From positions 1-64,000 of the IMG/VR virus record IMGVR_UViG_3300050821_007836: a DNA stretch of 64,000 nt. One strand, given 5' to 3'. Under the pieces are notes generated by a model, which had not been told where the DNA came from, searched no databases, and saw only the letters and a list, made by a program, of their open reading frames with translations. This DNA is from a virus. A program made the translations under genes and the position numbers. This document shows positions 1 to 64,000 of the stretch, piece by piece; the first letter of the stretch is position 1, and the number at the start of each line of letters is the position of its first letter.

Positions 1-195
1 GAGTGCGGCGGGACCGGCGTGATCGAGAACCCCGACTACGACGAGGAGGCCGAGAACTCCGAGGCGGAGATCGCCTGCGACACCTGCGACGGCAGTGGTC
101 GGGTCGAGCCCGACGAGCCCACCTCCGATCAGATCGATGAGTGGCGCGACGAGGTTCGCAGCGACCTGTCCATCGTGGATGAGAGCCCGGTGTAA
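1..195 (+). CDS. Partial small zinc-knuckle protein (3' end only)
   Basis: An open frame runs from the first base to a TAA at 193-195, so only the C-terminal 64 residues are present. They contain two DnaJ-type knuckles, CGGTG near the left edge and CDTCDGSG about 23 codons later, then an acidic tail rich in Asp and Glu. The knuckles suggest one Zn ion holding a small fold; a full DnaJ cannot be claimed because the rest lies outside the window. The stop overlaps the next ATG by one base, so the two genes are translationally coupled. No enzymatic role can be assigned. Confidence 0.7.
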   Translation, partial: ECGGTGVIENPDYDEEAENSEAEIACDTCDGSGRVEPDEPTSDQIDEWRDEVRSDLSIVDESPV

Positions 196-470
196 TGGCC
201 GGAGTCAAAGAGAAGTGCCCACACTGCGGCAAAAGCTATGCCTCTGTCTATCTCTGGGGCGATCACATGCGAAAAGCGCACGGCATCTGGGGAGGTAAGA
301 CCGGCCGGTTGCGTAAGAAAGGCATGCCTCCACGGCCGACTAACAACAGCCAGGCGGTGGAGGTGTTCAACCCTCCGAAACCGACCGCGCCAAAGTTCAA
401 GGTGTTGCCCTTTATTGTGTTGGAGGATCAGGATGGTCATATGTGGCTAGCTGAAAGGATGGAACGCTGA
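195..470 (+). CDS. Small C2H2 zinc-finger protein
   Basis: The product has 91 residues. Near the N-terminus CPHCGKSY is followed by HMRKAH, a C-x2-C...H-x4-H arrangement like a single C2H2 finger, so nucleic-acid or protein binding is likely. The rest is basic and proline-rich with no further motif. ATG 195 overlaps the preceding TAA and its stop overlaps the next ATG (470), which makes it the middle member of a coupled three-gene run. Function beyond zinc binding is unknown. Confidence 0.75.
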   Translation: MAGVKEKCPHCGKSYASVYLWGDHMRKAHGIWGGKTGRLRKKGMPPRPTNNSQAVEVFNPPKPTAPKFKVLPFIVLEDQDGHMWLAERMER

Positions 471-808
471 TGGCAATCCGTATGGAGATCTCGGATCTAC
501 AGGATACTTATGTCATCTGCCGAACCATCGGACACTCCTGGGATGACAACCCCACCGCCGAGGTGAACAGCGATCTCTTCCGAGCCGCCCAAGCTTGCCT
601 GGCTCTTCGTTGCACCCGTTGCACCACCGAGCGCTTCGATTACATCGGCAACGACATGAAGGTATTCCAGCGCTACTATCGCTATCCCGAGCAATACACC
701 ACCATCTCCAGCTTCGGTGAGCCGATGAGACCGAAGATGCGAGCCGAGATGATCAATCGCAGCCTGCTAGTGAGAAGGCGCACAAAGGCAAAGGTCAAGG
801 TCGCCTGA
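470..808 (+). CDS. Hypothetical protein with Cys cluster
   Basis: The product has 112 residues and I recognise no family. A C-x4-C-x2-C cluster (CLALRCTRC) in the middle could bind metal if other ligands join in, and the C-terminus is strongly basic (RRRTKAKVKVA), which would suit nucleic-acid binding. The start overlaps the stop of the zinc-finger gene upstream, indicating coupled translation. Confidence 0.7.
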   Translation: MAIRMEISDLQDTYVICRTIGHSWDDNPTAEVNSDLFRAAQACLALRCTRCTTERFDYIGNDMKVFQRYYRYPEQYTTISSFGEPMRPKMRAEMINRSLLVRRRTKAKVKVA

Positions 809-827
809 ATGTGCCAGGCTCGATCAG

Positions 828-989
828 GTGAGGCGGCGCACTCCGGTCCGGGAGGCACAACGCATCGTCAGCCGCGTCCGGCGGCGGCAGTACCTGCTCG
901 ACCTCGGATTCCTGCTACTCCTGCTGGTCCTGTGCCTGACGTTCTGGGCCACGGTCGGCTACCTGCTCTGGCTCCTGGTGGTGGACTGA
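828..989 (+). CDS. Small single-pass membrane protein
   Basis: A GTG-started frame of 53 codons lies in the gap between two clear genes. It encodes an Arg-rich head (MRRRTPVREAQ...) followed by about 26 hydrophobic residues rich in Leu, Phe and Trp, so the likely topology is N-terminus in the cytoplasm with one membrane helix. A competing frame at 809-1003 has Gly/Pro-rich, non-protein-like composition and is rejected. No strong Shine-Dalgarno is visible. Its stop lies 1 nt before the -35 box of the next gene. Function unknown; size and shape fit small phage membrane effectors. Confidence 0.55.
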   Translation: MRRRTPVREAQRIVSRVRRRQYLLDLGFLLLLLVLCLTFWATVGYLLWLLVVD

Positions 990-990
990 C

Positions 991-1026
991 TTGCCCTCTC
1001 TAAGCGAATCTGCTAATGTACCAGTC
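991..1026 (+). promoter_or_regulatory. Leaderless promoter, copy 1
   Basis: -35 TTGCCC (991-996), 17-bp spacer, -10 TAATGT (1014-1019) preceded by TGC, then 7 nt to ATG 1027. The predicted start of transcription coincides with the start codon. The spacer shares CTCTAAG with the other copies. Confidence 0.8.
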
Positions 1027-1338
1027 ATGCCTGAGACCACCACACCAGTTCGCTCCCGGTCAGTGCGCCGGGTCGAAGCCATCATCGCCGCCGCCTACCG
1101 CCGCCACTTTGTGGTCGAGGAGCGCTTCTACGGCAGCTACCGCCACGTCACCATCGCCAACCACATGCCTCAGGGCTCAAACTTCTGGGAGTTCAGCATC
1201 GATGCCCAGGGCCGCGTCTCGGCCAGTGAATCCTACCGGGGCCTAGCCCACTCAGGCCGCCAGGCCGGTCAGCAGATCGCCCGTGGCCACAAGGTGTCCC
1301 TGTCCAGCATCGAGGCGTACCTGGAGGTGCAGTCATGA
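1027..1338 (+). CDS. Hypothetical protein, leaderless gene
   Basis: The product has 103 residues; I do not recognise the family. The N-terminus is basic and Ser/Thr/Pro-rich, followed by a mixed alpha/beta region (VVEERFYGSYRHVTIANHM) resembling a small compact domain. ATG 1027 was chosen over the in-frame TTG at 991 because the TTG is itself the -35 box and the ATG sits exactly 7 nt after the -10. Its stop overlaps the next start (ATGA at 1335). Confidence 0.75.
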   Translation: MPETTTPVRSRSVRRVEAIIAAAYRRHFVVEERFYGSYRHVTIANHMPQGSNFWEFSIDAQGRVSASESYRGLAHSGRQAGQQIARGHKVSLSSIEAYLEVQS

Positions 1339-1523
1339 GGGCATCCCCCTACGACGAGGCCTACGAGGAGGCCTTCACCCGCTGGGCCGAGGAGATCGCC
1401 CCAGCCGACCTGGACACCGACTCGATCGAGGCCCAGGACCAGTTCAATGCCTGGATGGCCGACCAGGAGGAAGATGCCGCCGAGCGGCGGGCCGAGCTTC
1501 GCAAGGAGAACCGGGGATGGTAG
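1335..1523 (+). CDS. Small acidic protein
   Basis: A protein of 62 residues, highly acidic (many Asp, Glu) and predicted helical, with no Cys and no known motif. It overlaps both neighbours (ATGA at its start, 7 nt at its end), so it belongs to the operon driven by the promoter at 991. Small acidic phage proteins of this sort are often DNA mimics or antitoxin-like binding partners, but nothing here proves that. Confidence 0.65.
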   Translation: MRASPYDEAYEEAFTRWAEEIAPADLDTDSIEAQDQFNAWMADQEEDAAERRAELRKENRGW

Positions 1524-1891
1524 GCCTGCGCGGCTACGACGCCTGGGCGACCAGGGAGCCTGACTACGAGGGCCAGGAGGCCGTCCAGCCCCGCTGTGAG
1601 GCCTGTGGAGGCTTCCTGAGCGTCCGGGCGGAGCAGAGTGAGCCCTGGGAGCAGACAGAGCCCTGTGATGGCCAGGGCATGGTCGTCCATGACTTCTACA
1701 CCCAGACCGACCGGCACATCCTGGACATCATCGGCTGGGAGCACCTGGGCGAGGCTCGCACCATCGAGTACGACCCGGTCTGCGGCCGGACCCCGGCCCA
1801 TCTTCCTCATGACTACGTGGTGGCCGGTGGGACCTACGAATACCGGACCTGCAGCCGCTGCGGGACCGTGAACAAAGACACCATCATCTGA
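1517..1891 (+). CDS. Zinc-ribbon-like hypothetical protein
   Basis: ATG 1517 overlaps the end of the acidic gene and gives 124 residues. Two Cys pairs, CEACGG near residue 27 and CSRCG near residue 114, frame a middle region rich in His, Asp and Trp; the pairs could form one zinc ribbon. The longer frame starting at 1283 is out of context because it runs antisense in sense to the preceding genes' codon pattern. Unknown function. Confidence 0.65.
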   Translation: MVGLRGYDAWATREPDYEGQEAVQPRCEACGGFLSVRAEQSEPWEQTEPCDGQGMVVHDFYTQTDRHILDIIGWEHLGEARTIEYDPVCGRTPAHLPHDYVVAGGTYEYRTCSRCGTVNKDTII

Positions 1892-1916
1892 CCTACTAGT
1901 AAGTAAGGAAAACGCC

Positions 1917-2162
1917 ATGCGTACCCCCAGTGACAAGCACGAATACGAGATCGAGCCCCGCCAGGGCGACCGGCGCAGCCTGATGATCCAGGCCTCAGCC
2001 GGTAAGCGCCAGGCCGCCGCCGAGCAGTCCGCCCTGGGCTTTGCCGAGACCTTCCTGGCCGAGCACCCCGAGGTGACCTCGGTGGGGATCTACCACACCT
2101 ACCCCCAGGCCGGGCCGGTGCGCCGGTTCGTCCGGGAGGTGAAGCAGCCCGTCAAGATCTAA
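1917..2162 (+). CDS. Hypothetical protein, 81 aa
   Basis: A Shine-Dalgarno (AAGGA) lies 8 nt before ATG 1917, unlike the leaderless genes around it. The product looks like a small alpha/beta domain: a basic N-terminal strand region, a long Ala-rich helix (AGKRQAAAEQSALGFAETFL), then two short strands. The helix and the hydrophobic GIYHTYPQ strand suggest a folded globular protein. It is the last gene before a strong terminator hairpin. Function unknown. Confidence 0.7.
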   Translation: MRTPSDKHEYEIEPRQGDRRSLMIQASAGKRQAAAEQSALGFAETFLAEHPEVTSVGIYHTYPQAGPVRRFVREVKQPVKI

Positions 2163-2192
2163 GTCTCCTGCAGGGGCGGCAGGAAGCAAGAG

Positions 2193-2220
2193 GGAGGTCC
2201 TCTAAGGGACCTCCTTCTTC
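2193..2220 (+). terminator. Intrinsic terminator
   Basis: Perfect 8-bp stem GGAGGTCC / GGACCTCC (2193-2200, 2207-2214) with a 6-nt loop and a short TTCTTC tail. It separates the first cassette group from the promoter at 2235. Confidence 0.75.
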
Positions 2221-2234
2221 GCGTCCGGGGTGAC

Positions 2235-2270
2235 TTGCACCCTCTAAGAAAGTTTGCTAAGGTACTTCCC
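2235..2270 (+). promoter_or_regulatory. Leaderless promoter, copy 2
   Basis: -35 TTGCAC (2235-2240), 17-bp spacer, -10 TAAGGT (2258-2263), then ACTTCCC and ATG 2271. Predicted +1 is the A of the start codon. Confidence 0.85.
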
Positions 2271-2522
2271 ATGACCACCACCACCGTCACCATCAAGACC
2301 CGCTCCGGGGCCAAGTTCGCTTTGGTCAAGGCCCACTACGCCAAGGGCGAGATGATCGTCCGGAACGGCCGGGGCGTGGGCTTCGAGAAGACCTTCACCG
2401 GGGCTGAGATCGTGGGCTACGCCCACTCCTCCTCCGGGGCCGTGTTGGCCCGTGTGCGCCGGTTGGGGGCCAAGCTGGTCGCCATCGAGGGTGGCAAGGT
2501 CACCGTGGAGGTGGAGGTCTGA
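2271..2522 (+). CDS. Small beta-rich hypothetical protein
   Basis: A protein of 83 residues starting 7 nt after the -10 box (leaderless). Alternating hydrophobic residues and many Val, Gly and Lys suggest a small all-beta fold (VTIKTRSGAKFALVKA...KVTVEVEV). There are no catalytic motifs. It is first in an operon that continues into a 47-residue basic protein and the HNH/helicase fusion, so it could be a partner or regulator of those. The longer TTG start at 2235 is rejected because it lies in the -35 box. Confidence 0.7.
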   Translation: MTTTTVTIKTRSGAKFALVKAHYAKGEMIVRNGRGVGFEKTFTGAEIVGYAHSSSGAVLARVRRLGAKLVAIEGGKVTVEVEV

Positions 2523-2665
2523 TGGCCAAGCCCAGACGCACCTCCGCCCGCCCTGGGGCGCGGGTCATGAACCCCCACGTCCCCCTGCGGGCCAAGACCG
2601 TCCAGTCCAAGAAGAAGGTGGCCGCTAAGCGCGCCTGCCGGGGCCGGGTCCAGGTGGAGTCATGA
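2522..2665 (+). CDS. Very basic 47-aa peptide
   Basis: ATG 2522 overlaps the TGA of the preceding gene (TGATG), and the stop overlaps ATG 2662 of the helicase (ATGA). The product is dominated by Lys, Arg and Ala (KKKVAAKRACRGR) with no hydrophobic core, so it is probably disordered and nucleic-acid binding. The double coupling supports real translation. Function unknown. Confidence 0.6.
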   Translation: MAKPRRTSARPGARVMNPHVPLRAKTVQSKKKVAAKRACRGRVQVES

Positions 2666-4557
2666 ACCTCACCGGAGCCGTCCTGCTGGGCGAGCCCAAG
2701 ATCCCTGACGTACCCCTGGATCAACGGGATCCTCACCGGAGGTTCAGCCGCGCCGAGGTGATCCGCAAGTGGGAGGCCCAAGGCAGGAAGTGCCCGCCCT
2801 GCCAGCGCGAGCTTCCCCGTGACCTCTTCGACGGCGACCACGTCTTCCCCTGGAGCAAGGGTGGCCGCACCGTCTACTCCAACCTCATGGCCCTGTGCCG
2901 TCATTGCAACGCCCGCAAGGGCAACCAGACCTACGAGACCCTGGCCAAGCAGTTCAACCTGGACCTGCTGGCAGCCGGGGACGACAGGCTCCGGCACTGG
3001 CAGGAGCAGGCTCTGGACAAGATCCTACCCCGTATCCTGAACGACCCGGTACTGATCGAGGCCTGCCCCGGTGCAGGCAAGACCCGCCTGGCCCTGGAGG
3101 TAGCCCACCATCTGATCAAGGCTGGGGAGATCTCGCGGGTGTTGGTGGTGGTTCACACCATCGGCATCGCAGACGGCTGGCTGCTAGCCGCCAGCAAGCG
3201 AGAGCCCGACAACCCCACCCTGCCCCTGGTTAGCACCAGAGGGGCGATCTGGAGGCCCACCAGGGCCATCCCAGACAACGCTGTGGGAGCGGTCCTCAGC
3301 TACCAATCCCTGGCCAGAATGACTGACACCTTCCTGGCCCACGCCACTGACATCAGTATCGAGAAAAAGGGCCGGACGACCACCAACGTTCACCACAACA
3401 CCCTGGTCATCTTCGATGAGGTCCACCACGTCGCCACCGACAAGACCTGGGGCCTGGCCGCCCAGACCGCCTTCGCCCAGGGAGCCCGGTGCATCCTGTC
3501 GATGTCAGGGACCCCGTTCCGTACCGACGCCAAGAAGATTGCCTTCGTGCCCCATACCGGAGGTGCTGCCAAACCGCTCTATCGCTACACCTATGGCCAT
3601 GCTCTTCGGGACAAACCTCCGGCCTGCCGCCGGGTGCAGTTCCTCACTACCCAGGGATCGACCACCTTCCGCAACGAGGACGGCACCGAGCACACCCTCG
3701 ACTTTAACGACCCGGATGTAAGCACACTCGGAAAGAAACGCCGTCTGCTTACCGCCCTGGATTGCATCGGGGATGGGACCATCACCGATCAGCTAATACA
3801 CAAAGCCAATGATTGGCTGATCGATATCCGCGACAATGGTGATCCTGATGCTGCCGGATTAGTGGTGTGTTACGACTGTGATCACGCCGAACGCATCGCC
3901 AAGCGCCTAGAGAAGATCACCGGTATCAAACCGATGAAGGCCTGGTCCAAGGACACCAACCCTGACGATCAAAATGCCGCCGATGTCATCCGCCAGTTCA
4001 AGGCCCACCATGCCAGCAAGCGCTGGCTGGTGGCCGTCAACATGATCTCGGAGGGCATCGACATCCGCCGTCTGCGAGCCGTGGTCTACCTGACCAATAC
4101 CAAGACCAAGCTGGCTTTCCGCCAGATCGTGGGCCGGGTGATGCGAATCGATCCCAACGACCCGACCAACATCGGCCGGATCTACATGCCCGCCGATCCC
4201 GACCTGATCTCCATGGCCGAACGGATAAGACGAGAGGTCCCTCTGTTACCACCCCTCACCGTGATCGAGGGTGAGCCTGCTAATCCCCCGGTAGTCAAGG
4301 TCCGGGGTGCTCCTAAGCCGAGAGTCCGATTCGAGCCCCTGGGCACCGTGGCTGAGCTAGGAGACGCCTATGACACCCAAGGGGGATATGGCACCGTCAA
4401 GCTCATCGAGTGCGCCGAGTTGTACATCGAAGATCAAAGACAACGTGGCAAGCTAGTAACCGTCGATGCTACGACTCTTGCTCTGGCAGCTTCACGCAAC
4501 AAAAGACTTAGAGAAAGACTCCTTGCCTACCAGGATCAATACCATGTCGCTAGCTAA
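2662..4557 (+). CDS. HNH endonuclease fused to SF2 (DEAD/DEAH-type) helicase
   Basis: The product has 631 residues in two modules. Residues about 40-88 form an HNH nuclease: zinc pairs C44-x2-C47 and C79-x2-C82 around GDH (D59, H60), with N74 and N83. From about residue 112 there is a superfamily 2 helicase core: Q-motif-like RHWQEQAL, Walker A PGAGKT (136-141), DEVH box, SGTP motif III, SEGIDI motif V and QIVGRVMR motif VI. All key residues are present, so ATP-dependent translocation coupled to DNA cleavage is expected. The fusion recalls restriction-type or defence nucleases. Its 3' end overlaps the first of two tandem paralogues by 14 nt. Target and role (inter-phage exclusion, host takeover or homing) are unknown. 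Confidence 0.85.
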   Translation: MNLTGAVLLGEPKIPDVPLDQRDPHRRFSRAEVIRKWEAQGRKCPPCQRELPRDLFDGDHVFPWSKGGRTVYSNLMALCRHCNARKGNQTYETLAKQFNLDLLAAGDDRLRHWQEQALDKILPRILNDPVLIEACPGAGKTRLALEVAHHLIKAGEISRVLVVVHTIGIADGWLLAASKREPDNPTLPLVSTRGAIWRPTRAIPDNAVGAVLSYQSLARMTDTFLAHATDISIEKKGRTTTNVHHNTLVIFDEVHHVATDKTWGLAAQTAFAQGARCILSMSGTPFRTDAKKIAFVPHTGGAAKPLYRYTYGHALRDKPPACRRVQFLTTQGSTTFRNEDGTEHTLDFNDPDVSTLGKKRRLLTALDCIGDGTITDQLIHKANDWLIDIRDNGDPDAAGLVVCYDCDHAERIAKRLEKITGIKPMKAWSKDTNPDDQNAADVIRQFKAHHASKRWLVAVNMISEGIDIRRLRAVVYLTNTKTKLAFRQIVGRVMRIDPNDPTNIGRIYMPADPDLISMAERIRREVPLLPPLTVIEGEPANPPVVKVRGAPKPRVRFEPLGTVAELGDAYDTQGGYGTVKLIECAELYIEDQRQRGKLVTVDATTLALAASRNKRLRERLLAYQDQYHVAS

Positions 4558-5335
4558 GGAGCCTACCACCATCATTCTCATCGGTGGTCTCATAACCCTA
4601 TCCGATGGATCTACCATTGACTCTAGACAACTACCGTATACATACCCGAGTATGAGAGTACATACGAACTGTTGGTCATGGTGGGAAACAGTGATTTCAA
4701 TAGTCAATCCATTACTTCAAGGCTTCGGACAAAAGGACTTCGAAACTCAGATCGGAGATCACTCCCTAGCTGAGATCAAGGATTGCCCGCTGTGGACTAT
4801 GGAGTTTAGCAATGGTAAGCCAAGAAGAAGAAATCTAGAAACCCTCCTAAGATCAAGCATCCCCACTATTAGGCCTATCATTGAAGGACCTTATAGGATA
4901 GCCTTAGCCAAGTACTCTAGATTGAACCAACTCCTACTCTCATCCAACCCAGATATAGAGTACTATCCTCAACGCTCACCCAAGTATAAGCGTGATGTGA
5001 GAATACAGATTCGCTCATATTACAATCAAGACATCAGAGGCTTTGATTCAGCGCAAATAATAATCCTTCCGCACAACCAGTTCAGCGAACATCGCTGGAA
5101 CCGCCAGAATCAACATCCTCAAACTAAAGCATCTCCTAACAGCGATCTATTCACTGAGGATGGTGACTTCAGCATCACAGGTCTTGTCAAGGGTGGCAAG
5201 TGGTGTGACCCTTGCTACCTGGAGGCAGCCCGGCGGTACCTGGAGCACAACGAGGACATCAAGTTCCCGATATGGGATCTCGCTACGAACGAAGACTTCC
5301 GCGATCTCCTGGATCCCTTCCTGGTGGCGACATGA
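4544..5335 (+). CDS. Tandem paralogue A, unknown function
   Basis: ATG 4544 was chosen because the aligned N-terminus (TIILIGG..TLSDGSTIDSRQL) matches the downstream paralogue from its own ATG. The product has 263 residues. The conserved ends flank a variable Arg- and Asn-rich middle: an N-terminal beta-rich IILIGG block with a Trp-rich segment, and a C-terminal block (WCDP.YLEAAR...NEDIKFPIWDL). No known motif is recognised. Base composition is visibly richer in A and T than the flanking genes, with many rare-type codons (AGA, ATA, CTA), a sign of foreign origin. It overlaps the helicase gene and is coupled to paralogue B, so it may act with the helicase. Confidence 0.75.
   Translation: MSLAKEPTTIILIGGLITLSDGSTIDSRQLPYTYPSMRVHTNCWSWWETVISIVNPLLQGFGQKDFETQIGDHSLAEIKDCPLWTMEFSNGKPRRRNLETLLRSSIPTIRPIIEGPYRIALAKYSRLNQLLLSSNPDIEYYPQRSPKYKRDVRIQIRSYYNQDIRGFDSAQIIILPHNQFSEHRWNRQNQHPQTKASPNSDLFTEDGDFSITGLVKGGKWCDPCYLEAARRYLEHNEDIKFPIWDLATNEDFRDLLDPFLVAT
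5261..5322 (+). repeat. Direct repeat, copy 1 (second copy 6181-6242)
   Basis: A 62-bp stretch encoding the C-terminal IKFPIWDL..NEDFRDLLDPF block recurs at 6181-6242 with only 3 mismatches, although the rest of the two paralogues has diverged strongly. This points to recent gene conversion or strong DNA-level constraint. Confidence 0.85.
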
Positions 5336-6618
5336 GCATCACCATAATCCTCATCGGCGGCCCCATGACCCTGACCGATGGATCAGTGATCGATTCCCGC
5401 CAGCTACTGAACGGCAGTCAGGGCTCAGGATCGTACATACCCAACACGAACTGCTGGCCCTGGTGGGAAATCGTGACATCCATTGTCGATCCTCTGTTGA
5501 CGGACATGACTCAACAGACAGGAGAGCATTGCATAGCTGAAGTATATGGGCCAGCCACGATCAGAAACTACGACGAGGGCAAGAGCAAGCGCTTACACCA
5601 CAGGCTACTACCGCCTGAATACGTGAGAAACGTGAGTGGAGGACCCCCTAAGGCCAAGATACTGATTCATCCTTGCTACGGTGGATATGGAGAACTCGGA
5701 TCCACCAATATAAGAGTCGGATCCAGCCTGATAACAGATCAGACACTAGTAGTCCCCCATACTCAGTTCAGCGAAGCAATAGCAAGAGACTATGCAGCCG
5801 GTCACAAGATACCAAAGCTGATGTATGTGATCAACGTACCACCTGCGTTAACCCAGGCTGCAATCAAGGATTGGCCTGATACTGAGATAAAGAGATGGGT
5901 GCAACGATACGCACAGCAACGAAAGATCTGGAAGGATACTAGTAGTAGGGACTCCAGGTTTAGAAGGACACCTGAATGGCAGGCCTGGTACGACGCCGCC
6001 AGCCCGGAAGAGCGGCATAGGACACCCAGACATCTCGTTACCCCGGCCAAGGGCTGGATGGACTACCCAGACCTTGAGAATAGTGACTTCCGCATCACCG
6101 GACTGGTGCATGAGGGTGAGTGGTGCGATCCTGATTATTTAGAAGCAGCCCGGTTATACCGGAAGTACAACGAGGATATTAAGTTTCCGATATGGGATCT
6201 CACTACGAACGAAGACTTCCGCGATCTCCTGGACCCCTTCCTCACAACAAAGACACAAATCCCCACAACTACCGCCGCTACTATAAGGAAGTTTGATAAG
6301 ATGTCCACCATGACCACTACTAAGACACAACCGAAATCAAAGTGCCCGGCCAAGAGCGAGATTCCCCCTTATCAGATGCCCTCTCACATGGGCGGCGTTA
6401 CCGTCCACCGCATGGTCACGCTGATACTCAGCGAGATCAGCACCGGGAAGCTCCAGCGGGCTGACCTCGAAGGCCGTGTCTGTGAGGGCTCTGACTGGGT
6501 GGCCGACCAGGGCCATCCCGAGGCCCGCGAAGACGCGACCCAGCACGCCATCCAGGACGCCATCAACAAGGTGACGGCCAAGCTGGGCTGGGAGCCCATC
6601 GCCCCCTGGGGCTGGTAG
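5332..6618 (+). CDS. Tandem paralogue B with C-terminal fused domain
   Basis: ATG 5332 overlaps the stop of paralogue A (ATGA). The product has 428 residues. Its first about 305 repeat the paralogue A plan (IILIGG N-block, WCDPDYLEAAR C-block), with a longer middle that includes a repeated FSEA/FSEH segment. Where A stops after DPFLVAT, B reads on through a Thr-rich linker into about 100 more residues that look like a separate small protein starting MTTTK, with an EREDATQHAIQ-like helix. Just before that point lies a -10-like copy of the leaderless promoter, so the last part may also be made alone from ATG 6310. Most likely the stop of an original gene was lost. Function unknown. Confidence 0.7.
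   Translation: MSITIILIGGPMTLTDGSVIDSRQLLNGSQGSGSYIPNTNCWPWWEIVTSIVDPLLTDMTQQTGEHCIAEVYGPATIRNYDEGKSKRLHHRLLPPEYVRNVSGGPPKAKILIHPCYGGYGELGSTNIRVGSSLITDQTLVVPHTQFSEAIARDYAAGHKIPKLMYVINVPPALTQAAIKDWPDTEIKRWVQRYAQQRKIWKDTSSRDSRFRRTPEWQAWYDAASPEERHRTPRHLVTPAKGWMDYPDLENSDFRITGLVHEGEWCDPDYLEAARLYRKYNEDIKFPIWDLTTNEDFRDLLDPFLTTKTQIPTTTAATIRKFDKMSTMTTTKTQPKSKCPAKSEIPPYQMPSHMGGVTVHRMVTLILSEISTGKLQRADLEGRVCEGSDWVADQGHPEAREDATQHAIQDAINKVTAKLGWEPIAPWGW
6181..6242 (+). repeat. Direct repeat, copy 2
   Basis: Second copy of the 62-bp repeat at 5261-5322 (59 of 62 identical); it lies immediately before the point where paralogue B departs from paralogue A. Confidence 0.85.
6282..6309 (+). promoter_or_regulatory. 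Embedded degenerate leaderless-promoter copy
   Basis: CTATAAGGAAGTTTGATAAG followed by AT matches the spacer and -10 part of the other copies (CTCTAAGAAAGTTTGCTAAGGT) and is followed by TGTCCACC and ATG 6310 in frame with paralogue B. The -35 position (GC-rich) does not match TTGCNC, so activity is uncertain. Confidence 0.45.
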
Positions 6619-6629
6619 TCCTGGGCGAC

Positions 6630-6665
6630 TTGCGCCCTCTAAGGATTCCTGCTAAGGTGCTTGCC
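6630..6665 (+). promoter_or_regulatory. Leaderless promoter, copy 3
   Basis: -35 TTGCGC (6630-6635), 17-bp spacer, -10 TAAGGT (6653-6658), 7 nt to ATG 6666. Confidence 0.85.
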
Positions 6666-6905
6666 ATGCCACAGACCACCACCCCCAAGCAGGTGCTGTT
6701 CGATCACATCCAAGAGATGCACGGCACCCAGGCGGCCCGGTCCTCGGTCAAGCGCCATAGCTGGACCTTCACCGAGATGAGCCGCTGGCACGCCAACCAG
6801 CACCATCGCTACACCCCCAACCACTTCCACGCTGGCCCCAACCCTGGGGCTGACCAGCGTCCCATCGGCTGGTACACGGGCCGGGATGCGGTGGCCAAGC
6901 CATGA
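6666..6905 (+). CDS. Hypothetical His-rich protein, leaderless
   Basis: A protein of 79 residues starting exactly 7 nt after the -10. It carries many His residues in the middle (WHANQHHRYTPNHFHAG) that could bind metal, plus a C-terminal WYTGRDAV segment. No family recognised. Its stop overlaps the next ATG (6902), opening a coupled run of five genes up to 8211. Confidence 0.7.
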   Translation: MPQTTTPKQVLFDHIQEMHGTQAARSSVKRHSWTFTEMSRWHANQHHRYTPNHFHAGPNPGADQRPIGWYTGRDAVAKP

Positions 6906-7111
6906 GCGTCCGCCAGCAAATGACCGTGACCTGCGACGGGGCCGACCTGCCTGCAGGCGGCGATCCCCTGCGGGACATGAAGTCCTGCACCGCCGCCTTC
7001 GCCTACGACGGCATCCAGTCCCGGCCCGCCATCCGCAAAGCGGCCAAGGCCGCAGGCTGGAAGGTGGACGGCTTCGACTACTGCCCCCGCCATAAGGAGA
7101 TGTACAAGTGA
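6902..7111 (+). CDS. Hypothetical protein, 69 aa
   Basis: Coupled to the gene before (ATGA) and after (GTGA). Three Cys (CDGADL, KSCTAAF, YCPRHKE) and a C-terminal CPRH could form a small metal site. The pattern DGIQSRPAIRKAAKAAGW is a short amphipathic helix followed by a turn, seen in small zinc-binding phage proteins. Function unknown. Confidence 0.65.
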   Translation: MSVRQQMTVTCDGADLPAGGDPLRDMKSCTAAFAYDGIQSRPAIRKAAKAAGWKVDGFDYCPRHKEMYK

Positions 7112-7692
7112 CCTTCACCGCACCCACCGTCGAGGCGGTCGAGGCTGCCATCGACATCCCCAAGGACCACTGGGCACACCAGTGCCACTCGGTCAGCCTG
7201 GCCATCGTCCGCTCCGGTCTGCTGCCCGAGGGAGCCCGAGTGGCCCGCGGAGGCTGCCGCGGCGTGGGCTCGCAACACTCCTGGGCCGTCCTGGGCGACC
7301 CCTACGACCCCGAGGTGACGGTAGTGGACGCCACGCTGTGGAGCTACGACACCAGCGCCCCTACCATCCTGATGGCCAGGGCGTCCGACCGTCCCCACGT
7401 CCCTCACGGCTCCGGATCCATCTGGGCGTGGGGACGGCCCCCTGAGCCCGTCTCAGAGGTCATAGAGCTTGCCGTAGACCCAGGACGTGAGGCGAGCCGT
7501 TTTCTCCGCTTGGCGAGCCCCACAGGGCTCGATCAGGAGGGCTGGAGAGTCTTGGCCCACGCCCCGGTCGGCGGTTGGCCTGCTAGGGAGATCTTCACCG
7601 CCATGGACGCCACCCCCAAGCTGAGGGCCATGATCCCCATCGACGTGCTGGGCATGGTCACCGACGTGAACCCGAAAGGCCTGTACTTCTGA
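7108..7692 (+). CDS. Possible Cys-His-Asp (papain/transglutaminase-like) protein
   Basis: The product has 194 residues from a GTG that overlaps the previous stop. In order there are a Cys at the start of a helix (QCHSVSLAIV, about residue 26), a His at the start of a strand (SQHSWAVL, about residue 58) and an Asp about 15 residues later (VVDATLW). This is the order and rough spacing of a papain/transglutaminase-like catalytic triad, so a protease, deamidase or acyltransferase acting on a host protein is possible. The match is by eye, the fold is not proven and no family is named. The next gene starts at its stop (TGATG). Confidence 0.6.
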   Translation: MTFTAPTVEAVEAAIDIPKDHWAHQCHSVSLAIVRSGLLPEGARVARGGCRGVGSQHSWAVLGDPYDPEVTVVDATLWSYDTSAPTILMARASDRPHVPHGSGSIWAWGRPPEPVSEVIELAVDPGREASRFLRLASPTGLDQEGWRVLAHAPVGGWPAREIFTAMDATPKLRAMIPIDVLGMVTDVNPKGLYF

Positions 7693-8027
7693 TGACCATC
7701 AAGGAGCTAGCCGCTGAGGTGACCCGGTGCCAGGAGGCTCTGGAGGCCGCCCAGGAGGCGCTGTACGCCGCTCAGGTGGCGGGCTCGAAGTACCACGAAG
7801 GCGACACCGTGCGGGCCTTCAGGAAGCTCCCAGGCCGCCATGGCCGGGCTCCCCGCCACGCCGAGATCGTCACCGTCCACATCCACCAGGAGGCCGGGGA
7901 GTATTCCTACACCGTCCGCTGGCGGTTAAAGGACGGCACCCTGGCCAGTGTCTGCGAGTCCATCTGGGAGCATGACATCGAGAAGCTGCTCACCACCAAG
8001 GAGCAGGCCCTCCTGCACCAGGCGTGA
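7692..8027 (+). CDS. Coiled-coil / SH3-like hypothetical protein
   Basis: The product has 111 residues. An N-terminal heptad-like helix (about residues 3-32, rich in Glu, Ala and Leu) is followed by a beta-rich region with GDTVRAF and a strand pattern like a small SH3-type barrel. Its start overlaps the stop of the triad-bearing gene (TGATG), so the two are probably made in fixed ratio. Unknown function. Confidence 0.65.
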   Translation: MTIKELAAEVTRCQEALEAAQEALYAAQVAGSKYHEGDTVRAFRKLPGRHGRAPRHAEIVTVHIHQEAGEYSYTVRWRLKDGTLASVCESIWEHDIEKLLTTKEQALLHQA

Positions 8028-8031
8028 GCCC

Positions 8032-8211
8032 ATGAAGGGCAGCGACTGCGTCACCGGCAAGCACCAGTACGCCACGCGGGAGGTAGCCAACGACGTGGCC
8101 AAGGCAGCACGGGCGCGAGGCTGGGCCACCCGGAGCTACCGGTGCGCCTGGTGCTCCTGCTGGCACATCGGTAATCCCCGCCGGGAGAACTCCAAGTCCC
8201 GCCGCAGGTGA
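8032..8211 (+). CDS. Small zinc-finger-like basic protein
   Basis: ATG 8032 gives 59 residues; a longer frame from 7948 overlaps the previous gene and is not needed. CAWCSCWH near the C-terminus plus an upstream Cys (SDCVTGKHQY) suggests a zinc knuckle, and the last 10 residues are strongly basic (RRENSKSRRR). It is the last gene of its cassette and ends 1 nt before the next promoter copy. Confidence 0.65.
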   Translation: MKGSDCVTGKHQYATREVANDVAKAARARGWATRSYRCAWCSCWHIGNPRRENSKSRRR

Positions 8212-8212
8212 C

Positions 8213-8248
8213 TTGACTTCTCTAGGAATCCTTGCTAACGTGCTTCCT
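8213..8248 (+). promoter_or_regulatory. Leaderless-type promoter, copy 4, before ncRNA
   Basis: -35 TTGACT (8213-8218), the best -35 of the set, 17-bp spacer, -10 TAACGT (8236-8241), predicted +1 near 8249. Here there is no ATG at +1 (GTACTC), unlike the protein-coding copies. Confidence 0.8.
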
Positions 8249-8661
8249 GTACTCACCGATCGAGAAAGGAAGCTATGGCGTAACCCGCACCGCAGTCAGA
8301 AGGGAGGCCCGCCCAGTGGCCAGCCTCCGCACCCGTCCCATCCCTCTTACATCCCCGGTACCGCGACTCGAAGTGGCACCGGCACTGAAGTGCCCCTCGG
8401 GGCTAAGTGTCGGGTCACCAGGGCGTGCGTAGTCGAATCCGGGGAGCCCTCGGGCGAACGGCTTGAGCCCAGGGAACTGACCGCTGACAATCAAAACCAC
8501 AGAGTACGCAGGGACGCTAACCCTGCCGGAGAGAGTGGGAGGGCCTCCTGGCCCACCAAGCTGCGATGCAACCAAGCTCCGGGTCACGTCAGGCAGGACC
8601 GCAGGACCGAGCACAACCTGGAATGAGAGCCCCCGACTTACAACCGGGGGCTCTCGCTTTT
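8249..8661 (+). ncRNA. Candidate structured non-coding RNA, about 410 nt
   Basis: Between a promoter of the leaderless family and a strong terminator there is no ATG-started ORF beyond ATG GCG TAA at 8274. A 137-codon open frame crosses the region, but its only upstream starts lie in the promoter and its third-position bases are far less GC-biased than true genes nearby. The sequence is dense in local hairpins: GGAGGC...GCCTCC, GGCAC-TGAA-GTGCC, CCCTCGGGG, GCCCTCGGGC, CAGGG...CCCTG and GGGCC-TCCT-GGCCC. It does not show a tmRNA T-arm/CCA end, RNase P signatures or group I intron cores that I can recognise. Function unknown; size and position suggest an abundant early phage RNA. Confidence 0.6.
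8625..8661 (+). terminator. Strong intrinsic terminator of the ncRNA
   Basis: Perfect 11-bp stem GAGAGCCCCCG / CGGGGGCTCTC (8625-8635, 8645-8655) with a 9-nt loop, followed by GCTTTTC. Confidence 0.9.
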
Positions 8662-8685
8662 CTTGCCATTCTTGCCAAAGGTGAC

Positions 8686-8721
8686 TTGCGCCCTCTAAGA
8701 AAGTCTGCTAACGTACTTCCC
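8686..8721 (+). promoter_or_regulatory. Leaderless promoter, copy 5
   Basis: -35 TTGCGC (8686-8691), 17-bp spacer, -10 TAACGT (8709-8714), 7 nt to ATG 8722 of the ArdC-like gene. Confidence 0.85.
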
Positions 8722-9780
8722 ATGGCCACCACCACCAAGTCCAAGTCCACCAAGTCCGGCCGGGTCACCCCCGCCAAGCCCCGCAAGGACCTCTACCAGT
8801 CGGTCGTTGACCGCATCTGCGCCCTGTCGCTGCAGACCAAGAAGCTGATCTGGCTGCAGGAATGGAAGGCCGCGGACGGCGGCTCCATGTTCCCCCGCTC
8901 GGTCTCCACCGGCAAGCTCTACCGGGGCATCAACCTCTGGCTGCTCCTGGGCGAGGCCCTGGAGAAGGGCTACAAGTCCACCTTCTGGGCCACCTACGAC
9001 GAGTGGGCGCGCCAGGCCGGGGCGGTCAAGGAGGGCAACTCCTGGGTCCATCCCGAGGGGCTCGACTTCGGGGTCCGCAAGGGCGAGAAATGCACCAAGG
9101 TCATCTGGTGGGGGAGCTTCGTCAAGGAGGAGAAGGACGAGGCCACCGGCAAGGTCCGCAAGGTCCGGATCCGCTTCCCCAAGGAGTTCAACGTCTGGAA
9201 CCAGGATCAGGTCCACCAGGGCACGCTCCCGAAGAAGTTCCAGCCCTCCGAGGCCGCCGAGGATGCCCCCGAGTTCGACGCCATCGAGGCGGCTCAGGCC
9301 CTGGCGGACGGCTACACCGAGGTCGAGGTCCACCACGGCGGCAACCGGGCCTACTACTCGCCCAGCCGGGACTTCATCGGCATGCCCGAGCCCACCGCCT
9401 TCACCACCCCCGAGGCCTACTACTCGACCCTGTTCCATGAGATGGGCCACTCGACGGGCCACGCCAGCCGCCTGGCCCGCAAGGACCTGATGGAGTCGCA
9501 CTCCTTCGGGGACACCAGCTACTCCAAGGAGGAGCTAACCGCGGAGATGACCGCCGCCATGCTGTGCGGGATCGCCGGGATCGAGAACTCCACCATCGAC
9601 AACTCGGCCGCCTACCTACAGGGCTGGCTGTCCAAGCTGCAGAGCGAGCCCAAGTGGCTCATGCAGGCCGCCTCCCAGGCCCAGTACGCCGCCGACTGGG
9701 TCCAGGGCATCCGCTGGACCAAGGACGGCGAGTCAGACGGCGAGGGGGCCAAGGAGCGCCCCGTGGAGGTGGCTGCTTGA
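8722..9780 (+). CDS. ardC: ArdC-like antirestriction protein (ssDNA-binding domain + zincin)
   Basis: The product has 352 residues. After a basic Lys/Ser/Thr tail, an ArdC N-terminal-type domain is marked by KLYRGINLWLLL (about residues 65-77), the hallmark block of this family. Residues about 232-280 hold a zincin metalloprotease: H239-E-M-G-H243 with a downstream Glu in EELTAE as probable third ligand. Known ArdC proteins bind single-stranded DNA and protect incoming plasmid DNA from restriction, so the likely role is shielding the phage genome early in infection. ATG 8722 lies 7 nt after the -10 and replaces a much longer upstream frame that would cross the terminator and promoter. A terminator hairpin follows. 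Confidence 0.88.
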   Translation: MATTTKSKSTKSGRVTPAKPRKDLYQSVVDRICALSLQTKKLIWLQEWKAADGGSMFPRSVSTGKLYRGINLWLLLGEALEKGYKSTFWATYDEWARQAGAVKEGNSWVHPEGLDFGVRKGEKCTKVIWWGSFVKEEKDEATGKVRKVRIRFPKEFNVWNQDQVHQGTLPKKFQPSEAAEDAPEFDAIEAAQALADGYTEVEVHHGGNRAYYSPSRDFIGMPEPTAFTTPEAYYSTLFHEMGHSTGHASRLARKDLMESHSFGDTSYSKEELTAEMTAAMLCGIAGIENSTIDNSAAYLQGWLSKLQSEPKWLMQAASQAQYAADWVQGIRWTKDGESDGEGAKERPVEVAA

Positions 9781-9810
9781 GACCACCGTGCTGATCCCCA
9801 CCGACGACCT

Positions 9811-9840
9811 GGAGCCCCTTCTTCGGAGGGGGCTCCCTTA
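9811..9840 (+). terminator. Intrinsic terminator
   Basis: Stem GGAGCCCC / GGGGCTCC (9811-9818, 9829-9836) with a 10-nt loop, followed by CTTAACTTT. It closes the ArdC cassette; the remaining bases to the next promoter hold nothing I can identify. Confidence 0.75.
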
Positions 9841-9916
9841 ACTTTCAGGAGCTTCGAAGGATCTATGCACTTGAGGGGCCTGTACCTGACAACAAGGGTA
9901 GGGGACCTACCCCGAC

Positions 9917-9952
9917 TTGCACTCTCTAGGAAAGTTTGCTAACGTGCCCGCC
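9917..9952 (+). promoter_or_regulatory. Leaderless-type promoter, copy 6
   Basis: -35 TTGCAC (9917-9922), 17-bp spacer, -10 TAACGT (9940-9945), predicted +1 at 9953. The codon at +1 is ATA, not ATG; the frame from it (I-T-T-T-T-E-A-I) ends in a TGA that overlaps ATG 9979. Confidence 0.8.
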
Positions 9953-9978
9953 ATAACCACCACCACCGAGGCCATTTG

Positions 9979-11016
9979 ATGGCCAAGATCGAGTACACCC
10001 CCAAGAAGTTCTCGCCCGGCTCGCTGAAGATCATCGGCCAGGCCGAGGCCATCTGCGCCAACTACGCCGCCCAGGGCTACGACCTGACCCTGCGGCAGCT
10101 TTACTACCAGTTCGTCAGCCGGGGCCTGATCGCCAACAAGCAGACCGAGTACAAGCGCCTGGGCTCGATCATCAACGACGCCCGCCTGGCCGGGATGCTG
10201 GACTGGGACTACATCGTGGACCGGACCCGCAACCTGCGCTCCCTGGCCCACTGGGACGAGCCCACCGACCTGATCAAGGCCGCCGCCCGGCAGTTCCGCA
10301 CCGACAAGTGGGCCAGTCAGCCCACCCGCATCGAGGTCTGGATCGAGAAGGATGCCCTGGTCGGCGTGCTGGACGTGGTCTGCCCGGACCTGGACGTGCC
10401 GTACTTCTCCTGCCGGGGCTACACCAGCCAGTCCGAGATCTGGGGGGCGGCCCAGCGCCTCAACGAGTACCTGTGGAAGGGCCAAAACGTCCTCATCCTG
10501 CACCTGGGCGACCATGACCCCTCCGGCATCGACATGAGCCGCGACATCGAGGACCGGCTGCGCCTGTTCACCCGCAAGGACATGATCCGCCGCATGACCA
10601 CCATGCTCCGCAAGTGGATCCGCGACGGCGAGATCGACCCCGACGCCGACGACTACAAGACGGTGGCCCGCACCCGGCTGGACGAGTACGAGGACACCTG
10701 CGGCCACCTGGAGATCCGCCGCATCGCTCTGACCATGGATCAGGTGAACGAGTACCAGCCGCCGCCCAACCCGGCCAAGATGACCGACGCCCGCGCCGAG
10801 GGCTACGTCGGCCTCTACGGCGACGAGTCCTGGGAGCTTGACGCCCTGGACCCGGCCACCCTGTCCGCCCTGATCCGCGAGCATGTCGAGGGCGAGCGCA
10901 ACGAGGAGGCCTGGGACGAGGCCATCGCCGCCGAGGAGACCGCCTCAGAGTTGCTGCAGGGCGTCTCGGATCGCTGGGACGACGTGGTGAACCTGCTGAG
11001 CGGAGACGCCGCCTGA
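9979..11016 (+). CDS. Spo11/Topo VI-A-like protein (Topo mini-A type)
   Basis: The product has 345 residues. The winged-helix part contains TLRQLYY with Y43 in the place of the catalytic tyrosine of Topo VI-A and Spo11. The TOPRIM part has WIEKDAL (E123) and LGDHDPSG (D178, D180), the acidic Mg-binding residues, and CRGYTSQS resembles the KG.P block of Topo VI-A. So the DNA breakage-rejoining apparatus looks complete. No B (ATPase) subunit is in the window, fitting the Topo mini-A group described in mobile elements. It may cut or nick phage or host DNA or act in recombination. It is the last + strand gene, driven by the promoter at 9917, and starts at ATG 9979 overlapping a short upstream frame. 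Confidence 0.85.
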   Translation: MAKIEYTPKKFSPGSLKIIGQAEAICANYAAQGYDLTLRQLYYQFVSRGLIANKQTEYKRLGSIINDARLAGMLDWDYIVDRTRNLRSLAHWDEPTDLIKAAARQFRTDKWASQPTRIEVWIEKDALVGVLDVVCPDLDVPYFSCRGYTSQSEIWGAAQRLNEYLWKGQNVLILHLGDHDPSGIDMSRDIEDRLRLFTRKDMIRRMTTMLRKWIRDGEIDPDADDYKTVARTRLDEYEDTCGHLEIRRIALTMDQVNEYQPPPNPAKMTDARAEGYVGLYGDESWELDALDPATLSALIREHVEGERNEEAWDEAIAAEETASELLQGVSDRWDDVVNLLSGDAA

Positions 11017-11178
11017 TCAGTAGTAGGTCCGGCTGCGCCCGCTATAGCCGCTCCGGTAGGAGCCCCCGGCCCAGACCAGCATGACCAGGCCCGCCACCAA
11101 CAGGATGATGCCCAGTAAGGGGTTGAGCAGGAGCCAGATGACGACCCCCAGGACGATGAGTAATCCGGCTAGACCCAT
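11017..11178 (-). CDS. Small two-helix membrane protein
   Basis: A 53-codon frame fills the gap between the convergent topoisomerase-like gene and the next - strand gene. It encodes MGLAGLLIVLGVVIWLLL, a short NPLLG turn and a second hydrophobic stretch (IILLVAGLVMLVW), ending in a Tyr/Ser/Arg tail. The likely product is a helical hairpin in the membrane, the size of small phage holin-like or stress membrane proteins, but no lysis genes are adjacent. Its stop is 1 nt from the stop of the + strand gene. Confidence 0.6.
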   Translation of the reverse strand: MGLAGLLIVLGVVIWLLLNPLLGIILLVAGLVMLVWAGGSYRSGYSGRSRTYY

Positions 11179-11216
11179 ACAGGGGCTCTACCCATCCCCC
11201 AGAAGCTGAACCAGGA

Positions 11217-11486
11217 CTAAGCCTCGGCCAACTTAGCCAGGGCCTCCTCGATCTTGGTCTGGACCGTGACCCGGATCTCATCGAAGGCTTGCTGCACCTC
11301 GACCACCAGGGCCTTGAGGTCGTTGATCACCTCGGCCGCGGCGTCGGCCACCGGGGTGGTGGACGCCTCCGGCTCAGCTTCGGGCGCAGCTTCAGGCTCG
11401 ACCTCGTCCTTCTTGGCCTGGCCGGGAGGCTGGGCGGGCTTGTTGCTCTTGGCCCCAGTGGTCGCGGCCGAGGGGGCGTCGGTCAC
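11217..11486 (-). CDS. Coiled-coil (phasin-like) protein, paralogue 1
   Basis: The product has 89 residues: a Pro/Glu/Ala-rich disordered N-terminal half and a C-terminal amphipathic helix (about residues 46-89) with heptads of Val, Leu and Ala. The upstream gene encodes the same plan (MTD start, acidic tail, VINDLKALVVEVQ versus LSDLKASVTAVVTEL), so the two are tandem duplicates. Such helices form bundles or coat surfaces. The start overlaps the upstream stop (ATGA). Role unknown. Confidence 0.7.
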   Translation of the reverse strand: MTDAPSAATTGAKSNKPAQPPGQAKKDEVEPEAAPEAEPEASTTPVADAAAEVINDLKALVVEVQQAFDEIRVTVQTKIEEALAKLAEA

Positions 11487-11740
11487 GCCGCGGCCAGCTT
11501 GTCCTGGATCTCGGACACCTTGGTCTGCACCGCCTGAGTCAGCTTGTCCACCGCCACGCCTACGGCCGTCTTTACGTCCTCGGCGGCGGTCTGAGCAGCG
11601 GTGCGGATCTCCTCGCCTCGGGACTGCACCTCGTCTACCAGGCCCTGAAGTTCGGTGACCACAGCGGTCACGCTGGCCTTCAGGTCAGATAGGGCGGCGG
11701 AGGAGTCTTCGGGCTCGGGCGGGGGCGCGGTATCAGTCAT
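11483..11740 (-). CDS. Coiled-coil (phasin-like) protein, paralogue 2
   Basis: The product has 85 residues: a short acidic Pro-rich head and one long Ala/Val/Thr-rich helix of about 65 residues with regular heptad hydrophobics. It is the partner of the downstream paralogue, from which it differs mainly in lacking the extended disordered head. A hetero-oligomer is plausible. The start overlaps the previous gene's stop (ATGA). Confidence 0.7.
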   Translation of the reverse strand: MTDTAPPPEPEDSSAALSDLKASVTAVVTELQGLVDEVQSRGEEIRTAAQTAAEDVKTAVGVAVDKLTQAVQTKVSEIQDKLAAA

Positions 11741-11931
11741 GCTTCGAGACTAGCTTCCCCGGCGAGGCCCACAAGGCTAGAGCCACTGGGAGCCAGCATC
11801 AAGGTGTCCTCGGTGTAGGACGGGCACACGATCACCGGGATCTCCAGGCCACCCATGGCGACGAGCTTGTCCTGAGGGTGGCGCTCGTCCGGCAAGGGCT
11901 GAGCGCAGTTAGGGCAACGGGCAGGGGTCAT
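11737..11931 (-). CDS. Small zinc-ribbon-like protein
   Basis: ATG 11931 (overlapping the methyltransferase stop) gives 64 residues; the longer start at 11958 lies inside the methyltransferase gene. CPNCAQPLPDERH near the N-terminus and a later VCPSY could bind zinc. Coupling suggests it works with, or at least is made with, the methyltransferase. Function unknown. Confidence 0.65.
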   Translation of the reverse strand: MTPARCPNCAQPLPDERHPQDKLVAMGGLEIPVIVCPSYTEDTLMLAPSGSSLVGLAGEASLEA

Positions 11932-12704
11932 CCGATCCTCACAAACTCCAGGAGCCATTCCTGGTCCACTCTAAGGTCCCCATTCTGCCCGTGGCGCTGA
12001 CGACGCACGTCGATAGGGGTGCGGGCCAGGCAGAACCACCCAGCGGCCTCCAGGGCCTCCTGGTGCCATTGTGTGACCGGCTGGACCTCGCCCCGGCGGA
12101 TGTGGTCGCTCATGTCCAGGAGCAGGTGCGCCCACCGGCCGCAGACGCGGGTGATCTCGACCCAGGCCTGTTCATGGAAGGCCCGGTACTCCGGACCCCA
12201 CTGCAGGATGGCCGAGGACTCCGGGTGGGGGTCGCGGCCCAGGTAGTGCTTGTAGGTGTGCCGCTTGGACAGCCCGGTGCCGCCGCAGACCTTGCAGTCG
12301 GCCGCCGGGTACATCTGGTCGTCGCAGAGGGCAGTGGGCGGGTCCGTCCCGGTGCCCCCGCACTTCTTGCACCGGTCCCTGGCGTCATGGTGGTCGGCCA
12401 TGCGGTTGCCGAAGCAAGGGGAGGTGGCCACGTACAGGAAGGTGCCGGAGCGGAAGGGGAGGGTCAAGGTGTTGCCGACCACCTGGGTGGCCCACTCGGG
12501 CTCGATCTCCACGCACACCGGGCGGATGTGGGCGATGTCAGCCAGGCCACCGGTCCCGGCGAAGGGGTCGAGGACGATGACTCCCACCGGCAGCCGGGCG
12601 GAGATCTCAGCCAGGACCGGCACCGACCATGTGGCCGGGTGGGGCCGAGAAGCCCAGGTCTCAATCGCACCGAGTGAAGTCGCCACAACCACCGAACCGT
12701 ACAT
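11928..12704 (-). CDS. SAM-dependent DNA methyltransferase with zinc-knuckle insert
   Basis: The product has 258 residues. LDPFAGTGG (about 45-53) is the SAM-binding motif I of DNA N6-adenine/N4-cytosine methyltransferases, and ATSPCFGNRMADHH stands where the catalytic SPPY/F motif IV belongs. The second proline is replaced by Cys, a deviation worth noting. Directly after motif IV lies an insertion with two DnaJ-type knuckles (CKKCGGTG, CKVCGGTG) before the family resumes with HTYKHYLGR. It probably modifies phage DNA to evade host restriction. The 5' end overlaps the 3' end of nrdJ by 44 nt. Confidence 0.8.
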   Translation of the reverse strand: MYGSVVVATSLGAIETWASRPHPATWSVPVLAEISARLPVGVIVLDPFAGTGGLADIAHIRPVCVEIEPEWATQVVGNTLTLPFRSGTFLYVATSPCFGNRMADHHDARDRCKKCGGTGTDPPTALCDDQMYPAADCKVCGGTGLSKRHTYKHYLGRDPHPESSAILQWGPEYRAFHEQAWVEITRVCGRWAHLLLDMSDHIRRGEVQPVTQWHQEALEAAGWFCLARTPIDVRRQRHGQNGDLRVDQEWLLEFVRIG

Positions 12705-15183
12705 CGCAGTGCAGGCACCCGGCCTCGAAGACCAGGGAGGCGTTGCCGCACCGGGGGCAGGTCTGGCCGCGGTCAGGGGCCTCGGAGAGGGCTCCAGGAG
12801 CCTCCAGGACCTCCTCTAGCAGGCTGGGCTGATAGAGACGCTCCAGGAGCTTGCCGACCCCGTCAGCGACACTGAGGACCTTGCCGGGGCCGAAGCCGTT
12901 GACGGTCCGGCCACCGATGCCCTTGAGTTGATCGCAGATGGCCGCCACCGACACCCCGGAGCGCAGGGCGATGGAGATCATGCGGGCCAGGGCCTCCACA
13001 TCGGCGTTCTTGTCCGAGCCGTGCTTGCCGACTGAGATGCGGCAGTCGAAAGGACGGCCGGGGTGGTCAGGGTGCTCGGTGACGTAGACCTGGAGGGTGC
13101 CGAAGCCGGTTGTGACCGGGAAGGTCCGGGTAGGTAACCCATCGATGGCGGCCGAGACCGGGATGGGCTGCGGAGTGATGACCGGCCACCCCGAGGATGA
13201 CGCGGAGGGTCCCGACCGTTCCTCGTCGGGTAGTAGACCAGGCGCGACCTGGCTCTTCGACCCCTCCGCGCTCCCCTCCGGAGAAGCGGACAACACTTCA
13301 AGGGACCGGCTGCCTTGGCGGTAGACGGTGATGCCCTTGCAGCCCAGGGAATGGGCCAGTTCGTAGGCGAAGCCGACATCGGCGGGGGTGGCGCTGTGCG
13401 GCAGGTTGATGGTCTTGGAGATGGAGTTGTCCACCCAGACCTGGGCGGCCGCCTGCATGCCGATGTGCTCGGCGTAGGTAAGATCTCCGGCCACCACGAA
13501 GGCGTCCTTGATGGCATGGGACAGATCCCCCACCCGCTGGCAGGACCCTCCCTCGGCCGCCACCTGCTCGATGATGGCCTGGCGACGCGACTGATCGACG
13601 TAGCCCGCCCCGATCAGGGCCTGCTCAAACAGTTTGGAGGCGTAGTGCAAGCTGATGTTCTGACCTTCCTGCATGACCTTTCGCTCGAACACCAGGGCGA
13701 AGAAGCACTCGATGCCGGAGCCCTCGCAGTCGGCCACGTTGGAGATGGTGCCGGTGGGGGCGTAGGTCAGCAGGCAGGCGTTGCGGATGCCGTACAGGGC
13801 CAGGCGCTCGCTGAGGGCGTCCCAGTCGAGCACCGGCCGTCCCCAGCCCCTGACGTGCTCGACGTGCCCGGAGAGGGGGCTGGGAGCCTTCCAGGTGACG
13901 ATGTCGGAGGAGACCTCGACCCCGAAGCCCTTGGTCAGCAGGCCGGGGTCGTAGATGGACCCCTCGATCCAGGGGAAGGGGCCGCGCTCCTTGGCCCGGT
14001 CGATGGAGGCCAGCATGGCGTGGTAGCGCAGGAACTCGGTGACCTGGCTGACGAAGTCCATGCCGTCCGCCGAGCCGTAGCGGATGCCCATCATGGCCAT
14101 GGCGTCGGCCACCCCCATGTAGCCAAGCCCGATACGGCGTTCGTTCTTGGCCATGTCGGCCAGTTCGGGTACCGATTCGACGTAGTGGTTGGCATCGATG
14201 ATGTCATCCAGGAACTCCACCGAGGTATGGATCACCTCTGCCAGGTGATCCCAATGGATGAACGGAGCAGCGCTGTTCTGGCCGTAGTGGACGAATCTTT
14301 GCAGGGCGATTGATCCGAGATTGCATGACCCATACGGTGGCAGCCATTGCTCTCCGCAGGGGTTGGTGGCCTCGTACTTGTAGCGGATAGGACAGGGATT
14401 GTCTTTGTTGGCCCGGTCGATGAACAGCAATCCGGGATCCCCGAACTTCCAGGCATCCTCAGCGATCTCACTGAAGAGATCCTCGGCCTTGATGGTCTCG
14501 TAAACCGTGCCGTTATGGACGAGATCAAACTCGGTGCCTTCGCTGACGGCGATCATGAAGTCCTCGGTCACGGCCACCGAGATATTGAAGTTGGAGATCT
14601 TGCCCTCTTCGATCTTGGCTCTGATGAACCGGCGCACGTCGGGGTGGTCACAACGCAAGACGGCCATGTTGGCCCCCCGGCGCGATCCACCCTGAGCGAT
14701 GGTGCCAAACACGGCGTCGTAGCTGCCCAGGAAGCCCACCGGTCCGGAAGCTCGGCCCATGGACCTGGAGACGATGGCGTTGGCCGGACGCAGGCTGGAG
14801 AAGTCAAAGCCGTTGCCACCGCCAGTCTGCTGGATCAGAACCGCGTCCTTGAGGGTGGAGTAGATCCCGGCCCGCGCCCGGCCCAGATCATCCTCGATGG
14901 GCAGCACGAAACACGCCGATAACTGCCCCAGCGGAGTCCCGGCCCCGGTCCAGGTGGGGCTGTTGGGGAACATGAGCCGCTGGTCGAGCAGGTCCCGATA
15001 GCGCTCGTAGACCTCCTGGCGGGTGGTGCGATCCCCGATGGCCGTGAACCTGTTGGTGACATCGGCCACGTTGGCCGCCACTCTGGCCACCACCTGCTCG
15101 GGAGTCTCGGTGGGATTGCCGTGCTCGTCTTTGCGCGAGTAGCGAAGATCCATGATCCGGCGCGCATTATCTGATAGTTCCAT
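12661..15183 (-). CDS. nrdJ: Vitamin B12-dependent (class II) ribonucleotide reductase
   Basis: The product has 840 residues and reduces ribonucleotides to deoxyribonucleotides with adenosylcobalamin. Visible family features: QLSACFVLP with the first active-site Cys, QTGGGNGF, the NPCGE motif with the thiyl-radical Cys and catalytic Glu, and [11 protein letters not shown]-terminal CPRCG...CLHC tail re-reduces the active site. The length is normal for the monomeric/dimeric class II type and no intein is seen. ATG 15183 has a good Shine-Dalgarno (AGAGGA) and is preferred to the GTG at 15216. With ThyX and dCTP deaminase it gives the phage its own dNTP supply. Confidence 0.95.
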
Positions 15184-15234
15184 TCGTCCTCTGATCTCTA
15201 TAAGTGTGTCCAGCACACACCGAAAACGGAATGC

Positions 15235-15489
15235 TTAAAAACAGCCTCGCCAGATCCGGATAATCCCGCCCTTACGATGAGGTTGATTAGAGTTCTTCAC
15301 ACCTACCATCTGGATCAACTTCAACCGCGATGCATCCCTGAACACCGTTCCAATAGCATTGTTGCGCCTGTTAGGAGCATGCCCTTGATCCGGATGTCCA
15401 ACAATCTCTAATAGGTCATCAGAGGTAAATGGCTCTCCAGTGGCAGCCAACCGACGAATCGCCTGATCAGCATCAGTTCTCCAGGTCAT
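15235..15489 (-). CDS. Small winged-helix-like hypothetical protein
   Basis: The product has 84 residues: a helix-rich N-terminal half (DADQAIRRLAATGEPFTSDDLLEIVG) like a winged-helix DNA-binding start, then NAIGTVFRDASRLKLIQMVG and a basic, aromatic tail. The pattern resembles small phage DNA-binding proteins that recognise modules such as origins, but no family is named. It overlaps the upstream gene by 17 nt. Confidence 0.65.
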   Translation of the reverse strand: MTWRTDADQAIRRLAATGEPFTSDDLLEIVGHPDQGHAPNRRNNAIGTVFRDASRLKLIQMVGVKNSNQPHRKGGIIRIWRGCF

Positions 15490-15841
15490 GAGACAACAAT
15501 CCCAGCCCTTCTCCCGCTCCAGCCTGAGCGAGCACGATCACTTTACTCAGTTGCCCCCAGCGCTGCCAGTGAGGGTTGCAGTTGGGGCACAGTCGGGTGC
15601 TGGCCTTGCCCTTCAGGCGGCGCTCGTCGGAGCGGGTGCCCTCCTCCCACACCCTGACCACCTCCCAGTCGATCCCAGCGGCGCTGACGGCAGCCAGGAG
15701 CCTCGATCCCCGTCCCTTGCGGTGGAAGGCCAGCCGGGACTCCAGAGCTACCTCCAGGGGGTGTCGGGAGGTGTCCACGAAGCCCAGGTAGTGGGAGGCG
15801 TGCCGGTAGGGGCGCTCGAAATGAACGAGGTACAGAGCCAT
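15473..15841 (-). CDS. Possible GIY-YIG-like domain protein
   Basis: The product has 122 residues. LYLVHFERPYRHASHYLGFV resembles the paired GIY...YIG strands with the spacing slightly enlarged, followed by a basic helix (LAFHRKGRGSRLL) and a strand with DERRLKG and LCPNC. GIY-YIG nucleases carry an Arg and a Glu after these strands; the Arg is plausible, the catalytic Glu less clear, so an inactive or diverged member is possible. ATG 15841 overlaps nothing upstream. Confidence 0.6.
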   Translation of the reverse strand: MALYLVHFERPYRHASHYLGFVDTSRHPLEVALESRLAFHRKGRGSRLLAAVSAAGIDWEVVRVWEEGTRSDERRLKGKASTRLCPNCNPHWQRWGQLSKVIVLAQAGAGEGLGLLSHDLEN

Positions 15842-15853
15842 GGCCGGATCGTG

Positions 15854-16018
15854 TCAGGAGGGTGTGACGGTCTCGGCATGCCAACGGTCGTGGTTGGCCA
15901 GCGAGTTGGCCGATACCAGGGCTCCGCACCGGTTGCACTCCAGCACCTCGGTATGAGCACGCACACCGTCCGGTTCGTCTTGATGGATGAAGCCCACGGA
16001 TTGATAGGTGACGGTCAC
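15854..16018 (-). CDS. Small C2H2-type zinc-finger protein
   Basis: GTG 16018 overlaps the stop of the dCTP deaminase gene (GTGA) and gives 54 residues; a longer frame inside that gene is not supported. CNRCGALVSANSLANHDRWH is a C-x2-C...H-x3-H single finger. It is probably a nucleic-acid- or protein-binding adaptor of unknown role. Confidence 0.65.
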   Translation of the reverse strand: MTVTYQSVGFIHQDEPDGVRAHTEVLECNRCGALVSANSLANHDRWHAETVTPS

Positions 16019-16584
16019 GTTGTAGGGAAGACCTCGGGCGGATCCTCGCGCCACATCTCAGATGGGGTGGGGCCTTGCTGGCCCAGGTACTTGGAGCCCA
16101 GGGAGGGATGGCCGTAAGGGCGCTCAGCCCGGTTCGAGCCCCGGATGAAGACCATCTGGGCCACCTTCATGCCGGGGAAGAGCCGGATGGGCCGCTGGGT
16201 CATGTTGAGCAGTTCCATGGTGGCCTGGCCGTTCCAACCGGGGTCGAAGTACCCGGCCGCCTCGATCTGCAGGCCGAGTCGGGCCAGAGAGGACTTGCCC
16301 GATAGCTGGGCCACGATGAAGTCATCCAGGCGGATGCGCTCGATCGAGGAGGCCAGGATGAACTCGCCGGGGTGCAGGGCGAAGGAGTGCTGGAGGACCT
16401 CCCCGAAGGTGTAGGGCTGCTCCAGGCTGGGGTCGAGGACCTCGATGCGGGGATCCAGGCGGCGGATGGCCGGGCTCAGGTGGATGTCGTAGGAGGCCGG
16501 TTGCAGACAGGCGTCGTCGTAGGGGTCGATCTCGATGACCCTGGCCGCCAGCGCCTTGCGGATGTCAGTGTCTACCAGGATCAC
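16015..16584 (-). CDS. dcd: dCTP deaminase (dUTPase-fold)
   Basis: The product has 189 residues, the usual length. It deaminates dCTP to dUTP (or to dUMP if bifunctional), feeding ThyX. Family blocks are clear: LQPASYDIHLS near the N-terminus, SGKSSLARLGL (trimer interface and phosphate-binding Ser/Arg), AGYFDPGWNGQATMELLN with the catalytic Glu, and PGMKVAQMVF. The ATG at 16584 overlaps the membrane-protein gene stop (16581). Together with NrdJ and ThyX it forms a thymidylate route. Confidence 0.93.
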   Translation of the reverse strand: MILVDTDIRKALAARVIEIDPYDDACLQPASYDIHLSPAIRRLDPRIEVLDPSLEQPYTFGEVLQHSFALHPGEFILASSIERIRLDDFIVAQLSGKSSLARLGLQIEAAGYFDPGWNGQATMELLNMTQRPIRLFPGMKVAQMVFIRGSNRAERPYGHPSLGSKYLGQQGPTPSEMWREDPPEVFPTT

Positions 16585-16817
16585 CCATCGACCTCATAGT
16601 CATAAGGGCGGGGAAGCTGGTTGTAGTCGTAGGGATGTTTGTCCAGCACTCTCACGTTGGTGTACTGCACATACTCTTCATCACCGTCATCATATGCTCG
16701 TTCAGCCACGCTCTGCATGTAGAGGACTACGAACATGACTACCAGGAGCATTACCACCAGTATTCCGAGGATGGCAAGCAGCCAGTCAGAGTTTGCTAGA
16801 GGCAGCATCGCGAGCAC
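16581..16817 (-). CDS. Single-pass membrane protein, leaderless
   Basis: The product has 78 residues: a short N-terminus, one strongly hydrophobic helix (about residues 13-34) and an acidic, Tyr-rich tail of about 40 residues. The GTG at 16817 is 6 nt from a very good -10 (TAGGGT), so the mRNA is probably leaderless; ATG 16808 is the alternative. First gene of an operon running into dcd. The tail may face the cytoplasm and bind a partner. Function unknown. Confidence 0.75.
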   Translation of the reverse strand: MLAMLPLANSDWLLAILGILVVMLLVVMFVVLYMQSVAERAYDDGDEEYVQYTNVRVLDKHPYDYNQLPRPYDYEVDG

Positions 16818-16823
16818 GCGACG

Positions 16824-16852
16824 ACCCTAGCGAAGCCCCTTCTGGTTGTCAA
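16824..16852 (-). promoter_or_regulatory. Strong sigma-A-like promoter
   Basis: -35 TTGACA (16852-16847, perfect consensus), 17-bp spacer, -10 TAGGGT (16829-16824), then 6 nt to GTG 16817. It drives the membrane protein and dcd genes. Confidence 0.85.
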
Positions 16853-16864
16853 GTAACCCTATAG

Positions 16865-17158
16865 CTACTTGGCAGCCTTGGCCTTGACCACCTCGGGTCC
16901 GGGCTCGTCCGCTTGGGGGATATGCTCCCCAGCCTGATGGACCTGGACCACTCCGCTCAAGCTCAGGCCTGCCAACTCCTTGAGTAGCTTCAGGTGACCG
17001 GGCTGAGAGTACTCCAGGTGGTGGGTGGCGCACAGGGGAAGCTCATGCTCGTCCGGGGCGCTGATGATGGTCAGGTGGGTGGTGGCGACGTTGGTGCAGC
17101 CTGGGATCACGCAGGCCAACTCGGGGATGGGGGCGTAGGCAGGATCGGTAGCGGTCAT
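16865..17158 (-). CDS. Zinc-binding hypothetical protein
   Basis: The product has 97 residues. CVIPGCTNVATTHLTI and LCATHHLEY place four to five Cys/His ligands as in a small treble-clef or HNH-derived zinc domain, but no catalytic H-N-H set is present. The C-terminus is Lys/Ala-rich. The start overlaps the stop of the upstream gene (ATGA). Similar CxxxC..CxxH phage proteins exist, without known function. Confidence 0.7.
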   Translation of the reverse strand: MTATDPAYAPIPELACVIPGCTNVATTHLTIISAPDEHELPLCATHHLEYSQPGHLKLLKELAGLSLSGVVQVHQAGEHIPQADEPGPEVVKAKAAK

Positions 17159-17664
17159 GGCGTCTCCTCTGAGGGGTAGGTCCAGGTTGCCACGATCCGG
17201 GCCACCTCCTCCGGATCGGTGTCATGGGGCATGACATCGGAGCCGGTGTCGGTCATCTCGCCGTTGTCATCGATCACCGAGTAGCCCCAGGATCCGCCGT
17301 GGTTGGCCCACACCGCGAAGGGCGGCTTCCACTCGCCGGGCACGGCCACGTAGCCCTCAGGGGCCTCCGGGAGGTCCTCAGGCAGAGTCTCGGTGTAGCC
17401 ACCCACATAGAGCAGGGATCGCTCCCCCTGGGTCACCAGCCGAGAGGAGACCTCCATGGCCCGCAGCATGCTCACCACCGCCGCGTAGTGCTCCCTGGAG
17501 ACCCAGGGATCAGCGTCCTCCCAGACCCCACACTTGCAGCCCATGGCCTTGCAGCCGGACCGACCGTTGCCGTGGAAGCTGTAGGGATGGTTGCAGGAGG
17601 TGCAGTTCTTTTGAACTAGGTAATCTCGACTGGAGTTAGGCGAGGCCTCTACCACGGCGGTCAT
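17155..17664 (-). CDS. Hypothetical protein with Cys motifs
   Basis: ATG 17664 gives 169 residues. The extra 74 codons of the open frame upstream lie in a hairpin-rich stretch with Arg-rich, non-protein-like content and are excluded. CTSCNHPYSFHGNGRSGCKAMGCKCG is a Cys-rich N-terminal block able to bind zinc; the rest is mixed, ending in an EEVARIVATWTYP helix. A possible -10 (TATGCT) sits 6 nt before the ATG. Unknown function. Confidence 0.7.
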   Translation of the reverse strand: MTAVVEASPNSSRDYLVQKNCTSCNHPYSFHGNGRSGCKAMGCKCGVWEDADPWVSREHYAAVVSMLRAMEVSSRLVTQGERSLLYVGGYTETLPEDLPEAPEGYVAVPGEWKPPFAVWANHGGSWGYSVIDDNGEMTDTGSDVMPHDTDPEEVARIVATWTYPSEETP

Positions 17665-17903
17665 GCTACCAGCATACATAAGCTTTCTTGATAAAGGGCC
17701 TCGCCCCCTGATCGAAGGGCGCGGTCCAATCCTCCATCGGGCTGGATCGACGGAGGATTGTCGGGATCGGAATGACCCCTGTCCGCATCCTGTAACCCTA
17801 CGGGTCAGGCCGAGATCTGAGGCTGAAACGCAGAGGCGGTGACCAGGATGCCTCCTATAATACCCCCTGCACAGGATCCGTACCACTCGCTTGATGTGGT
17901 CGC
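17665..17903 (-). other. Intergenic region with strong stems; candidate small RNA
   Basis: 239 bp without a gene. On the - strand a -10-like TATTAT (17862-17857) is followed about 7 nt later by GCATCCTG, which pairs perfectly with CAGGATGC (17785-17792), enclosing 51 nt with an inner CCCGTAGGG hairpin. Next come a 9-bp stem CAATCCTCC / GGAGGATTG (about 17737-17769) and a CGCCC...GGGCG stem. I tried to fold the 67-nt core as tRNA and failed (no T-loop GTTC). A structured RNA or a long leader of the next gene fits. Confidence 0.4.
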
Positions 17904-19955
17904 TTATCGCCGCCGCCGTCTCATCGAGCTACCGCTGAAGCGTCCTCGGGCAGGGGAATAGCCACTGCTGAAGCTACGGTGCTGACCACCCCAGTTCCGC
18001 AGCGCACTCACCGGGTCGCCCATGGTCTCCTCCGCCGCTTGTTCGGCTTGTGTCGGGAAACCACCCTGTTGTGCGAAGCGTGGTGACAGCGATGAAAACG
18101 CCTCTCCGATGAAGGCGGATATCTCATTTCCGATCAGGGCATGCACCAGGATCATCATGCAGTCAGCAACGTCCTTGGTCTGCACCGGCCCTGATGTCGG
18201 ATGATCGACCTTGTTCTCGGCCACCTTTTGCAGGAAAAGGAGTTCGTCCTGAGCCTGCTCGTAAAACGGAGCATGGACCAGGCCCAATCCGATGGCCGTT
18301 TTGAATGTCTCGGCTATGGTCCAGTTCACTGGAGCGGTGGCGGTGCGCTCAAAGACTGCCACCCGCTTGGGGAAGTTGCGGGTGGCGACCCACTTGATCA
18401 AACGTGATATCATCCAGTTCGAGTACCCCTGGTCGAAGGTGACCTCGGTCGGGATGAAGACATTGATGAAATCGCGGATGCGTTTCTCAATGAGATCGTA
18501 ATCAATCTGGTAACCATTCTCCGGGAAGCTGGCTGGCTCCCAATGGGTGATGTAGTCAAAGACAACGTGAGGGAACTCGTCGTCCCCGTAACGGACGACG
18601 TGCGCCACTGCGAACCCGAAGTTCGCCCCCGACTTCGAGGGATCCCCGTGCGCCTTGTAGAGCACGGCCAGCTTGCCCTCTTCGCGCATGTACAGGTTGA
18701 GGGGGTTCTCTTCTGGCCAGGGCAGCCAAATAGCTTTGACACGATCCTCGTTGAGGTATGCATCGAGGACTGCGGCCCACTTGGAGCGGCGCTCGACAGC
18801 GAAGGTCTCAGGATTGGCGGCCTCGATGCGCTGTAGCTGACGGTCGTAGACCTGCTGAGCCCGGCGCTGGGCCGGTAAACAGAAGCTGAATGGGCGAGGG
18901 TGGGGGCGGTCCGCCACCGGGCGACGGCGAGGGTGGTCGTATTCGGTGCGGCTCATGGTGGGCAGGTGCTCGGCCCGCTCCCAGTCCACGTAGGGATCCC
19001 ATGAGGTCAACTGGATCATGAGCATCTCGGGCCGGACGATCTCGCCCGGCTCCAGCCCATCGGTGCCATCCGAGACGGCCAGGGCCTGCACGCAGTTCTC
19101 GTAGAACTGACCGGTCTTGGCCCAGGGAGAGGAGGCCTCGTACATCCAGGCGTCCACCCCGAAGGTGTCGAGCGCCGGGGAGGCCGATTGGTACACCTCA
19201 GCGGCGTCGGACTTGGCCACCTGGCGGACCACATGGGCCATCTCATCGAAGAGCAGCGCGAACACGGCCGGGCCTCGGGAGGCCATGGGCGTGGACTCCT
19301 TGGGCAGGATGATAAACGTGGCCATGTCGCCGTCCTCGTAGATGCCGAGGTCCTCACGGGCATTGATCCGTTTGTTGTCATGGGGGGCGCGCAGGGTGAG
19401 GCTCTCGCCCAGGGACTTCGAGAAGTACGGGGCGAAGCACCGGCCGCCTTTGATGATGTCGGTGACATCCTTCCACTGGTTGGCGGTGGCCTGCTCCTTC
19501 TTCCCGGCGAAGACCATCATGGCCAGGCGCTTGTCCCGGTCGATGCCGTAAAAGGCCTGAGGATCGCCTTTACAGATGTAATGCCACAGCACATAGGCGG
19601 ACCCGATGCCGCCCAGGTAGCCCTTGGAGCCCCGCCGCCCGATGACGTTCAGCCACTCTCGAAACCAGGGACGGCCCTCCTCCTTGCAGATGCGGATGCG
19701 CTCGTAGATGTCGGGCTGGATCCCGTTGTCCTCGGTCTCGGCAAACGAGGTGGTCCACTCCCCGATGACATCATGGTCGTACTGGGTGAATAGCTCGTCC
19801 TGCAGGAAGGCCACCTTCAGCGCGGTGGCCTGGCGGGGGTAGAGGTTGCGGTTGAGGAAGCCGTCCGAGAGGGTGAACTCGATGATGTCGGGGATCCACA
19901 GACCCGACTCATCTTCGGTTAGCTGCTGGATCCTGGGGGTCAGGACATTGGTCAT
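17904..19955 (-). CDS. terL: Terminase large subunit
   Basis: The product has 683 residues. It powers DNA packaging and cuts concatemers at the portal. The ATPase part shows the Walker A-like GRRGSKG (106-112), the Walker B FALLFDEMAH and an ASSPW coupling motif. The nuclease part shows acidic strands VVFDYITHW and VTFDQGYSNWM and a final TKDVADCMMIL helix with the third Asp, as in RNase H-type terminase nucleases. The C-terminal 60 residues are disordered and end in poly-Arg, perhaps for DNA or portal contact. No intein or frameshift is seen. It is preceded by a 118-aa gene ending 1 nt before its start. Confidence 0.9.
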   Translation of the reverse strand: MTNVLTPRIQQLTEDESGLWIPDIIEFTLSDGFLNRNLYPRQATALKVAFLQDELFTQYDHDVIGEWTTSFAETEDNGIQPDIYERIRICKEEGRPWFREWLNVIGRRGSKGYLGGIGSAYVLWHYICKGDPQAFYGIDRDKRLAMMVFAGKKEQATANQWKDVTDIIKGGRCFAPYFSKSLGESLTLRAPHDNKRINAREDLGIYEDGDMATFIILPKESTPMASRGPAVFALLFDEMAHVVRQVAKSDAAEVYQSASPALDTFGVDAWMYEASSPWAKTGQFYENCVQALAVSDGTDGLEPGEIVRPEMLMIQLTSWDPYVDWERAEHLPTMSRTEYDHPRRRPVADRPHPRPFSFCLPAQRRAQQVYDRQLQRIEAANPETFAVERRSKWAAVLDAYLNEDRVKAIWLPWPEENPLNLYMREEGKLAVLYKAHGDPSKSGANFGFAVAHVVRYGDDEFPHVVFDYITHWEPASFPENGYQIDYDLIEKRIRDFINVFIPTEVTFDQGYSNWMISRLIKWVATRNFPKRVAVFERTATAPVNWTIAETFKTAIGLGLVHAPFYEQAQDELLFLQKVAENKVDHPTSGPVQTKDVADCMMILVHALIGNEISAFIGEAFSSLSPRFAQQGGFPTQAEQAAEETMGDPVSALRNWGGQHRSFSSGYSPARGRFSGSSMRRRRR

Positions 19956-20312
19956 TTAAGGCTGCTGCGGAACCGGGATGGTCACGCCTTTCATCTCCGG
20001 TTCGATACCAGCCACATCGTTTATGACCTCGTAACGCTGCCGATCGTAATCAAACGGCTTGCGCTCACAACGATCGGAGATAGTGATGTCGAAGGCATAC
20101 ACGTCATCGAGAGGGAGTCCTCCGGCATCCGCGGTGCTATAGACCATGACGCCGACGATCAGACCTATTTCCTCGAAACGCCCGATGATCTCCCTGCGGA
20201 AATCCTCCATCTGGACGTGACGACCCATCTTCTCATTGAGCTTGGCCAGGACGCCCTCGATAAGGAGGACCTCGCTGTCGTACAAGTCAATGGCCGGGGT
20301 GACCGTTGACAT
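19956..20312 (-). CDS. Hypothetical protein next to terminase
   Basis: The product has 118 residues with an N-terminal helix (DSEVLLIEGVLAKLNEKMG), then alternating strands (IGLIVGVMVYSTAD...VYAFDITISDRC) typical of a small alpha/beta domain of virion-associated proteins. Shine-Dalgarno ACGGAG precedes ATG 20312. No motif identifies it; the position just before terL suggests a packaging or head role. Confidence 0.65.
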   Translation of the reverse strand: MSTVTPAIDLYDSEVLLIEGVLAKLNEKMGRHVQMEDFRREIIGRFEEIGLIVGVMVYSTADAGGLPLDDVYAFDITISDRCERKPFDYDRQRYEVINDVAGIEPEMKGVTIPVPQQP

Positions 20313-20317
20313 CTCCG

Positions 20318-21331
20318 TTACCCCACTTTGGCGGCGCAGGTCTGACAGCGCATGGACTGCTCCGCCACCACCTGGCCCCCGATGGCTTCCAGTCGCCGCC
20401 GGGTGCCAGCCGGGACACCGGGCTCCAGGGCGGCGTTGGTGAACAGGTTGACCAGATCGAACTGGGTGGCCCCCTCCGCCGGGATCATGTCGGGCACCAG
20501 ACGGACCAGATGGGTGGTAACCCGCTCGGGCAGGCCTTGCTCCTCCGCCACCCGCAGGACGGCCTGAGAGGCGTCTCCAAGGTCCTTGCCCCGTAGCTGG
20601 TAGAAGTGGTCGATGTCGGCCTCCACCTCGCTGTAGAGCCGCCGGGAGGTGATCTCGAACGAGGTGAGGAACTCTTCATGGTTGGAGCCGCGCCCGTCCA
20701 TCTTGGCGGTGGCGTCGGCTATCTCCATGCCGTTGGTGCAGACCAGGCGGTAGATCAGCTTCTGCACCTGGGGCATGGTGTGCTTCTTCAGATCCTGGGT
20801 GTAACGCAGGCCGCCATGGCTGATGTCACCGATCGTGAGATCGCCCCTGACAACCGGACCACCTTCGGGGGACACTACGTCCAGACGAAAGTCGGTGTTG
20901 GAGCACCACCATTCCAGGACATTGGCCTCTGCTCCCACGATGGACTCGGCAATCTCCACCACCGAGATCGGCTCGATGGGATCCAACCGGGCCTCCAGGA
21001 TGTCATGAATGCCCCGCTCGCCATGACGAACCTTCACTTCACTATGGATCTCCCCGAGCAATCCATTGACGATATAGGTGGCCATCTCACCGCTGACCCG
21101 ATCGAGGAAGGCGTAAGGGATGGTCAGAAACTGAGCGAAGGCCTCACGGGCTCCCACCGTAGGAAGCGTCACATGATCCTCCGGTCCTACCCGCACCCGC
21201 ACTGATGGATCCGTTCCTGCGAACTGCACCCGTATGTCATCAGTGGTACAACGCAGTTTGGTCTCCGGTGGAGTGACGCGACTAGCGATCTCCTCCAGAG
21301 TTATCTCTGGCAAGGTACGGGCACCAAACAT
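20318..21331 (-). CDS. DUF932-like phage/plasmid protein
   Basis: The product has 337 residues. The middle LIYRLVCTNGMEIAD resembles the invariant CTNG block of DUF932 proteins, common in phages and plasmids and of unknown function, though sometimes linked to DNA metabolism. The C-terminus carries CQTC. The overall alpha/beta content and the helical EADIDHFYQLRGK region fit. The family call is by eye and tentative. It sits between an HTH protein and the terminase neighbourhood. Confidence 0.55.
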   Translation of the reverse strand: MFGARTLPEITLEEIASRVTPPETKLRCTTDDIRVQFAGTDPSVRVRVGPEDHVTLPTVGAREAFAQFLTIPYAFLDRVSGEMATYIVNGLLGEIHSEVKVRHGERGIHDILEARLDPIEPISVVEIAESIVGAEANVLEWWCSNTDFRLDVVSPEGGPVVRGDLTIGDISHGGLRYTQDLKKHTMPQVQKLIYRLVCTNGMEIADATAKMDGRGSNHEEFLTSFEITSRRLYSEVEADIDHFYQLRGKDLGDASQAVLRVAEEQGLPERVTTHLVRLVPDMIPAEGATQFDLVNLFTNAALEPGVPAGTRRRLEAIGGQVVAEQSMRCQTCAAKVG

Positions 21332-21333
21332 AG

Positions 21334-22062
21334 CTATTTCCTCTCGACATGATCATAGATCGGGGGCAATGCATCCCTAGAAGATGCCTGACGATTACTA
21401 TTCTGATCGGCCTTATCACCAACTGGAGGCAAGGCTGTCTGTGTGCTGGTCTGAACCATGGATTCTGCTGGTTCATCTCTGGCCAGCATGTTCATAGCTG
21501 GATTCTCCCGTAGCTCCCACATGAACTTCATCCAGCCTTCCGGAGTCATGTAGGAGCGGGCACCCTCGATGATAGCAAGGACGGCATCCTCGTTGATGGC
21601 CTGGGTCTCCTTGGTCCGGTCCTCGATCTCGACCAGGGCCTTGGCTGCCGCCAGGGTGTCCTTCATGTCCGGGGCGATCTGGCCGGTGACCATGCGCTCG
21701 TAGCCCCGCTGCATGATGTCATGGGTGACCAGCCAGGGGTCGATGAGGGGCGCGGCGTTATCGGCCGAGGACAGCCGCTGCATCCTGGCCCGGCGCTCGA
21801 TCACGGCCCGACGCAAGGACTCCGGCAAAGGCATGTGGCCCTGGTCGTAGTGCCACCTGATGCTGTCCGAGGACAACCGGGATGTACCCGGCAGGTGCTC
21901 GGAGATGGTGGACCAGGAGTAGCCCATCAGGATGAGGTTCTCGATCTCCGGCCGGTGGATGGACCGACAGGTCTGGCAGCGCCCCACCACCCGCATGGGA
22001 TAGTCGGTACCGCCGACGCGGTACACCACCGAGGTGTGCTGAGGAGGCTGCCGATCGGTCAT
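21334..22062 (-). CDS. HTH protein, possible terminase small subunit
   Basis: The product has 242 residues. A CQTCRSIHRPEIENL Cys pair is followed by GYSWSTISEHLPG...SSDSIRWHYDQGHM, a helix-turn-helix with a clear recognition-helix pattern, then a long helical region. Small terminases have an N-terminal HTH and a helical oligomerisation core, and terL lies three genes downstream, so this is a reasonable candidate. A transcription regulator is the alternative. It overlaps the upstream gene by 4 nt. Confidence 0.55.
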   Translation of the reverse strand: MTDRQPPQHTSVVYRVGGTDYPMRVVGRCQTCRSIHRPEIENLILMGYSWSTISEHLPGTSRLSSDSIRWHYDQGHMPLPESLRRAVIERRARMQRLSSADNAAPLIDPWLVTHDIMQRGYERMVTGQIAPDMKDTLAAAKALVEIEDRTKETQAINEDAVLAIIEGARSYMTPEGWMKFMWELRENPAMNMLARDEPAESMVQTSTQTALPPVGDKADQNSNRQASSRDALPPIYDHVERK

Positions 22063-22379
22063 TCGTCTATCACCGCTCCGTATTCCTGAACGAAGGTCTG
22101 CAGCCTTTCTAGTCCTCTTCCACGGGTCTGGGCTATGCCATCCCTGGAGTTCAGATCCGGTCGGGCCGGATTGTGCCTCCGGTTGAACATGCCCTGGCGT
22201 AAGGACGGCTCCGGGAATCCCGACGAGGTCAGGATCTCCCGTTGCGACCGCATCTTCTCCTTCCAGGGAGTGAGGATGTCAGCCTTGTCCTGATAGCGAG
22301 TCACACCGCGGAGTGACTCCTTGAGTATGCGGTTTGCTTCGTCTTCTAATATCCGATGAGTGCCATAATGCATCGTCAT
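22059..22379 (-). CDS. Hypothetical basic protein
   Basis: The product has 106 residues, Arg-rich and mostly helical, with no Cys and no recognised motif (REILTSSGFPEPSLRQGMFNRRHNP). ATG 22379 follows the sigma-like gene's TAA after 1 nt, and its stop overlaps the HTH gene. It could bind DNA or act as an accessory packaging protein, but nothing decides it. Confidence 0.65.
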   Translation of the reverse strand: MTMHYGTHRILEDEANRILKESLRGVTRYQDKADILTPWKEKMRSQREILTSSGFPEPSLRQGMFNRRHNPARPDLNSRDGIAQTRGRGLERLQTFVQEYGAVIDE

Positions 22380-22380
22380 A

Positions 22381-22758
22381 TTATCCAGCCCTCAGATCGA
22401 TACGAACGCTTGGTATCCTCCCCGCCCGAAGATCGGATATCAACTTCTCAAGCCCCTTTGTTGCATACATCGCAACCGGATTCGTAGGTGAGACGCCCAT
22501 GATCTCGGCGGCTCTCTTCTCCAGGACGTTCTGATATAGACACAGGAAGATGGCCTGGTGTTGTCGTCTGGGTAATGTTACCTGAGAATAGACGTAAATA
22601 CGCTCTAAGTCCCAATAGCTGTACTCATGCCCCCGCCAGATGAGGTCCTCGGAGCCACCGGACTCTACGTGAGCCCTAAAGGCCTGCAGGTTGCGGAAAA
22701 GCTCACGCAACACACTGACAGACCAGCCGTCTAGCTCCTCGCCATCATGAGACCCCAA
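22381..22758 (-). CDS. Sigma-70 region 4-like HTH protein
   Basis: The product has 125 residues (start uncertain: TTG 22758 or an internal GTG). The C-terminal half, LPRRQHQAIFLCLYQNV...RAAEIMGVSPTNPV...GLEKL (about residues 62-110), follows the sigma-70 region 4 pattern: LP.RQ, a hydrophobic helix, an EI.G.S turn and a recognition helix ending in a leucine helix. No region 2 is present, so it cannot melt promoters by itself. A phage transcription regulator, anti-sigma-like decoy or terminase-type HTH are options. Confidence 0.6.
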   Translation of the reverse strand: MGSHDGEELDGWSVSVLRELFRNLQAFRAHVESGGSEDLIWRGHEYSYWDLERIYVYSQVTLPRRQHQAIFLCLYQNVLEKRAAEIMGVSPTNPVAMYATKGLEKLISDLRAGRIPSVRIDLRAG

Positions 22759-23059
22759 CCTAGATCACTGAGCGCTGCCTCTCTCTGGCCTGACCATCGG
22801 GGGCCTTCTGTAACGAAGACACAGCGCCCCTTAGAGCACTGTCGGACCCAACAATACCGCTCCAAGCGATGACCGCAAGTACACATCCTGTCTCAGTGCC
22901 AGTCAGACAGGGTTCACCTGAACGCCATTTGAAGGCTGCTAAAGTTGAGGGCTCCGAAGGGGTTACGACGAGCCGGGCAGGAATCCCCCCTTCCCCACCC
23001 GGCCCGTCCCTGGAGTCACAGCCTGGGTCGCCACCTCCTCTGTGCGGCCCAGGCTGGAC
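22759..23059. other. Intergenic region with hairpins and a promoter-like -10
   Basis: 301 bp without a credible gene. It contains CCTGTCT / AGACAGG (22887-22893, 22905-22911), GCCGGG / CCCGGC, and a perfect 9-bp stem CAGCCTGGG / CCCAGGCTG (23019-23027, 23048-23056). On the + strand TGCTAAAGT (-10 at 22940-22945) precedes the last two stems, so a short antisense-direction RNA is possible; its -35 is poor. The last stem may instead end transcripts of the gene at 23060, but no T-run follows. Confidence 0.4.
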
Positions 23060-23740
23060 TTACCGGTGGATGAGCGTATCCCGTAACCTATCCGCGATAC
23101 GTGTCATGGCCCTGACCAAGGCGTCGGCCTTGCGGGAGTAGAAGGTCATCTGGATGGCGAAGTAACGCTCATCCGCAGAGTGAATACGCCCGGTGGCCTC
23201 GCGGTCATTGACGGTGCCAGTCATAGGGGCGTCGAAGCCGATCGAGTAGGTCTCCTCCCACTGGCCCTTGGCGAACATGGCCTCACCCCAGGCGTCGGCC
23301 GCCTTCTGCTCCCAGTCGTAGAGCCGGGTGGCCAGGGTGAACAGGATGGTGTCGCGCTTGTCATGGGTCAACTTCGACCAGTCCTCGATGAAGCTGCCGT
23401 ACTCGTCCTTGGCCCACACGGTCCAGCCGTGGCGGTCCTTCTGGACCTCATCCTCCACGATGAGCGGGGTGCGAACGATGTCGTAGATGTGGGCCAGGAC
23501 CCGGTAGGCGTCTGCGAACTCCAGGACCAGGCGATCCTCGGCCGCCAGCTTGGCCTTGGTCAGGATGATGGCATCCTCGGGCTTCCACTCCGTCCGCATC
23601 CGGGAGAAGCCCGGCGAGCGGAACTTGGTGGTGTGCTCGATATCGGAGTCCAGGGGACTGTCGGCCCCCTTGCCTGCCGCCAGAGCGCTCTCCTGGGCCG
23701 CGGTGAGCCCGCTCTGGCGCTGCTTACCCTGCTGGGCCAT
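23060..23740 (-). CDS. Hypothetical protein, 226 aa
   Basis: ATG 23740 has a Shine-Dalgarno (GAGGGAAG) and is preferred over 23779. The product is helical and rich in Trp, Asp and Lys, with a Gln/Ala/Gly-rich disordered N-terminus followed by a region of predicted helices (LVLEFADAYRVLAHIYDIV...). No metal or nucleotide motif. It overlaps the RuvC gene by 17 nt and is the last of the recombination operon. Function unknown. Confidence 0.7.
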   Translation of the reverse strand: MAQQGKQRQSGLTAAQESALAAGKGADSPLDSDIEHTTKFRSPGFSRMRTEWKPEDAIILTKAKLAAEDRLVLEFADAYRVLAHIYDIVRTPLIVEDEVQKDRHGWTVWAKDEYGSFIEDWSKLTHDKRDTILFTLATRLYDWEQKAADAWGEAMFAKGQWEETYSIGFDAPMTGTVNDREATGRIHSADERYFAIQMTFYSRKADALVRAMTRIADRLRDTLIHR

Positions 23741-24338
23741 CGCTTCCCTCCATGAACAGCAGGCCCAGGCTGAGCGCATCTACCACATGCTCATTCCAGG
23801 GACCCTGGGGTTTCTCGATCTGATGGTAAGTCAGCAGGGCTTCGAGGGCTGCTCTTACCACCTTCTTGTCGGCGTTGCCGTTGCCGGTCCAGCGCTTGGC
23901 CGCCTTCTGACGGCTGACCATGACCGCCTTCACGAAAGGGTTCTCGATGAGGGCCGCCAGTCGGATGCTGTGCGCGCCCAGCAGAGAGGACTCCGGGCGC
24001 GACATGCGCCCGCCGACCGGCGGCGTCTCGAAGGTTACCCAGGTCGGCCGATGTGCCCGGCAGACATCCTGAACCTCCCAGAACAGGTCCATGGCCCGGT
24101 CGAGGACCTTCTCATGGCCCTTGACATCGTCGCGGGCCTTGAGCATGCCGGTGGCCCGGAAGACGACCTGGGGCGTCAGGAAGCCGACGCTCTGGCTGTC
24201 GAGGACCACGTAGCCGGTGTTGGACAGGCTCTGATCGAAGGCCAATAGCACCCCCTTGCGCCGGATGTCAAGCACCGGCAGGGGCTCCATGGGTGAGCCG
24301 TCCGGCTCTCCGATGCGGAACTTCGAAAGGTCGGTCAT
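23724..24338 (-). CDS. ruvC: RuvC-like Holliday-junction resolvase
   Basis: The product has 204 residues. The RNase H fold residues are in place: D35 in LLAFDQSLSNTG, a Glu in VTFETPP, and the C-terminal NEHVVDALSLG with the last acidic pair. RuvC cuts four-way junctions made by RecA or by replication restart; phages use it before packaging. The N-terminal 30 residues are a disordered Gly/Pro-rich addition. It is coupled by ATGA to the small gene at 24335. Confidence 0.85.
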   Translation of the reverse strand: MTDLSKFRIGEPDGSPMEPLPVLDIRRKGVLLAFDQSLSNTGYVVLDSQSVGFLTPQVVFRATGMLKARDDVKGHEKVLDRAMDLFWEVQDVCRAHRPTWVTFETPPVGGRMSRPESSLLGAHSIRLAALIENPFVKAVMVSRQKAAKRWTGNGNADKKVVRAALEALLTYHQIEKPQGPWNEHVVDALSLGLLFMEGSDGPAG

Positions 24339-24523
24339 CGGCTCTTCACGATCAAATCCCCTGGATTGCCTTTGCGGACTACGGCCTCACCCTCCAGCTT
24401 CAACCAAGCAGTCCCGTAATACAGCAAGTCCTGGGCTATGGCTTCGGCCAACTCCCTGACCTGACGCTCCACCACCGGCCGATATCGTATGACCTGTCGT
24501 TTAACCTCCGCTGAGTCAGCCAC
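24335..24523 (-). CDS. Hypothetical protein, 62 aa
   Basis: GTG 24523 overlaps the previous gene by 8 nt and the stop overlaps the RuvC start (ATGA). Helix VKRQVIRYRPVVERQVRELAEAIAQDLLYYG, then two short strands (AVVRKGNPGDLIVKSR). Probably a small partner in the nuclease operon. No family recognised. Confidence 0.6.
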   Translation of the reverse strand: MADSAEVKRQVIRYRPVVERQVRELAEAIAQDLLYYGTAWLKLEGEAVVRKGNPGDLIVKSR

Positions 24524-24710
24524 GATTCTCTAGCTCCAATGCCGCAATCAGACATGCTTCAATCCTCTTGCGAACTTCACCGGGAAGAGTGTGAATCCCA
24601 TCGGTGTACACCTTGATGGCGGGATGCTCATACTCATGCTCACCACTTGAGTGCGGAGAGGTCTGCATGTTCTCCCAGTCAAGCTCCACCCTGATATTGT
24701 ACTGAGTCAT
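24516..24710 (-). CDS. Hypothetical protein, 64 aa
   Basis: ATG 24710 overlaps the Cas4-like gene's stop (ATGA), so the longer frame from 24752 is not used. Mixed composition with a hydrophobic helix at the C-terminus (RKRIEACLIAALELENRG) and an acidic, His-containing middle. No known motif. Confidence 0.6.
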   Translation of the reverse strand: MTQYNIRVELDWENMQTSPHSSGEHEYEHPAIKVYTDGIHTLPGEVRKRIEACLIAALELENRG

Positions 24711-25531
24711 GCGATCCTCAATGCGATCGGGCACACGGTGCGAGCCGGGCACATCTGCTGGATCTTAGTATCGAAGTAGCCACAGCAGGGATCAGGCAGA
24801 TGACCCTCGGCTACCGCTTGGCGGACCCGGCGATACTTCTCCACGATCTGACTGGAGTAACCACGATCGTAAGGCACGCAGATCTCCACCTTGGGATAGG
24901 GGTACTCCACCGAGGTGATCAAGATCCTTTGACGCTTGTAACCGGACATCCTGAGATACTCCATGGCCTGGGCATAGTACTCCGGGGAGGTAGTCTGGAA
25001 CCACAGGATCTTCTCATCGGACATGGGCGGGGCCTTGGGACACTTGCGGAGCTTGGCGTTGACCATGGTCTTGACCTCGAACCCCTCCTCGGCCTCGATG
25101 GGCAGGTCGTCGGGTTCGAGGACCCCGTCCAGGGAGCCGCCGGTCCCAAGCTGAGCGTCCTCGACCCAGTACTCGGCCATGTCATGAGGCGTCTTAGCCT
25201 TGGGGCTCATGACCTTGAGCCAGCCATCGTTGATGCCAATGGTCTGGATGAAGGCATGCCAGAAGTTGCCCTGGGTCACGGCCTGAGTGCCGATGGGATC
25301 CATAGGCTCGTTGATCATCGATCCCGGACGGCTGGCGTACCAGTACAGCAGCCGCTCTGGCCACAACGGATGAGTACTCGGATGGAACCACCCGTCCGGG
25401 ATTCGCCTCTCATACCCGGCCATCGGCACCGTAAACGCCGGGAACTTGGGATCGTAGAGGTAGGTGTTCAGTCGGGGGATGATGACCTCTTGCTGCAGGA
25501 CGCCTTTGAGGACAGTGCCGAACTTTGACAT
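24707..25531 (-). CDS. Cas4/RecB-type PD-(D/E)XK nuclease with C-terminal Cys cluster
   Basis: The product has 274 residues. Motifs in order: a His near residue 92 (NFWHAF), GSLDGVL (D135), the catalytic GFEVKTM with E152-x-K154, and a helix with YAQAMEYL (motif IV-like). The C-terminal Cys cluster (DPCC..., CPARTVCP) may hold a 4Fe-4S centre as in Cas4 and AddB. It is likely a 5'-3' or end-processing exonuclease working with RecA and the resolvases of the same operon. No Cas genes or CRISPR array are nearby, so a CRISPR role is not supported. Confidence 0.8.
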   Translation of the reverse strand: MSKFGTVLKGVLQQEVIIPRLNTYLYDPKFPAFTVPMAGYERRIPDGWFHPSTHPLWPERLLYWYASRPGSMINEPMDPIGTQAVTQGNFWHAFIQTIGINDGWLKVMSPKAKTPHDMAEYWVEDAQLGTGGSLDGVLEPDDLPIEAEEGFEVKTMVNAKLRKCPKAPPMSDEKILWFQTTSPEYYAQAMEYLRMSGYKRQRILITSVEYPYPKVEICVPYDRGYSSQIVEKYRRVRQAVAEGHLPDPCCGYFDTKIQQMCPARTVCPIALRIA

Positions 25532-25953
25532 CAGGCATCCCTGATCTGTTCGTTATGGGCACCGCAGTTGGGGCAGCGTCCTGGCTCCGAGTGTCCATAC
25601 AGGCTGCACAGCCGAGGATCACCTCGTCTCGGCAATGGCTCATAATCGGCGGGTGGGGATTCCCTGCGATAACCGCTCACAGCATCATGGCAACGCTTAC
25701 GCTCCTGCGAGTCATGATCGATGATGGGCTCCCCACAGTTCGGGCAGATACCCGGTGGATAACGACGGGCGTGCTCGTCCCAACCCATCATGATTGCATT
25801 GGCGAACCACCCGATCATCCAGCCCTCGTCAATGAGTTCTCGCTCGTCATTGCTGGCTACGATCTCTCGGGCGATCCGGCACCACTCCTGCGCCCACACC
25901 TGGGCGTCCATGGTGGAATGCAGCTTCTTGGTGACCTCGTAATCAGCGGTCAT
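25531..25953 (-). CDS. Zinc-ribbon hypothetical protein
   Basis: ATG 25953 has a good Shine-Dalgarno (GGAGAG) and follows the nuclease stop by 1 nt; the frame allows 4 residues more. The product has 140 residues with CPNCGEPI near the middle and CPNCGAHN at the C-terminus, two CPxC knuckles able to form zinc ribbons, plus a helical N-terminal half. A DNA- or RNA-binding accessory of the recombination genes is plausible. Confidence 0.7.
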   Translation of the reverse strand: MTADYEVTKKLHSTMDAQVWAQEWCRIAREIVASNDERELIDEGWMIGWFANAIMMGWDEHARRYPPGICPNCGEPIIDHDSQERKRCHDAVSGYRRESPPADYEPLPRRGDPRLCSLYGHSEPGRCPNCGAHNEQIRDA

Positions 25954-25954
25954 A

Positions 25955-26407
25955 TCACTCTCCATTCGCCCACTGCAGCGCTTTGATCACCATGGGATGA
26001 TCCTTGTAACGGGGCAAGCAGTTGGTCATCCCATCCCGGATCCGCTCCAGGCGGCGCTCGGCCTCCTCCAGTAGCTCCAGGGTCTCGATCAGGTCCTCGG
26101 GTTGCATGACCACAAGGTCTACACACTCGGTGAGACGGTGATTCAGGTAGAACCGGATGGGCATGAGGGGTCGGTCGGTCCCGGCCTGCTCGGTGATCTT
26201 GTCCCACATGGCCAGGGAGACCCCGATCGACTTGGCCAAGGTGGACTTGCAGTCCCAGACCCAGCCCAGCCCGAAGCGGTTGGCGCTGCGCCGTCCATCG
26301 CCCTGGTTGGTCAGGTGGTTGCCCGAGCCCGGTGAGCGCACCCCGGAGAACAGCCGGGCGAACCAGGCCTCATGCAGGTCCCCCATGCGATGGTTGAGAT
26401 CCCCCAT
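25955..26407 (-). CDS. Hjc-like PD-(D/E)XK nuclease
   Basis: From ATG 26407 the product has 150 residues. HEAWFARL (E13), SPGSGN (28-31), a later Asp and WDCKST (D52-C-K54) give the E...GSGN...D...DxK order of archaeal Holliday-junction resolvases Hjc/Hje. The DxK Asp-Cys-Lys spacing is one residue tighter than some PD-(D/E)XK members. With RuvC and RecA near, a second junction-cutting enzyme is likely. The start is uncertain between GTG 26410 and ATG 26407. Confidence 0.7.
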   Translation of the reverse strand: MGDLNHRMGDLHEAWFARLFSGVRSPGSGNHLTNQGDGRRSANRFGLGWVWDCKSTLAKSIGVSLAMWDKITEQAGTDRPLMPIRFYLNHRLTECVDLVVMQPEDLIETLELLEEAERRLERIRDGMTNCLPRYKDHPMVIKALQWANGE

Positions 26408-26417
26408 CACCCAGCTT

Positions 26418-27590
26418 TCATAGCGCCTGGCGATGGAACTTCGAACGGAAGAGAGCGTCTCCGTCAATCTCACCAGGCGTCTCTGACGGCCCCTCTACGG
26501 CCTCCAGTTCCCCCTCGAAGGCGAGAGGGACCCCCAGGTCGTCAGTGACCTCTGACGCCCTGGTAGAGAGGATCTGAGCCCGCAGGGCGTCGGTCTCGTC
26601 CTGGTGGGCCTGGAGGTAGGTAGCGACCGCCTTGAGCCCCTGCAGGGGCTTCTCATGACCAGGGAGGGTGTACCAGCTTCCTGCCTTGGTGATGAGTCCG
26701 AGGGTGTCGCCCAGACGTGCCGTCTCGTCATAGACATCAATACCCAGGGGGCCGTGGACCTCGGTGGGGACCGAGACCAGCTTCACCTTAGCAATCCGGC
26801 CCTTGACCCCGCACTTGTTGCGCTCCACCTGGACCCCGATCTCGCGGGCCACCTCGATGGTGTCGCCGTGGCTCTGGGCGGTCATGGCGGGCTCAGCGGT
26901 GTAGCTGAGCTTGAGCCGGGTGGTGGTCTGGAAGCGCAGGGCGTTGCCGCCCGGCCGGGTGGTGCCGTTGCCGCCCCGTCCGGCGGCGCGAATCTCGGAC
27001 CGTAGCTGGTTGATGAGGATGACCACCGGCTTGTGCTGACGGGACTGGGAGGTGGCGGCCTTGACCATGCGGGTGACGATGCGGGCCACCACCGCCACGG
27101 TGGCCTCGTCGGCCTGCTTCTCCATCTCCACCCGGCTGATCATGGAGCCGATGGAATCGACCACCAGCATGGACACGAAGTGCTCGCGCAGGAAGTCGGT
27201 GGTGGCGTCGGCCACGTCCTCGGCGGTGCGCGGCCAGTAGGGCCAGAACCGGTTCAGGTCCACCCCGTGGGCGGTGGCCCAGTCGAGGTCGAGCTTGTTC
27301 TCCATGTCGATGTAGGCCACCATGCGGTCGGGGTACTTGCGCTGGGCCTCGGCCACCGCGATGAGGGCCATGGTGGTCTTACCTACGTCATCCCAGCCGT
27401 ACCACTCGGTCAGGCGGCCCTCGACCAGGCCGCCGGTCCCGAGGGCATAGTCGAGCAGCAGGGAGCCGGTGGAGATCACCCCGTAGGGGGCCTGGGACTC
27501 CGCCCCGGTCCGCAGGCTGCCCTCCCCGTAGCTCTTGTCGAAGCGCTCCTTGAAGGCCTCGATCCCTTTCAATGCTGACTTTCCAGCCAT
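26418..27590 (-). CDS. recA: RecA recombinase
   Basis: The product has 390 residues. It makes the strand-exchange filament. Walker A is GWDDVGKTT (65-73), which differs from the usual GPESSGKTT by W, D, D and V in the loop but keeps Gly, Lys and Thr; the ATP-binding MVAYIDMENKLD and the Walker B-like LVVDSIGSM are intact. A Gln-containing INQLRSEI loop follows, then PGGNALRF at the polymerisation/DNA face. The C-terminus is acidic. Shine-Dalgarno AAAGGAAG precedes the ATG. It is the hub of a recombination block. Confidence 0.93.
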   Translation of the reverse strand: MAGKSALKGIEAFKERFDKSYGEGSLRTGAESQAPYGVISTGSLLLDYALGTGGLVEGRLTEWYGWDDVGKTTMALIAVAEAQRKYPDRMVAYIDMENKLDLDWATAHGVDLNRFWPYWPRTAEDVADATTDFLREHFVSMLVVDSIGSMISRVEMEKQADEATVAVVARIVTRMVKAATSQSRQHKPVVILINQLRSEIRAAGRGGNGTTRPGGNALRFQTTTRLKLSYTAEPAMTAQSHGDTIEVAREIGVQVERNKCGVKGRIAKVKLVSVPTEVHGPLGIDVYDETARLGDTLGLITKAGSWYTLPGHEKPLQGLKAVATYLQAHQDETDALRAQILSTRASEVTDDLGVPLAFEGELEAVEGPSETPGEIDGDALFRSKFHRQAL

Positions 27591-27600
27591 CAGCTTCCTT

Positions 27601-30600
27601 TCACACCGGCATTATAGCCGTGATCTCATAGGTCTCTCGATCCCGAGCCATCTTCTTGTTTATCACTGCTATGACCAATACGCCTTCTCGAAGCATATTC
27701 TTGAGTCCAGCGAAGGTCTTACTCCAGCACACTCCATCGAATATCCCGGTCTGAGCAAAGAGCTTCACCCAGGCATACTCGTTATCGTAACGATCCTTGC
27801 GTCGGTTCACCTTGCTGATGATGGCGGCCACGAAGTACTCACCGAGAGGACCACGGGTGATCTCATCGGCGGTGTGACACATCGCCATGTCCTGTTCAGC
27901 GATGCGATCGAAGGGAGTAGAGGACAGCCAGACCCCCAGGTGCAACATCTCCCGATCCTGGATGTCGGTGGGAGTATAGGGCTCCACGTCGGGGCTCCAC
28001 GGGGGCGGGGCGGTGTAATGGCGGCAGCCCTTGAAGCACTTGGTGGGGAGCGGCTTGGCCTTCTTGGGCTTGCCGGTCTTGGATAGCTCAATCGGCTCGG
28101 AGCCCCAGTCAAAGCGGCAGGGCAGTTGATTGGGTCCAACCAGGCTGGTCTTGGTGGGGTCGATGTAGACGCACTCGGTGGACTCCGGGCTGGATTGGTA
28201 GTCGAGCTTGATCTCTAGCTCATGGCGGTTGGGGTAGATCGAGTCGAAAACCCCCACCGCCGCCAGCAGCTTTATATGCAGTTCGTTGCAGGCTTTCCCG
28301 CGCCGCTCCAGGAAATCCTCGAAGCTGGCGTAAGGCTGGCCGACGATGAGGGCGTCCACCACCGCCTCCCCGATGCCCTTGATGCCGTCCAGGGCGTAGC
28401 GCACCGAGGTGTCGTAGGCGGTGAACCCCTTGCCGGACTCGTTGATGTCGGGCGGGAGCACGGCAAAGTGCATGCGCCGGGCCTCGTTGACGAAGTCGGG
28501 GATGCGGGCCTTGTCCACAGTGGAGAGCACCGAGGTCAGAAACTCCGGGGTGAAGTGGAACTTAAACCAGGCCGTCCAATAGGCTAATACGGCGTAAGCA
28601 TAGGCGTGAGCACGGTTGAAGCTGTACTTAGAAAACTCCGCCATTTGATGCCACAGAACCTCGGCGGCCTCGCGATCCATACCCCTATCCACGCAGGCTG
28701 GGATGAACTTCCTGCCCATGGCATCGACCTGCTCGACCTTCTTCTTGCCGAGCACCTTGCGAACCGCGTCGGCCTCCTCCTCGTCATACCCGGCCAGCAC
28801 CCGGCAGACGTTGATGATGTCCTCCTGGTAGACGATGCAGCCGTAGGTGCGCGACAGCACGTCGGCCAGCCGGGGGTCGGGGACCGACACCTCCTCCAGG
28901 CCGTCCTTGCGCTTGATGTAGGTGCTAGTCAGTCCGGAGTTGGTGGGTCCCGGCCGGACCAGGGTGATCACGTCGGCTAGCTCGTCCAGGTTGGAAGGCT
29001 TGACGCGACGGATGAGCCCGGTGACAGCGGTGGTCTCCAGTTGGAACAGGCCCATGGTGTAGCCGTCCTTGATGCCCTCCCAGACCAGGGGATCGGCGTA
29101 CATCTCCTTGGTCCAGCTATAGAGATCCACCCGGATCCCGTGGCGGCGCTTGTGGATCAGGTCGATGCACTCCTGCAGGGTGTCGAGGGTGCGGAGGGTC
29201 AGGAAGTCGAACTTGAGCAGGTGGAGCTTCTCCAGAGCCTCCATGTCGAAGTCGGAGATCATGTGACCGTCATCGCCCATCCGCATGGGCAGCCAGTCGG
29301 TCAGGGTGTTCTCGGTGGAGATGACCATCCCGGCGGCGTGGCGGCTGTAGCTCTTGAGCCGACCAACCAGCTTGGTGGCCAGATCGAACAGCCAGGGGTA
29401 CTTGGCCACGTAGGGGGCGAAGACCTCCTCGTTAGCCAGGTAGACCACCTCCCAGGACTTGCCCAGACCGGCTGAGTCGGCCTCCTCATCCTCGATGATC
29501 TTGCAGATGGCCTCCAGGTCCAGGAACTCCACCTGACGGCTGTCGGAGGTCTTGTGGACCCGCGCCAGGTTGCGGAAGACGCCCTTGTTCTTGAGCCGGG
29601 TGTGGGTGCCGACCCGGACCACATGCTCCTCGCCCCAGCGCTCGGCCACGTAGGTCTGGATGGGGGTCCGCACCGAGGAGGGCCAGTCCAGGTCGAAGTC
29701 GGGAGGATCCGGGCGGCCTTGGGTCATAAACCGGGCCAGGGGCAGGTCAGCCTCCACCGGGTCGATCTCGATGATGTCGGCCAGGTAGGCCACCAGGCAG
29801 GCCCCACCCGAGCCCCGCGACGGCCCCATGATCCAGCCCTGCTCCTTGGACCACCGGGTGTAGTCAGAGACGATGTCGAAATACCCGCAGAAGGATTTGT
29901 CGATATACATCCGCATTTCCTTCTCGAAACGCTCGATATACACCGCCTCGGAATGGCTCTTTCCTTTGACCTTTCGATCCCAGTTGGCCAGGCAGATGTC
30001 CATGAGCCGGGTGACATCGGCCTGCAGGAGGGTCTGGGTGATCTCCTCGGGGGTCAGGGTCCGAGTCATCTCGGGGGTGGGCTTGGAGAAGATGGGCGGC
30101 CGGGAGGAGGAGGCCACCTGGGCGTTGCAGCGCTCCGCCAGGACCACCGTCTCGTCCAGGGCAGCGGAGACGATGGCTCGGGGGTAGTGGGCCTCCAGGG
30201 CGTTGCATACCTCGGCCCGGTCCATCAGGTGGTAGTCCTGGCCCCCGGCGAAGAGGGTGTTCTCGTCCTGCAGGTCGTCCTTGGTCTGCAGGGCCAGCCA
30301 GGTCTGATGGGTGACCCGGTCATCACGGCAGGGGTAATGCGAATCGACGGCAGCAACGAGCGGGACGCTGAAGCGTTGGGACAGGTCGATGAGGCCCTGG
30401 TTGACCTGGCGCTGTTCGAGGAGTTGGTTGCAGTGGAACTCGATGTAGAGCCGGTCCCCGAAGATGGCCTGCAGCCGGGACAGGTTGCGGACGGCTAGCT
30501 CTTCGTCGTCGGCCAGGAGGGGGACCGACAGGGGGCCGCGCAGGCAGGCGGTGGAGGCCATGACCCCGGCGTTGAGGCGCTCCAGGATCTCCCAGTCCAG

Positions 30601-31338
30601 CCGGGGCCGGTAGTAGAAGCCCTCCCGGTGCGCCGCGGTGGACATGGCCCACAGGTTGTGCAGGCCCTCGTCGGTCATGGCCCACAGGATCAGGTGGTGA
30701 TAGTCGTTCTTGCCCCGCTCCTGCTCCTCCTTGTCACCAGGGGTGGGCCGCCACAGCCGGTCGTTGACGAAGTAGGCCTCCAGCCCGAAGATGGGTTTGA
30801 TCCCGGCCTCGGTGGCCTTTAGCTGGAGGTGGGGATGGGCTGCGCACATGCCATGGTCGGTGACGGCCAAGGCCGGTTGGCCCATGTCAGCGGCCAGTCG
30901 GACAATCTCCTCCACCTTGGACAGTCCGTCCAGAGCGGAGAACTCGGTGTGGGTATGGACGTTAACGAAGGTGGGCCGAGCGTTCTCGGCGTTGTCGGCA
31001 TCGTCGGCGTCCATCAGGTCTACGAAGGGCGTCAGCACCCTCCGGTCGATGGTCTTGATCCCCATCCGATACGGGACGATCTCGGGGTCCCGGTAGTCCA
31101 TGAAGTAATCCCAAAACTGATGAGCCCAGTACTGGCCATCCCAACAGGCCAATACGGAGATGCCCATAGAGTGGGCCTGAGCGAAGGTGTCGTAGTAGAC
31201 GTAAGGAGTGGCCACCAGCAGGTAGCTGAAACCGTCCAGATCGGACACCACACAGGGGGTCTCGACCCTCATATCCTCCACTGTGACCACGGCCCGGTCG
31301 TTGCCAGGGAGGGCCTGGACGAAGTTGAAGAGGCTCAT
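27601..31338 (-). CDS. dnaE: DNA polymerase III alpha subunit (DnaE type)
   Basis: The product has 1245 residues. It begins with an uncommon extension of about 120 residues before the PHP domain (VHTHTEFSALDG at about 128-138, ALAVTDHG), which has the His/Asp metal ligands of the proofreading-type PHP. The catalytic palm has PDPPDFDLDWP with the three acids, followed by RGSGG-type and thumb helices and KAxxFNRxH-like FNRAHAYAYAVLAYWTAW. A Cys/His-rich segment near the C-terminus (KCFKGCRHY) may bind zinc. A distinct epsilon exonuclease is not seen in the window. Its start overlaps the stop of a 59-aa gene (TGATG). Confidence 0.95.
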   Translation of the reverse strand: MSLFNFVQALPGNDRAVVTVEDMRVETPCVVSDLDGFSYLLVATPYVYYDTFAQAHSMGISVLACWDGQYWAHQFWDYFMDYRDPEIVPYRMGIKTIDRRVLTPFVDLMDADDADNAENARPTFVNVHTHTEFSALDGLSKVEEIVRLAADMGQPALAVTDHGMCAAHPHLQLKATEAGIKPIFGLEAYFVNDRLWRPTPGDKEEQERGKNDYHHLILWAMTDEGLHNLWAMSTAAHREGFYYRPRLDWEILERLNAGVMASTACLRGPLSVPLLADDEELAVRNLSRLQAIFGDRLYIEFHCNQLLEQRQVNQGLIDLSQRFSVPLVAAVDSHYPCRDDRVTHQTWLALQTKDDLQDENTLFAGGQDYHLMDRAEVCNALEAHYPRAIVSAALDETVVLAERCNAQVASSSRPPIFSKPTPEMTRTLTPEEITQTLLQADVTRLMDICLANWDRKVKGKSHSEAVYIERFEKEMRMYIDKSFCGYFDIVSDYTRWSKEQGWIMGPSRGSGGACLVAYLADIIEIDPVEADLPLARFMTQGRPDPPDFDLDWPSSVRTPIQTYVAERWGEEHVVRVGTHTRLKNKGVFRNLARVHKTSDSRQVEFLDLEAICKIIEDEEADSAGLGKSWEVVYLANEEVFAPYVAKYPWLFDLATKLVGRLKSYSRHAAGMVISTENTLTDWLPMRMGDDGHMISDFDMEALEKLHLLKFDFLTLRTLDTLQECIDLIHKRRHGIRVDLYSWTKEMYADPLVWEGIKDGYTMGLFQLETTAVTGLIRRVKPSNLDELADVITLVRPGPTNSGLTSTYIKRKDGLEEVSVPDPRLADVLSRTYGCIVYQEDIINVCRVLAGYDEEEADAVRKVLGKKKVEQVDAMGRKFIPACVDRGMDREAAEVLWHQMAEFSKYSFNRAHAYAYAVLAYWTAWFKFHFTPEFLTSVLSTVDKARIPDFVNEARRMHFAVLPPDINESGKGFTAYDTSVRYALDGIKGIGEAVVDALIVGQPYASFEDFLERRGKACNELHIKLLAAVGVFDSIYPNRHELEIKLDYQSSPESTECVYIDPTKTSLVGPNQLPCRFDWGSEPIELSKTGKPKKAKPLPTKCFKGCRHYTAPPPWSPDVEPYTPTDIQDREMLHLGVWLSSTPFDRIAEQDMAMCHTADEITRGPLGEYFVAAIISKVNRRKDRYDNEYAWVKLFAQTGIFDGVCWSKTFAGLKNMLREGVLVIAVINKKMARDRETYEITAIMPV

Positions 31339-31517
31339 CAGATCCCCTCCAGACTTTGGCGCACCTGGGTCGCGGTCATACGAATGTGATCACCGATTGG
31401 TCGAGATCGAACCCATTCATCGACGGGGTGCATAGAGCGGGGCCGGAAGCAATGACGGCATATCCACCAACGCCAACCCTGATGACGGAAGTAATGAGGC
31501 CCTGATTCGACGCTCAC
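31338..31517 (-). CDS. Small zinc-knuckle protein before dnaE
   Basis: A 59-codon GTG frame fills the gap between dnaE and the next gene. GTG 31517 overlaps the previous stop and its TGA overlaps the dnaE start (TGATG), so it is coupled on both sides. CRHCF in an Arg/Trp/His-rich context suggests metal and nucleic-acid binding; the ending helix is amphipathic. Function unknown but co-expression with dnaE is certain. Confidence 0.55.
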   Translation of the reverse strand: MSVESGPHYFRHQGWRWWICRHCFRPRSMHPVDEWVRSRPIGDHIRMTATQVRQSLEGI

Positions 31518-31684
31518 TGATCCTCTGCCCCGACTGGCAGTTCCGCTATGGACGCCTCGTACACGTCTGCTACGTGTTCTGGGTAGGACCGCCCTAACGT
31601 CACCTGGCCACAGGTACAGCCAGCGGTATTCGTCGGCCAGTGGTAGACGAGGACTTCCACCAGCACCCTGCGGTCATAGGTCAT
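31514..31684 (-). CDS. Small hypothetical protein, 56 aa
   Basis: ATG 31684 overlaps the preceding gene's stop (ATGA) and the TGA overlaps the next GTG. A short beta-rich protein with CTCGQVTLGRSYPEHVADVYE; a Cys pair and a His may bind metal. No family recognised. The coupling on both sides supports real translation. Confidence 0.55.
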   Translation of the reverse strand: MTYDRRVLVEVLVYHWPTNTAGCTCGQVTLGRSYPEHVADVYEASIAELPVGAEDQ

Positions 31685-32031
31685 AGGTCAGCCGGGAGCA
31701 GGAACTTCTCCCCATGAAACTTAAGCTGGGAGATGTACTGATAACGAGCCCTAAGATCCTCCATCAGCCGGTGGATCATGGCCAGGCACTCCTCGATATC
31801 CTGAGGGGTGGCCTCGGTGAAGAAGTCGGCGTCTAGTTGCGGTGTGACGTATCCGCACACCAGGCATTCAGCCGACTGTACATACCGACATTCTGATCGG
31901 TTGTGATCGACCGGCACAGCACTGTTCATCGTGACGTACAAGTGCCCCTGGCATGATGCTCGCATGGGGCATCCTAGCTCGGGATGCACGGCGCGTACCA
32001 CCGTCCCGCCGGGAGTCGGCCAAGCAGTCAT
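31681..32031 (-). CDS. Cys-rich hypothetical protein
   Basis: The product has 116 residues. CPMRASCQGH near the N-terminus and CRYVQSAECLVCG in the middle give six Cys, enough for one or two zinc sites; the C-terminal helix is acidic and amphipathic (DIEECLAMIHRLMEDLRARYQYI). A strong Shine-Dalgarno (GGAGGTGA) precedes ATG 32031, so it is a translation entry point after the hairpin at 32065. Confidence 0.7.
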   Translation of the reverse strand: MTAWPTPGGTVVRAVHPELGCPMRASCQGHLYVTMNSAVPVDHNRSECRYVQSAECLVCGYVTPQLDADFFTEATPQDIEECLAMIHRLMEDLRARYQYISQLKFHGEKFLLPADL

Positions 32032-32064
32032 CGTCTCACCTCCAGCCTTGTTCCAACCTGGGCC

Positions 32065-32102
32065 GTGGGTGGTCGGTCACTTCCCCAAGGCCGACCACCC
32101 AC
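32065..32102 (-). terminator. Terminator-like 12-bp hairpin
   Basis: Perfect stem GTGGGTGGTCGG / CCGACCACCCAC (32065-32076, 32091-32102) with a 14-nt loop. No T-run follows on the - strand, so it may be a 3' stabilising element of the gene ending at 32117, or a Rho-type end. Confidence 0.6.
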
Positions 32103-32116
32103 AGGTCGTCTTTGTT

Positions 32117-33316
32117 CTAGCCGAAGTCGGGTGTCACCACCGGCTGGCCAGGAGACACCGGCAAGTCCTCAGCGCCAGCCGGAACCATGACCGGCTGAGG
32201 CACAGATGGGGCCGCAGGAGCCGCAGGAGGCGCTGTGGGGACCTGCACCGGAGCCTGGGCCGCCACGGGCTCAGGGACGCTCTGAGGGGCCTCTGTGGTG
32301 GCTCCGTTGCCCTCTAGGGCGTTGGTCTTGGAGTAGCCCACCACCCGGTCTCTCAGGGCCGCCATCTGGTCACTGGTGGCCTCGGTGTCAGGCTTGGCCA
32401 CCGGAGCGGCCGCCGGGGTCGCGGCGTTATCCCCACCTCCCTCCACAGGCTGTGGAATACGGGGGTCGAGGTAGAGCCCGTAGTAACGGTCGGCCATCTG
32501 GCGCTCGATGTGCTCGTCCAGGTCAAGCTCCTTGGGGTAGACCCGGCCCTGGGCGGTGACCTCGATGCCGTAGCGCTTGGCGAACTCGGGGTTCCTCAGG
32601 TCGAAGATGACCGGCCCGTTGGCTCCGTTCACATGCTGCTGATCGAGGTGGACCACCTGATACTCGGTGTCGGTGGACTCGCCCTTGCGCTTGATGAAGT
32701 AGTCCCGGTCGAGCAGGGTGCCGTGGACCCCGGCCATGCCCTCCAGGTGGATGAAGAAGTTGGAGTAGGCCTGCTGGACGATGCGGATGTCCCGGACCTT
32801 CTCCACGTCCCCGGTGGGCTTTCCGGCCGAGTCCACCACGGCTACTTCCTTCATCTTGTCCTTGTAACCGAGGAGCTTGCCCTTGTTGGCCTCACCGCCC
32901 AGTTCGGCAGATCCGTCACCGCGTACTTCCTCCCGGATGACCAGGAGCGTGAAGGAGCGGGAGGTGCGGGAGATGGGCTTGCCATCGGCCTTGCGAATGT
33001 GATCGCAGACGTAGCAGTCGGGGTACAGATACGGGAAGAACGGCATGGTGGCCTGGACATCGAGAGGAGTGCTGTCCGGCAGCTTGGTTCGACGGCAGAT
33101 AGCCGGAACCGTCTTGGGCCAGGACCGGCGTTCGGCTGGCTTCTCCTTCTGGACGGGAACCATGGTGTGAACCTCGACGGACGGCCACTCGTCGTAGTCC
33201 ATGAGAAACCTCACGACAACAGACTTATCCGGCTCGACAGAAAAGAAGTCCACGCGGTTAAAGGAGGCCATTTGAGACTTGGCAGCCTCTTCTGCTCCAC
33301 TTCGAAACTTAGACAT
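32117..33316 (-). CDS. Possible single-stranded DNA-binding protein
   Basis: The product has 399 residues. The N-terminal about 270 are mixed beta/alpha with VVRFLMDYDEW, CYVCDHIRK (a C-x2-C) and many aromatics, followed by a Pro/Ala/Val-rich disordered tail of about 110 residues ending acidic-neutral. The plan (aromatic-rich OB-like core, zinc knuckle, flexible tail) and the place between polymerase and primase fit a T4 gp32-like ssDNA-binding protein, but I cannot align motifs firmly. The 5' end overlaps the J-like gene by 8 nt. Confidence 0.5.
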   Translation of the reverse strand: MSKFRSGAEEAAKSQMASFNRVDFFSVEPDKSVVVRFLMDYDEWPSVEVHTMVPVQKEKPAERRSWPKTVPAICRRTKLPDSTPLDVQATMPFFPYLYPDCYVCDHIRKADGKPISRTSRSFTLLVIREEVRGDGSAELGGEANKGKLLGYKDKMKEVAVVDSAGKPTGDVEKVRDIRIVQQAYSNFFIHLEGMAGVHGTLLDRDYFIKRKGESTDTEYQVVHLDQQHVNGANGPVIFDLRNPEFAKRYGIEVTAQGRVYPKELDLDEHIERQMADRYYGLYLDPRIPQPVEGGGDNAATPAAAPVAKPDTEATSDQMAALRDRVVGYSKTNALEGNGATTEAPQSVPEPVAAQAPVQVPTAPPAAPAAPSVPQPVMVPAGAEDLPVSPGQPVVTPDFG

Positions 33317-34217
33317 GACGATGGATCCTTTCGGATTGCATACTTGACGCGGTACTAATCACACGGTCCGCAGCGGCCTCTGCCAACTGTGGAATCGGCT
33401 GTTCAGTGTCACTCAGGAATGCGACCACCCGGTAGCCAACCGCCTCGACCTTCATTGGCTCCAGAGAACCTCCGACCAGACCGACGCTGAGATTGAGAAC
33501 GGCCCCCTTTCGTGCGAGTGCTTCGATCAGCAGTCCCTGCCACTGTCGAAGCTTGGCGGTGTCGTAGTCATCCGAGGCCCACAGGTAGAACCCCCAACGC
33601 CAACGGCTGGGCACATTCTGCCCCTCGGGTGTGACCGTGTCAAACGGCCGATTCATATATTTGCTTAGATCAATGGTGTTGAGGTCTTCGACCTCCTCGA
33701 AGTTCAGGATACGCCCATGCTCGATCACATGGTCGCGCAACATCTGATTCTTGACGTAAGCGGCGATGTAGCGGTCGAAGAACACTGCACCCGGCTGGCA
33801 GGCGTCGTACTGGTCTCTAACTTCGGGATCGAGCAGTTGCTTGACGATGTAAGTCAGCCGATCGGAGGTGTCACCGTGACGGCGCTGGTAGGCCTCTCTA
33901 ATCTCGGAGCGGGTGGCCATCCAGGGGATGCCAAGCTCGGCGTAGTAGGCGTTGACATCCCAGACGATCAGGGGCCAGCGCTGCAGGCCCACGCAGGAGG
34001 TGAACTCCATGGGTCCGGTCTCCACGGCATAGGGTCTTGGCCGCTCCTGGGCCACGTAGGCCGGGCTGCGCTCGGCCACCCACTCCTCGGGGTCCCCAAC
34101 CCAGATGTCGTCCGCGAAGGCTCCGTCACCAGGACCGGCGCTCCGTCTCAGCGTGGGTGGCTTGATGTCCGGCCGGGCTCGCTCCCAGGGCGGCCGGGTA
34201 GGTGGGTTATTGGGCAT
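33309..34217 (-). CDS. J-domain-like protein in the replication operon
   Basis: The product has 302 residues. Near residue 90 YYAELGIPWMATRSEIREAYQRRHGD is followed about 20 residues later by LLDPEVRDQYD, matching J-domain helices I-IV; the HPD tripeptide needed to activate DnaK is replaced by HGD. So the fold may be kept while Hsp70 contact is weakened, or the domain serves as a docking module. The N-terminus is Pro/Arg-rich and disordered. The rest is unknown. It lies between the SSB-like protein and primase, where phages often carry helicase-loading chaperones. Confidence 0.6.
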   Translation of the reverse strand: MPNNPPTRPPWERARPDIKPPTLRRSAGPGDGAFADDIWVGDPEEWVAERSPAYVAQERPRPYAVETGPMEFTSCVGLQRWPLIVWDVNAYYAELGIPWMATRSEIREAYQRRHGDTSDRLTYIVKQLLDPEVRDQYDACQPGAVFFDRYIAAYVKNQMLRDHVIEHGRILNFEEVEDLNTIDLSKYMNRPFDTVTPEGQNVPSRWRWGFYLWASDDYDTAKLRQWQGLLIEALARKGAVLNLSVGLVGGSLEPMKVEAVGYRVVAFLSDTEQPIPQLAEAAADRVISTASSMQSERIHRHV

Positions 34218-34536
34218 GCTCCGCGGCTCGACGCTCCTCTTCGGTCATCTCGGCGGCCAGTTCATCGGAGTCCTCGATGCCCCAGTTCCCCCTGGTGGCC
34301 GTCTTCTCGGTGGGCTTGTCCTCGCCCAGGATTTGGCCTGAGCCGGTCTTTCGTAGTGACATGGCGGTCTCCTCTCTATGCTCTTCCAGCCGATCGGCGG
34401 TGCGACGAAGGATAGACATCAGCAACGTGCGTTGCGCCTCACTCATGCCGGAGAAGGAGAACCCTACCTCACCCCACTTATGATTGCGGCGGGCCTGGTC
34501 CTCATCGAAGATGACGGCATGGAACTCGATCTGCAT
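34207..34536 (-). CDS. Hypothetical acidic protein
   Basis: ATG 34536 overlaps the primase stop (TGATG), giving 109 residues. Beta-rich N-terminus (IEFHAVIFDEDQ), a helix of about 30 residues (AQRTLLMSILRRTADRLEEH), then a highly acidic tail (DELAAEMTEEERRAAEH). No motif. Coupled to primase on one side and overlapping the J-like gene by 11 nt on the other. Confidence 0.65.
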   Translation of the reverse strand: MQIEFHAVIFDEDQARRNHKWGEVGFSFSGMSEAQRTLLMSILRRTADRLEEHREETAMSLRKTGSGQILGEDKPTEKTATRGNWGIEDSDELAAEMTEEERRAAEHAQ

Positions 34537-35642
34537 CAGATCTCCAGTAGCTTCTTCGGTGGACGCCACATGCTAAAGGGGATAGGATGAGTGATCAGAT
34601 CCATGAAGACTTCATCGGAGAGATCAGCGGCGTCAGCGTTGAAGGGATTGTCCACCACGAACACGTCGGTATAGGCCAGCAAGGCTTCTCCGACCTTCTC
34701 AGTGGCTCCCCACCCTGCTTCATCGTTGTCGTAGAACAGAGTGACGCGGAAGTGACTAGCCAGGAGATTGATCTGATAATCGGTGACCTTGGCCCCGAAG
34801 GTGGCCTCCATGAACGGGCAGATATGATGCTTGGAGAGTACGCTCATAGGTGACTCGACCACAACCGGCGAGTACTTGGGGTCGTAGTGATAGATGGAGA
34901 ACTCCCGTGGGAAGTCCCCGGAGTTGAGGTACTTGGCGGTGCCATCCTTGTTCAAACGGCGAGATTGCCAGCCCACCAGATTGCCTCTCCACCAGTGCGG
35001 GATGATGATGCGCTCCGAGGTGATGAAGCGGACCGGCTCGCCGGGTGCATGAATGGGGATCTTGCACTCGGGGTCGTAACCCACGTCGAAGTCGATGATG
35101 GTCTCGACCGGGATGTGACGGAAGTCGGTGAGCCACGGGTGGATGGCCCGCCAGGGCTCCAGGATGCGAGGATCGAGCTTGGGTATGGGCGGGCGCTCGA
35201 CCCGCTTAGGGGACCACACAGCGTCGAAGTAGGCCAGCAGGGCGGCCAGGTCCTGCTCCTCGCCCACGCCGGTCTGGGTACCCAGCCAGGTGCGGGCGTC
35301 CTCGGAGGAGGTGCCGCGGCAGGTGGCGATGAACCACAGCAGGCCGCCGCTGTTGCCGCAGCCGTAGCAGTTGTAGGTGAGCTTGTGGAAGTTGAGCGAG
35401 GCCGAGGGGTTGGCGTCCCCGTTGCGGTGGCCCCCGAGGGGCAGGCAGCAGGAGTGGATCATCTCGCCCCGGTCGGTGACGTTGGCGATGTGGGTCACGC
35501 CAAACTCGGCCAGGAGGGTACGGGCCAGTTGCTCCTTCTCCTGGTCAGGTAGCAAGGAGAAGGCCAGGAAGTCGCCACCCCGCTCCCCAGCCTTCTCCTT
35601 GGCCGCTGAGGCCCCGGATGTGAACTTGGTCCTAACTGGCAT
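34536..35642 (-). CDS. dnaG: DnaG-type primase
   Basis: The product has 368 residues. It makes RNA primers at the fork. The N-terminal zinc finger is visible as CC, H72, C92-x2-C95 with the NPSASL and YNCYGCG blocks. The TOPRIM domain has VVVESPMSVL (Glu) and LFYDNDEAGWGA (D-x-D). It is shorter than bacterial DnaG (no helicase-binding C-domain), as usual for phages. Helicase, loader and J-like protein sit next to it in one operon. Confidence 0.9.
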   Translation of the reverse strand: MPVRTKFTSGASAAKEKAGERGGDFLAFSLLPDQEKEQLARTLLAEFGVTHIANVTDRGEMIHSCCLPLGGHRNGDANPSASLNFHKLTYNCYGCGNSGGLLWFIATCRGTSSEDARTWLGTQTGVGEEQDLAALLAYFDAVWSPKRVERPPIPKLDPRILEPWRAIHPWLTDFRHIPVETIIDFDVGYDPECKIPIHAPGEPVRFITSERIIIPHWWRGNLVGWQSRRLNKDGTAKYLNSGDFPREFSIYHYDPKYSPVVVESPMSVLSKHHICPFMEATFGAKVTDYQINLLASHFRVTLFYDNDEAGWGATEKVGEALLAYTDVFVVDNPFNADAADLSDEVFMDLITHPIPFSMWRPPKKLLEI

Positions 35643-36960
35643 AGGGAGTCTTCTCGTTCTGCACCCACACAGCCCCTTGCTCCATCATCCACTTGATCTC
35701 CCACCATTTGATGGGGGTTCTTCTCGAAGCCAGGATCTGGAACAATACCTGTTTGATCTGCATCATGTCATTGGACTGGTACATGCTGCAAACCAGATCG
35801 GTCTCGCGCTCTGCTCCTGACGTTTCCGCCAGGTCGTACATCTCATGCCAGCCCCGTTTGTCGGCGGCCTTCTTACCCTCCCGGTTGATCTGGTGAGCCA
35901 CCAAGCAGGACATGCGGTGGCGGCCGGTGGACACCAGCAATCGCAACGATCGCAACTTCTCGGTCTCGATGATGTCGGCCCGTTTGCGGCCGGGGTCCCC
36001 GGAGGGATGCTCGATGTGGCTGAGTTGATCGATCACGATGGCTTCGCCGTCGAGGATCTGGGCCATGCGGACCATGGCCTGCGGGGTGCGCTGGCCAGGG
36101 TCGGGGGCCAGGATGTGTAAGGGGTTGTCGGACTTCTCCATGTCGGAGATCTGGTCCCGGACCCGCTGCACCTCGATGTCGATGCACTCGCCGCGCTGCC
36201 ACTTGGCCGGATCGATCCCGGCCACCAAGCAGGCCATGCGGTCAAGGGTCATGTCGATGGCGTTCTCCAGCGTGTACAGCACCACCCGCAGCCCGGCCTT
36301 CCAGGCCTTGAGGGCGATCAGGTCCAGGGCAAAGCTCTTGCCCAGCTTGGCGTAGGCGGCCAGCATGGCCAGTTCACCGGGATGGATCATAGAGGTAACG
36401 GCATCGACCTCGTCCAGGCCCATGGTGAGCCCGGTGCGAAGGTCCTTGTTCTCCACTCGGTCCTCATAGGCCAAAAGGCGGGTGCCGATGTCGGCGGTCA
36501 TCTCCACCTTGGTCCGCCGCTCCTGCAGGCCCATGATTATCTCGGTGCATTCAGTGACGAAACCACTGAATACTTCGAGGCGATCAGCGGCATCGGTGTC
36601 AGCCATCTTGGCGGAGATGTCCCGCATCAGGGTCTGGGATTTGACCGTGAGGTAGCGAGCGCGCAGGTCCACCATGATCCACTCCAGGCTGGCCTCGTAG
36701 CCTTCGCGCCAGGGGATCTCCATGTCATCCAGCATGTTGCCGAAGGTGCGCCCAGCCGATACTTCGTGGGTGTCGAGCACTTCGATGGTGGGAGCTAGCT
36801 GACTCCCGGAGTTCATGAAGTACTCCAGCGCGAAGGTCACCACTTCCCGCAGGGATGCAGTGGGTATGACATCCAGGTTGAGACCCTCCTGGACCAGGAA
36901 GGCCAGCGAGTCGCTGTCAGTGAGATGGCAGATCAGTTGCTGCTCGGGATAGTTGGACAT
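35632..36960 (-). CDS. dnaB: DnaB-type replicative helicase
   Basis: The product has 442 residues with an N-terminal helical domain and a RecA-like C-terminal core. Walker A is AYAKLGKS (202-209): the first Gly is Ala but GKS is kept. Walker B is EAIVIDQLSHIEHP with VID, followed by LRLLVSTGRHR and LVAHQINREGKK, the DnaB motif H4 region and arginine finger zone. It unwinds DNA at the fork. The stop overlaps the primase start and the start follows the loader's stop by 1 nt. Confidence 0.9.
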   Translation of the reverse strand: MSNYPEQQLICHLTDSDSLAFLVQEGLNLDVIPTASLREVVTFALEYFMNSGSQLAPTIEVLDTHEVSAGRTFGNMLDDMEIPWREGYEASLEWIMVDLRARYLTVKSQTLMRDISAKMADTDAADRLEVFSGFVTECTEIIMGLQERRTKVEMTADIGTRLLAYEDRVENKDLRTGLTMGLDEVDAVTSMIHPGELAMLAAYAKLGKSFALDLIALKAWKAGLRVVLYTLENAIDMTLDRMACLVAGIDPAKWQRGECIDIEVQRVRDQISDMEKSDNPLHILAPDPGQRTPQAMVRMAQILDGEAIVIDQLSHIEHPSGDPGRKRADIIETEKLRSLRLLVSTGRHRMSCLVAHQINREGKKAADKRGWHEMYDLAETSGAERETDLVCSMYQSNDMMQIKQVLFQILASRRTPIKWWEIKWMMEQGAVWVQNEKTPYAS

Positions 36961-37833
36961 CTACAGGACCACGGGGCGACGTAACCCTTGACGCAGTTCC
37001 TCCATGCCCCGAGCCGAACTGGTGTTGCGCCAGTCCATGCCGGTCAGTTCCACCGGGATGGCCTGCTCGGCCAAGAGGCTCATGACATTGCTGCCGTATT
37101 TGCTGGCGATGTCACCGAGGGCCAGGTTCGAGGTGATGAAGGTTGGTGTCGCCATGCCCACCCGGTGACGCACCACATCCTCGAAGAGGAACTCGGCGGT
37201 GGCCTGCAGGGAATCCACTGTTCCCTTATCCTTCTCCAAGGTCTTACGCTTCTGCTCGCGACCGATGTCATCGATGACCAGAACCGAGGTATGGGTGACC
37301 CGGCGCAAGAACCACTGTCGTTCTTCCTTATCGAAACGACCTTCATTGAAGCGTTGGATCATGTTGGAGTAGGTGGTGAAATATCCATGGTGACCCCTGG
37401 CGATGAGGGTCTTGAGCAACAGGATGGCCAGGAGGGTCTTACCGGTTCCCTCTGATCCATAGAGCACCAGCCCTAGTCCCGCCCCGATGATCTGGCGAGC
37501 ATTACTCAGGTAATCGTTGATCTCCGCAGGCATGGTTACTGCGATATCGGACCAATCAAACCGTTGATACTTGTACTCGATGCCACAGTGCAGCAGAAAT
37601 CGACTGAGGATCCACTGATCATCGCAGGGGCATTTGAACTCATCGATGACATCAGGCGCGCCCTGCCAGTCGAGTGAGGCCCTGGCATACCACCGGAAGG
37701 TGCCGGTGCCATCACAGGTCTTACAATCGGTGGGGGAGATCGCCAGCGCCGGACCGAACTCACGCTTGAGTCGATCAGAGTCTTCGTTGCTGAGCGTGTG
37801 TACCGCCGAGGGGAGCGGAGGAAGCTCCAGCAC
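36961..37833 (-). CDS. dnaC: DnaC-like helicase loader (AAA+)
   Basis: The product has 290 residues. A zinc knuckle (C37-x2-C40, C68-x-C70) opens the protein, then the AAA+ core: Walker A GSEGTGKT (126-133), Walker B VLVIDDIG and a sensor 1 TFITSNLAL. This matches DnaC/IstB-type loaders that load DnaB on ssDNA. GTG 37833 abuts the upstream stop codon. Start choice is supported by the immediate coupling. Confidence 0.88.
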   Translation of the reverse strand: MLELPPLPSAVHTLSNEDSDRLKREFGPALAISPTDCKTCDGTGTFRWYARASLDWQGAPDVIDEFKCPCDDQWILSRFLLHCGIEYKYQRFDWSDIAVTMPAEINDYLSNARQIIGAGLGLVLYGSEGTGKTLLAILLLKTLIARGHHGYFTTYSNMIQRFNEGRFDKEERQWFLRRVTHTSVLVIDDIGREQKRKTLEKDKGTVDSLQATAEFLFEDVVRHRVGMATPTFITSNLALGDIASKYGSNVMSLLAEQAIPVELTGMDWRNTSSARGMEELRQGLRRPVVL

Positions 37834-38289
37834 CTACAGGGCCGAGAGGAAAGGAGCCGCGGCGGCCAGCTTGGTGGCGATGGGCACGGCGAAATAGCCG
37901 TCCGAGGCCTTGGTGAAGCGGCCGTAGCCGATAGGGGCTCCGTACCACCACCCACCCTCCACCTCGAAGGCGTAGCGGGCGATCTGGGGGCCGGTGACGA
38001 CCGGGAAGTCGTCGTTGGGCCAGCGCTTCAAGAAGGCCTTGAAGATCCCCGATTCCTGCACCGCGGGCATAGGTGGGAAGTCCCCGTGGATCTGACAGAT
38101 CTGATCATGCACGTAATCCCGGATTGCTTGCCAGTTCCAGTCCGCATCCACGGCAAGCTGTTTGATGATATGTACTGCTCGAATATCAATGGCGGTGGTC
38201 TTGGATGTGACCTCTACCGCCTGCGCCCGCCTGACTACCACACTGGTAACACCGAGTTCGTCTAACTCGGTCTCGTAAGCTCTTAGCAT
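37834..38289 (-). CDS. Hypothetical protein upstream of the loader
   Basis: The product has 151 residues: mixed alpha/beta with AIDIRAVHIIKQLAVDADWNW and a WWYGAPIGYGRF strand, no metal or nucleotide motif. It ends 1 nt before the loader gene and begins directly after the 38290 gene's stop, so it belongs to the replication operon. Function unknown. Confidence 0.65.
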   Translation of the reverse strand: MLRAYETELDELGVTSVVVRRAQAVEVTSKTTAIDIRAVHIIKQLAVDADWNWQAIRDYVHDQICQIHGDFPPMPAVQESGIFKAFLKRWPNDDFPVVTGPQIARYAFEVEGGWWYGAPIGYGRFTKASDGYFAVPIATKLAAAAPFLSAL

Positions 38290-38634
38290 CTAGTCGCCCT
38301 TTCGGCTCGGCCCCGGAGGGATTATTTCTCTCTCTCGAAGCCACTGACGAAAAGGGAGCACCAACCGCTCGATCTCATCTTTATTAGCCTCGTTAGGGAG
38401 AGAAGCTTTCTGATCTAACTTACCGAGATCAACGCGAGCGCAACTCTTATGTACCAGATGAATCTCTAATGATGGCGTTATCACCAGCCAGTGGTATCCA
38501 TCCATTCCAGCCAAATACCCTGCGATTACCTGCCCCTCAAGATGGAAAGCTACTATCCTTCCGTCTCTGACGGTGTATGCCAGTTGTTTGGTTGACACCG
38601 CAGAGCCGGTAGGCTCCCCACCCTTCTTGACCAC
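38290..38634 (-). CDS. Hypothetical protein, first gene of replication operon
   Basis: The product has 114 residues from a GTG; no upstream overlap. Beta-rich middle (GQVIAGYLAGMDGYHWLVITPSLEIHLVHKS), then a basic, helical tail (PFRQWLREREIIPP). Resembles small RNA- or DNA-binding beta domains (Hfq/SH3-like), but no family can be named. Codon use is more A/T-rich than its neighbours. The region behind it is a structured gap. Confidence 0.6.
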   Translation of the reverse strand: MVKKGGEPTGSAVSTKQLAYTVRDGRIVAFHLEGQVIAGYLAGMDGYHWLVITPSLEIHLVHKSCARVDLGKLDQKASLPNEANKDEIERLVLPFRQWLREREIIPPGPSRKGD

Positions 38635-38849
38635 CCAGTACCCTCGCCTTTCGGGAAAGAGTCGGCCGCCCCATCACCGGCCAGCAGTGAGGGGGCGACC
38701 TAATGCGAGCATCAAGGGGGATCCAGCCCGACTGATCTCGGCGGGGACGCTACCACCTTGAACGGTCGGCCCACAACCCTGGCGCGCAGAGACCCCCTCC
38801 CAGGGCGGGCGGGAGGGGGTCTCCAGCACGAAGTTGTTGCGACTACGTG
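38635..38849 (-). other. Structured gap with a perfect 13-bp hairpin
   Basis: 215 bp without a gene. On the - strand, downstream of the LysM/Rpf gene (ends 38850), GAGACCCCCTCCC (38789-38801) pairs with GGGAGGGGGTCTC (38811-38823) around a 9-nt loop. No T-run follows, so it may stabilise the 3' end or act with Rho. A second stem, GCCCC...GGGGC, lies nearer the replication genes. No ORF of plausible composition. Confidence 0.6.
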
Positions 38850-39524
38850 CTAGCACCCATCGTAGGGTCTCCAGGGCTGCGCGCCGTCCTTGGCGTAAAG
38901 CTGATCAAAAGCTGCAGACTGCTCGGCCGGAGAGGCCGAGTAGGCAGATCCTGACCGGCCCAGGCTGGCCCAGGTCGAGTTCAAGATCCCGTACAGGTTC
39001 GAGGAGCCTCGACCATCGGTGGACTCTCGCATCTCGACGCACGCCTTGAAGCTGCCCGGCGCGGCATAGCTGCTCACCACTGGGGCTGGCCTGGGTGTAT
39101 ATGTGACCACAGGAGCCGAGTAGTGGTGGGTTACCGAATGGGTAACAGGAGATGAATACCGAGGGGCCGGGACGGGTAGTGCAACCGAGCCCGAGTACCC
39201 AACTGGTGGAATGGTCAAGACCTGACCCACGTAGATGAGGTTCGGGTTGGGAACCAGACTCCGGTTGTAGGCAGCGAGCGCAGTCCACGGCCGGTTGAGG
39301 CGGATCCCGATGCTCCAGAGCGAGTCGCCGCTAACGACTCGATACCTCGGGAGCGTCGGGGTTCGCACCGAGGTGAGGACCACCGGGGGCGAACCACTGG
39401 CGGCGACCACGGGGCTCGGGTGGTAGGGGGCGTCTACCGGGCTGGCCGGTTGAGCATGGGCCGGTGCTGCTAAAGCAAACGTGCCGCCTATAGCGGCGGC
39501 GAGGATGAGTAGAAGTTTCCTCAT
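38850..39524 (-). CDS. Secreted LysM + Rpf-like (lysozyme-fold) muralytic protein
   Basis: The product has 224 residues. A signal peptide (MRKLLLILAAA...APAHA, Ala-x-Ala cleavage near residue 24) leads into a LysM domain (YRVVSGDSLWSIGIRL...VGQVLTIP). A Pro/Ser-rich linker follows, then a C-terminal domain with KACVEMRES (candidate catalytic Glu), YGILNSTWASLG and PAEQSAAFDQLYAKDG, the pattern of Rpf/transglycosylase proteins of actinobacteria. It would act on peptidoglycan outside the membrane. A signal peptide makes it a Sec-secreted endolysin or a host-wall modifier. Strong Shine-Dalgarno AAGGAG. It stands alone within the replication region. Confidence 0.82.
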   Translation of the reverse strand: MRKLLLILAAAIGGTFALAAPAHAQPASPVDAPYHPSPVVAASGSPPVVLTSVRTPTLPRYRVVSGDSLWSIGIRLNRPWTALAAYNRSLVPNPNLIYVGQVLTIPPVGYSGSVALPVPAPRYSSPVTHSVTHHYSAPVVTYTPRPAPVVSSYAAPGSFKACVEMRESTDGRGSSNLYGILNSTWASLGRSGSAYSASPAEQSAAFDQLYAKDGAQPWRPYDGC

Positions 39525-39587
39525 GGGTCTCCTTCGTGAGTTGGGGACTTGCGAGGGAACGAAGTCTTCAGCGACTACGAACCCTGA

Positions 39588-40514
39588 TCAATATGCCCAG
39601 AGGCGATCTCCTTTCTCATGGCCTTCCACCTGCGGTTTTTTCGGACTCCAACCGGCTTCCGTCCACAAACGATGAGCCATAAGGCGACCCTTAACAACGT
39701 GAAGTTCCAGCCGGTCGAGGAATGCTACAAGTTCATCCCAGCCCTGTCCACCTGGGACGGTAGGTGAAAACTGGTTGAGTGTGGGCAGACCCGTCAGGAA
39801 GATCTTGGTCAGATCCACCAGGGAAAGATTCCTCTTGACCACCCCTGGTGGAATCTTGATCTTTCCGAAGGACTCTAGATGGATCAACTGCTGCTCATTA
39901 GCATAGACGCTATCAAGGATCTTCACCGCTGTCTTCATGCCCACTCCGGGCACTCCTGGGATCCCATCAATCTTATCTCCCATCAAGGCCATGACAAGCC
40001 GCATGTTATCCGGTTTAAATCCAAACTCATTCTCGAACCGGACATCTGTCCATGGTTCTTTATCACCGGGATGATGGATGATGGTCCACTGATCGAGTAG
40101 CTGGTAGAAATCCTTGTCCCCACTTAGAATGTGTAACATCGAATCTGAGTTTTCATGATTCCAATAGGACGCGATCAGATCATCGGCCTCCAGGTGGGCC
40201 ATGGCGATCTGGGGGACCCCGGCCAGGTCCAGGAACAGGATCAGCTTGGTGATGTAGTCGCTCGGGTCGCTGGAGTGGGAACGCTCGGCCTTGTACTCAG
40301 GAAAGACCTCGCTGCGCCAGGAGGAGCCGCCGGAGTCCCAGCACACCATGACCCGGTCCGGCTGGATCCTCTTGATGTAGCTGGCCATGGTGATGATGCA
40401 GGTGTGGAGGGCTCCGGTGGGGATGCCGTCCTCGGTGCTGAGGGGCTTGGCCTTGCTCATGGCGAACAAGGAGCGAAGGGCGATGTTATGCCCGTCGATT
40501 AGCAGAGTGCTCAA
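39588..40514 (-). CDS. 5'-3' exonuclease (Pol I N-domain / FEN family)
   Basis: The product has 308 residues. The acidic clusters are clear: LLIDGHNIALR, VMVCWDSGG, HLEADDLIASYW, LSGDKDFYQLL and MGDKIDGIPGVPGVGMKTA with the helix-hairpin-helix. It removes RNA primers and flaps at the lagging strand, replacing the missing Pol I. The TTG start at 40514 overlaps the MazG-like gene by 29 nt. The end is followed by a 63-nt gap before the LysM/Rpf gene. Confidence 0.88.
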   Translation of the reverse strand: MSTLLIDGHNIALRSLFAMSKAKPLSTEDGIPTGALHTCIITMASYIKRIQPDRVMVCWDSGGSSWRSEVFPEYKAERSHSSDPSDYITKLILFLDLAGVPQIAMAHLEADDLIASYWNHENSDSMLHILSGDKDFYQLLDQWTIIHHPGDKEPWTDVRFENEFGFKPDNMRLVMALMGDKIDGIPGVPGVGMKTAVKILDSVYANEQQLIHLESFGKIKIPPGVVKRNLSLVDLTKIFLTGLPTLNQFSPTVPGGQGWDELVAFLDRLELHVVKGRLMAHRLWTEAGWSPKKPQVEGHEKGDRLWAY

Positions 40515-41400
40515 CCGGATCTCCCAGCCATCTCAATAATGTTTCAATGTGGTTTATCAACACATCTAACACCGCAGGTTCTTCAGGCGTAACACGATGA
40601 AGGATCAAATAATGGATAGCCTTAGCATATTCAAGCATCTCGGCTTTTTCATGCTGGATCTGCAGGGTGTAGACGGTGGCATCCACCAGTTCCTCGACCA
40701 GATCGCGAAAGGCGTCTCGACCGTTCATGGGCTGCAGGCCGGTGCCGTAGCGCTCGACCCCGATGGCCAAGCGCTTGGAGACCAGATCGATGAGCACCTC
40801 ATGCATGACCGGGCGGGTGTTGGGCTCAGGTAGAGCTTGATCGTGGGGCCGGTCGGCCCTGGTGGGCATCTGACCCCGAGGACCGGAGGGCGAAGAGTGC
40901 ATCTCTCCGGTGTCCTCCGCGGAACCATCCCCGGCGTAGTAGTACCCCGGAGGGGCAGGACCGCGCTCGGCCTTGGGAGGGACGGTCCGGACGGCGGTGG
41001 CGGCCGTGGAGGCATGCACCTGACGAAGATGGTCAGGAAGGTCCTTGGCCAGGACGTAGTCCGAGCACAGCGGGCAGGGGACCTCCTGGGCCGGGTGGAT
41101 GATGGCCGGATCAGCCCCAGCATTCTCCGCGAAGGTCAGAGGCCGACCCTGGGTCTCCCCCAGGCCCGAGGATTGGTGCCTGAGGTCCTCTGTGCGCCTC
41201 CGGTTGGTCTCCAGCCACCGCTGACGGGAGGTGACGGTCTGAGGCTGCTCTACGGCCGCACAGGGGCCGGGGTGGGCTCCAGAGGTCTCAAGCTCCACCG
41301 AGCAGGGATAGCCAGTGCGTAGCTCCACCCAGTGCTCAGATTGAGGGTTGTCCCGGTCGGGGGAGTTGTAGCCGGTCACCAGCTTGCCGCAAGCCGTCAT
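40486..41400 (-). CDS. MazG-like protein with N-terminal Cys and C2H2 finger
   Basis: The product has 304 residues. An N-terminal Cys-containing region is followed by a C2H2 finger (CPLCSDYVLAKDLPDHLRQVH, near residue 108) and a long disordered linker. The C-terminal part with RDAFRDLVEELVDATVYTLQ resembles MazG-type NTP-pyrophosphohydrolase helices carrying the E-E-x-x-D metal site. It may clean up nucleotides or (p)ppGpp-type alarmones. The combination with a zinc finger is unusual. ATG 41400 sits 9 nt before the ThyX stop. Confidence 0.6.
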   Translation of the reverse strand: MTACGKLVTGYNSPDRDNPQSEHWVELRTGYPCSVELETSGAHPGPCAAVEQPQTVTSRQRWLETNRRRTEDLRHQSSGLGETQGRPLTFAENAGADPAIIHPAQEVPCPLCSDYVLAKDLPDHLRQVHASTAATAVRTVPPKAERGPAPPGYYYAGDGSAEDTGEMHSSPSGPRGQMPTRADRPHDQALPEPNTRPVMHEVLIDLVSKRLAIGVERYGTGLQPMNGRDAFRDLVEELVDATVYTLQIQHEKAEMLEYAKAIHYLILHRVTPEEPAVLDVLINHIETLLRWLGDPVEHSANRRA

Positions 41401-41409
41401 AGAGGCCTC

Positions 41410-42207
41410 CTAGACCTTGATCCACTCCGGAATCCAAGCACGATCCTCATCGGGGGAATAGTCCTGCATCAGGTCGGGAAACTTCTCGGCGCAGATATAG
41501 GCCACCTCATCGAAGACCAGGCGAATCTCCTCCTCGGCCCCGAGGGCGGTCCGCATGTAGATCACATGCCGGAGGGTGCGGATATTCATGGTGCAGAGCA
41601 CCCCGGTAGCCACCCCATCGGGGGCAAAGCGGCGCATGAAGGAGGTCTTGGCCTTCTTCTCACTGAAAGGGACGCCGGGGTCGTCCAGGCCGAAGTGCTC
41701 GGCCATCCAGCGCTGATGGCGCTCCATCTGGTGCAGCAGGTCGATGCTGCGGCCCATCAGGTCCGGGTCGTCACGCGCCCACTCGGGCATCCAAAATGGC
41801 AGGTCGTCCAAGCGGACGAAGCGCATGCTCTCCTGGGAGTAGGCCGCTCCGGCCCGGTGGCGGACCAGTTCGTGGGTGAACACTCGGGAGACGTTGTGCA
41901 TCACGAAGCTGTAGTTGGCATGTTCGATGACCGAGCCGTGGTGGGATTCGAGGATGTTGCCCAGGTAGTCGGTGGAGTCCTTGCGGACCCGGCGGACGTT
42001 GGGGTTGAGGCCCTCGACCCAGGACCGGTAGCACAGGCGGCCACCGAACTCCACCAGGCTCTCACCATCGGAGAGCCCAGATTCCTGAACCCGGTCAGCC
42101 CATTCCAGGGCGTCGGTATCGACGGCGCGTAAGTACCGGCGGATCTCGGTCCAATCGACGGTCGGGTAGGCAACGAGGAAAACTTCCGGCTTGTCGAGGA
42201 GTCTCAT
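41410..42207 (-). CDS. thyX: Flavin-dependent thymidylate synthase
   Basis: ATG 42207 overlaps the upstream stop (ATGA) and gives 265 residues. It makes dTMP from dUMP with FAD and NADPH. The signature RHRAGAAYSQESMRF (R116-H117-R118 ... S127) is present but one residue longer between RHR and Ser than the common RHRx7S, as in phage ThyX proteins as I recall them. FVRLDDLPFW and the NIRTLRHVIYMRT FAD-binding helix follow. With NrdJ and Dcd it completes dTTP synthesis. Confidence 0.92.
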   Translation of the reverse strand: MRLLDKPEVFLVAYPTVDWTEIRRYLRAVDTDALEWADRVQESGLSDGESLVEFGGRLCYRSWVEGLNPNVRRVRKDSTDYLGNILESHHGSVIEHANYSFVMHNVSRVFTHELVRHRAGAAYSQESMRFVRLDDLPFWMPEWARDDPDLMGRSIDLLHQMERHQRWMAEHFGLDDPGVPFSEKKAKTSFMRRFAPDGVATGVLCTMNIRTLRHVIYMRTALGAEEEIRLVFDEVAYICAEKFPDLMQDYSPDEDRAWIPEWIKV

Positions 42208-42461
42208 CCGGCACAGTCTCCACAAATCCAGCCATCGTCATCAAACGAGCGGGTAATGGGATCGCCAGCTTCAAACGGCTCACGGCACTCATAACAATGC
42301 CCCGGATACTTAGCCGTGACAGTGACGTTGCCACCCGCCACATGACCAGACGAAAACTTACCGCCATCTCCACTGGTCCTTATCCTGGGTGGAGGCGGCG
42401 GCTTATGACAGACCGAGCAGTTGATGATCTCATGCTTCTCGCACGGCTCGACACTGACCAT
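42204..42461 (-). CDS. Zinc-ribbon hypothetical protein
   Basis: ATG 42461 follows the previous stop by 1 nt and gives 85 residues. CEKHEIINCSVCH, CYECREPF and CGDC give at least six Cys/His in two or three knuckles, fitting one or two zinc sites; the middle is Pro- and Gly-rich. It overlaps ThyX by 4 nt. Function unknown. Confidence 0.65.
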   Translation of the reverse strand: MVSVEPCEKHEIINCSVCHKPPPPPRIRTSGDGGKFSSGHVAGGNVTVTAKYPGHCYECREPFEAGDPITRSFDDDGWICGDCAG

Positions 42462-42462
42462 C

Positions 42463-43047
42463 CTAGAGATAGTCCCACAATCGTCCTTGTAGTCGGGCGA
42501 TGGCCAGGGCAAAAGACAGTTGATTGTGATCGATCACACTCTGCTCGTACAGGCCCCTGGCCGTGTTCTCGATATCGGCCAGGGTGTAGTAGCGGGCGTT
42601 GCCCTCAGTGCGGGGCGGGGGCACCCGGACCCCATTGATGCGGATCAAGCCGATGTCATGCTCCTCACCGTCCTTGGGGCAGACGTTGGGATCCTTGGTC
42701 CGCCACGGCTGGCGGCATTTGATGCACAGGTTCTCCTGCAGGCGGATCCAGTGCGAGGACCGCCGGAAGAAGAACTTGGCCGCCTCCGAGACGGTGAAGT
42801 GGGGCTCAACCGAGGTGTCGATGCCCTCGAAGAGCGGGGTAGCCGGATCAATGATGTAGTCCAGGATGACCAGGGTCGGGGAGACCTCGTCGGTGGGCAT
42901 CTCCACCTCGACCGAGGGGACGATGAGGCTGGGGTCGAGACGCGGGTCGGACGGGGCGATGTCGGTGGGCTCGATGGTCACCAGGGGCTCGGTGTCCCGC
43001 TCCAGGGCATCGAGGGTGGGTACGAACTCGGCGGTCATGGTGCTCAC
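42463..43047 (-). CDS. MerR-like HTH protein with a Cys-rich insert
   Basis: The product has 194 residues from GTG 43047 (GTGA overlap). An acidic N-terminal half is followed by FTVSEAAKFFFRR (about residue 84), a MerR/excisionase-type first helix pair, then CIKCRQPW...VCPKDG, and RYYTLADIE, the normal second half of a MerR-type HTH (RxYxxxDI). So the wing region is interrupted by a zinc-knuckle insertion. It could regulate phage promoters. Actinophages commonly carry MerR-like HTH proteins. Confidence 0.6.
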   Translation of the reverse strand: MSTMTAEFVPTLDALERDTEPLVTIEPTDIAPSDPRLDPSLIVPSVEVEMPTDEVSPTLVILDYIIDPATPLFEGIDTSVEPHFTVSEAAKFFFRRSSHWIRLQENLCIKCRQPWRTKDPNVCPKDGEEHDIGLIRINGVRVPPPRTEGNARYYTLADIENTARGLYEQSVIDHNQLSFALAIARLQGRLWDYL

Positions 43048-43766
43048 TTGGCTTTCCTGACATAGAGGGCTCCCCTGGTCACCGCAGGCTCGGCGGCGCG
43101 GGCGATGACCGACAGCAGAGCCGGATTGTCCTTCAGATGGGTCATGGTCTTGTGCTCATCGAAGACGCGGGTCTGGGTGGTCATGGCCAGCCAATCGGCG
43201 TGGGTGAACTCCGGCACACTGGGATCTTCGGACAGAGCCTTGAGCCTGTCCAGGTTTATATCCGGCTCACGTCTGGAGGTCTCCCAGGAGAAGACCCGGT
43301 CCGAATCCGGAACCGGAATAATGTCCTTGTCAGCCGCGAAGTAATGCCCATCCTTATCGGTCGGAGCATCGAGGGGCTTACCCCCGTTATTGGACTCTTT
43401 GGTCACGTCGTTGTGATTGAGGACGGAGGTGCGGATCCCGTCCTTGCGGGACTCGACCATGTTGCCCACCACGTCGAGGGTCTGGCGCTCCTCCATGATG
43501 GCGGCCCGCTCTTTGGGCTCCAGCGCCCGGCGCACGGTGGGGACCACCGAGCCGAAGATCTTGAGCAGCTTGGTCAGGGCCTCGATCTGCTCGTCGGAGA
43601 TCTTGGCCGCCAGCGGCAGCTTGGGTGGGGTGACAGGGGCCTCGGCCGGACGCCGCCGGACCAGGGCCTTGGCCAGGTCACTCCAGGTGATGGATCCCGA
43701 GTTGACGGCCGCGACGACCTCGTCCGGAACGACTTCGAGAGCTTGAGAGGTGGATTGATCAGTCAT
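43044..43766 (-). CDS. Hypothetical protein, possible leaderless gene
   Basis: The product has 240 residues: acidic, helical N-terminal half, a Pro-rich linker and a C-terminal mixed region ending in basic RKAK. On the - strand a -10-like TATGAT lies 8 nt before ATG 43766, so the mRNA may be leaderless or nearly so. No motif identifies it. First gene of the ThyX/MerR run. Confidence 0.6.
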   Translation of the reverse strand: MTDQSTSQALEVVPDEVVAAVNSGSITWSDLAKALVRRRPAEAPVTPPKLPLAAKISDEQIEALTKLLKIFGSVVPTVRRALEPKERAAIMEERQTLDVVGNMVESRKDGIRTSVLNHNDVTKESNNGGKPLDAPTDKDGHYFAADKDIIPVPDSDRVFSWETSRREPDINLDRLKALSEDPSVPEFTHADWLAMTTQTRVFDEHKTMTHLKDNPALLSVIARAAEPAVTRGALYVRKAK

Positions 43767-43804
43767 GTACGCGCATCATACCCGATTCTCAAGCATCCTT
43801 CTAG

Positions 43805-44107
43805 TCAGGACGGCGGCGGGCGGCGCGGAGACTTAGAGGAGCGAGTGGACGAAGGAGGGGGCTGGGGAGCCTCCGGAGGGGCCTGAGTGCCCTCAGGAGG
43901 CGCTGTAGCAGCCGGTGGCAACCCGGATGGCTCCGGGGGCGGAGGGGGCTCAGGAGCGGGCTCAGGCGTAGGGGCGGGAGTCCCTGGTACCGGCTCGGGC
44001 ATGGCGGCGGGCTCGACGGGCTCCTTCAGTTCCGCGATCCACTCTTCGGACTCGGTGTCAGGGGCCGGTGCAGACTTGCCCCACGGCCACCACTTCGGGC
44101 GTTTCAT
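43805..44107 (-). CDS. Proline-rich disordered protein
   Basis: The product has 100 residues: a basic aromatic head (MKRPKWWPWGKS), then a long Pro/Glu/Ala region and a basic tail (RSSKSPRRPPPS). The head with two Trp pairs could anchor on a membrane or a protein. Shine-Dalgarno AAAGG lies in the loop of the hairpin at 44111-44136. Unknown function; disordered linker proteins of this type occur in phage heads and tails. Confidence 0.65.
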   Translation of the reverse strand: MKRPKWWPWGKSAPAPDTESEEWIAELKEPVEPAAMPEPVPGTPAPTPEPAPEPPPPPEPSGLPPAATAPPEGTQAPPEAPQPPPSSTRSSKSPRRPPPS

Positions 44108-44110
44108 CGA

Positions 44111-44136
44111 GAAGGGGTCCTTTCTCTCACCCCTTC
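44111..44136 (-). promoter_or_regulatory. Hairpin with the ribosome-binding site in its loop
   Basis: Stem GAAGGGGT / ACCCCTTC (8 bp) and a 10-nt loop that on the - strand reads GAGAGAAAGG, containing the Shine-Dalgarno of the gene starting at 44107. It could expose or hide the ribosome-binding site. Confidence 0.45.
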
Positions 44137-44164
44137 AGGGCTCTGGGCTACGACCGGGCAGGAG

Positions 44165-44356
44165 CTACCAGCCGATCTCGTCCTGCTCCTCCCCGCTGAG
44201 CGACCGCTCATGGCACCGGCACCAGCACTGGCCCTGGCACAGGTCATGCTGGTCCTGCTGGCAGGCCACGGTGGCCGTGCGCCCGATGGCCCCACCAAGG
44301 CGGGGCACCGGAGGGAACGCCTCCATGTTCTCAGGCACGTCGGGCACGTCACTCAT
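44165..44356 (-). CDS. Small Cys/His-rich protein
   Basis: ATG 44356 gives 63 residues. CQQDQHDLCQGQCWCRCH is a dense cluster of 5 Cys and 2 His, enough for a zinc site, followed by an acidic tail. The longer frame from 44467 is a shadow. It overlaps the next gene upstream by 8 nt. Confidence 0.65.
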   Translation of the reverse strand: MSDVPDVPENMEAFPPVPRLGGAIGRTATVACQQDQHDLCQGQCWCRCHERSLSGEEQDEIGW

Positions 44357-44522
44357 GGGGAACCTCAGCCATCTGAGCCTCCCAGCCCTCCTCCGGCGGC
44401 GGCCACTTCTTGGAGCCGTGGCACAGGTGGCAGACCACCATGCCGTAGATGACGTTCTCGATCTCACCCGCCCCGCAACAGTATGGGCAGATGCCCTTCT
44501 GGAGGGCCTCAGACGGCTTCAT
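44349..44522 (-). CDS. DnaJ-type zinc-knuckle protein, 57 aa
   Basis: ATG 44522 gives CPYCCGAGE and CHLCHGSK, two knuckles of the CxxCxGxG kind with a 16-residue spacer, so one zinc ribbon is likely. Coupled by overlap to its neighbours on both sides. No role known. Confidence 0.65.
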   Translation of the reverse strand: MKPSEALQKGICPYCCGAGEIENVIYGMVVCHLCHGSKKWPPPEEGWEAQMAEVPHE

Positions 44523-44781
44523 GGCTGGGCTCGTCGTCAGATGGGTGAGTGGCCGCCACCCAGGCCGCCAGCGCCTCTCTGGCCCGCTTACCGGGCCTCT
44601 GATCGCCCTCAGGGTATAAACGGTCCCCGTGCTCGGAGAAGTCCTCCATGAGGTCCCCACAAGGTGGGTCTGGGAAGAACCCGATGGCGTGGTAGGTGTC
44701 AGCGTCGGCGTAGAAAGCCAGGGCGGAGAGGACCTGCTCGAAGGCGGCTAGCTGGCGCACCATCTCGACGTCGATGCTCAC
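44509..44781 (-). CDS. Hypothetical protein, 90 aa
   Basis: GTG 44781 overlaps the stop of the next gene upstream (GTGA). A helical N-terminus (EMVRQLAAFEQVLSALAFYADADTY) and a GFFPDPPCGDLMEDFSEHGDRLYP segment; the C-terminus is acidic. I do not recognise the family. It overlaps the following gene by 14 nt. Confidence 0.65.
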   Translation of the reverse strand: MSIDVEMVRQLAAFEQVLSALAFYADADTYHAIGFFPDPPCGDLMEDFSEHGDRLYPEGDQRPGKRAREALAAWVAATHPSDDEPSHEAV

Positions 44782-44963
44782 GGTTGAGGATGATCGGTAG
44801 GGGACCACTCCATGGCGTCAGGCAGCACTTCGTAGCCACGCTCGGCCTCGTCGGCCAGGTCCTCGATGTCCTCGTCGGTCAGCACCCTGCCGGTCTTGGT
44901 CACCAGGGGCTCGTCCACCTCTTCCCAGGTGCCGTCATCGTGGCGAACATGGTGTCGGGTCAT
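44778..44963 (-). CDS. Small acidic hypothetical protein
   Basis: ATG 44963 overlaps the upstream stop (ATGA), giving 61 residues; the longer frame is not used. HHVRHDDGTWEEVDEP is followed by LTDEDIEDLADEAERGYEV, a helix-turn arrangement seen in small antitoxin- or regulator-like phage proteins. Function unknown. Confidence 0.65.
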   Translation of the reverse strand: MTRHHVRHDDGTWEEVDEPLVTKTGRVLTDEDIEDLADEAERGYEVLPDAMEWSPTDHPQP

Positions 44964-45280
44964 GGCTCCAGCGCCCGCGGGTAGGGCCGCACCAGGCGCA
45001 CCTCCTCGTCCTCGATCGCGCCGGGATAGCCCAGTTCGATCACGGTTTGAGCGCCGACGATGTGCTTGCGCCACCACTGGTGCCCGGCGCGGGCCTGATC
45101 CTCGGTGGCGTAGCGGGCCACCGGATGAGCGGCCTCGGCGTCCAGGACGGCCGTCTCGTAGCCCAGGTCGCCGGTCATGGCGGTGTTGATCACCACACCA
45201 TCGATATAGGTCCGGGCCAGTTGGGTGGTGCGCTCCGGGTGGAAGACGGCCTCGATCATGCGGTACTCGGGGTCGGTCAT
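44960..45280 (-). CDS. Hypothetical protein, 106 aa
   Basis: Mixed alpha/beta with TYIDGVVINTAMTG, RYATEDQARAGHQWWRK and IELGYPGAIEDEEVRLVR; no Cys, no known motif. Overlaps on both sides (ATGA). Likely soluble and folded. Function unknown. Confidence 0.65.
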   Translation of the reverse strand: MTDPEYRMIEAVFHPERTTQLARTYIDGVVINTAMTGDLGYETAVLDAEAAHPVARYATEDQARAGHQWWRKHIVGAQTVIELGYPGAIEDEEVRLVRPYPRALEP

Positions 45281-45540
45281 GTCAGTCCCTCCAGCCAGGC
45301 CACCGCCACCGCCGCCACCTGGATCAGTTCAGTGCGAAGGTCGCGTTTGCCGTTGCCGTCCTCAGGGCGACCCATGGCCTCGGCCACCTCCCCGAACTCC
45401 TCGGCCAGGACCCGCAGCCGGACGTAGTTGGAGGTGGTCGGGTTCTCGATGCCGTCCCCGTCGCGGCCACCCCACTTGGCGATCTGGCGGCCGCGCTCGA
45501 TGGCGACCTCCTCCAGGACGGCCTCGGTGGCGTCAGTCAT
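45277..45540 (-). CDS. MazG-like NTP pyrophosphohydrolase
   Basis: The product has 87 residues: ERGRQIAKWGG, then a helix with VLAEEFGEVAEAMG carrying the E-E-x-x-E metal site, and a second helix with LRTELIQVAAVAVAWLEGL. It corresponds to the compact phage MazG-like/all-alpha NTP-PPase family, which hydrolyses nucleotides such as dUTP or damaged NTPs. Overlaps both neighbours. Confidence 0.75.
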   Translation of the reverse strand: MTDATEAVLEEVAIERGRQIAKWGGRDGDGIENPTTSNYVRLRVLAEEFGEVAEAMGRPEDGNGKRDLRTELIQVAAVAVAWLEGLT

Positions 45541-45757
45541 AGGTCACCGCCTGGGGCGGGACGTGGTCGCGGAAGGCCTTGGCCCAGAGTTCCTCCAGAC
45601 GGGTCTCCTGGGCCGCTGAGCGCCTCCGTAGGGCCTCCAGGTCCTCTAGCTCCTGCTGCTCCTCCGGGGGCAGCGCAGAGCGGATCTGGGCCTCCTTGAC
45701 CATGCCGTAGGCCCCGATGCGGGCGGCCCGGCGCTGCCGCTCCTCCTGGAGGCTCAT
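45533..45757 (-). CDS. Helical hypothetical protein, 74 aa
   Basis: Almost entirely helical with heptad pattern (EEQQELEDLEALRRRSAAQETRLEELWAKAF), so probably a coiled coil. Start at ATG 45757 overlaps the upstream gene (45754 stop). No other feature. Confidence 0.65.
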   Translation of the reverse strand: MSLQEERQRRAARIGAYGMVKEAQIRSALPPEEQQELEDLEALRRRSAAQETRLEELWAKAFRDHVPPQAVTYD

Positions 45758-46125
45758 GGGCAGACCCAGCCCCGAGCACTGGAAGGAGTGCCGTTGCGGA
45801 TGTAGTCATCGTTGCAGAGGAAGTGCCCGTTCTCGGGGTTCAGGGTGCCCTCGTTCTCAATGCAGGCCAGGCGGCGCTTCTCCTCCAGGGTGAAGGTTCG
45901 CAGGTTGCCGTCATCATCGAAGTGCTCGCCCTCGTAGTCCTCCAGGTAGGGGTCGTACTCGTCCATCTCGGCCGGGCGGCGGGCGCAACCCACGCAGATG
46001 GGGTCCTCGGGGTCATCGCGGTGGGCCTGGACCACCTCGTAGCGGCGGCGGGCCTCGGTCATGTCGATGCCGTAGAAGGCCGCCGTGCGGGCCATCTGCT
46101 CGTCGGTCAGGGGCATGGGGCTCAT
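45754..46125 (-). CDS. Zinc-binding hypothetical protein
   Basis: The product has 123 residues. CVGCARRP and, further on, ACIEN, LCNDD and VCP could bind zinc; the N-terminal helix MARTAAFYGIDMTEARRRYEVV is amphipathic. It is acidic overall. Coupled by overlap on both sides. No family recognised. Confidence 0.65.
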   Translation of the reverse strand: MSPMPLTDEQMARTAAFYGIDMTEARRRYEVVQAHRDDPEDPICVGCARRPAEMDEYDPYLEDYEGEHFDDDGNLRTFTLEEKRRLACIENEGTLNPENGHFLCNDDYIRNGTPSSARGWVCP

Positions 46126-46421
46126 GCGCTCTTACTGGCACGCTGGCGGGCCAGGTACTGGCCCATCTTGGAGTTGTCCCACCGGGCTCGGGTGGCCTCC
46201 TGGTCCTCCCGGTGCTTGCGCTGGGCGTCGCGCAGAGTGGGCCAGGCCACCTTGTCGTACAGCCAGCCGCCGGTCGCTGGGCTGGCCTCGTTGCCGTCGT
46301 AGTCGAGGCTCCAGTAGGCGTCGTAGTCCAGACCCTCACGGGTGAGGTGCCCCACCCCGTGACAAGTGGGGCACTCCCGCTCGTAGTCCCGCATCAGCAG
46401 GCGACCGTTGATCTGGGTCAT
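46122..46421 (-). CDS. Knuckle-bearing hypothetical protein
   Basis: The product has 99 residues. CPTCHGVGH near residue 17 is a single DnaJ-type knuckle half; no second Cys pair follows, so zinc binding would need a partner. The C-terminal half is helical and basic. Overlaps both neighbours. Function unknown. Confidence 0.65.
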   Translation of the reverse strand: MTQINGRLLMRDYERECPTCHGVGHLTREGLDYDAYWSLDYDGNEASPATGGWLYDKVAWPTLRDAQRKHREDQEATRARWDNSKMGQYLARQRASKSA

Positions 46422-46600
46422 GACTGGGCACTCCTGACCGGGCTGAAGGGCTGCAGGGCCTCGTAGAGCCTGTCGGCCATGTCTCGGTCACCGTCGCCCT
46501 GCTTGCTCTTGTAAGGGCTCCCACGCAGCCAGTCCTGGGCCTCCCTGGCCACCTCGACCAGGGTCGCCAACTCGGCTTTGGTGACCTCCTGGGGGCTCAT
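46418..46600 (-). CDS. Small helical protein, 60 aa
   Basis: ATG 46600 overlaps the helicase stop (ATGA). Helices EVTKAELATLVEVAREAQDWLRG and RDMADRLYEALQPF, joined by a basic loop. No motif. It closes the coupled run of small genes behind the DinG-like helicase. Confidence 0.6.
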   Translation of the reverse strand: MSPQEVTKAELATLVEVAREAQDWLRGSPYKSKQGDGDRDMADRLYEALQPFSPVRSAQS

Positions 46601-48630
46601 GACCGAGCCCCGTCGAAGAAGGCCTTGACCGCCCCCAGGTCCCGCACCAGGGGAGCCGGGGGGAGGGTCTTCAGGATGCGCTTGCCGTACCCCTTGGAGC
46701 AGAGGCGAGGGTCGAGGCAGGCGATGACGCCCCGGTCTGAGCGGTGGCGGATGAGCCGCCCGGCGGCCTGGCTCATGACCAGGCTCATCATGGGGATGGA
46801 CAGATCGTTGAAGCTGTTGCCACCCCGGCGCTCCAGCCACTCGGCCTCGGCCTCGAAGAGGGGCTCGGTGGGCACCGGGAAGGGCAGCTTGTCGATGATG
46901 ACCAGGCTGAGCGTCTCGCCCTGGAAGTCCACCCCGGTCATGAAGCTGCGGGTGGCGAAGAGCACCGAGTGGGTGTCGGCGGCGAACTGGGCGGCCAGGA
47001 CCTTGTTGGGGGCCTGACCCTGCATCAGGCAGGTGTAGGGCAGCAGGTCGGCCAGGGCATCGTAGGCGTTCCGCATGGCCTTGATCGAGGTGAACAGCAC
47101 CAGCGCCCGGCCGTTCGAAGCGGAGAGCAGGCTGCGGATCTCGTTGATGACGGCGTTGTCGAAGGCCACCCGCTCCTTGGAGGGATCCGGCAGGCTAGGC
47201 ACGAAGGTGATGGCCTGGGTGGTGAAGTCGAACGGGGTGCCCACGTTCAGTTCCCGGTAGGTGTCGAGGCCCAGTTGGCGGGCCACGAAGTCGAAGCGGC
47301 CCGAGACCTGCAGGGTGGCCGAGGTCAGGATGGCCGTGACCTGGCTGAAGAGGTTCTCGCGCAGCCAGGGGGCCACGTCGATGGGGCAGGAGTTGATGAC
47401 CCGCTTGCGGTCGGTCCCGCGCCCGGTCACCTCGACCCAGCGCACCAGTTCATCGAAGTCGGCCGTGACCAGTTCGAGGACCTTGGCGGCCAGGTTGGCG
47501 GAGCGCTTCTTCAGGATCTGCAGGCGGCGCTCGTAGGGCAGCATGTCCTTGGACTTCATGGTGTCAAGCTCGGGGGCGATGCGGGCCAGGACCCCGGCGT
47601 AGACCTGGATGGCCAGGATGTAGTCGGCCCAGGCGTCCTGGTTGAGCACGATGTCGGCCTGGCCCAGGCGGGCGGTGGTCTGGCCGCTCTTGACCGCGGG
47701 CAGGTCATCCAGGGAGTTGAAGAGGACCGTCTGAGCACCCACGGCGTCGCGCTGGGCCTCCAGGAGGGCCTGGGCGTGGTTGTCGTACTCCCGGTTGACC
47801 AGATTGCGGGCCTCGGCCAGCAGACCCCGCAGGGAGCCCTCGGTGAACTCGTTGCCGAGCGCCGAGCGGGCGTACTCGCGGGCCTCATGGGCCTCATCGA
47901 AGATGACCACGTCGTAGCGGCCGATCAGGCTGTTGAAGAACAGCAGATCCGCGAAGAGGACGGCATGGTTGACCACCACGATGTGGGCGTCGGCGGCCCG
48001 TAGGCGAGCCTGGGTGGCGTAGCACTCCTTGTTGGTGGAGCAACCATGGACCGAGCAGTTGTCGCTGTCGGCCCGGACCTTGGCCCACTCTGCGAAGGGG
48101 ATCTCCCGGCCCAGGATGGCCTCGAAGTCGCCCTTCTCGCCGGAGAAGCTCTGGTCGGCCAGGTGCTCGTTGGCCAGGCGGATGATGTCGCCCAGGCCAG
48201 ACACCTCGGAGGGATCGACGGCCCGAGCCCGGTTGGCGCACAGATAGTTCGAGCGGCCCTTGAGCATGGCCCAGCGGAAGTTGATCCCGAACTGGTCAGC
48301 GAAGAAGCTCTGCAGGTTGGGCAGGTCCCGCTCGGTGATCTGGTCCTGGAGGGCCTTGGTGGCCGTGGCGTAGACCACCCGGCGGGGCTCGCCATCCGCG
48401 GAGCGCCCGGAGGTGGTCCACAGGATGGAGGGGATGAGGTTGGCGAAGGACTTGCCGGTGCCGCAGCCCGCCTCGGCCAGGAGGTGGAAGCCCTGGTCCA
48501 GAGCCTGGGAGTTGAGTTCAGCCAGGGCCACCTGGGGGAGGCGGCGCTCGTAGCCAGGGATCAGTTCGGCCATCTTGGCCTCCACATCGGCGTTGGTCAC
48601 GCCGTGCGGTGCGGGAGTGGTGGTCTGCAT
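46597..48630 (-). CDS. DinG/XPD-like helicase with candidate Fe-S cluster
   Basis: The product has 677 residues. Walker A is EAGCGTGKS; four Cys between the first motifs (YLCANRA, CSVHGC, KECYA) match an XPD/DinG 4Fe-4S site. DEAH is in IFDEAHEA, motif III in TSATLQ, and the C-terminal helicase half ends QAAGRLIRHR. Such 5'-3' helicases unwind R-loops and DNA repair intermediates. ATG 48630 lies 7 nt after a TAGGGT -10, so it is likely leaderless; the 12 codons before it belong to the promoter. Confidence 0.85.
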   Translation of the reverse strand: MQTTTPAPHGVTNADVEAKMAELIPGYERRLPQVALAELNSQALDQGFHLLAEAGCGTGKSFANLIPSILWTTSGRSADGEPRRVVYATATKALQDQITERDLPNLQSFFADQFGINFRWAMLKGRSNYLCANRARAVDPSEVSGLGDIIRLANEHLADQSFSGEKGDFEAILGREIPFAEWAKVRADSDNCSVHGCSTNKECYATQARLRAADAHIVVVNHAVLFADLLFFNSLIGRYDVVIFDEAHEAREYARSALGNEFTEGSLRGLLAEARNLVNREYDNHAQALLEAQRDAVGAQTVLFNSLDDLPAVKSGQTTARLGQADIVLNQDAWADYILAIQVYAGVLARIAPELDTMKSKDMLPYERRLQILKKRSANLAAKVLELVTADFDELVRWVEVTGRGTDRKRVINSCPIDVAPWLRENLFSQVTAILTSATLQVSGRFDFVARQLGLDTYRELNVGTPFDFTTQAITFVPSLPDPSKERVAFDNAVINEIRSLLSASNGRALVLFTSIKAMRNAYDALADLLPYTCLMQGQAPNKVLAAQFAADTHSVLFATRSFMTGVDFQGETLSLVIIDKLPFPVPTEPLFEAEAEWLERRGGNSFNDLSIPMMSLVMSQAAGRLIRHRSDRGVIACLDPRLCSKGYGKRILKTLPPAPLVRDLGAVKAFFDGARS

Positions 48631-48637
48631 GGTTATA

Positions 48638-48666
48638 ACCCTAGCAGGTGGGTAGGACATTAGCAA
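48638..48666 (-). promoter_or_regulatory. Leaderless promoter of the DinG-like gene
   Basis: -35 TTGCTA (48666-48661), 17-bp spacer, -10 TAGGGT (48643-48638), 7 nt to ATG 48630. Same geometry as the + strand family. Confidence 0.82.
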
Positions 48667-48682
48667 GTCACCTTAGAGAAGT

Positions 48683-48758
48683 GCTGGAGGTGGAGGATCG
48701 AACTCTCAGGGGCTCCCGCTGTACGTGGCCTTTTCCGTCGCCAAGTGACCCCTCCAGC
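48683..48758 (-). other. tRNA-like element (decayed tRNA or attachment site)
   Basis: On the - strand a 76-nt segment has GCTGGAGG at its 5' end pairing perfectly with CCTCCAGC at its 3' end, and GAGTTCGATCCTC, a T-arm-like sequence, 15-16 nt before the 3' end as in a tRNA. The T-stem has only 3 good pairs, the D-stem is partial, and I cannot form an anticodon stem, so it is not a functional tRNA by my folding. A decayed tRNA or a host-tRNA-derived attachment site are options; no integrase is in the window. Confidence 0.4.
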
Positions 48759-48808
48759 CGAGCCCCAGTGTCTACATGCGCGACCGGGGCTCTTCCCTGC
48801 AGGGAAAG

Positions 48809-49471
48809 CTACCCGATCATGGCCACCAGGCCGTCTGCGATGACGTTGGGGTCGGTCTCGCCCCCGAAGGTCAGCACCCGGACGTGGTCGTTGCCCGCGG
48901 CCACGTTCTGGAAGCTGGCCAGGGCCGAGTCATGCTCCGCTCCGTAGCCCACGATGGCGATGGCCACGTAGGTGCCGCCCTTGGCCTGGGCCATGGTGGC
49001 GGCGAACTCGGCCGCGTCATCAGCCTCCCCATCGGTGATGACCAGGGCCATGAGGGCGGGCCGATCGGTCTTGGGCTGATCCCCGAACTCCTCCATGTAG
49101 GTGTCCACCAGCAGGTTCCAGCCCGGCATGATCTGGGTGCCGCCACCCCACTGGATGGAGTTCCACTTCTCCACCAGATTGCGGGTGGAGATGTCGTCCA
49201 GGTTCTTGGCGCTGCCCCCGGCGAAGGTGACGGTCATGACGCCGCCCTTGTCCTCCCCGGCCGCCTGCTCCTTGGCCTCCTGGGAGTCCTTGGCCTCCAG
49301 CACCTCGATGATGCGCCCGATGGCCTCATGCACCACCTCACGGCGCTCCACCTTGCTGCCATCCGCGGCCGGGAAGCTCATGGACCCGGTGGTGTCGAGC
49401 AGGAGCATGGGCTCCGTCTCGGTCTTGGTCAGCGGAGAGAGGTCGTTGACAGAGGGTTCGGAAGCCGTCAT
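48809..49471 (-). CDS. Von Willebrand factor A-domain protein
   Basis: The product has 220 residues, all one VWA domain: MIDAS LLLDTTGSMS (D26, T28, S30), a central IQWGGGTQIMPGW with the Thr, and LVITDGEADD with the third ligand Asp. Such domains bind partner proteins through a metal ion. Fused or paired partners (MoxR ATPase, TerD, kinase) are absent nearby, which is unusual. Shine-Dalgarno AAAGGG. Downstream hairpins TTCCCTGCAGGGAA and GAGCCCC...GGGGCTC may end the transcript. Role unknown; adhesion or a complex-assembly scaffold are possible. Confidence 0.8.
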   Translation of the reverse strand: MTASEPSVNDLSPLTKTETEPMLLLDTTGSMSFPAADGSKVERREVVHEAIGRIIEVLEAKDSQEAKEQAAGEDKGGVMTVTFAGGSAKNLDDISTRNLVEKWNSIQWGGGTQIMPGWNLLVDTYMEEFGDQPKTDRPALMALVITDGEADDAAEFAATMAQAKGGTYVAIAIVGYGAEHDSALASFQNVAAGNDHVRVLTFGGETDPNVIADGLVAMIG

Positions 49472-49653
49472 GGTTTGTGCCCTTTCGCTAGTTCAAAAAA
49501 ACTGCTGGTTGGGTGGAGAGGGAGGGATCCTCCGGTGGCGGGTTCCCGAGGACCAGCCTCCCCCTCCGGCGGTCCGCTGGCGAGGGGCGGTACCCCATCA
49601 GCGGTGCCATTCCCAGATCACTTTAGCTGGTCGCGGTCATCCAAAGCTAGTTG

Positions 49654-50115
49654 CTAACCCTCCTTTTTCAACTCAGGCAAAATATCGGTTCCATCCCGCA
49701 GATCCTGGACGTAGACAAGGGCGCAATCCCAGCAGTAAAACCTCGGTCCCGGTGCGGCGTCCACCTCGGATTCGATGGCCACGTTAGCCCCGTTCTGGCA
49801 GGGTCCTTCCGGCTGGTAGCCGAGGGGCAGGTTGCCCCAGGAGATGAGCCGGACCTGCTGCTCGGCGCTGAGCCCGTTGAAGCAGGGCAGGCCGTACCAG
49901 CCCCGCCGATCGGGCAGCGGGGGAGCCAGGCGGGCGAAGATCTCCTCGTCGGTCTCGCCGGTCAGGCTGGCGATGGCGATGACCAGCCCGTCCGCGGTGC
50001 CCGAGGGATGGTAGGTGGTGGCATCGATCCGCAGGGACGGCTTGGTCACGTCCTTGGCCAACTGAGCGGCCAGCTTGGCCTCCAGGGCCGGGAGGCTGGA
50101 TTGCTTGGGGCTCAT
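49654..50115 (-). CDS. Hypothetical protein with Cys pair
   Basis: The product has 153 residues with FYCWDCALVYV near the C-terminus (C-x2-C) and NGLSAEQQVRLISWGNLPLGYQPEGPCQ, likely a compact zinc-stabilised domain. ATG 50115 overlaps the upstream stop (ATGA). The 182 bp after it hold a -10-like TAAAGT (49625-49620) for the VWA gene and no ORF. Confidence 0.65.
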   Translation of the reverse strand: MSPKQSSLPALEAKLAAQLAKDVTKPSLRIDATTYHPSGTADGLVIAIASLTGETDEEIFARLAPPLPDRRGWYGLPCFNGLSAEQQVRLISWGNLPLGYQPEGPCQNGANVAIESEVDAAPGPRFYCWDCALVYVQDLRDGTDILPELKKEG

Positions 50116-50462
50116 GATCGAGTCCGGGCGATGCGGTCGAGGGCCAGAAGGTAGGTGCCCCCGTTACGGGGGTCGGCCACCTGGACGAAGGTCTGGTCGT
50201 TCTCGGTGGTGATGGCCCGCACCGTGGTGCGGAACTTGCGGCCGCCCTTCTTGTGCTGGGCCAGGACGGTGTCGCCCACCTTGAGGGTCCAGCGAGGCGA
50301 GACCTTGACAGAGGAGTTGTGCAGGGTGGCCTTGATGGGCTTGGGGGTGTAGCTGGCCCGCTTGGGCACGGTCGCCCCGGTCACCCGGTCGATGCTGACG
50401 ACGGTGCCGTCCTCAGCCTTGATGGTTATCAAGCCATCGGTGATGTGGATGTTGATCGGCAA
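50112..50462 (-). CDS. Beta-rich hypothetical protein
   Basis: TTG 50462 follows an AGGAG Shine-Dalgarno at good spacing and a leader of about 45 nt; the longer frames at 50543 or 50510 overlap the promoter. The product of 116 residues is all-beta in appearance (INIHITDGLITIKAEDGTVV) with a basic middle, like an OB- or Tudor-like domain. Function unknown; nucleic-acid binding is plausible. Confidence 0.6.
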   Translation of the reverse strand: MPINIHITDGLITIKAEDGTVVSIDRVTGATVPKRASYTPKPIKATLHNSSVKVSPRWTLKVGDTVLAQHKKGGRKFRTTVRAITTENDQTFVQVADPRNGGTYLLALDRIARTRS

Positions 50463-50514
50463 GGGATCTCCTGTGTGGTGGATTTGTAGAGAGGGTCTGA
50501 TCCCCTCTGCCATC

Positions 50515-50543
50515 ACTTTAGCAGATACCGTTTCGATTAGCAA
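50515..50543 (-). promoter_or_regulatory. Promoter with untranslated leader
   Basis: -35 TTGCTA (50543-50538), 17-bp spacer, -10 TAAAGT (50520-50515); +1 near 50508, then about 45 nt and an AGGAG ribosome-binding site before TTG 50462. Confidence 0.75.
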
Positions 50544-50609
50544 GTCGCCTTAGATAGCACTGGCGCTTCGCATCCCGCCTTATACGGCCTCATTCGCATC
50601 ATTATCTAT

Positions 50610-50663
50610 ACTGTTATACAGACGCTCGCGAACTTATCGCTTCTTAAAAAGACTGTTTAACAG
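50610..50663. promoter_or_regulatory. Paired palindromes in an AT-rich segment
   Basis: ACTGTTATACAG (50610-50621) and ACTGTTTAACAG (50652-50663) share the palindromic frame CTGT...ACAG and start 42 bp apart, four helical turns, so two protein dimers would bind on one DNA face. The stretch 50570-50665 is locally AT-rich. Operator pair or replication-origin sites are both possible. Confidence 0.55.
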
Positions 50664-50982
50664 CCTACTTGGAAGAGGCGGCCCTTCGGGCCGCATCGAC
50701 AAGCGGTGTGGTCGAGGCCTCGGGCCATGTCCGATTTGTCTTTCACAGGTGGGGCGCGCACCGCTGGCTCCTGGTCGGAGCGCCCTCCATGCCAGAAGGG
50801 CTCGAACGGTCACCCCCCATCCGGAACAGAGGTGCCGTCCCTGCACCTAGTGGTCGGACAGTCCGTTCCGACATGGCCGGGCCGGGCTGGGTCGAGTGAC
50901 CCGGAAGCGTGGCAATCGGCGTCCAGGGCTGCCAACCGGTGCAGTATGCGAGCCGTCAGGGTAAACCGCTTGAAGTGGTCTG
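50664..50982. other. Structured gap beside the palindromes
   Basis: 319 bp with no convincing ORF (short open frames have poor composition). Stems include GCGGCCC-TTC-GGGCCGC, AGGTGC / GCACCT, GTCGG / CCGAC and GGGTC-GAG-TGACCC. It could be a non-coding RNA or the 3' end of the - strand gene at 50983; no clear promoter was found for it. Confidence 0.45.
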
Positions 50983-51339
50983 TCAATCCTCGGATTCGAG
51001 GTGCTGATGGTCCTGATGGGCCTCGCAGAGGTCATCCTCCAGGCTGGAGATCCGGTAACCATCGATCAAGTTCCTGGTCGCCTCCCGGATATCCGCAGGC
51101 GAAAGCACGGTGGGAAAATAACCGTTAACCTCAGCCAATCTCCTGGAGTTACGATCGAAGATATCGAGGTGGATCTTCGCTGCTGATTTGATGACCGGAT
51201 CACCGCAAGCCTCACAGGGACCGAAGTCCATCTCATCCAGGGTCACCCACCAGGCCACGTCTTCTTCTCCCTGGCCGAAGCTCTCCCCGACGACTCTGCC
51301 CACGGCAAGCTCGTAGCGCTTCCTCAGGTTGACGATCAC
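50983..51339 (-). CDS. Zinc-binding hypothetical protein
   Basis: GTG 51339 overlaps the previous stop (GTGA) and gives 118 residues. CEACGDPVIKSAAKIHLDIFDRN is a C-x2-C loop near the middle; a late CEAHQDHQH supplies more ligands, so one zinc site is likely. The rest is acidic and helical. Function unknown; it belongs to the same run as the SF2 helicase upstream. Confidence 0.6.
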   Translation of the reverse strand: MIVNLRKRYELAVGRVVGESFGQGEEDVAWWVTLDEMDFGPCEACGDPVIKSAAKIHLDIFDRNSRRLAEVNGYFPTVLSPADIREATRNLIDGYRISSLEDDLCEAHQDHQHLESED

Positions 51340-51692
51340 TGCGAATGGTTCCCGTTGGGCGGCAGGTATATGCCCCCTGGGCCGGGTGGAGCTTGAGGGT
51401 TGGCTAGCATCTGGGAGCGCTGCATGATCAGGTTCTCCCACATGGCCCGCAGGTGCTGCACCATGGCGTCATCCTGTTGGGCCATGCCCAGCGGCATCAC
51501 GGCCGCCCCCACGATCTCCTGGCCCAACAGGCCGGAGGGGATGATCAGGATCACCCCCACCGTGGGCACCATGCCCTGCGGGGTGGGCTGTAGCTGCACG
51601 TTGCATTCCCACTGCACGTCCTCCCCGAAGGTCACGCTCTCCAGCAGCCGGGGGATGCGCTCCTTGATGGGATCGGACAGAGAGGTGATCAT
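51336..51692 (-). CDS. Hypothetical protein, 118 aa
   Basis: Beta-rich N-terminal half (VQLQPTPQGMVPTVGVILIIP) then a long Met/Gln-rich helix and a Pro/Gly-rich tail. ATG 51692 starts just after the helicase gene's stop. Not recognised; the helix with regular Met, Leu and Ala may oligomerise. Confidence 0.6.
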   Translation of the reverse strand: MITSLSDPIKERIPRLLESVTFGEDVQWECNVQLQPTPQGMVPTVGVILIIPSGLLGQEIVGAAVMPLGMAQQDDAMVQHLRAMWENLIMQRSQMLANPQAPPGPGGIYLPPNGNHSQ

Positions 51693-51701
51693 CGGTGCTC
51701 C

Positions 51702-53291
51702 TCAGACGGTTTGCTTGCGGCTGACCCTCATCAGCCGCCGTCGAACATCGGCAGAGAGATAGTTCGAGCCATCCTCTGAGTCATCGGTGAGTTCATCGGA
51801 CCAGCCGTGTCGTTTGAGCCCGAGCCCCACGATGCCGTCCTCGATGGTGTTCCGCACGACGAGATCATTCACCATGGTCACCGGCCACTTGGAGTCGAGC
51901 CTATTCGCTCGATTGATGCGTTGCCACCACTTCGAATGGGTCAACGGCATCTCGTAGTTGACCACCCACAGGGCCTCGGGCAGGTTGATGCCCCGACACC
52001 CGGCGTCACTGGAGAGGAAGACCTGAGCCCCGTCCCTAAAGTCAGACATGGCCCGGCGTCTTTGTGCATAGGAGAGCGCGCCGTGGTTGACCACCACCTC
52101 GAAGCCCTCCTTGATCAGGCGCTCCTCGATCAGCGGCAACATCGATTGCCCGTAGAAGGTGAAGACGAGCCCCTGACCGCCTTGGGTAGCCTGGCGCAGC
52201 CGGGTGACCAGATGGTCCAGCTTGGCCGCCCCCAGGGCCTCCAGGCCCGCCACACCCACCTCTCGGACGATCACCGAGGCCACCTGGGGGATGTCGCGCT
52301 TCTCCGCCTTGGCCATCTCCACGCTGCGGACCAGGGACAAGGGATGCCCGGCGATCTGACGCAGCACCCCGAATAGCTGGCGGTTCCACTGCCAGTCGCC
52401 TTTGTGGTCGTCGTCGGTCTGGGCGATGACCTCGTAGAACTCCTGATGGCGCTCGCCCAGGTCCACGTAGTCCGATTGCACCTTGACGGTGGGGAACAGC
52501 CCGGCGATGTCGGGGTCCATCTTGGACTTGAAGACGGCCAGGTGCCCGATCTTCTCCTGCAAGCTCACGATCCCCGGCGGGCAGTCCTCCGGGGTCAGGC
52601 ATTTGAACACGATGGCCTTGCCGTAACGGTCCCGGCCAACGTGGTAGCTCTCGAAGTCCTCGACGCGCCCGGCAGCGGTGGGGTCCATGAGCCGGGCCAG
52701 GTTGAACCAGCCCTCAGGGTCTCGATCGACCACCGTGGCGGTGGTGGGCAGGATCCGCACCGAGCCCGTCTTCCGCAGGTTCTTGAGCATTAGCTCATGG
52801 TGCTTGTACATGGCCGAGCCCCGGTTGGCCCCGAGCTTGGCCGAGGCCTCGTCCCAGATGAGCAGGACCCGCTTACCGGCCAGGGCCTGGGTCAGCGGAC
52901 CCGGTGCCAGCCGGGTGCGCTCGCGCCCACCGGTCCAGAACTTCTCAGGATGGGCGATCTCTCCCCGGACCGACTCGTAGACCCCCAGGATGATCTGGGG
53001 TGGGTTGGCGATGATCCGCTTACGTTGCTGCGGACCCCCACTCAGCACCCCGACTGTTGCTCGGGTGAAGGTCCGCAGGTCGTATTCCCACTCAGACAGC
53101 TTGCCTTTCTCGCATTCGAGCAGGACGTGGTCGATCTGGTGGTCGTCTAAGAGCATGCTGGCCACGCACAGGGCGATGACGGTCTTCCCAGCCCCGCAAT
53201 CGGCTCCGATGCACAGCGAATCCTGGGCTAACCCCTGGGCCACCAGATCGACCTGAAAGGGCTTCAGATCGAAGGGAGCAACGTAGGTCAT
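51702..53291 (-). CDS. SF2/SNF2-like helicase
   Basis: The product has 529 residues. Walker A GADCGAGKT (29-37), motif II IWDEAS (DEAS), TTATVV as motif III, SSDAGCRGINLPEA as motif V and QRINRANRLD as motif VI are in the SNF2/Rad54-like order. No nuclease domain is fused. It could remodel DNA-protein complexes, support repair or defend against host proteins. The overlap with the tail-adjacent gene (53288) puts it near structural genes, but codon use is typical of the window. Confidence 0.82.
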   Translation of the reverse strand: MTYVAPFDLKPFQVDLVAQGLAQDSLCIGADCGAGKTVIALCVASMLLDDHQIDHVLLECEKGKLSEWEYDLRTFTRATVGVLSGGPQQRKRIIANPPQIILGVYESVRGEIAHPEKFWTGGRERTRLAPGPLTQALAGKRVLLIWDEASAKLGANRGSAMYKHHELMLKNLRKTGSVRILPTTATVVDRDPEGWFNLARLMDPTAAGRVEDFESYHVGRDRYGKAIVFKCLTPEDCPPGIVSLQEKIGHLAVFKSKMDPDIAGLFPTVKVQSDYVDLGERHQEFYEVIAQTDDDHKGDWQWNRQLFGVLRQIAGHPLSLVRSVEMAKAEKRDIPQVASVIVREVGVAGLEALGAAKLDHLVTRLRQATQGGQGLVFTFYGQSMLPLIEERLIKEGFEVVVNHGALSYAQRRRAMSDFRDGAQVFLSSDAGCRGINLPEALWVVNYEMPLTHSKWWQRINRANRLDSKWPVTMVNDLVVRNTIEDGIVGLGLKRHGWSDELTDDSEDGSNYLSADVRRRLMRVSRKQTV

Positions 53292-53599
53292 CCCACCGCC
53301 AGCGGGCTCTCCACCTTCAAATCCCAGATGAACACGTAGGCATGATCACGATTACAAGCATCGAGCATCTGAACCGATTCGCCATCCATCAGTAGCTCGA
53401 TCATGACATGGGGAACGCGGGCCGGGACCATGGCCACGAACTGTACCCCGTCCTCCAGGATTCGCACATCGACGGGGATAGTCAAACCATGACCGGTGCC
53501 CACGAAGCGCAGGCACCAGAAGTGCTGCCCGTGCAGAGCCTCCTCAATGACTCGGAGCCGAGCCAGGCTCATGTTCAACCGACTCTCCAGCACCGACAT
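53288..53599 (-). CDS. Hypothetical protein with perfect ribosome-binding site
   Basis: ATG 53599 is preceded by AAGGAGGTGATC, complementary to the 16S rRNA 3' end, so translation should be strong. The product of 103 residues has a helical N-terminus (MSVLESRLNMSLARLRVI), then strands with a VPHVMIELLMDG region. No motif. Longer frame from 53617 is not needed. Its stop overlaps the helicase start (ATGA). Confidence 0.65.
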   Translation of the reverse strand: MSVLESRLNMSLARLRVIEEALHGQHFWCLRFVGTGHGLTIPVDVRILEDGVQFVAMVPARVPHVMIELLMDGESVQMLDACNRDHAYVFIWDLKVESPLAVG

Positions 53600-53672
53600 C
53601 CGGATCACCTCCTTCACTGACCTACCCTGCTGATACGGATACTACACCAGGACGAAGGATCCGGCTATCGAG

Positions 53673-56600
53673 TTAGGTGATGAGCTTGGTAATGGTCGGG
53701 GAGATGATGTTGTCGTACTCGGCCGGAGTCACCACGAAGAAGGAGGCCGAATCCCCGAAGGTGCCCGAGACATCCTCGATCGCGGGCCGGTGGAACAGAC
53801 CACTCACCCATGTCCCGGCATCTGTTACCGGGCCGAAGAACTCGAATGCACTGGGCTCCGCAGTGACGATACGAGTAGCCGTATCCACCAATGTGGTGGA
53901 GAGATCATCCGTCGTAGTACGGTTGTAGAAGTTCGAGAAGACGTTGATGATAGGCACGCCGTCAGGGAACAGATTCGGATACTGCTTGAAGGCTAGATAC
54001 CACCATCGTGGCACTGGGTTGTTCCACTGCGTGAACATCGGATCGTTATAGACATCAGGAGTGGTGTCGAAAGTGGAGAGATTCGGCCCTCGCATAAAAG
54101 GTTGGGTATCCACGTTCAACTGACCCTCGTAGATGGGCCGGATCTGCAGCGAGGAGATGTGCATGGACTCCCGGTAGCAGGTGGTCCGCCATACCAGTTG
54201 CTGAGAGGCGACCGGAAAGCGCAGCACCCCGTTGGGGTTGTTGCGGCTGTCGATGGCCTGCCAGAAGGTGGTGCCGCCGTCCACCGAGAACTCCCACACG
54301 ATGGACTCATCGAAGACCGACAAGGTGTCGATGGAGATGGCGTCGTTGGACTTGCCCTGCTGGACCAGTTGCACGTACAACGAGTCGGCCACGTTCACCC
54401 CTGGTACCGAGCCGATGTCGTAAGGGGCGGTGAACTCGGTGACTGCTCCGGCTGAGCCGGAGGTCTCGGCCTGCCACACCAGTCGCCCGGTGGCCACGTC
54501 CACCAGTTGCACCCACAACGGATTGGTCAACGGGGTGATGGGGGTGTAGCGCACCGCCACCCAGGCCCGGCCCCGAGCCGACAGCAACAGCGGCGCGGAG
54601 CAGATGCCGCCGAAGGGGATGTTGGCCGTGGCCGCATGTGATTGGGCCAGGTTCTCGGTCTTGAGCGGGGGCTCGATGGGTGGGTTCATCATGCCGTGGA
54701 CCGCGCCGGTCACGTTCTGGGCCGGAGGCGGAGGATTCGACTGGCGGGAGAAGACGATGGCGTTGGACCCGGCCAGGTAGGTGACCTGGATGGGGGCCAC
54801 GTCGCCTACCACATGCCAGGTGCCGGTGTCATTCCAGGTGGTCGAGGCCAGGGCGGTGTTCCGCATGTCGTCGTCGTAGACCACCTGAACGGCATCGGAC
54901 TGGCTGGTGGCGAACTGCAGGCTGGTCACGTCATGGGTGGAGATGAAGCTCACCGACTGAGCGGTGCAGGGCAGCAAACCGCTATCGGCCGGGTTGGTGG
55001 GGGTGGCCAGGTCGCCGGGGTTCTGGTTGAAGGTGTTGGACTCGATGAATACCTCATCCAGGAAGGCCTCGTAGTACACCGGGGCGTCGTTCTGGGCCAA
55101 GGGGGAGGTGCGGACGGCCTGGATGGTCTTGAACCCGCAGAAGAAGGCCAGCTTCGAGGTGAAGGGCACGTCGGAGGTCTGGTAGTTATGAAAGCCCGGA
55201 GTTGCGAAACGCGGCGCTTGCATGCCCTGGTGGAAGTTGGTGAAGTTGTACAGCCAGGAGGCCGCCCCGATCTGCTGGGCCGTGCCGGGGTCCTTGGAGA
55301 TCATGACCTGAGTGGGGCTCATCAGCAGGTTGGAGGCCCCGGTGGGCGTCGGGGTGCCGATGGTCCCGGTGTAGGGGTAGGTGTTCTCACCCTGGCCCAG
55401 GGCGATCAAGGTGGGCAGACCCACGTCCATCGGCCCCTCGTAGCCGGGGGTGGCCGTGCCCGGCATCGAGGCGTTCATGACCGTGGCCGGGAAGGTCTTG
55501 ACCGTGCTCTGCACCGGCAGGAAGCCCTCGTAGGGCTCGGGGGCCAGGTTGGTTAGCTCGATCTTCCAGAACTTGGCCAAGGTGGGTGGTAAGGAGATAT
55601 ACCCGGTGGTGAGCAGGTAGTCCCCGGCGATGGGGGTCCAGAACAAGTCCGGGTAGAAGGTGGGGGCTCCGCCGACCATTCCCGAGGGATTGGCCTCGGA
55701 GATGAAGGTGTCATCAAAGCGGAGATAGGCGTTACGGGTGAACCCTTGGTCCTGTGAGTTGAATGACCCTTTCACCGAGTATGACTCCGGATCGGTCAGG
55801 TAACTGGCGATGGTGGCACTGGTCAAGGTCTCACCTTTGAGGACCAGATTCTGCAGCAACATCCCCGAGGTGGCCGGTATGGAGTTGTCGTTATAGCCAC
55901 CGACGCGCACATTGGGATAACTGGTGACGATCATCCCGGCCGGTTGGAGACCAGTGACGGTGACCGGCACGTTGAGTTCGGGATCACCAGCAGCATTGAT
56001 CTGATAAGAGAAGCTCCAGGTATTGGTGGCATGCGTGAAGCCCACTACCAGATAGATGAGGCTGTTCAAGGGAATGGGAACCACGGTCCTGAGTGACGAT
56101 CCAATAATCGAAAAGGCATCCCAATCGAAAGTGTCACCTACGGACTGGTTGAGCATGTTGGGGAAAAGCTGTACAAAGGCGGCCCCGGTGGGCGCAGTAG
56201 CCGTCACGTTTACCTGCGTCCAGATGGAGGGCGTAATAGAAACGGCCGGACCACTCACCTGACTCATATAGGTATGGTTACGGTCGTACCAGGCATAACC
56301 CAAGATGGCATAATCAGCGGCATTCGAGCCGGTGACCCATCCAGTCGCGGCGTAAGAGACACCGGGGGTGACCGGAAGGAACACGTTATTGGTGAAATAA
56401 GGCTCACCAACCGCCGTGGTGGTGGCTCGCAAAGAATGCGTACCGGTGACGGCATGGGCGGTGGTGTTGCTCAAGGTGCAGGCGTAGGCCCCACCCCAGT
56501 CGCCTATGGTGCCGTCCTCGAAACCAGCGTCCACCGTCGATAGCAACGTGGTGGGGTTGATGTAGAAGGCTCCGGCGGCATAGCCGATCTTGACGCCGCG

Positions 56601-58898
56601 CACATCGATGAACGGCAGAGATCCATGGGTTGGGGCCATGGCGGCGAAGAAGCTGAGCCCCACCCACCAGTCCTGGGTGGGATCGAACTGCAGCCCGGTA
56701 TTGGACACGTCAATGTCCCCGGTGGTGCCCCCGGCGTTGGGGAACTGCACTCCGTTGGCAGCCGGAACAATGTTGCCGTTGATGATCGAGGCCGGGTAGA
56801 TCAGCGGGATGTCCCGAGCGGTGTGAGTGTTGGCCGGGCTGGGCGTGGAGTTCGACCAGTACAGGGTGGCGTGAACGCCCAGGTGGGTGGGATCGATCAA
56901 AAACCGGTCCACCACCTGGGCGGTCCCGGCCGGGGTCCGCACGTCCATGTAGAAGCTGACCACCGAGGAGGCCAGAGGCTGCGGCGAGCAGCGCCACTGC
57001 ACCGGCTGGGCCGTCCCCATGACCCCCAGCAGGCCTGAGGCTCCCTCCCGGTACATCGAGTACTGCACCGGGCTGCCCATGATGTCGGTGGCCGCGTCGA
57101 TGACCCCACCGTTGGGCAGGTACGGGATCGGCAGGTCGGCGGTGCCCTCGACGGAGTAGCCGATCTTCAGTCGTCGCACTGCCAGGGAGTAGGCCGCCGC
57201 CACCTGGATGGTGGCGAAGCCGCCTGACGGTCCGGGCTGGGTGGTGATCCGGTTGTAAGCCGGGGCCTTGCCGGTGCGCCTGGTCAAGACCACCCGGACC
57301 CGCTGGGTGTTGGTGGGCAGGATCCGAGTGGAGAGCGAGTACCAGTGATCCTCACCGTAATGCTGAGGGTGAATCTTGGTCAGGAGATAGTCGTCGTTGT
57401 TGACCAGCACTCCCGGCACTGAATCCACGATGTCATGCTGCAGCATCGAGTACCAAGTACCAGCCGCATCATCGTAGTACTCCACTGAGATATGAGACGG
57501 AAAATGAGCCACATCCAGCGACACCGCATTGACCGTATGCTCTGATCCGAAGCGCACTTCAAGAATGTCACGCGACGGATCGGTTTGAGCCCGATTATCG
57601 GTACACCAGAAGCTGGTCGAATCCGATGACAACTGGAAGTTGTTGTTGGTGGTGTTCTGTTGGCTGATGGTCTGCAACAGGGTGTCCATGTCCACCCCGT
57701 CGAAGGTGATGTCCGACAACGAGGCTGAGGCATTGTTGGCCAGGGAGCCCCGCCCGCTGAGCGGGTTGATGGCCATGACCCCGTCCTGGGCGTAGCGCCC
57801 GAGCAGGGCCATCCACCAGGGCAGCGGGGCGTTGGTGGGCAGGAAGTCGGTGTAGGTCCCGTCTGACCAGAAGATGCGCTGGGTGTCGGTGGAGGACAGC
57901 ACGTTCTGCATGGGGTCCTGCAGGTAGCTGATGGCCCCCACGATGTCCTTGTTGTAGAACCACTGCTCGCCCTGGTAGCTGTTGAACGGCGGCACCGCCG
58001 GGCTGATGGTGGTGCCGGGCTGGGCCTGGCCGTAAGGGACGGTGGCCCCCGTGGTGGTGACGGTGACCGCCGGACGGATCTCCCAGTAGACCGAGTCGGC
58101 CCACACCGCGATGGCCTTCACCGGCTGGTACACGTCCGGTCCCTGGGCCGCGATGGTGGCCACCGCGTCGGCGGGCTTGAGTTGTTCGATGACCTGCAGC
58201 ACGTCGTTGGCCTCGACCTGAGTGATGGGCCGGTGCGGGGCGATGACGAACTGCTTGCGCTGCAAGGAGTTGGGGACGGTGCCGGTGACCCCCTCAAGCT
58301 GGGCGTAGGTGAACTGCTGCAACCCGGCATAGGTGTAGGCCTGCAACCCGCCGTAGGTCAAGGCCAACTGATCGGCGTAAATGTAGCTCTCGTAGATGTC
58401 GCAGGTGACCGACAGGATGGCCTCGGCCACCAGCTTCATGCCCACCGGGGACGGCCCGTACTCCAGGGCTCGGCCGAACTGGAACAGCCGGTTGCGATAG
58501 CTGGCATCGGCGGTGGCCGCGCTGGTCCAATCGTCGGGCGAGGCGGTGTCGCTGTAGGGGTCCATGGACAGGGCCTCGGCCGGAGCACGCTGCATGCCGA
58601 AGAGCGCCCCGTAGAAGCTGTCCAGGTCATAAAAGTACGACGAGGACATGATCTGGCCCAGGCGAGAGAGCACCAGCCGCTTGCGTAGTTGCCCGGCTCC
58701 GGCGTCACCCAGGAGCACCCGCAGGAAGCGGACCAGATTGGAGTGCGGGGTGAGGGTGTAGATCTCGCTCGGAAAGTGCCGGAAGCGCTGGTCGGTCTGG
58801 ACCGGCACCAGGAGGCCCTGGGTGACCGTGTCCAGGCTGGCAGGCCCTGGAGTGCCCGGAACTAGCTGCAGAGCCCCAGGGGGCGTCAGATCGCTCAT
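53673..58898 (-). CDS. Large tail protein with carbohydrate-binding-like domain
   Basis: The product has 1741 residues. The N-terminal region (about 1-250) has the helical, Tyr/Gln-rich look of tail protein I / baseplate-attached proteins. Later parts are beta-rich modules with many short strands, and a segment beginning GFEDGTIGDW and ending QSVGDTFDWDAFS resembles CBM4/9-type sugar-binding domains. The rest has repeated strand-rich domains of the adhesin type. It probably forms the host-binding tail fibre or baseplate arm recognising cell-wall glycan. It overlaps the baseplate J gene at its start. Confidence 0.7.
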   Translation of the reverse strand: MSDLTPPGALQLVPGTPGPASLDTVTQGLLVPVQTDQRFRHFPSEIYTLTPHSNLVRFLRVLLGDAGAGQLRKRLVLSRLGQIMSSSYFYDLDSFYGALFGMQRAPAEALSMDPYSDTASPDDWTSAATADASYRNRLFQFGRALEYGPSPVGMKLVAEAILSVTCDIYESYIYADQLALTYGGLQAYTYAGLQQFTYAQLEGVTGTVPNSLQRKQFVIAPHRPITQVEANDVLQVIEQLKPADAVATIAAQGPDVYQPVKAIAVWADSVYWEIRPAVTVTTTGATVPYGQAQPGTTISPAVPPFNSYQGEQWFYNKDIVGAISYLQDPMQNVLSSTDTQRIFWSDGTYTDFLPTNAPLPWWMALLGRYAQDGVMAINPLSGRGSLANNASASLSDITFDGVDMDTLLQTISQQNTTNNNFQLSSDSTSFWCTDNRAQTDPSRDILEVRFGSEHTVNAVSLDVAHFPSHISVEYYDDAAGTWYSMLQHDIVDSVPGVLVNNDDYLLTKIHPQHYGEDHWYSLSTRILPTNTQRVRVVLTRRTGKAPAYNRITTQPGPSGGFATIQVAAAYSLAVRRLKIGYSVEGTADLPIPYLPNGGVIDAATDIMGSPVQYSMYREGASGLLGVMGTAQPVQWRCSPQPLASSVVSFYMDVRTPAGTAQVVDRFLIDPTHLGVHATLYWSNSTPSPANTHTARDIPLIYPASIINGNIVPAANGVQFPNAGGTTGDIDVSNTGLQFDPTQDWWVGLSFFAAMAPTHGSLPFIDVRGVKIGYAAGAFYINPTTLLSTVDAGFEDGTIGDWGGAYACTLSNTTAHAVTGTHSLRATTTAVGEPYFTNNVFLPVTPGVSYAATGWVTGSNAADYAILGYAWYDRNHTYMSQVSGPAVSITPSIWTQVNVTATAPTGAAFVQLFPNMLNQSVGDTFDWDAFSIIGSSLRTVVPIPLNSLIYLVVGFTHATNTWSFSYQINAAGDPELNVPVTVTGLQPAGMIVTSYPNVRVGGYNDNSIPATSGMLLQNLVLKGETLTSATIASYLTDPESYSVKGSFNSQDQGFTRNAYLRFDDTFISEANPSGMVGGAPTFYPDLFWTPIAGDYLLTTGYISLPPTLAKFWKIELTNLAPEPYEGFLPVQSTVKTFPATVMNASMPGTATPGYEGPMDVGLPTLIALGQGENTYPYTGTIGTPTPTGASNLLMSPTQVMISKDPGTAQQIGAASWLYNFTNFHQGMQAPRFATPGFHNYQTSDVPFTSKLAFFCGFKTIQAVRTSPLAQNDAPVYYEAFLDEVFIESNTFNQNPGDLATPTNPADSGLLPCTAQSVSFISTHDVTSLQFATSQSDAVQVVYDDDMRNTALASTTWNDTGTWHVVGDVAPIQVTYLAGSNAIVFSRQSNPPPPAQNVTGAVHGMMNPPIEPPLKTENLAQSHAATANIPFGGICSAPLLLSARGRAWVAVRYTPITPLTNPLWVQLVDVATGRLVWQAETSGSAGAVTEFTAPYDIGSVPGVNVADSLYVQLVQQGKSNDAISIDTLSVFDESIVWEFSVDGGTTFWQAIDSRNNPNGVLRFPVASQQLVWRTTCYRESMHISSLQIRPIYEGQLNVDTQPFMRGPNLSTFDTTPDVYNDPMFTQWNNPVPRWWYLAFKQYPNLFPDGVPIINVFSNFYNRTTTDDLSTTLVDTATRIVTAEPSAFEFFGPVTDAGTWVSGLFHRPAIEDVSGTFGDSASFFVVTPAEYDNIISPTITKLIT

Positions 58899-61123
58899 CA
58901 GGCCCCCGTCATGTAAGTGTTGAAGGCCCTCACGTAGAGGTTGGCGTTGTTGAAGACCGGCACCGTGTCATCGGGGAAGTACACGTCGGTAGCCCGGCCC
59001 CCGTAGGAGAAGGTCTGGATCAGCCCAGCCGCCGAGTTAATCTGCTGGATGGCCCAGTTGGTCGAGCCCGCCGCGGTGGCGTCGGCTTGGGTGGCGAAGC
59101 GCACCGCCAGGATCCCGGCCACCTGGCCTACCGCGGTGAGAAGCTCAGAGGTGGACAAGATGCCGTCGAAGCCCACCCCGGAGAAGGCCGTCTGCATGGC
59201 GCTCTGGACATCCCCGAGCACCGAGGAGGCGGTGTAGCCCGAGGCCAGGACCACCACGAAGGTGGTGTTGAGGAACATCTGCTTGGACTGGTGGACCCAC
59301 ACGTCGGTGGTCACCAGCCGCCAACGCTGGATGGCGGTCTCGATCTCGCGGGGCACGGCGTTGTAGCTGTAAGTGACCGGTAGCTGAGCGTTAGCCGGGG
59401 GCAGGGGATTGCCGCCGTTGGCCACCGAGCGCCACTCGATGCCCGAGTTGGAGTGTGGACTGCCGCCGATCGAGGTGATGTTGTTGACCAGGAAGTAGTC
59501 GATCCCGTAGTAGTAGGTGATGGCTCCCACGTCGGTGCCGGTCCCGGCGTCAGCGGCGTAGATGACCGAGCCCACCGTGTTGGTCGAGCCCGACACCGCC
59601 ACCCCACCCAGGGCCGAGACGGTGATGGTGGACGGCAGCCCCACCACGGGCTGGAAGGTCAGGGGCAGGAAGTAGTTGCCGGGCGTGGGCCGGGTCAGGT
59701 CCGGATGGGCGTAGCTGGTGTAGTTGAGCGGATCCCCGGCGTTGGAGTTGAACACCTGGCCGGTGGACCAGATGACGGTGTCGGTGGCGCTCTGGTCGTC
59801 GGCCCCCTGGACGTAGATGTCGATCTTGTTGGTGACCCCGTTGACCGGATCGTTGCGGCTGGCCATCGGCACGTACTGGAACTGGAAGTCGTAGACCCCG
59901 TCCGGGCAGTTGACGGCGTCGATGGAGGTGATGGTGGGCGAGTACCCGGCCGTGTTGGTGGTGGGGTAGGCCTGGGTACCGGTGGCCCCGGTGGTGTCGG
60001 TCCAGGTGGTGATCGAGGCAGCCACGATGGCCAGGAGGGTCTCGGTGTTGGTGGTGTTCGATCCGTAGACATAGATCCACTGGGCCTGGATGGGCACCGG
60101 GGTGGGGAAGGTCAACCGGACGCTGGAAGCGGCCGTGGTGGTGGCCGCGGCAGCTACTTCGGCCCCGGCCGGGGTGGTGCCAGCCGCGGTGGCATAAGCA
60201 ATGCGATAGAAACGGGTCCGACCGCTGGGAATGGTCCCGCCTGTGGTCAGAGTGGCCGCGGTCAAGGCGGTCTGAGGGGCCGTCCCCGGAGCCGCTAATG
60301 CATAGGTGTTCGCATTGAAGGTGTAATGGATGTTGGGATTGAGGAGGCTCTGGTCCGCGATACTCGGTCCAAAGACGTAGTTCATGGGGTAGATGTACTT
60401 GGCCGCCTGAATGGTGGACTGACCGGTGCCACCCGTGATCTGAATCTGCTCCAGATGGGTCTTGGCCGCCCCGATGACATTGGCCATAACCGTGGCCGGG
60501 TTCTCCTGGGCTGTGCCCAGGAACATCTGCTCGGTCCCCGCCATGTTGCGAAAGACGGTGTTCTCGAAGCGGTTCCGCAAAGCATCGTCGGACTCGGCGT
60601 CTGCTCCTCCGGTGGTGGCCGTGGTGTTGGCCAGGGTGGAGAATCCTGACAACGGGGTGGAGAACCCGGCGATGGAGTTGGGCGGCACGTTGCCGTTCGA
60701 GCCGCCCACCTGGGCAATGATGGGGATGTCGATGGAGATGGCCCCGATGGGCATGACCCCGGTGATGAGGGTGACGAAGGTGACGGGCGGACTGTCGTAG
60801 GTGGACACCGCCGTCCCGGCCGGTACCGAGGTGGCCTGGGTGGCCGCGGCAGGAGCGGCGAAGGTGACCACTCCCGTGGCCCGGCGCGCCGTCAGGCGGG
60901 TCATGCCGAACAGGTTGACGAAGTCGTCCAGCGACGAGCCTGACAGGCTGGTGATGTCGTAGTTGTAACCGAGGAAGAACTGGTCCACGTAGGCCTCGGC
61001 CACCACCTCGGCCACGGCGTCGAGGATCTTGCGGGTGGGCGTGCCGATGGAGGTGTCCAGGTCGGGGATGGTCACTCCCAGGGCCGAGACCATCTGGCTG
61101 GCGATTTCTGGCTGACTCGGCAT
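58898..61123 (-). CDS. Baseplate J-like protein
   Basis: The product has 741 residues. The N-terminal 250 show the gpJ pattern: TPTRKILDAVAEVVAEAYVDQF, LDDFVNLFGMTRLTARRATG, then the VTFVTLITG...VPPNSIAGFS strand block and DDALRNRFENTVFRNMAGTE. The C-terminal domains are strand-rich. Baseplate J proteins form the wedge of contractile tails, so a myovirus-like particle is supported. The start overlaps the gp25-like gene stop and the stop overlaps the tail protein start (ATGA). Confidence 0.85.
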   Translation of the reverse strand: MPSQPEIASQMVSALGVTIPDLDTSIGTPTRKILDAVAEVVAEAYVDQFFLGYNYDITSLSGSSLDDFVNLFGMTRLTARRATGVVTFAAPAAATQATSVPAGTAVSTYDSPPVTFVTLITGVMPIGAISIDIPIIAQVGGSNGNVPPNSIAGFSTPLSGFSTLANTTATTGGADAESDDALRNRFENTVFRNMAGTEQMFLGTAQENPATVMANVIGAAKTHLEQIQITGGTGQSTIQAAKYIYPMNYVFGPSIADQSLLNPNIHYTFNANTYALAAPGTAPQTALTAATLTTGGTIPSGRTRFYRIAYATAAGTTPAGAEVAAAATTTAASSVRLTFPTPVPIQAQWIYVYGSNTTNTETLLAIVAASITTWTDTTGATGTQAYPTTNTAGYSPTITSIDAVNCPDGVYDFQFQYVPMASRNDPVNGVTNKIDIYVQGADDQSATDTVIWSTGQVFNSNAGDPLNYTSYAHPDLTRPTPGNYFLPLTFQPVVGLPSTITVSALGGVAVSGSTNTVGSVIYAADAGTGTDVGAITYYYGIDYFLVNNITSIGGSPHSNSGIEWRSVANGGNPLPPANAQLPVTYSYNAVPREIETAIQRWRLVTTDVWVHQSKQMFLNTTFVVVLASGYTASSVLGDVQSAMQTAFSGVGFDGILSTSELLTAVGQVAGILAVRFATQADATAAGSTNWAIQQINSAAGLIQTFSYGGRATDVYFPDDTVPVFNNANLYVRAFNTYMTGA

Positions 61124-61554
61124 CAGGCGTTGCTCACGGTGCTCTGGAGGGTCACCTGTTCTCCTGAGATGGTCTGGACCAAGACGTTCACACTGAGATA
61201 GTCCTGGTTTTGGATAACGTCGATACTCTCAACCGAGCCCACCACTTCATTGCTGGAATACTGGCTCTGCAAGCCGAGAGAGGCCTCACTGGCGATGTTG
61301 TCCTGCTGCACCAGGATGTAGTTGTTCACCAACCGGGAGATCTCCGCCTCGATCATCGACTCTTCCACCGCGGTGATGGCGTCACCGATGTAGGTGTAGA
61401 GCATGGATCCCCACCGGGGGTGGAAGCGATCACATCCGAGCGGTTCCAGGCTGGCGATGGTGAGATCCTGATAGACCTTCTGGGAGCCGTTGAGGGCGGC
61501 GAAGCCATTGGCCCCGATCTGAAGGTCTCCGTTCTGGATCAGCAGAGTGAACAT
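61123..61554 (-). CDS. gp25-like baseplate wedge protein
   Basis: The product has 143 residues, close to T4 gp25. The pattern NGFAALNGSQKVYQDLTIASLEPLGCDRFHPRWGSMLY and a long central helix (ITAVEESMIEAEISRLVNNYILVQ) match gp25/lysozyme-like wedge proteins that start tail sheath assembly. It lies just upstream of the baseplate J gene, in the order usual for contractile tails. Confidence 0.75.
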   Translation of the reverse strand: MFTLLIQNGDLQIGANGFAALNGSQKVYQDLTIASLEPLGCDRFHPRWGSMLYTYIGDAITAVEESMIEAEISRLVNNYILVQQDNIASEASLGLQSQYSSNEVVGSVESIDVIQNQDYLSVNVLVQTISGEQVTLQSTVSNA

Positions 61555-61572
61555 TCGAATGCTTTCTCTTAT

Positions 61573-62364
61573 CTAGACATTGAGAGTGAACCCAACTGGC
61601 AACAGCAAAAGCGGGATGAAGCTGAAGGCCAGATCACTGATGGTGCAAGCCTGACCGGAATGTTGCACTTCAAATCGATTCGATCCAGGGTTGACTACGG
61701 CCCATACCACCTGATTGATACTGGAGCCGATAGGTGATTTGGCCAACACATGAAGACGATCCTCGGTGCGACTACCCGCCGGAATGTTAGTGCCACCGCT
61801 CACGTTCATAGCTAGAGCCACTTCGGTATTGTTGGAGGTGGTGTTGATGTAAACGGTGATCACAAACAAGCACAGCCAGTTGCCTGCTGTCACAACAACA
61901 TTGCTGACCATGGGCGTTGGAAGCGGAGCGTAGGTGGTGATATTGGCCGTCGCCGCCAGGTTCTGAGCGACGGTATTCACGTTCTTGAACGGAACCGGCG
62001 GCGCAGCCGGACCCTGATAGTCGATCAGCCCCAGGTCCTCCAGGCCCTCGGCCAGGGAGTAGAAGGAGTACACGATCGGGGTGTCGGGGACCTGGCGCGA
62101 CAGGAAGGTCCAGGAGCCGAGCGCCTGGTTGATGATCCAGGTCTCACCCACCTGCGGGATGGCCCCCGAGCCGACGACCATGGACATCCCGATCTGACGC
62201 AAGTGGCCGAAGGTGTCCACGGTATTGGCCATGCCCTTCGGATCATTGTTGGGCTGCCCCACCTTGGTCATGTCGATGCCGGTGACGATGACCCGGTAGA
62301 CCCCTAGCTGGCCCGAGCGGTTGGCCACCGCGGCCTGAGGGTTGCGCTCCTGGATCGGGCTCAT
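61573..62364 (-). CDS. Baseplate/tail-associated hypothetical protein
   Basis: ATG 62364 overlaps the NlpC/P60 gene's stop (ATGA) and gives 263 residues; the first 47 codons of the longer frame have low-complexity Arg/His/Gly composition and are excluded. The product is beta-rich with an Asn/Thr/Val-rich middle and ends in a hydrophobic tail (SFIPLLLLPVGFTLNV). It probably sits in the baseplate between hub and wedge. Confidence 0.65.
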   Translation of the reverse strand: MSPIQERNPQAAVANRSGQLGVYRVIVTGIDMTKVGQPNNDPKGMANTVDTFGHLRQIGMSMVVGSGAIPQVGETWIINQALGSWTFLSRQVPDTPIVYSFYSLAEGLEDLGLIDYQGPAAPPVPFKNVNTVAQNLAATANITTYAPLPTPMVSNVVVTAGNWLCLFVITVYINTTSNNTEVALAMNVSGGTNIPAGSRTEDRLHVLAKSPIGSSINQVVWAVVNPGSNRFEVQHSGQACTISDLAFSFIPLLLLPVGFTLNV

Positions 62365-64000
62365 ACCAAGGCCTCGAATCCGCCCTTGGCCAGACCCAGG
62401 AGCCCGCCTCCTGAGGTCGAGGAGGGAGCCATCACGTACACCTGGGTGGTGAACCCTCCGCCCTGGGTCAGGTTGAAGTTGTGGGTCACTCCGGTGACGT
62501 AACACTGGAAGCCGAACTGGGGCAGCTTGATGAGCATGCCGGGGTAAAGCTCGGGCATGAAGGTGATGGGGATCACCGTGTTGAACTGCTGCGCCCAGTT
62601 CAACTGGAAGAGGAAGAGGGCGTACCAGAACTCAGCCATGTGCCCCACCAGCGTGGACATGGGCGTGAAGTTGGGTCGCACCCCGAAACGGTTCAGGAGG
62701 ACCTTGGTGATCTTGGTGCCCTTGCCGTCCGGCCCCATGTCCTTGGGGCTGAGTTGGAGAAGGGCCTGAAGGATGGCAGGCGACTCCACGGTGGCGATGC
62801 CCATGGTCTGAGCCATGTTGCCCATGGCGGTCGGACCACCGGGCTGAGAGCCGAACAAGGAGGGCACGTAGGTTCCGGCCGTGAACTGGTGGGTGACCAG
62901 ATTCTCATCGCTCCAGACCACGGTGAAGTCCTGTAGCTCTATCGGCTGCACCTCCATGACCGCGGCGGTGCCATAGGCCCCGAAGTAGTCCGGGAACCAG
63001 GCGATGAAGTCGCCGTTGGGGGCCGAGCACCACGATCGCAACGAGGTGTTCACCAGCATGCTAATGAAGGGCAGCAGGGGCGTGTCGTTCATCAGGGAGC
63101 GGACCCCGGACAGGATCATGGTCAGCGGATCAGGTCCCTGGCCGAACCAGTCCCACTCGGTGAGCAGGGTGCTGCCGGTGGTGGTCTGACCGGCGGTGGC
63201 GGATCCGGCCGTGCTCCCGGCCGGGATGGTGGTGGTCCCGGCCACCACGTCGGCGTTGGAGGGCCGCCCGAAGCCCACCGAGTCGGTCCGGTAGGTGGTC
63301 ACATGCAGGTTGGTGCCGGTGTGAGGGGCCTCGGCCATCTGACCCCCGCCCAGCCACATGGTGACGTGCCCCGGCGGCACTCCCTCGTAGAAGATCAGAT
63401 CGCCGGGCTCCAGTTGGGCTTCGGTGAGATTCGGCACATGCAAAGCCGCGTATTGATCTTGAGAAGTACGAGGGATGGTGACCTTGCCACCATTGAGCCA
63501 AGCCTGACCGGTAAGCCCAGAACAATCGTAGCCATTAGGCCCAGTACCACCGTAGACATAGGGAACAGGAGGCTGAGCCGTACACTTGGCATAAGCCCAG
63601 TTGGCGGCGTTCACTCCAGCCACTGAAACCGTCTGCACCTGGGCGTTGGCCGCCGAGGAGTAGGTGTTGTCGGCCGAGTAGGTCGTCTCCGTCTTAGCCT
63701 GCGCCGCGGTGATGATGCCAAACGGAGTAGTGGCCAGATGGGCGGGCGCGACCCAAGCCACCTCGGCGTCGGCACCTTCACTCAGCCCCAGCTTCTTCAT
63801 CAGGTTCTTGCTGAGGCACATACTGGCCGGGTTGGGTACCGCCGCCACCGGGTCCGGTGATTCACCTTTGCCAGGATGACCAGGGATGGAGGTGGAGACC
63901 GGATTAGCGGCCGGATAGGAGGGTCCCCAGCCGGTGACATAGACCACGGCTGAGACGTTGTTGTCGCCATTGGTGACAATGAGCTTCTGCTTGGCTAGCC
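62361..64000 (-). CDS. Tail hub protein with NlpC/P60 peptidase domain (partial)
   Basis: The frame stays open past the right edge (codons L-A-K-Q-K-L-I-V-T-N-G-D continue it), so the N-terminus is missing. About 100 residues in, YGGTGPNGYDCSGLTG carries the catalytic Cys of an NlpC/P60 peptidase and PPGHVTMWLGG the catalytic His; EAPHTG follows. This domain cleaves peptide bonds in peptidoglycan during DNA entry. The parts before (VYVTGWGPSYP) and after look like gpD/gp27-type hub strands. The order with gp25 and baseplate J fits a contractile tail. Confidence 0.82.
   Translation of the reverse strand, partial: LAKQKLIVTNGDNNVSAVVYVTGWGPSYPAANPVSTSIPGHPGKGESPDPVAAVPNPASMCLSKNLMKKLGLSEGADAEVAWVAPAHLATTPFGIITAAQAKTETTYSADNTYSSAANAQVQTVSVAGVNAANWAYAKCTAQPPVPYVYGGTGPNGYDCSGLTGQAWLNGGKVTIPRTSQDQYAALHVPNLTEAQLEPGDLIFYEGVPPGHVTMWLGGGQMAEAPHTGTNLHVTTYRTDSVGFGRPSNADVVAGTTTIPAGSTAGSATAGQTTTGSTLLTEWDWFGQGPDPLTMILSGVRSLMNDTPLLPFISMLVNTSLRSWCSAPNGDFIAWFPDYFGAYGTAAVMEVQPIELQDFTVVWSDENLVTHQFTAGTYVPSLFGSQPGGPTAMGNMAQTMGIATVESPAILQALLQLSPKDMGPDGKGTKITKVLLNRFGVRPNFTPMSTLVGHMAEFWYALFLFQLNWAQQFNTVIPITFMPELYPGMLIKLPQFGFQCYVTGVTHNFNLTQGGGFTTQVYVMAPSSTSGGGLLGLAKGGFEALV

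Follow-up and report, generated by a model that had tools for sequence, protein, structure and literature searches.

A stretch of viral DNA of 64,000 nucleotides (the window), part of the 68,088-base virus record IMGVR_UViG_3300050821_007836 of IMG/VR, carries at positions 8213-8661 of its plus strand an element that is noncoding, conserved and arranged in a fixed layout. Judged from sequence comparison, this element is likely a gene for a noncoding structured RNA. It combines the generic features of an RNA gene, namely its own promoter and terminator, lack of coding capacity and conservation, but in two related viruses the promoter is shared with a small open reading frame (ORF). The first-pass annotation had described a dedicated noncoding RNA gene. 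This is supported by the conservation in two relatives, by the fixed order of promoter, core and terminator and by the finding that there is neither a common reading frame nor a match in Rfam, and it is qualified by the ORF that shares the promoter in the relatives. It had also taken the whole 410 nt for one structured RNA, and this could be kept for an arm and a core (~8352-8599), with a fold that is partly supported, and not for the remainder; the abundance that it ascribed to the RNA is a prediction.

The promoter (8213-8241, plus strand) consists of TTGACT (8213-8218), a 17-nt spacer and TAACGT (8236-8241), and copies of it are also present in both relatives. In the window the pattern TGACTTG-N20-24-TAACGT was found at 8209 and 8682, two occurrences compared with 0.01 expected, and a longer form of the motif, written as a regular expression, was found six times (988, 2232, 6627, 8210, 8683 and 9914), always on the plus strand, which confirms the promoter copy at 8213-8241 as real. 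The motif spans ~32 nt (GACTTG..CTCTAAG..TGCTAANGT), mostly has a start codon directly 3' of it, and is confined to one strand, both across the window and within each of the three stretches compared for layout. For four of the five other copies an ATG follows directly 3'. At the copy at 9914 this place is taken by ATA and the listed ORF begins 23 nt later, with TTG at 9976, so that the earlier statement that the other five plus-strand copies each lead to a coding start holds for the four and only loosely for this one. In the 8210 copy, TGTAC stands in place of the CATG of the four ATG-led copies, so that a start codon is missing from its expected position.

At the other end, an intrinsic terminator (8625-8661, plus strand) is formed by a perfect stem of 11 out of 11 pairs (8625-8635/8645-8655) with a 9-nt loop, followed by the T-rich tail GCTTTTCTT, in agreement with the 11-bp terminator with a T-run that had been annotated. 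It was not listed by the terminator scan because its loop of 9 nt exceeds the 3-8 nt that the scan allows. One of its pairs has changed from G-C to A-U in L004, and the outer U-G pair is G-C in both relatives (L003 and L004). From a leaderless-type phage promoter at this position, transcription would start near 8249 and end at ~8661 at the intrinsic terminator. The positions of promoter and terminator are thus consistent with the proposed transcript of ~410 nt from 8249, a predicted start site.

Homologues of the element were identified via the neighbouring gene. Downstream of the RNA an ArdC-like protein (8722-9780, plus strand) with ArdcN and MPTase-PolyVal domains is encoded, which has its own promoter copy at 8683. 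A search with this protein resulted in 26 loci. When these were searched with the element by blastn, the window's own virus was matched and so were L003 and L004, both with 83-84% identity over 239 nt including the terminator; the other matches were promoter copies, or 15 nt in L005. The polymerases of L003 and L004 are 79 and 85% identical to that of the window, the latter being a partial sequence of 570 aa. The contig 3300021478_000015 (L002, L029, L052, G047) belongs to the window's own virus and was counted once. Three independent viruses were thus found, with the RNA present in 3/3, once in every record carrying it, and with ArdC downstream of it on the same strand in all three.

Wider searches returned the same three viruses. 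They were the only ones found when the viral collection was scanned with two exact core patterns, and a scan with the promoter pattern returned only five contigs, all within the same three samples. A gapped core pattern selected 69 stretches of genome contigs, none of which was convincing by model R1 (one reached 15.8 bits, E 0.42), and 8 stretches of viral contigs, comprising the three known viruses and five without an R1 match. Against 50 sources, model R1 gave five strong matches, every one of them belonging to the three viruses, and four weak ones (10.9-14.0 bits). Among 39 whole records drawn from the 49 loci L002-L050, two matched at E ≤ 1, and these are the two relatives. The ten loci outside the 39 (L002, L014-L017, L022, L023, L026, L027 and L029) were, except for L002, covered by R1 as stretches; the record of L002 was among eight further records, which gave one true match, the window's own virus, and two weak ones (9.2 and 5.6 bits). 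Matches in the phages Rhodococcus E3, Mycobacterium Alice and Streptomyces Hydra were weak (10.6-14.7 bits, best E 0.2), and R1 matched 0/1 and 0/396 Actinomycetota genomes in runs without a positive control. In 50,697 phage records blastn with the element found no match at 1e-5; the matches seen were of 22 nt, with E 9, in four Mycobacterium phages. Searches with the polymerase revealed no fourth virus, and the only extra contig, 3300036832_001461, encodes the other part of the polymerase and shares its sample of origin with the contig of L004; based on the sample and the complementary polymerase halves it is probably a further piece of a relative. The same probably applies to contig 3300036791_001038, based on sample and size, and neither contig was counted.

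Conservation is concentrated in the 3' half of the element, where a noncoding core (8429-8599, plus strand; alignment columns 85-258) is ~86% identical between the window and the relatives: 147 of 170 positions are the same in the window and L003 (4 gapped columns) and 146 of 169 in the window and L004 (5 gapped columns). Four-fold degenerate sites of the polymerase gene are 67% identical to L003 (499 sites) and 65% to L004 (241 sites), and the excess of the core over these sites is significant (Fisher P 4e-7 and 1e-6, respectively). Compared with the four-fold sites of the ArdC gene, which are 76% identical to L003 (102 sites) and 72% to L004 (101 sites), the excess is modest (P 0.05 and 0.006). 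Between L003 and L004, 159 of 171 core positions are identical, compared with 74% of 261 four-fold sites in the polymerase and 77% of 136 in ArdC. Identity drops to ~40% in the arm region, and in the stretch after the core, which includes the terminator, it is 59-62%, with the alignment out of register there. That the core is nearly unchanged in two relatives suggests that it probably has a job during infection.

As candidates for a protein encoded by this stretch, the window has a frame of 137 codons open on the plus strand (8213-8626) and one of 113 codons on the minus strand. However, when both strands of the three homologues were compared, none of the frames was open throughout, and the core contains frame-shifting indels of 1-2 nt between them. 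Since the homologous frames are stopped or shifted in the relatives, a protein-coding gene was rejected as a candidate and is considered highly improbable, and the earlier statement that there is no credible ORF stands, with the addition that frames are open in the window and none of them is common to the three homologues.

The order of the parts is the same in the three viruses. The core motif lies 293, 309 and 305 nt past the start of the promoter copy in the window, L003 and L004, respectively, and the next promoter copy follows at +180, +168 and +168 nt from it. The part between promoter and arm differs. In the window it is a 5' leader (8249-8349, plus strand, from the predicted start) that is not conserved and has a folding z of +0.78 (8248-8349). 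In L003 and L004 its place is taken by a basic leaderless ORF of 45-46 aa, which lies directly after the promoter and ends shortly before the arm. Because this ORF comes first after the promoter, transcripts of the relatives would be longer and would include the RNA as their 3' portion. A relative of the small basic ORF is present in the window at 2522-2665 (plus strand, 47 aa; 90 nt match at 80%), ~6 kb from the RNA, and model R1 found no second core copy near it. When the leader and arm of the window (8248-8430) were compared with the stretches of the relatives, the only match was a 37-nt segment of the opposite strand of L141 (78%, E 0.007).

These findings bear on the possibility that an mRNA for a small protein ends in the element as a structured 3' region required for its stability or control, and that the ORF was lost in the window. 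In favor of this, L003 and L004 have the ORF of 45-46 aa between promoter and arm. In the window, however, the RNA lacks the ORF, a relative of which sits ~6 kb away, and yet the core is 86% identical, so that this explanation is regarded as quite unlikely. With the core present without the ORF in the window and the ORF located elsewhere, RNA core and ORF are separable, and it is core and terminator that stay together. What precedes the nearly constant RNA core is a small coding ORF in the relatives and a noncoding leader in the window.

Between the relatives, a further intergenic stretch (L004:5721-5925 and L003:5764-5964) is 86% identical over 205 nt. It has a terminator-like hairpin, read by eye, at its start and the ArdC promoter at its end, and was not found in the window. 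ARAGORN and Rfam searches of it gave no match. This stretch may be another noncoding RNA.

The fold of the RNA was examined by shuffling and by comparison of the three sequences. The whole element of 417 nt folds with z = -2.77 (100 shuffles), while the core (8444-8598) has a z of only -0.18, and -0.07 and -0.26 in the relatives; arm and core together give -0.89, -0.76 and -0.13. The 5' arm reaches -2.59 in the window and -2.32 in L003, values that in either case were matched by 3 of 150 shuffles; these shuffles cover the window and L003, the arm of L004 being nearly identical to that of L003. Since the core is near zero and the arm alone stands out, the value of the whole element stems from the arm and presumably the terminator. 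The many local hairpins pointed out in the first-pass annotation are therefore present, but in the core they are no more than expected by chance.

The 5' arm (P1/P2; 8352-8445, plus strand) is closed by an outer helix (8352-8358/8439-8445), which reads UCCCCGG/CCGGGGA in the window and CGCAUGG/CCAUGCG in L003. The arm of the relatives differs in sequence and also folds. Taken by itself the outer helix does not exceed chance, since helices of this length or longer occurred in 15 and 7% of the shuffles. The arm is followed by hairpin P3 (8447-8474, plus strand; loop GAACGGCUUGA), which was read by eye and has a stem of 6 to 8 pairs depending on the virus, with different bases and small indels in the three viruses. 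P4 (8477-8592, plus strand), a weak long-range helix that was also read by eye, pairs CUGAC (8477-8481) with GUCAG (8588-8592); four of its pairs are invariant and the rest is variable and imperfect, with a C.A in L003, and eight pairs are possible in L004 compared with about five in the window. Within P4 lie hairpin P5 (8508-8526, plus strand; GCAGGG/CCCUGC), which has an invariant stem and changes in the loop only, P6 (8527-8581, plus strand; CGGAG 8527-8531 with CUCCG 8577-8581), which is also invariant, and, enclosed by P6, hairpin P7 (8536-8558, plus strand), whose closing pair is C-G in the window and U-A in both relatives. As P5 and P6 are invariant in the three viruses, they say nothing for or against the fold.

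Of the 30 variable core columns, two fall in the 38 stem columns of P5-P7 (P = 0.008), and both belong to the one compensatory pair of P7; when P3 and the tail are excluded, the proportion is 2 of 14 (P = 0.07). In the three independent sequences, compensatory changes were few, being confined to P3 (by eye), one pair of P7 and one or two pairs of the terminator. RNAalifold reported 13 two-sided pairs with a covariation term of 0.02 kcal/mol, which were not relied on because its alignment is shifted in register at the terminator and wrong for the 5' strand of the arm; its compensatory pairs in the terminator were mostly dropped for the shifted register. An AGUCC/GGACU pairing proposed by RNAalifold was rejected as well, because it cannot form in the window intact and is in competition with the outer helix of the arm, and so was a complement of 8303-8315 with 8536-8548 (12/13), which occurs in the window only and is not used by the predicted fold. 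Taken together, the fold is plausible and partly supported.

To known RNA families no assignment could be made. With Rfam 15 at the curated cut-offs, neither the window nor 10 loci taken from the three viruses gave a match, and all matches in permissive scans of the three elements were far below the cut-offs. The only family matching all three elements was GNAS-AS1_4, on the minus strand with 17.5-18.7 bits compared with a cut-off of 50 and with a model that has no base pairs, and the only family matching both relatives alone was eiav_FSE (11 bits, cut-off 40); both were rejected. ARAGORN found no tRNA or tmRNA genes in the window or in 12 loci, and no Rfam RNase P model matched the three elements even at E up to 10. 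Weak matches to one member each were seen for the Actinomyces-1 RNA (RF02928; 15.0 bits, E 6.7, cut-off 39.1) and the plasmid ctRNAs RF00236 (17.4 bits, E 0.89, cut-off 45) and RF00489 (20.0 bits, E 0.069, cut-off 50); both ctRNA matches coincide with the terminator hairpin, in one case on the opposite strand. A search of open-licence literature, covering titles and the beginnings of abstracts, found no description of this RNA.

Phage noncoding RNAs as a kind are known. According to the consulted excerpt of PMC10986025, highly transcribed noncoding RNAs of unknown function occur in the actinophages WC1, D29, Kampy, L5, StarStuff, RedRock and SWU1, and a far-right region is toxic to M. smegmatis and E. 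coli. The element resembles these RNAs in being noncoding, with expression that is predicted here; they are located, as far as that excerpt goes, at genome ends, in WC1 also mid-genome, and the present core has no significant match in the phage collection. The part of the Kampy paper at hand (PMC4626039) contained nothing bearing on such an RNA. GOLLD and ROOL are described in the excerpt of PMC12286853 as ornate structured RNAs of unknown function that are linked to phages and prophages; many of the GOLLD RNAs are longer than 800 nt and located close to tRNA islands, whereas here neither a tRNA nor an Rfam match was found. By sequence, the element would represent a new family within the known kind of phage noncoding RNAs.

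Another parallel comes from the cluster A mycobacteriophages Alma and LadyBird, in which, as stated in the available portion of PMC7157519, a noncoding RNA region serves prophage replication or stability. That region is similar in size, as judged from deletions of ~500 and ~400 bp, adjoins parABS, and is needed for a stable prophage and not for lytic growth; sequence similarity between the cluster A origin RNA and the window core was not found in the 50,697 phage records. This parallel speaks for the possibility that the core functions at the DNA level or in priming replication, being part of a phage origin at which transcription from the promoter supplies the primer. The cumulative GC skew of the window is lowest at ~12 kb, 3-4 kb from the element, there is one match per record, and three aligned sequences cannot separate conserved RNA from conserved DNA. 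The skew covers the window only, however, and its minimum coincides with a change in the direction of the genes near 11 kb, which explains it equally well. No ParA, ParB or RepA family was found among the 22 proteins scanned, a terminator right after the core ill suits a long primer, and the phage collection gave no significant match. Overall, an origin or primer appears rather unlikely.

Most small trans-acting bacterial RNAs act by antisense pairing, and a regulator acting by antisense pairing on mRNAs of the phage or its host would follow this usual mode. The longest complement in the window, however, is a GC-rich stretch of 13 nt (8542-8554) inside P7, and this length was reached by 77 of 100 Markov-sampled controls. 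Complements to one actinobacterial 16S and one 23S locus, which served as a proxy for the host, were 9-11 nt long and reached by 21-98% of 300 controls. Judged from long complements within the window and to these two loci, an antisense role is considered unlikely.

An action in trans via a protein or ribonucleoprotein is favored because the layout is constant, unpaired stretches are conserved and no antisense target stood out. The functional part would be the arm and core (~8352-8599), composed of the variable arm, P3 and a unit closed by P4 that contains P5, P6 and P7. In the predicted fold, the stretches GAACGRCUUGA, CAAAACCACMGAGUAC, GCUGCGAUGCRACCAAG and AGGCAGGA are conserved and unpaired. 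Instead of pairing over long antisense stretches, the folded RNA may act in trans during infection by binding a host or phage protein or ribonucleoprotein, for which it might serve as a scaffold or decoy. Transcription, its timing, the action in trans and the partner are inferred here; as a mechanism, protein binding in trans is a tentative proposal, rated a little below even odds. The best explanation as a whole, a phage RNA gene of which arm and core act in trans via a protein or ribonucleoprotein, is evenly poised. A far-reaching interpretation, and an unlikely one, would be a new class of phage RNAs that bind and reprogram the ribosome, RNA polymerase or a similarly central machine of the host, or that partner with a phage protein, with transcription from the leaderless-type promoter that the neighboring genes also use. 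The candidate offers homologues in three diverged viruses, defined ends and a mapped core, which makes it amenable to deletion and pull-down experiments once a host is found.

With regard to the virus itself, the element is located at 43013-43167 in a 156,983-base contig of the window's virus. Window positions 58000-60000 correspond to 148455-150455 of this contig, on the same strand. Since the window spans the ends of the contig, the genome is probably closed. The virus encodes a DnaE-like polymerase, ribonucleotide reductase, RecA and a DnaB-like helicase. The closest named polymerases, those of Rhodococcus phage E3, Mycobacterium phages and Streptomyces phages, are 28-30% identical, and a tail protein has matches in Mycobacterium, Gordonia and Rhodococcus phages over ~30% of its length. 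An actinobacterial host of this large virus is likely.

Some further observations were made in the surroundings of the element. A single protein encoded at 2662-4557 combines HNH endonuclease, ResIII and helicase C-terminal domains. The stretch at 4466-6618 is AT-richer (52% GC at 4001-6000) and contains two ORFs in overlapping regions with a similar C-terminal motif, NEDIKFPIWDL.TNEDFRDLLDPF, and is perhaps a duplicated or acquired gene. At 9979-11016, a protein of 345 aa without a Pfam match is encoded, relatives of which were identified in 23 viral loci, the window's own virus among these.
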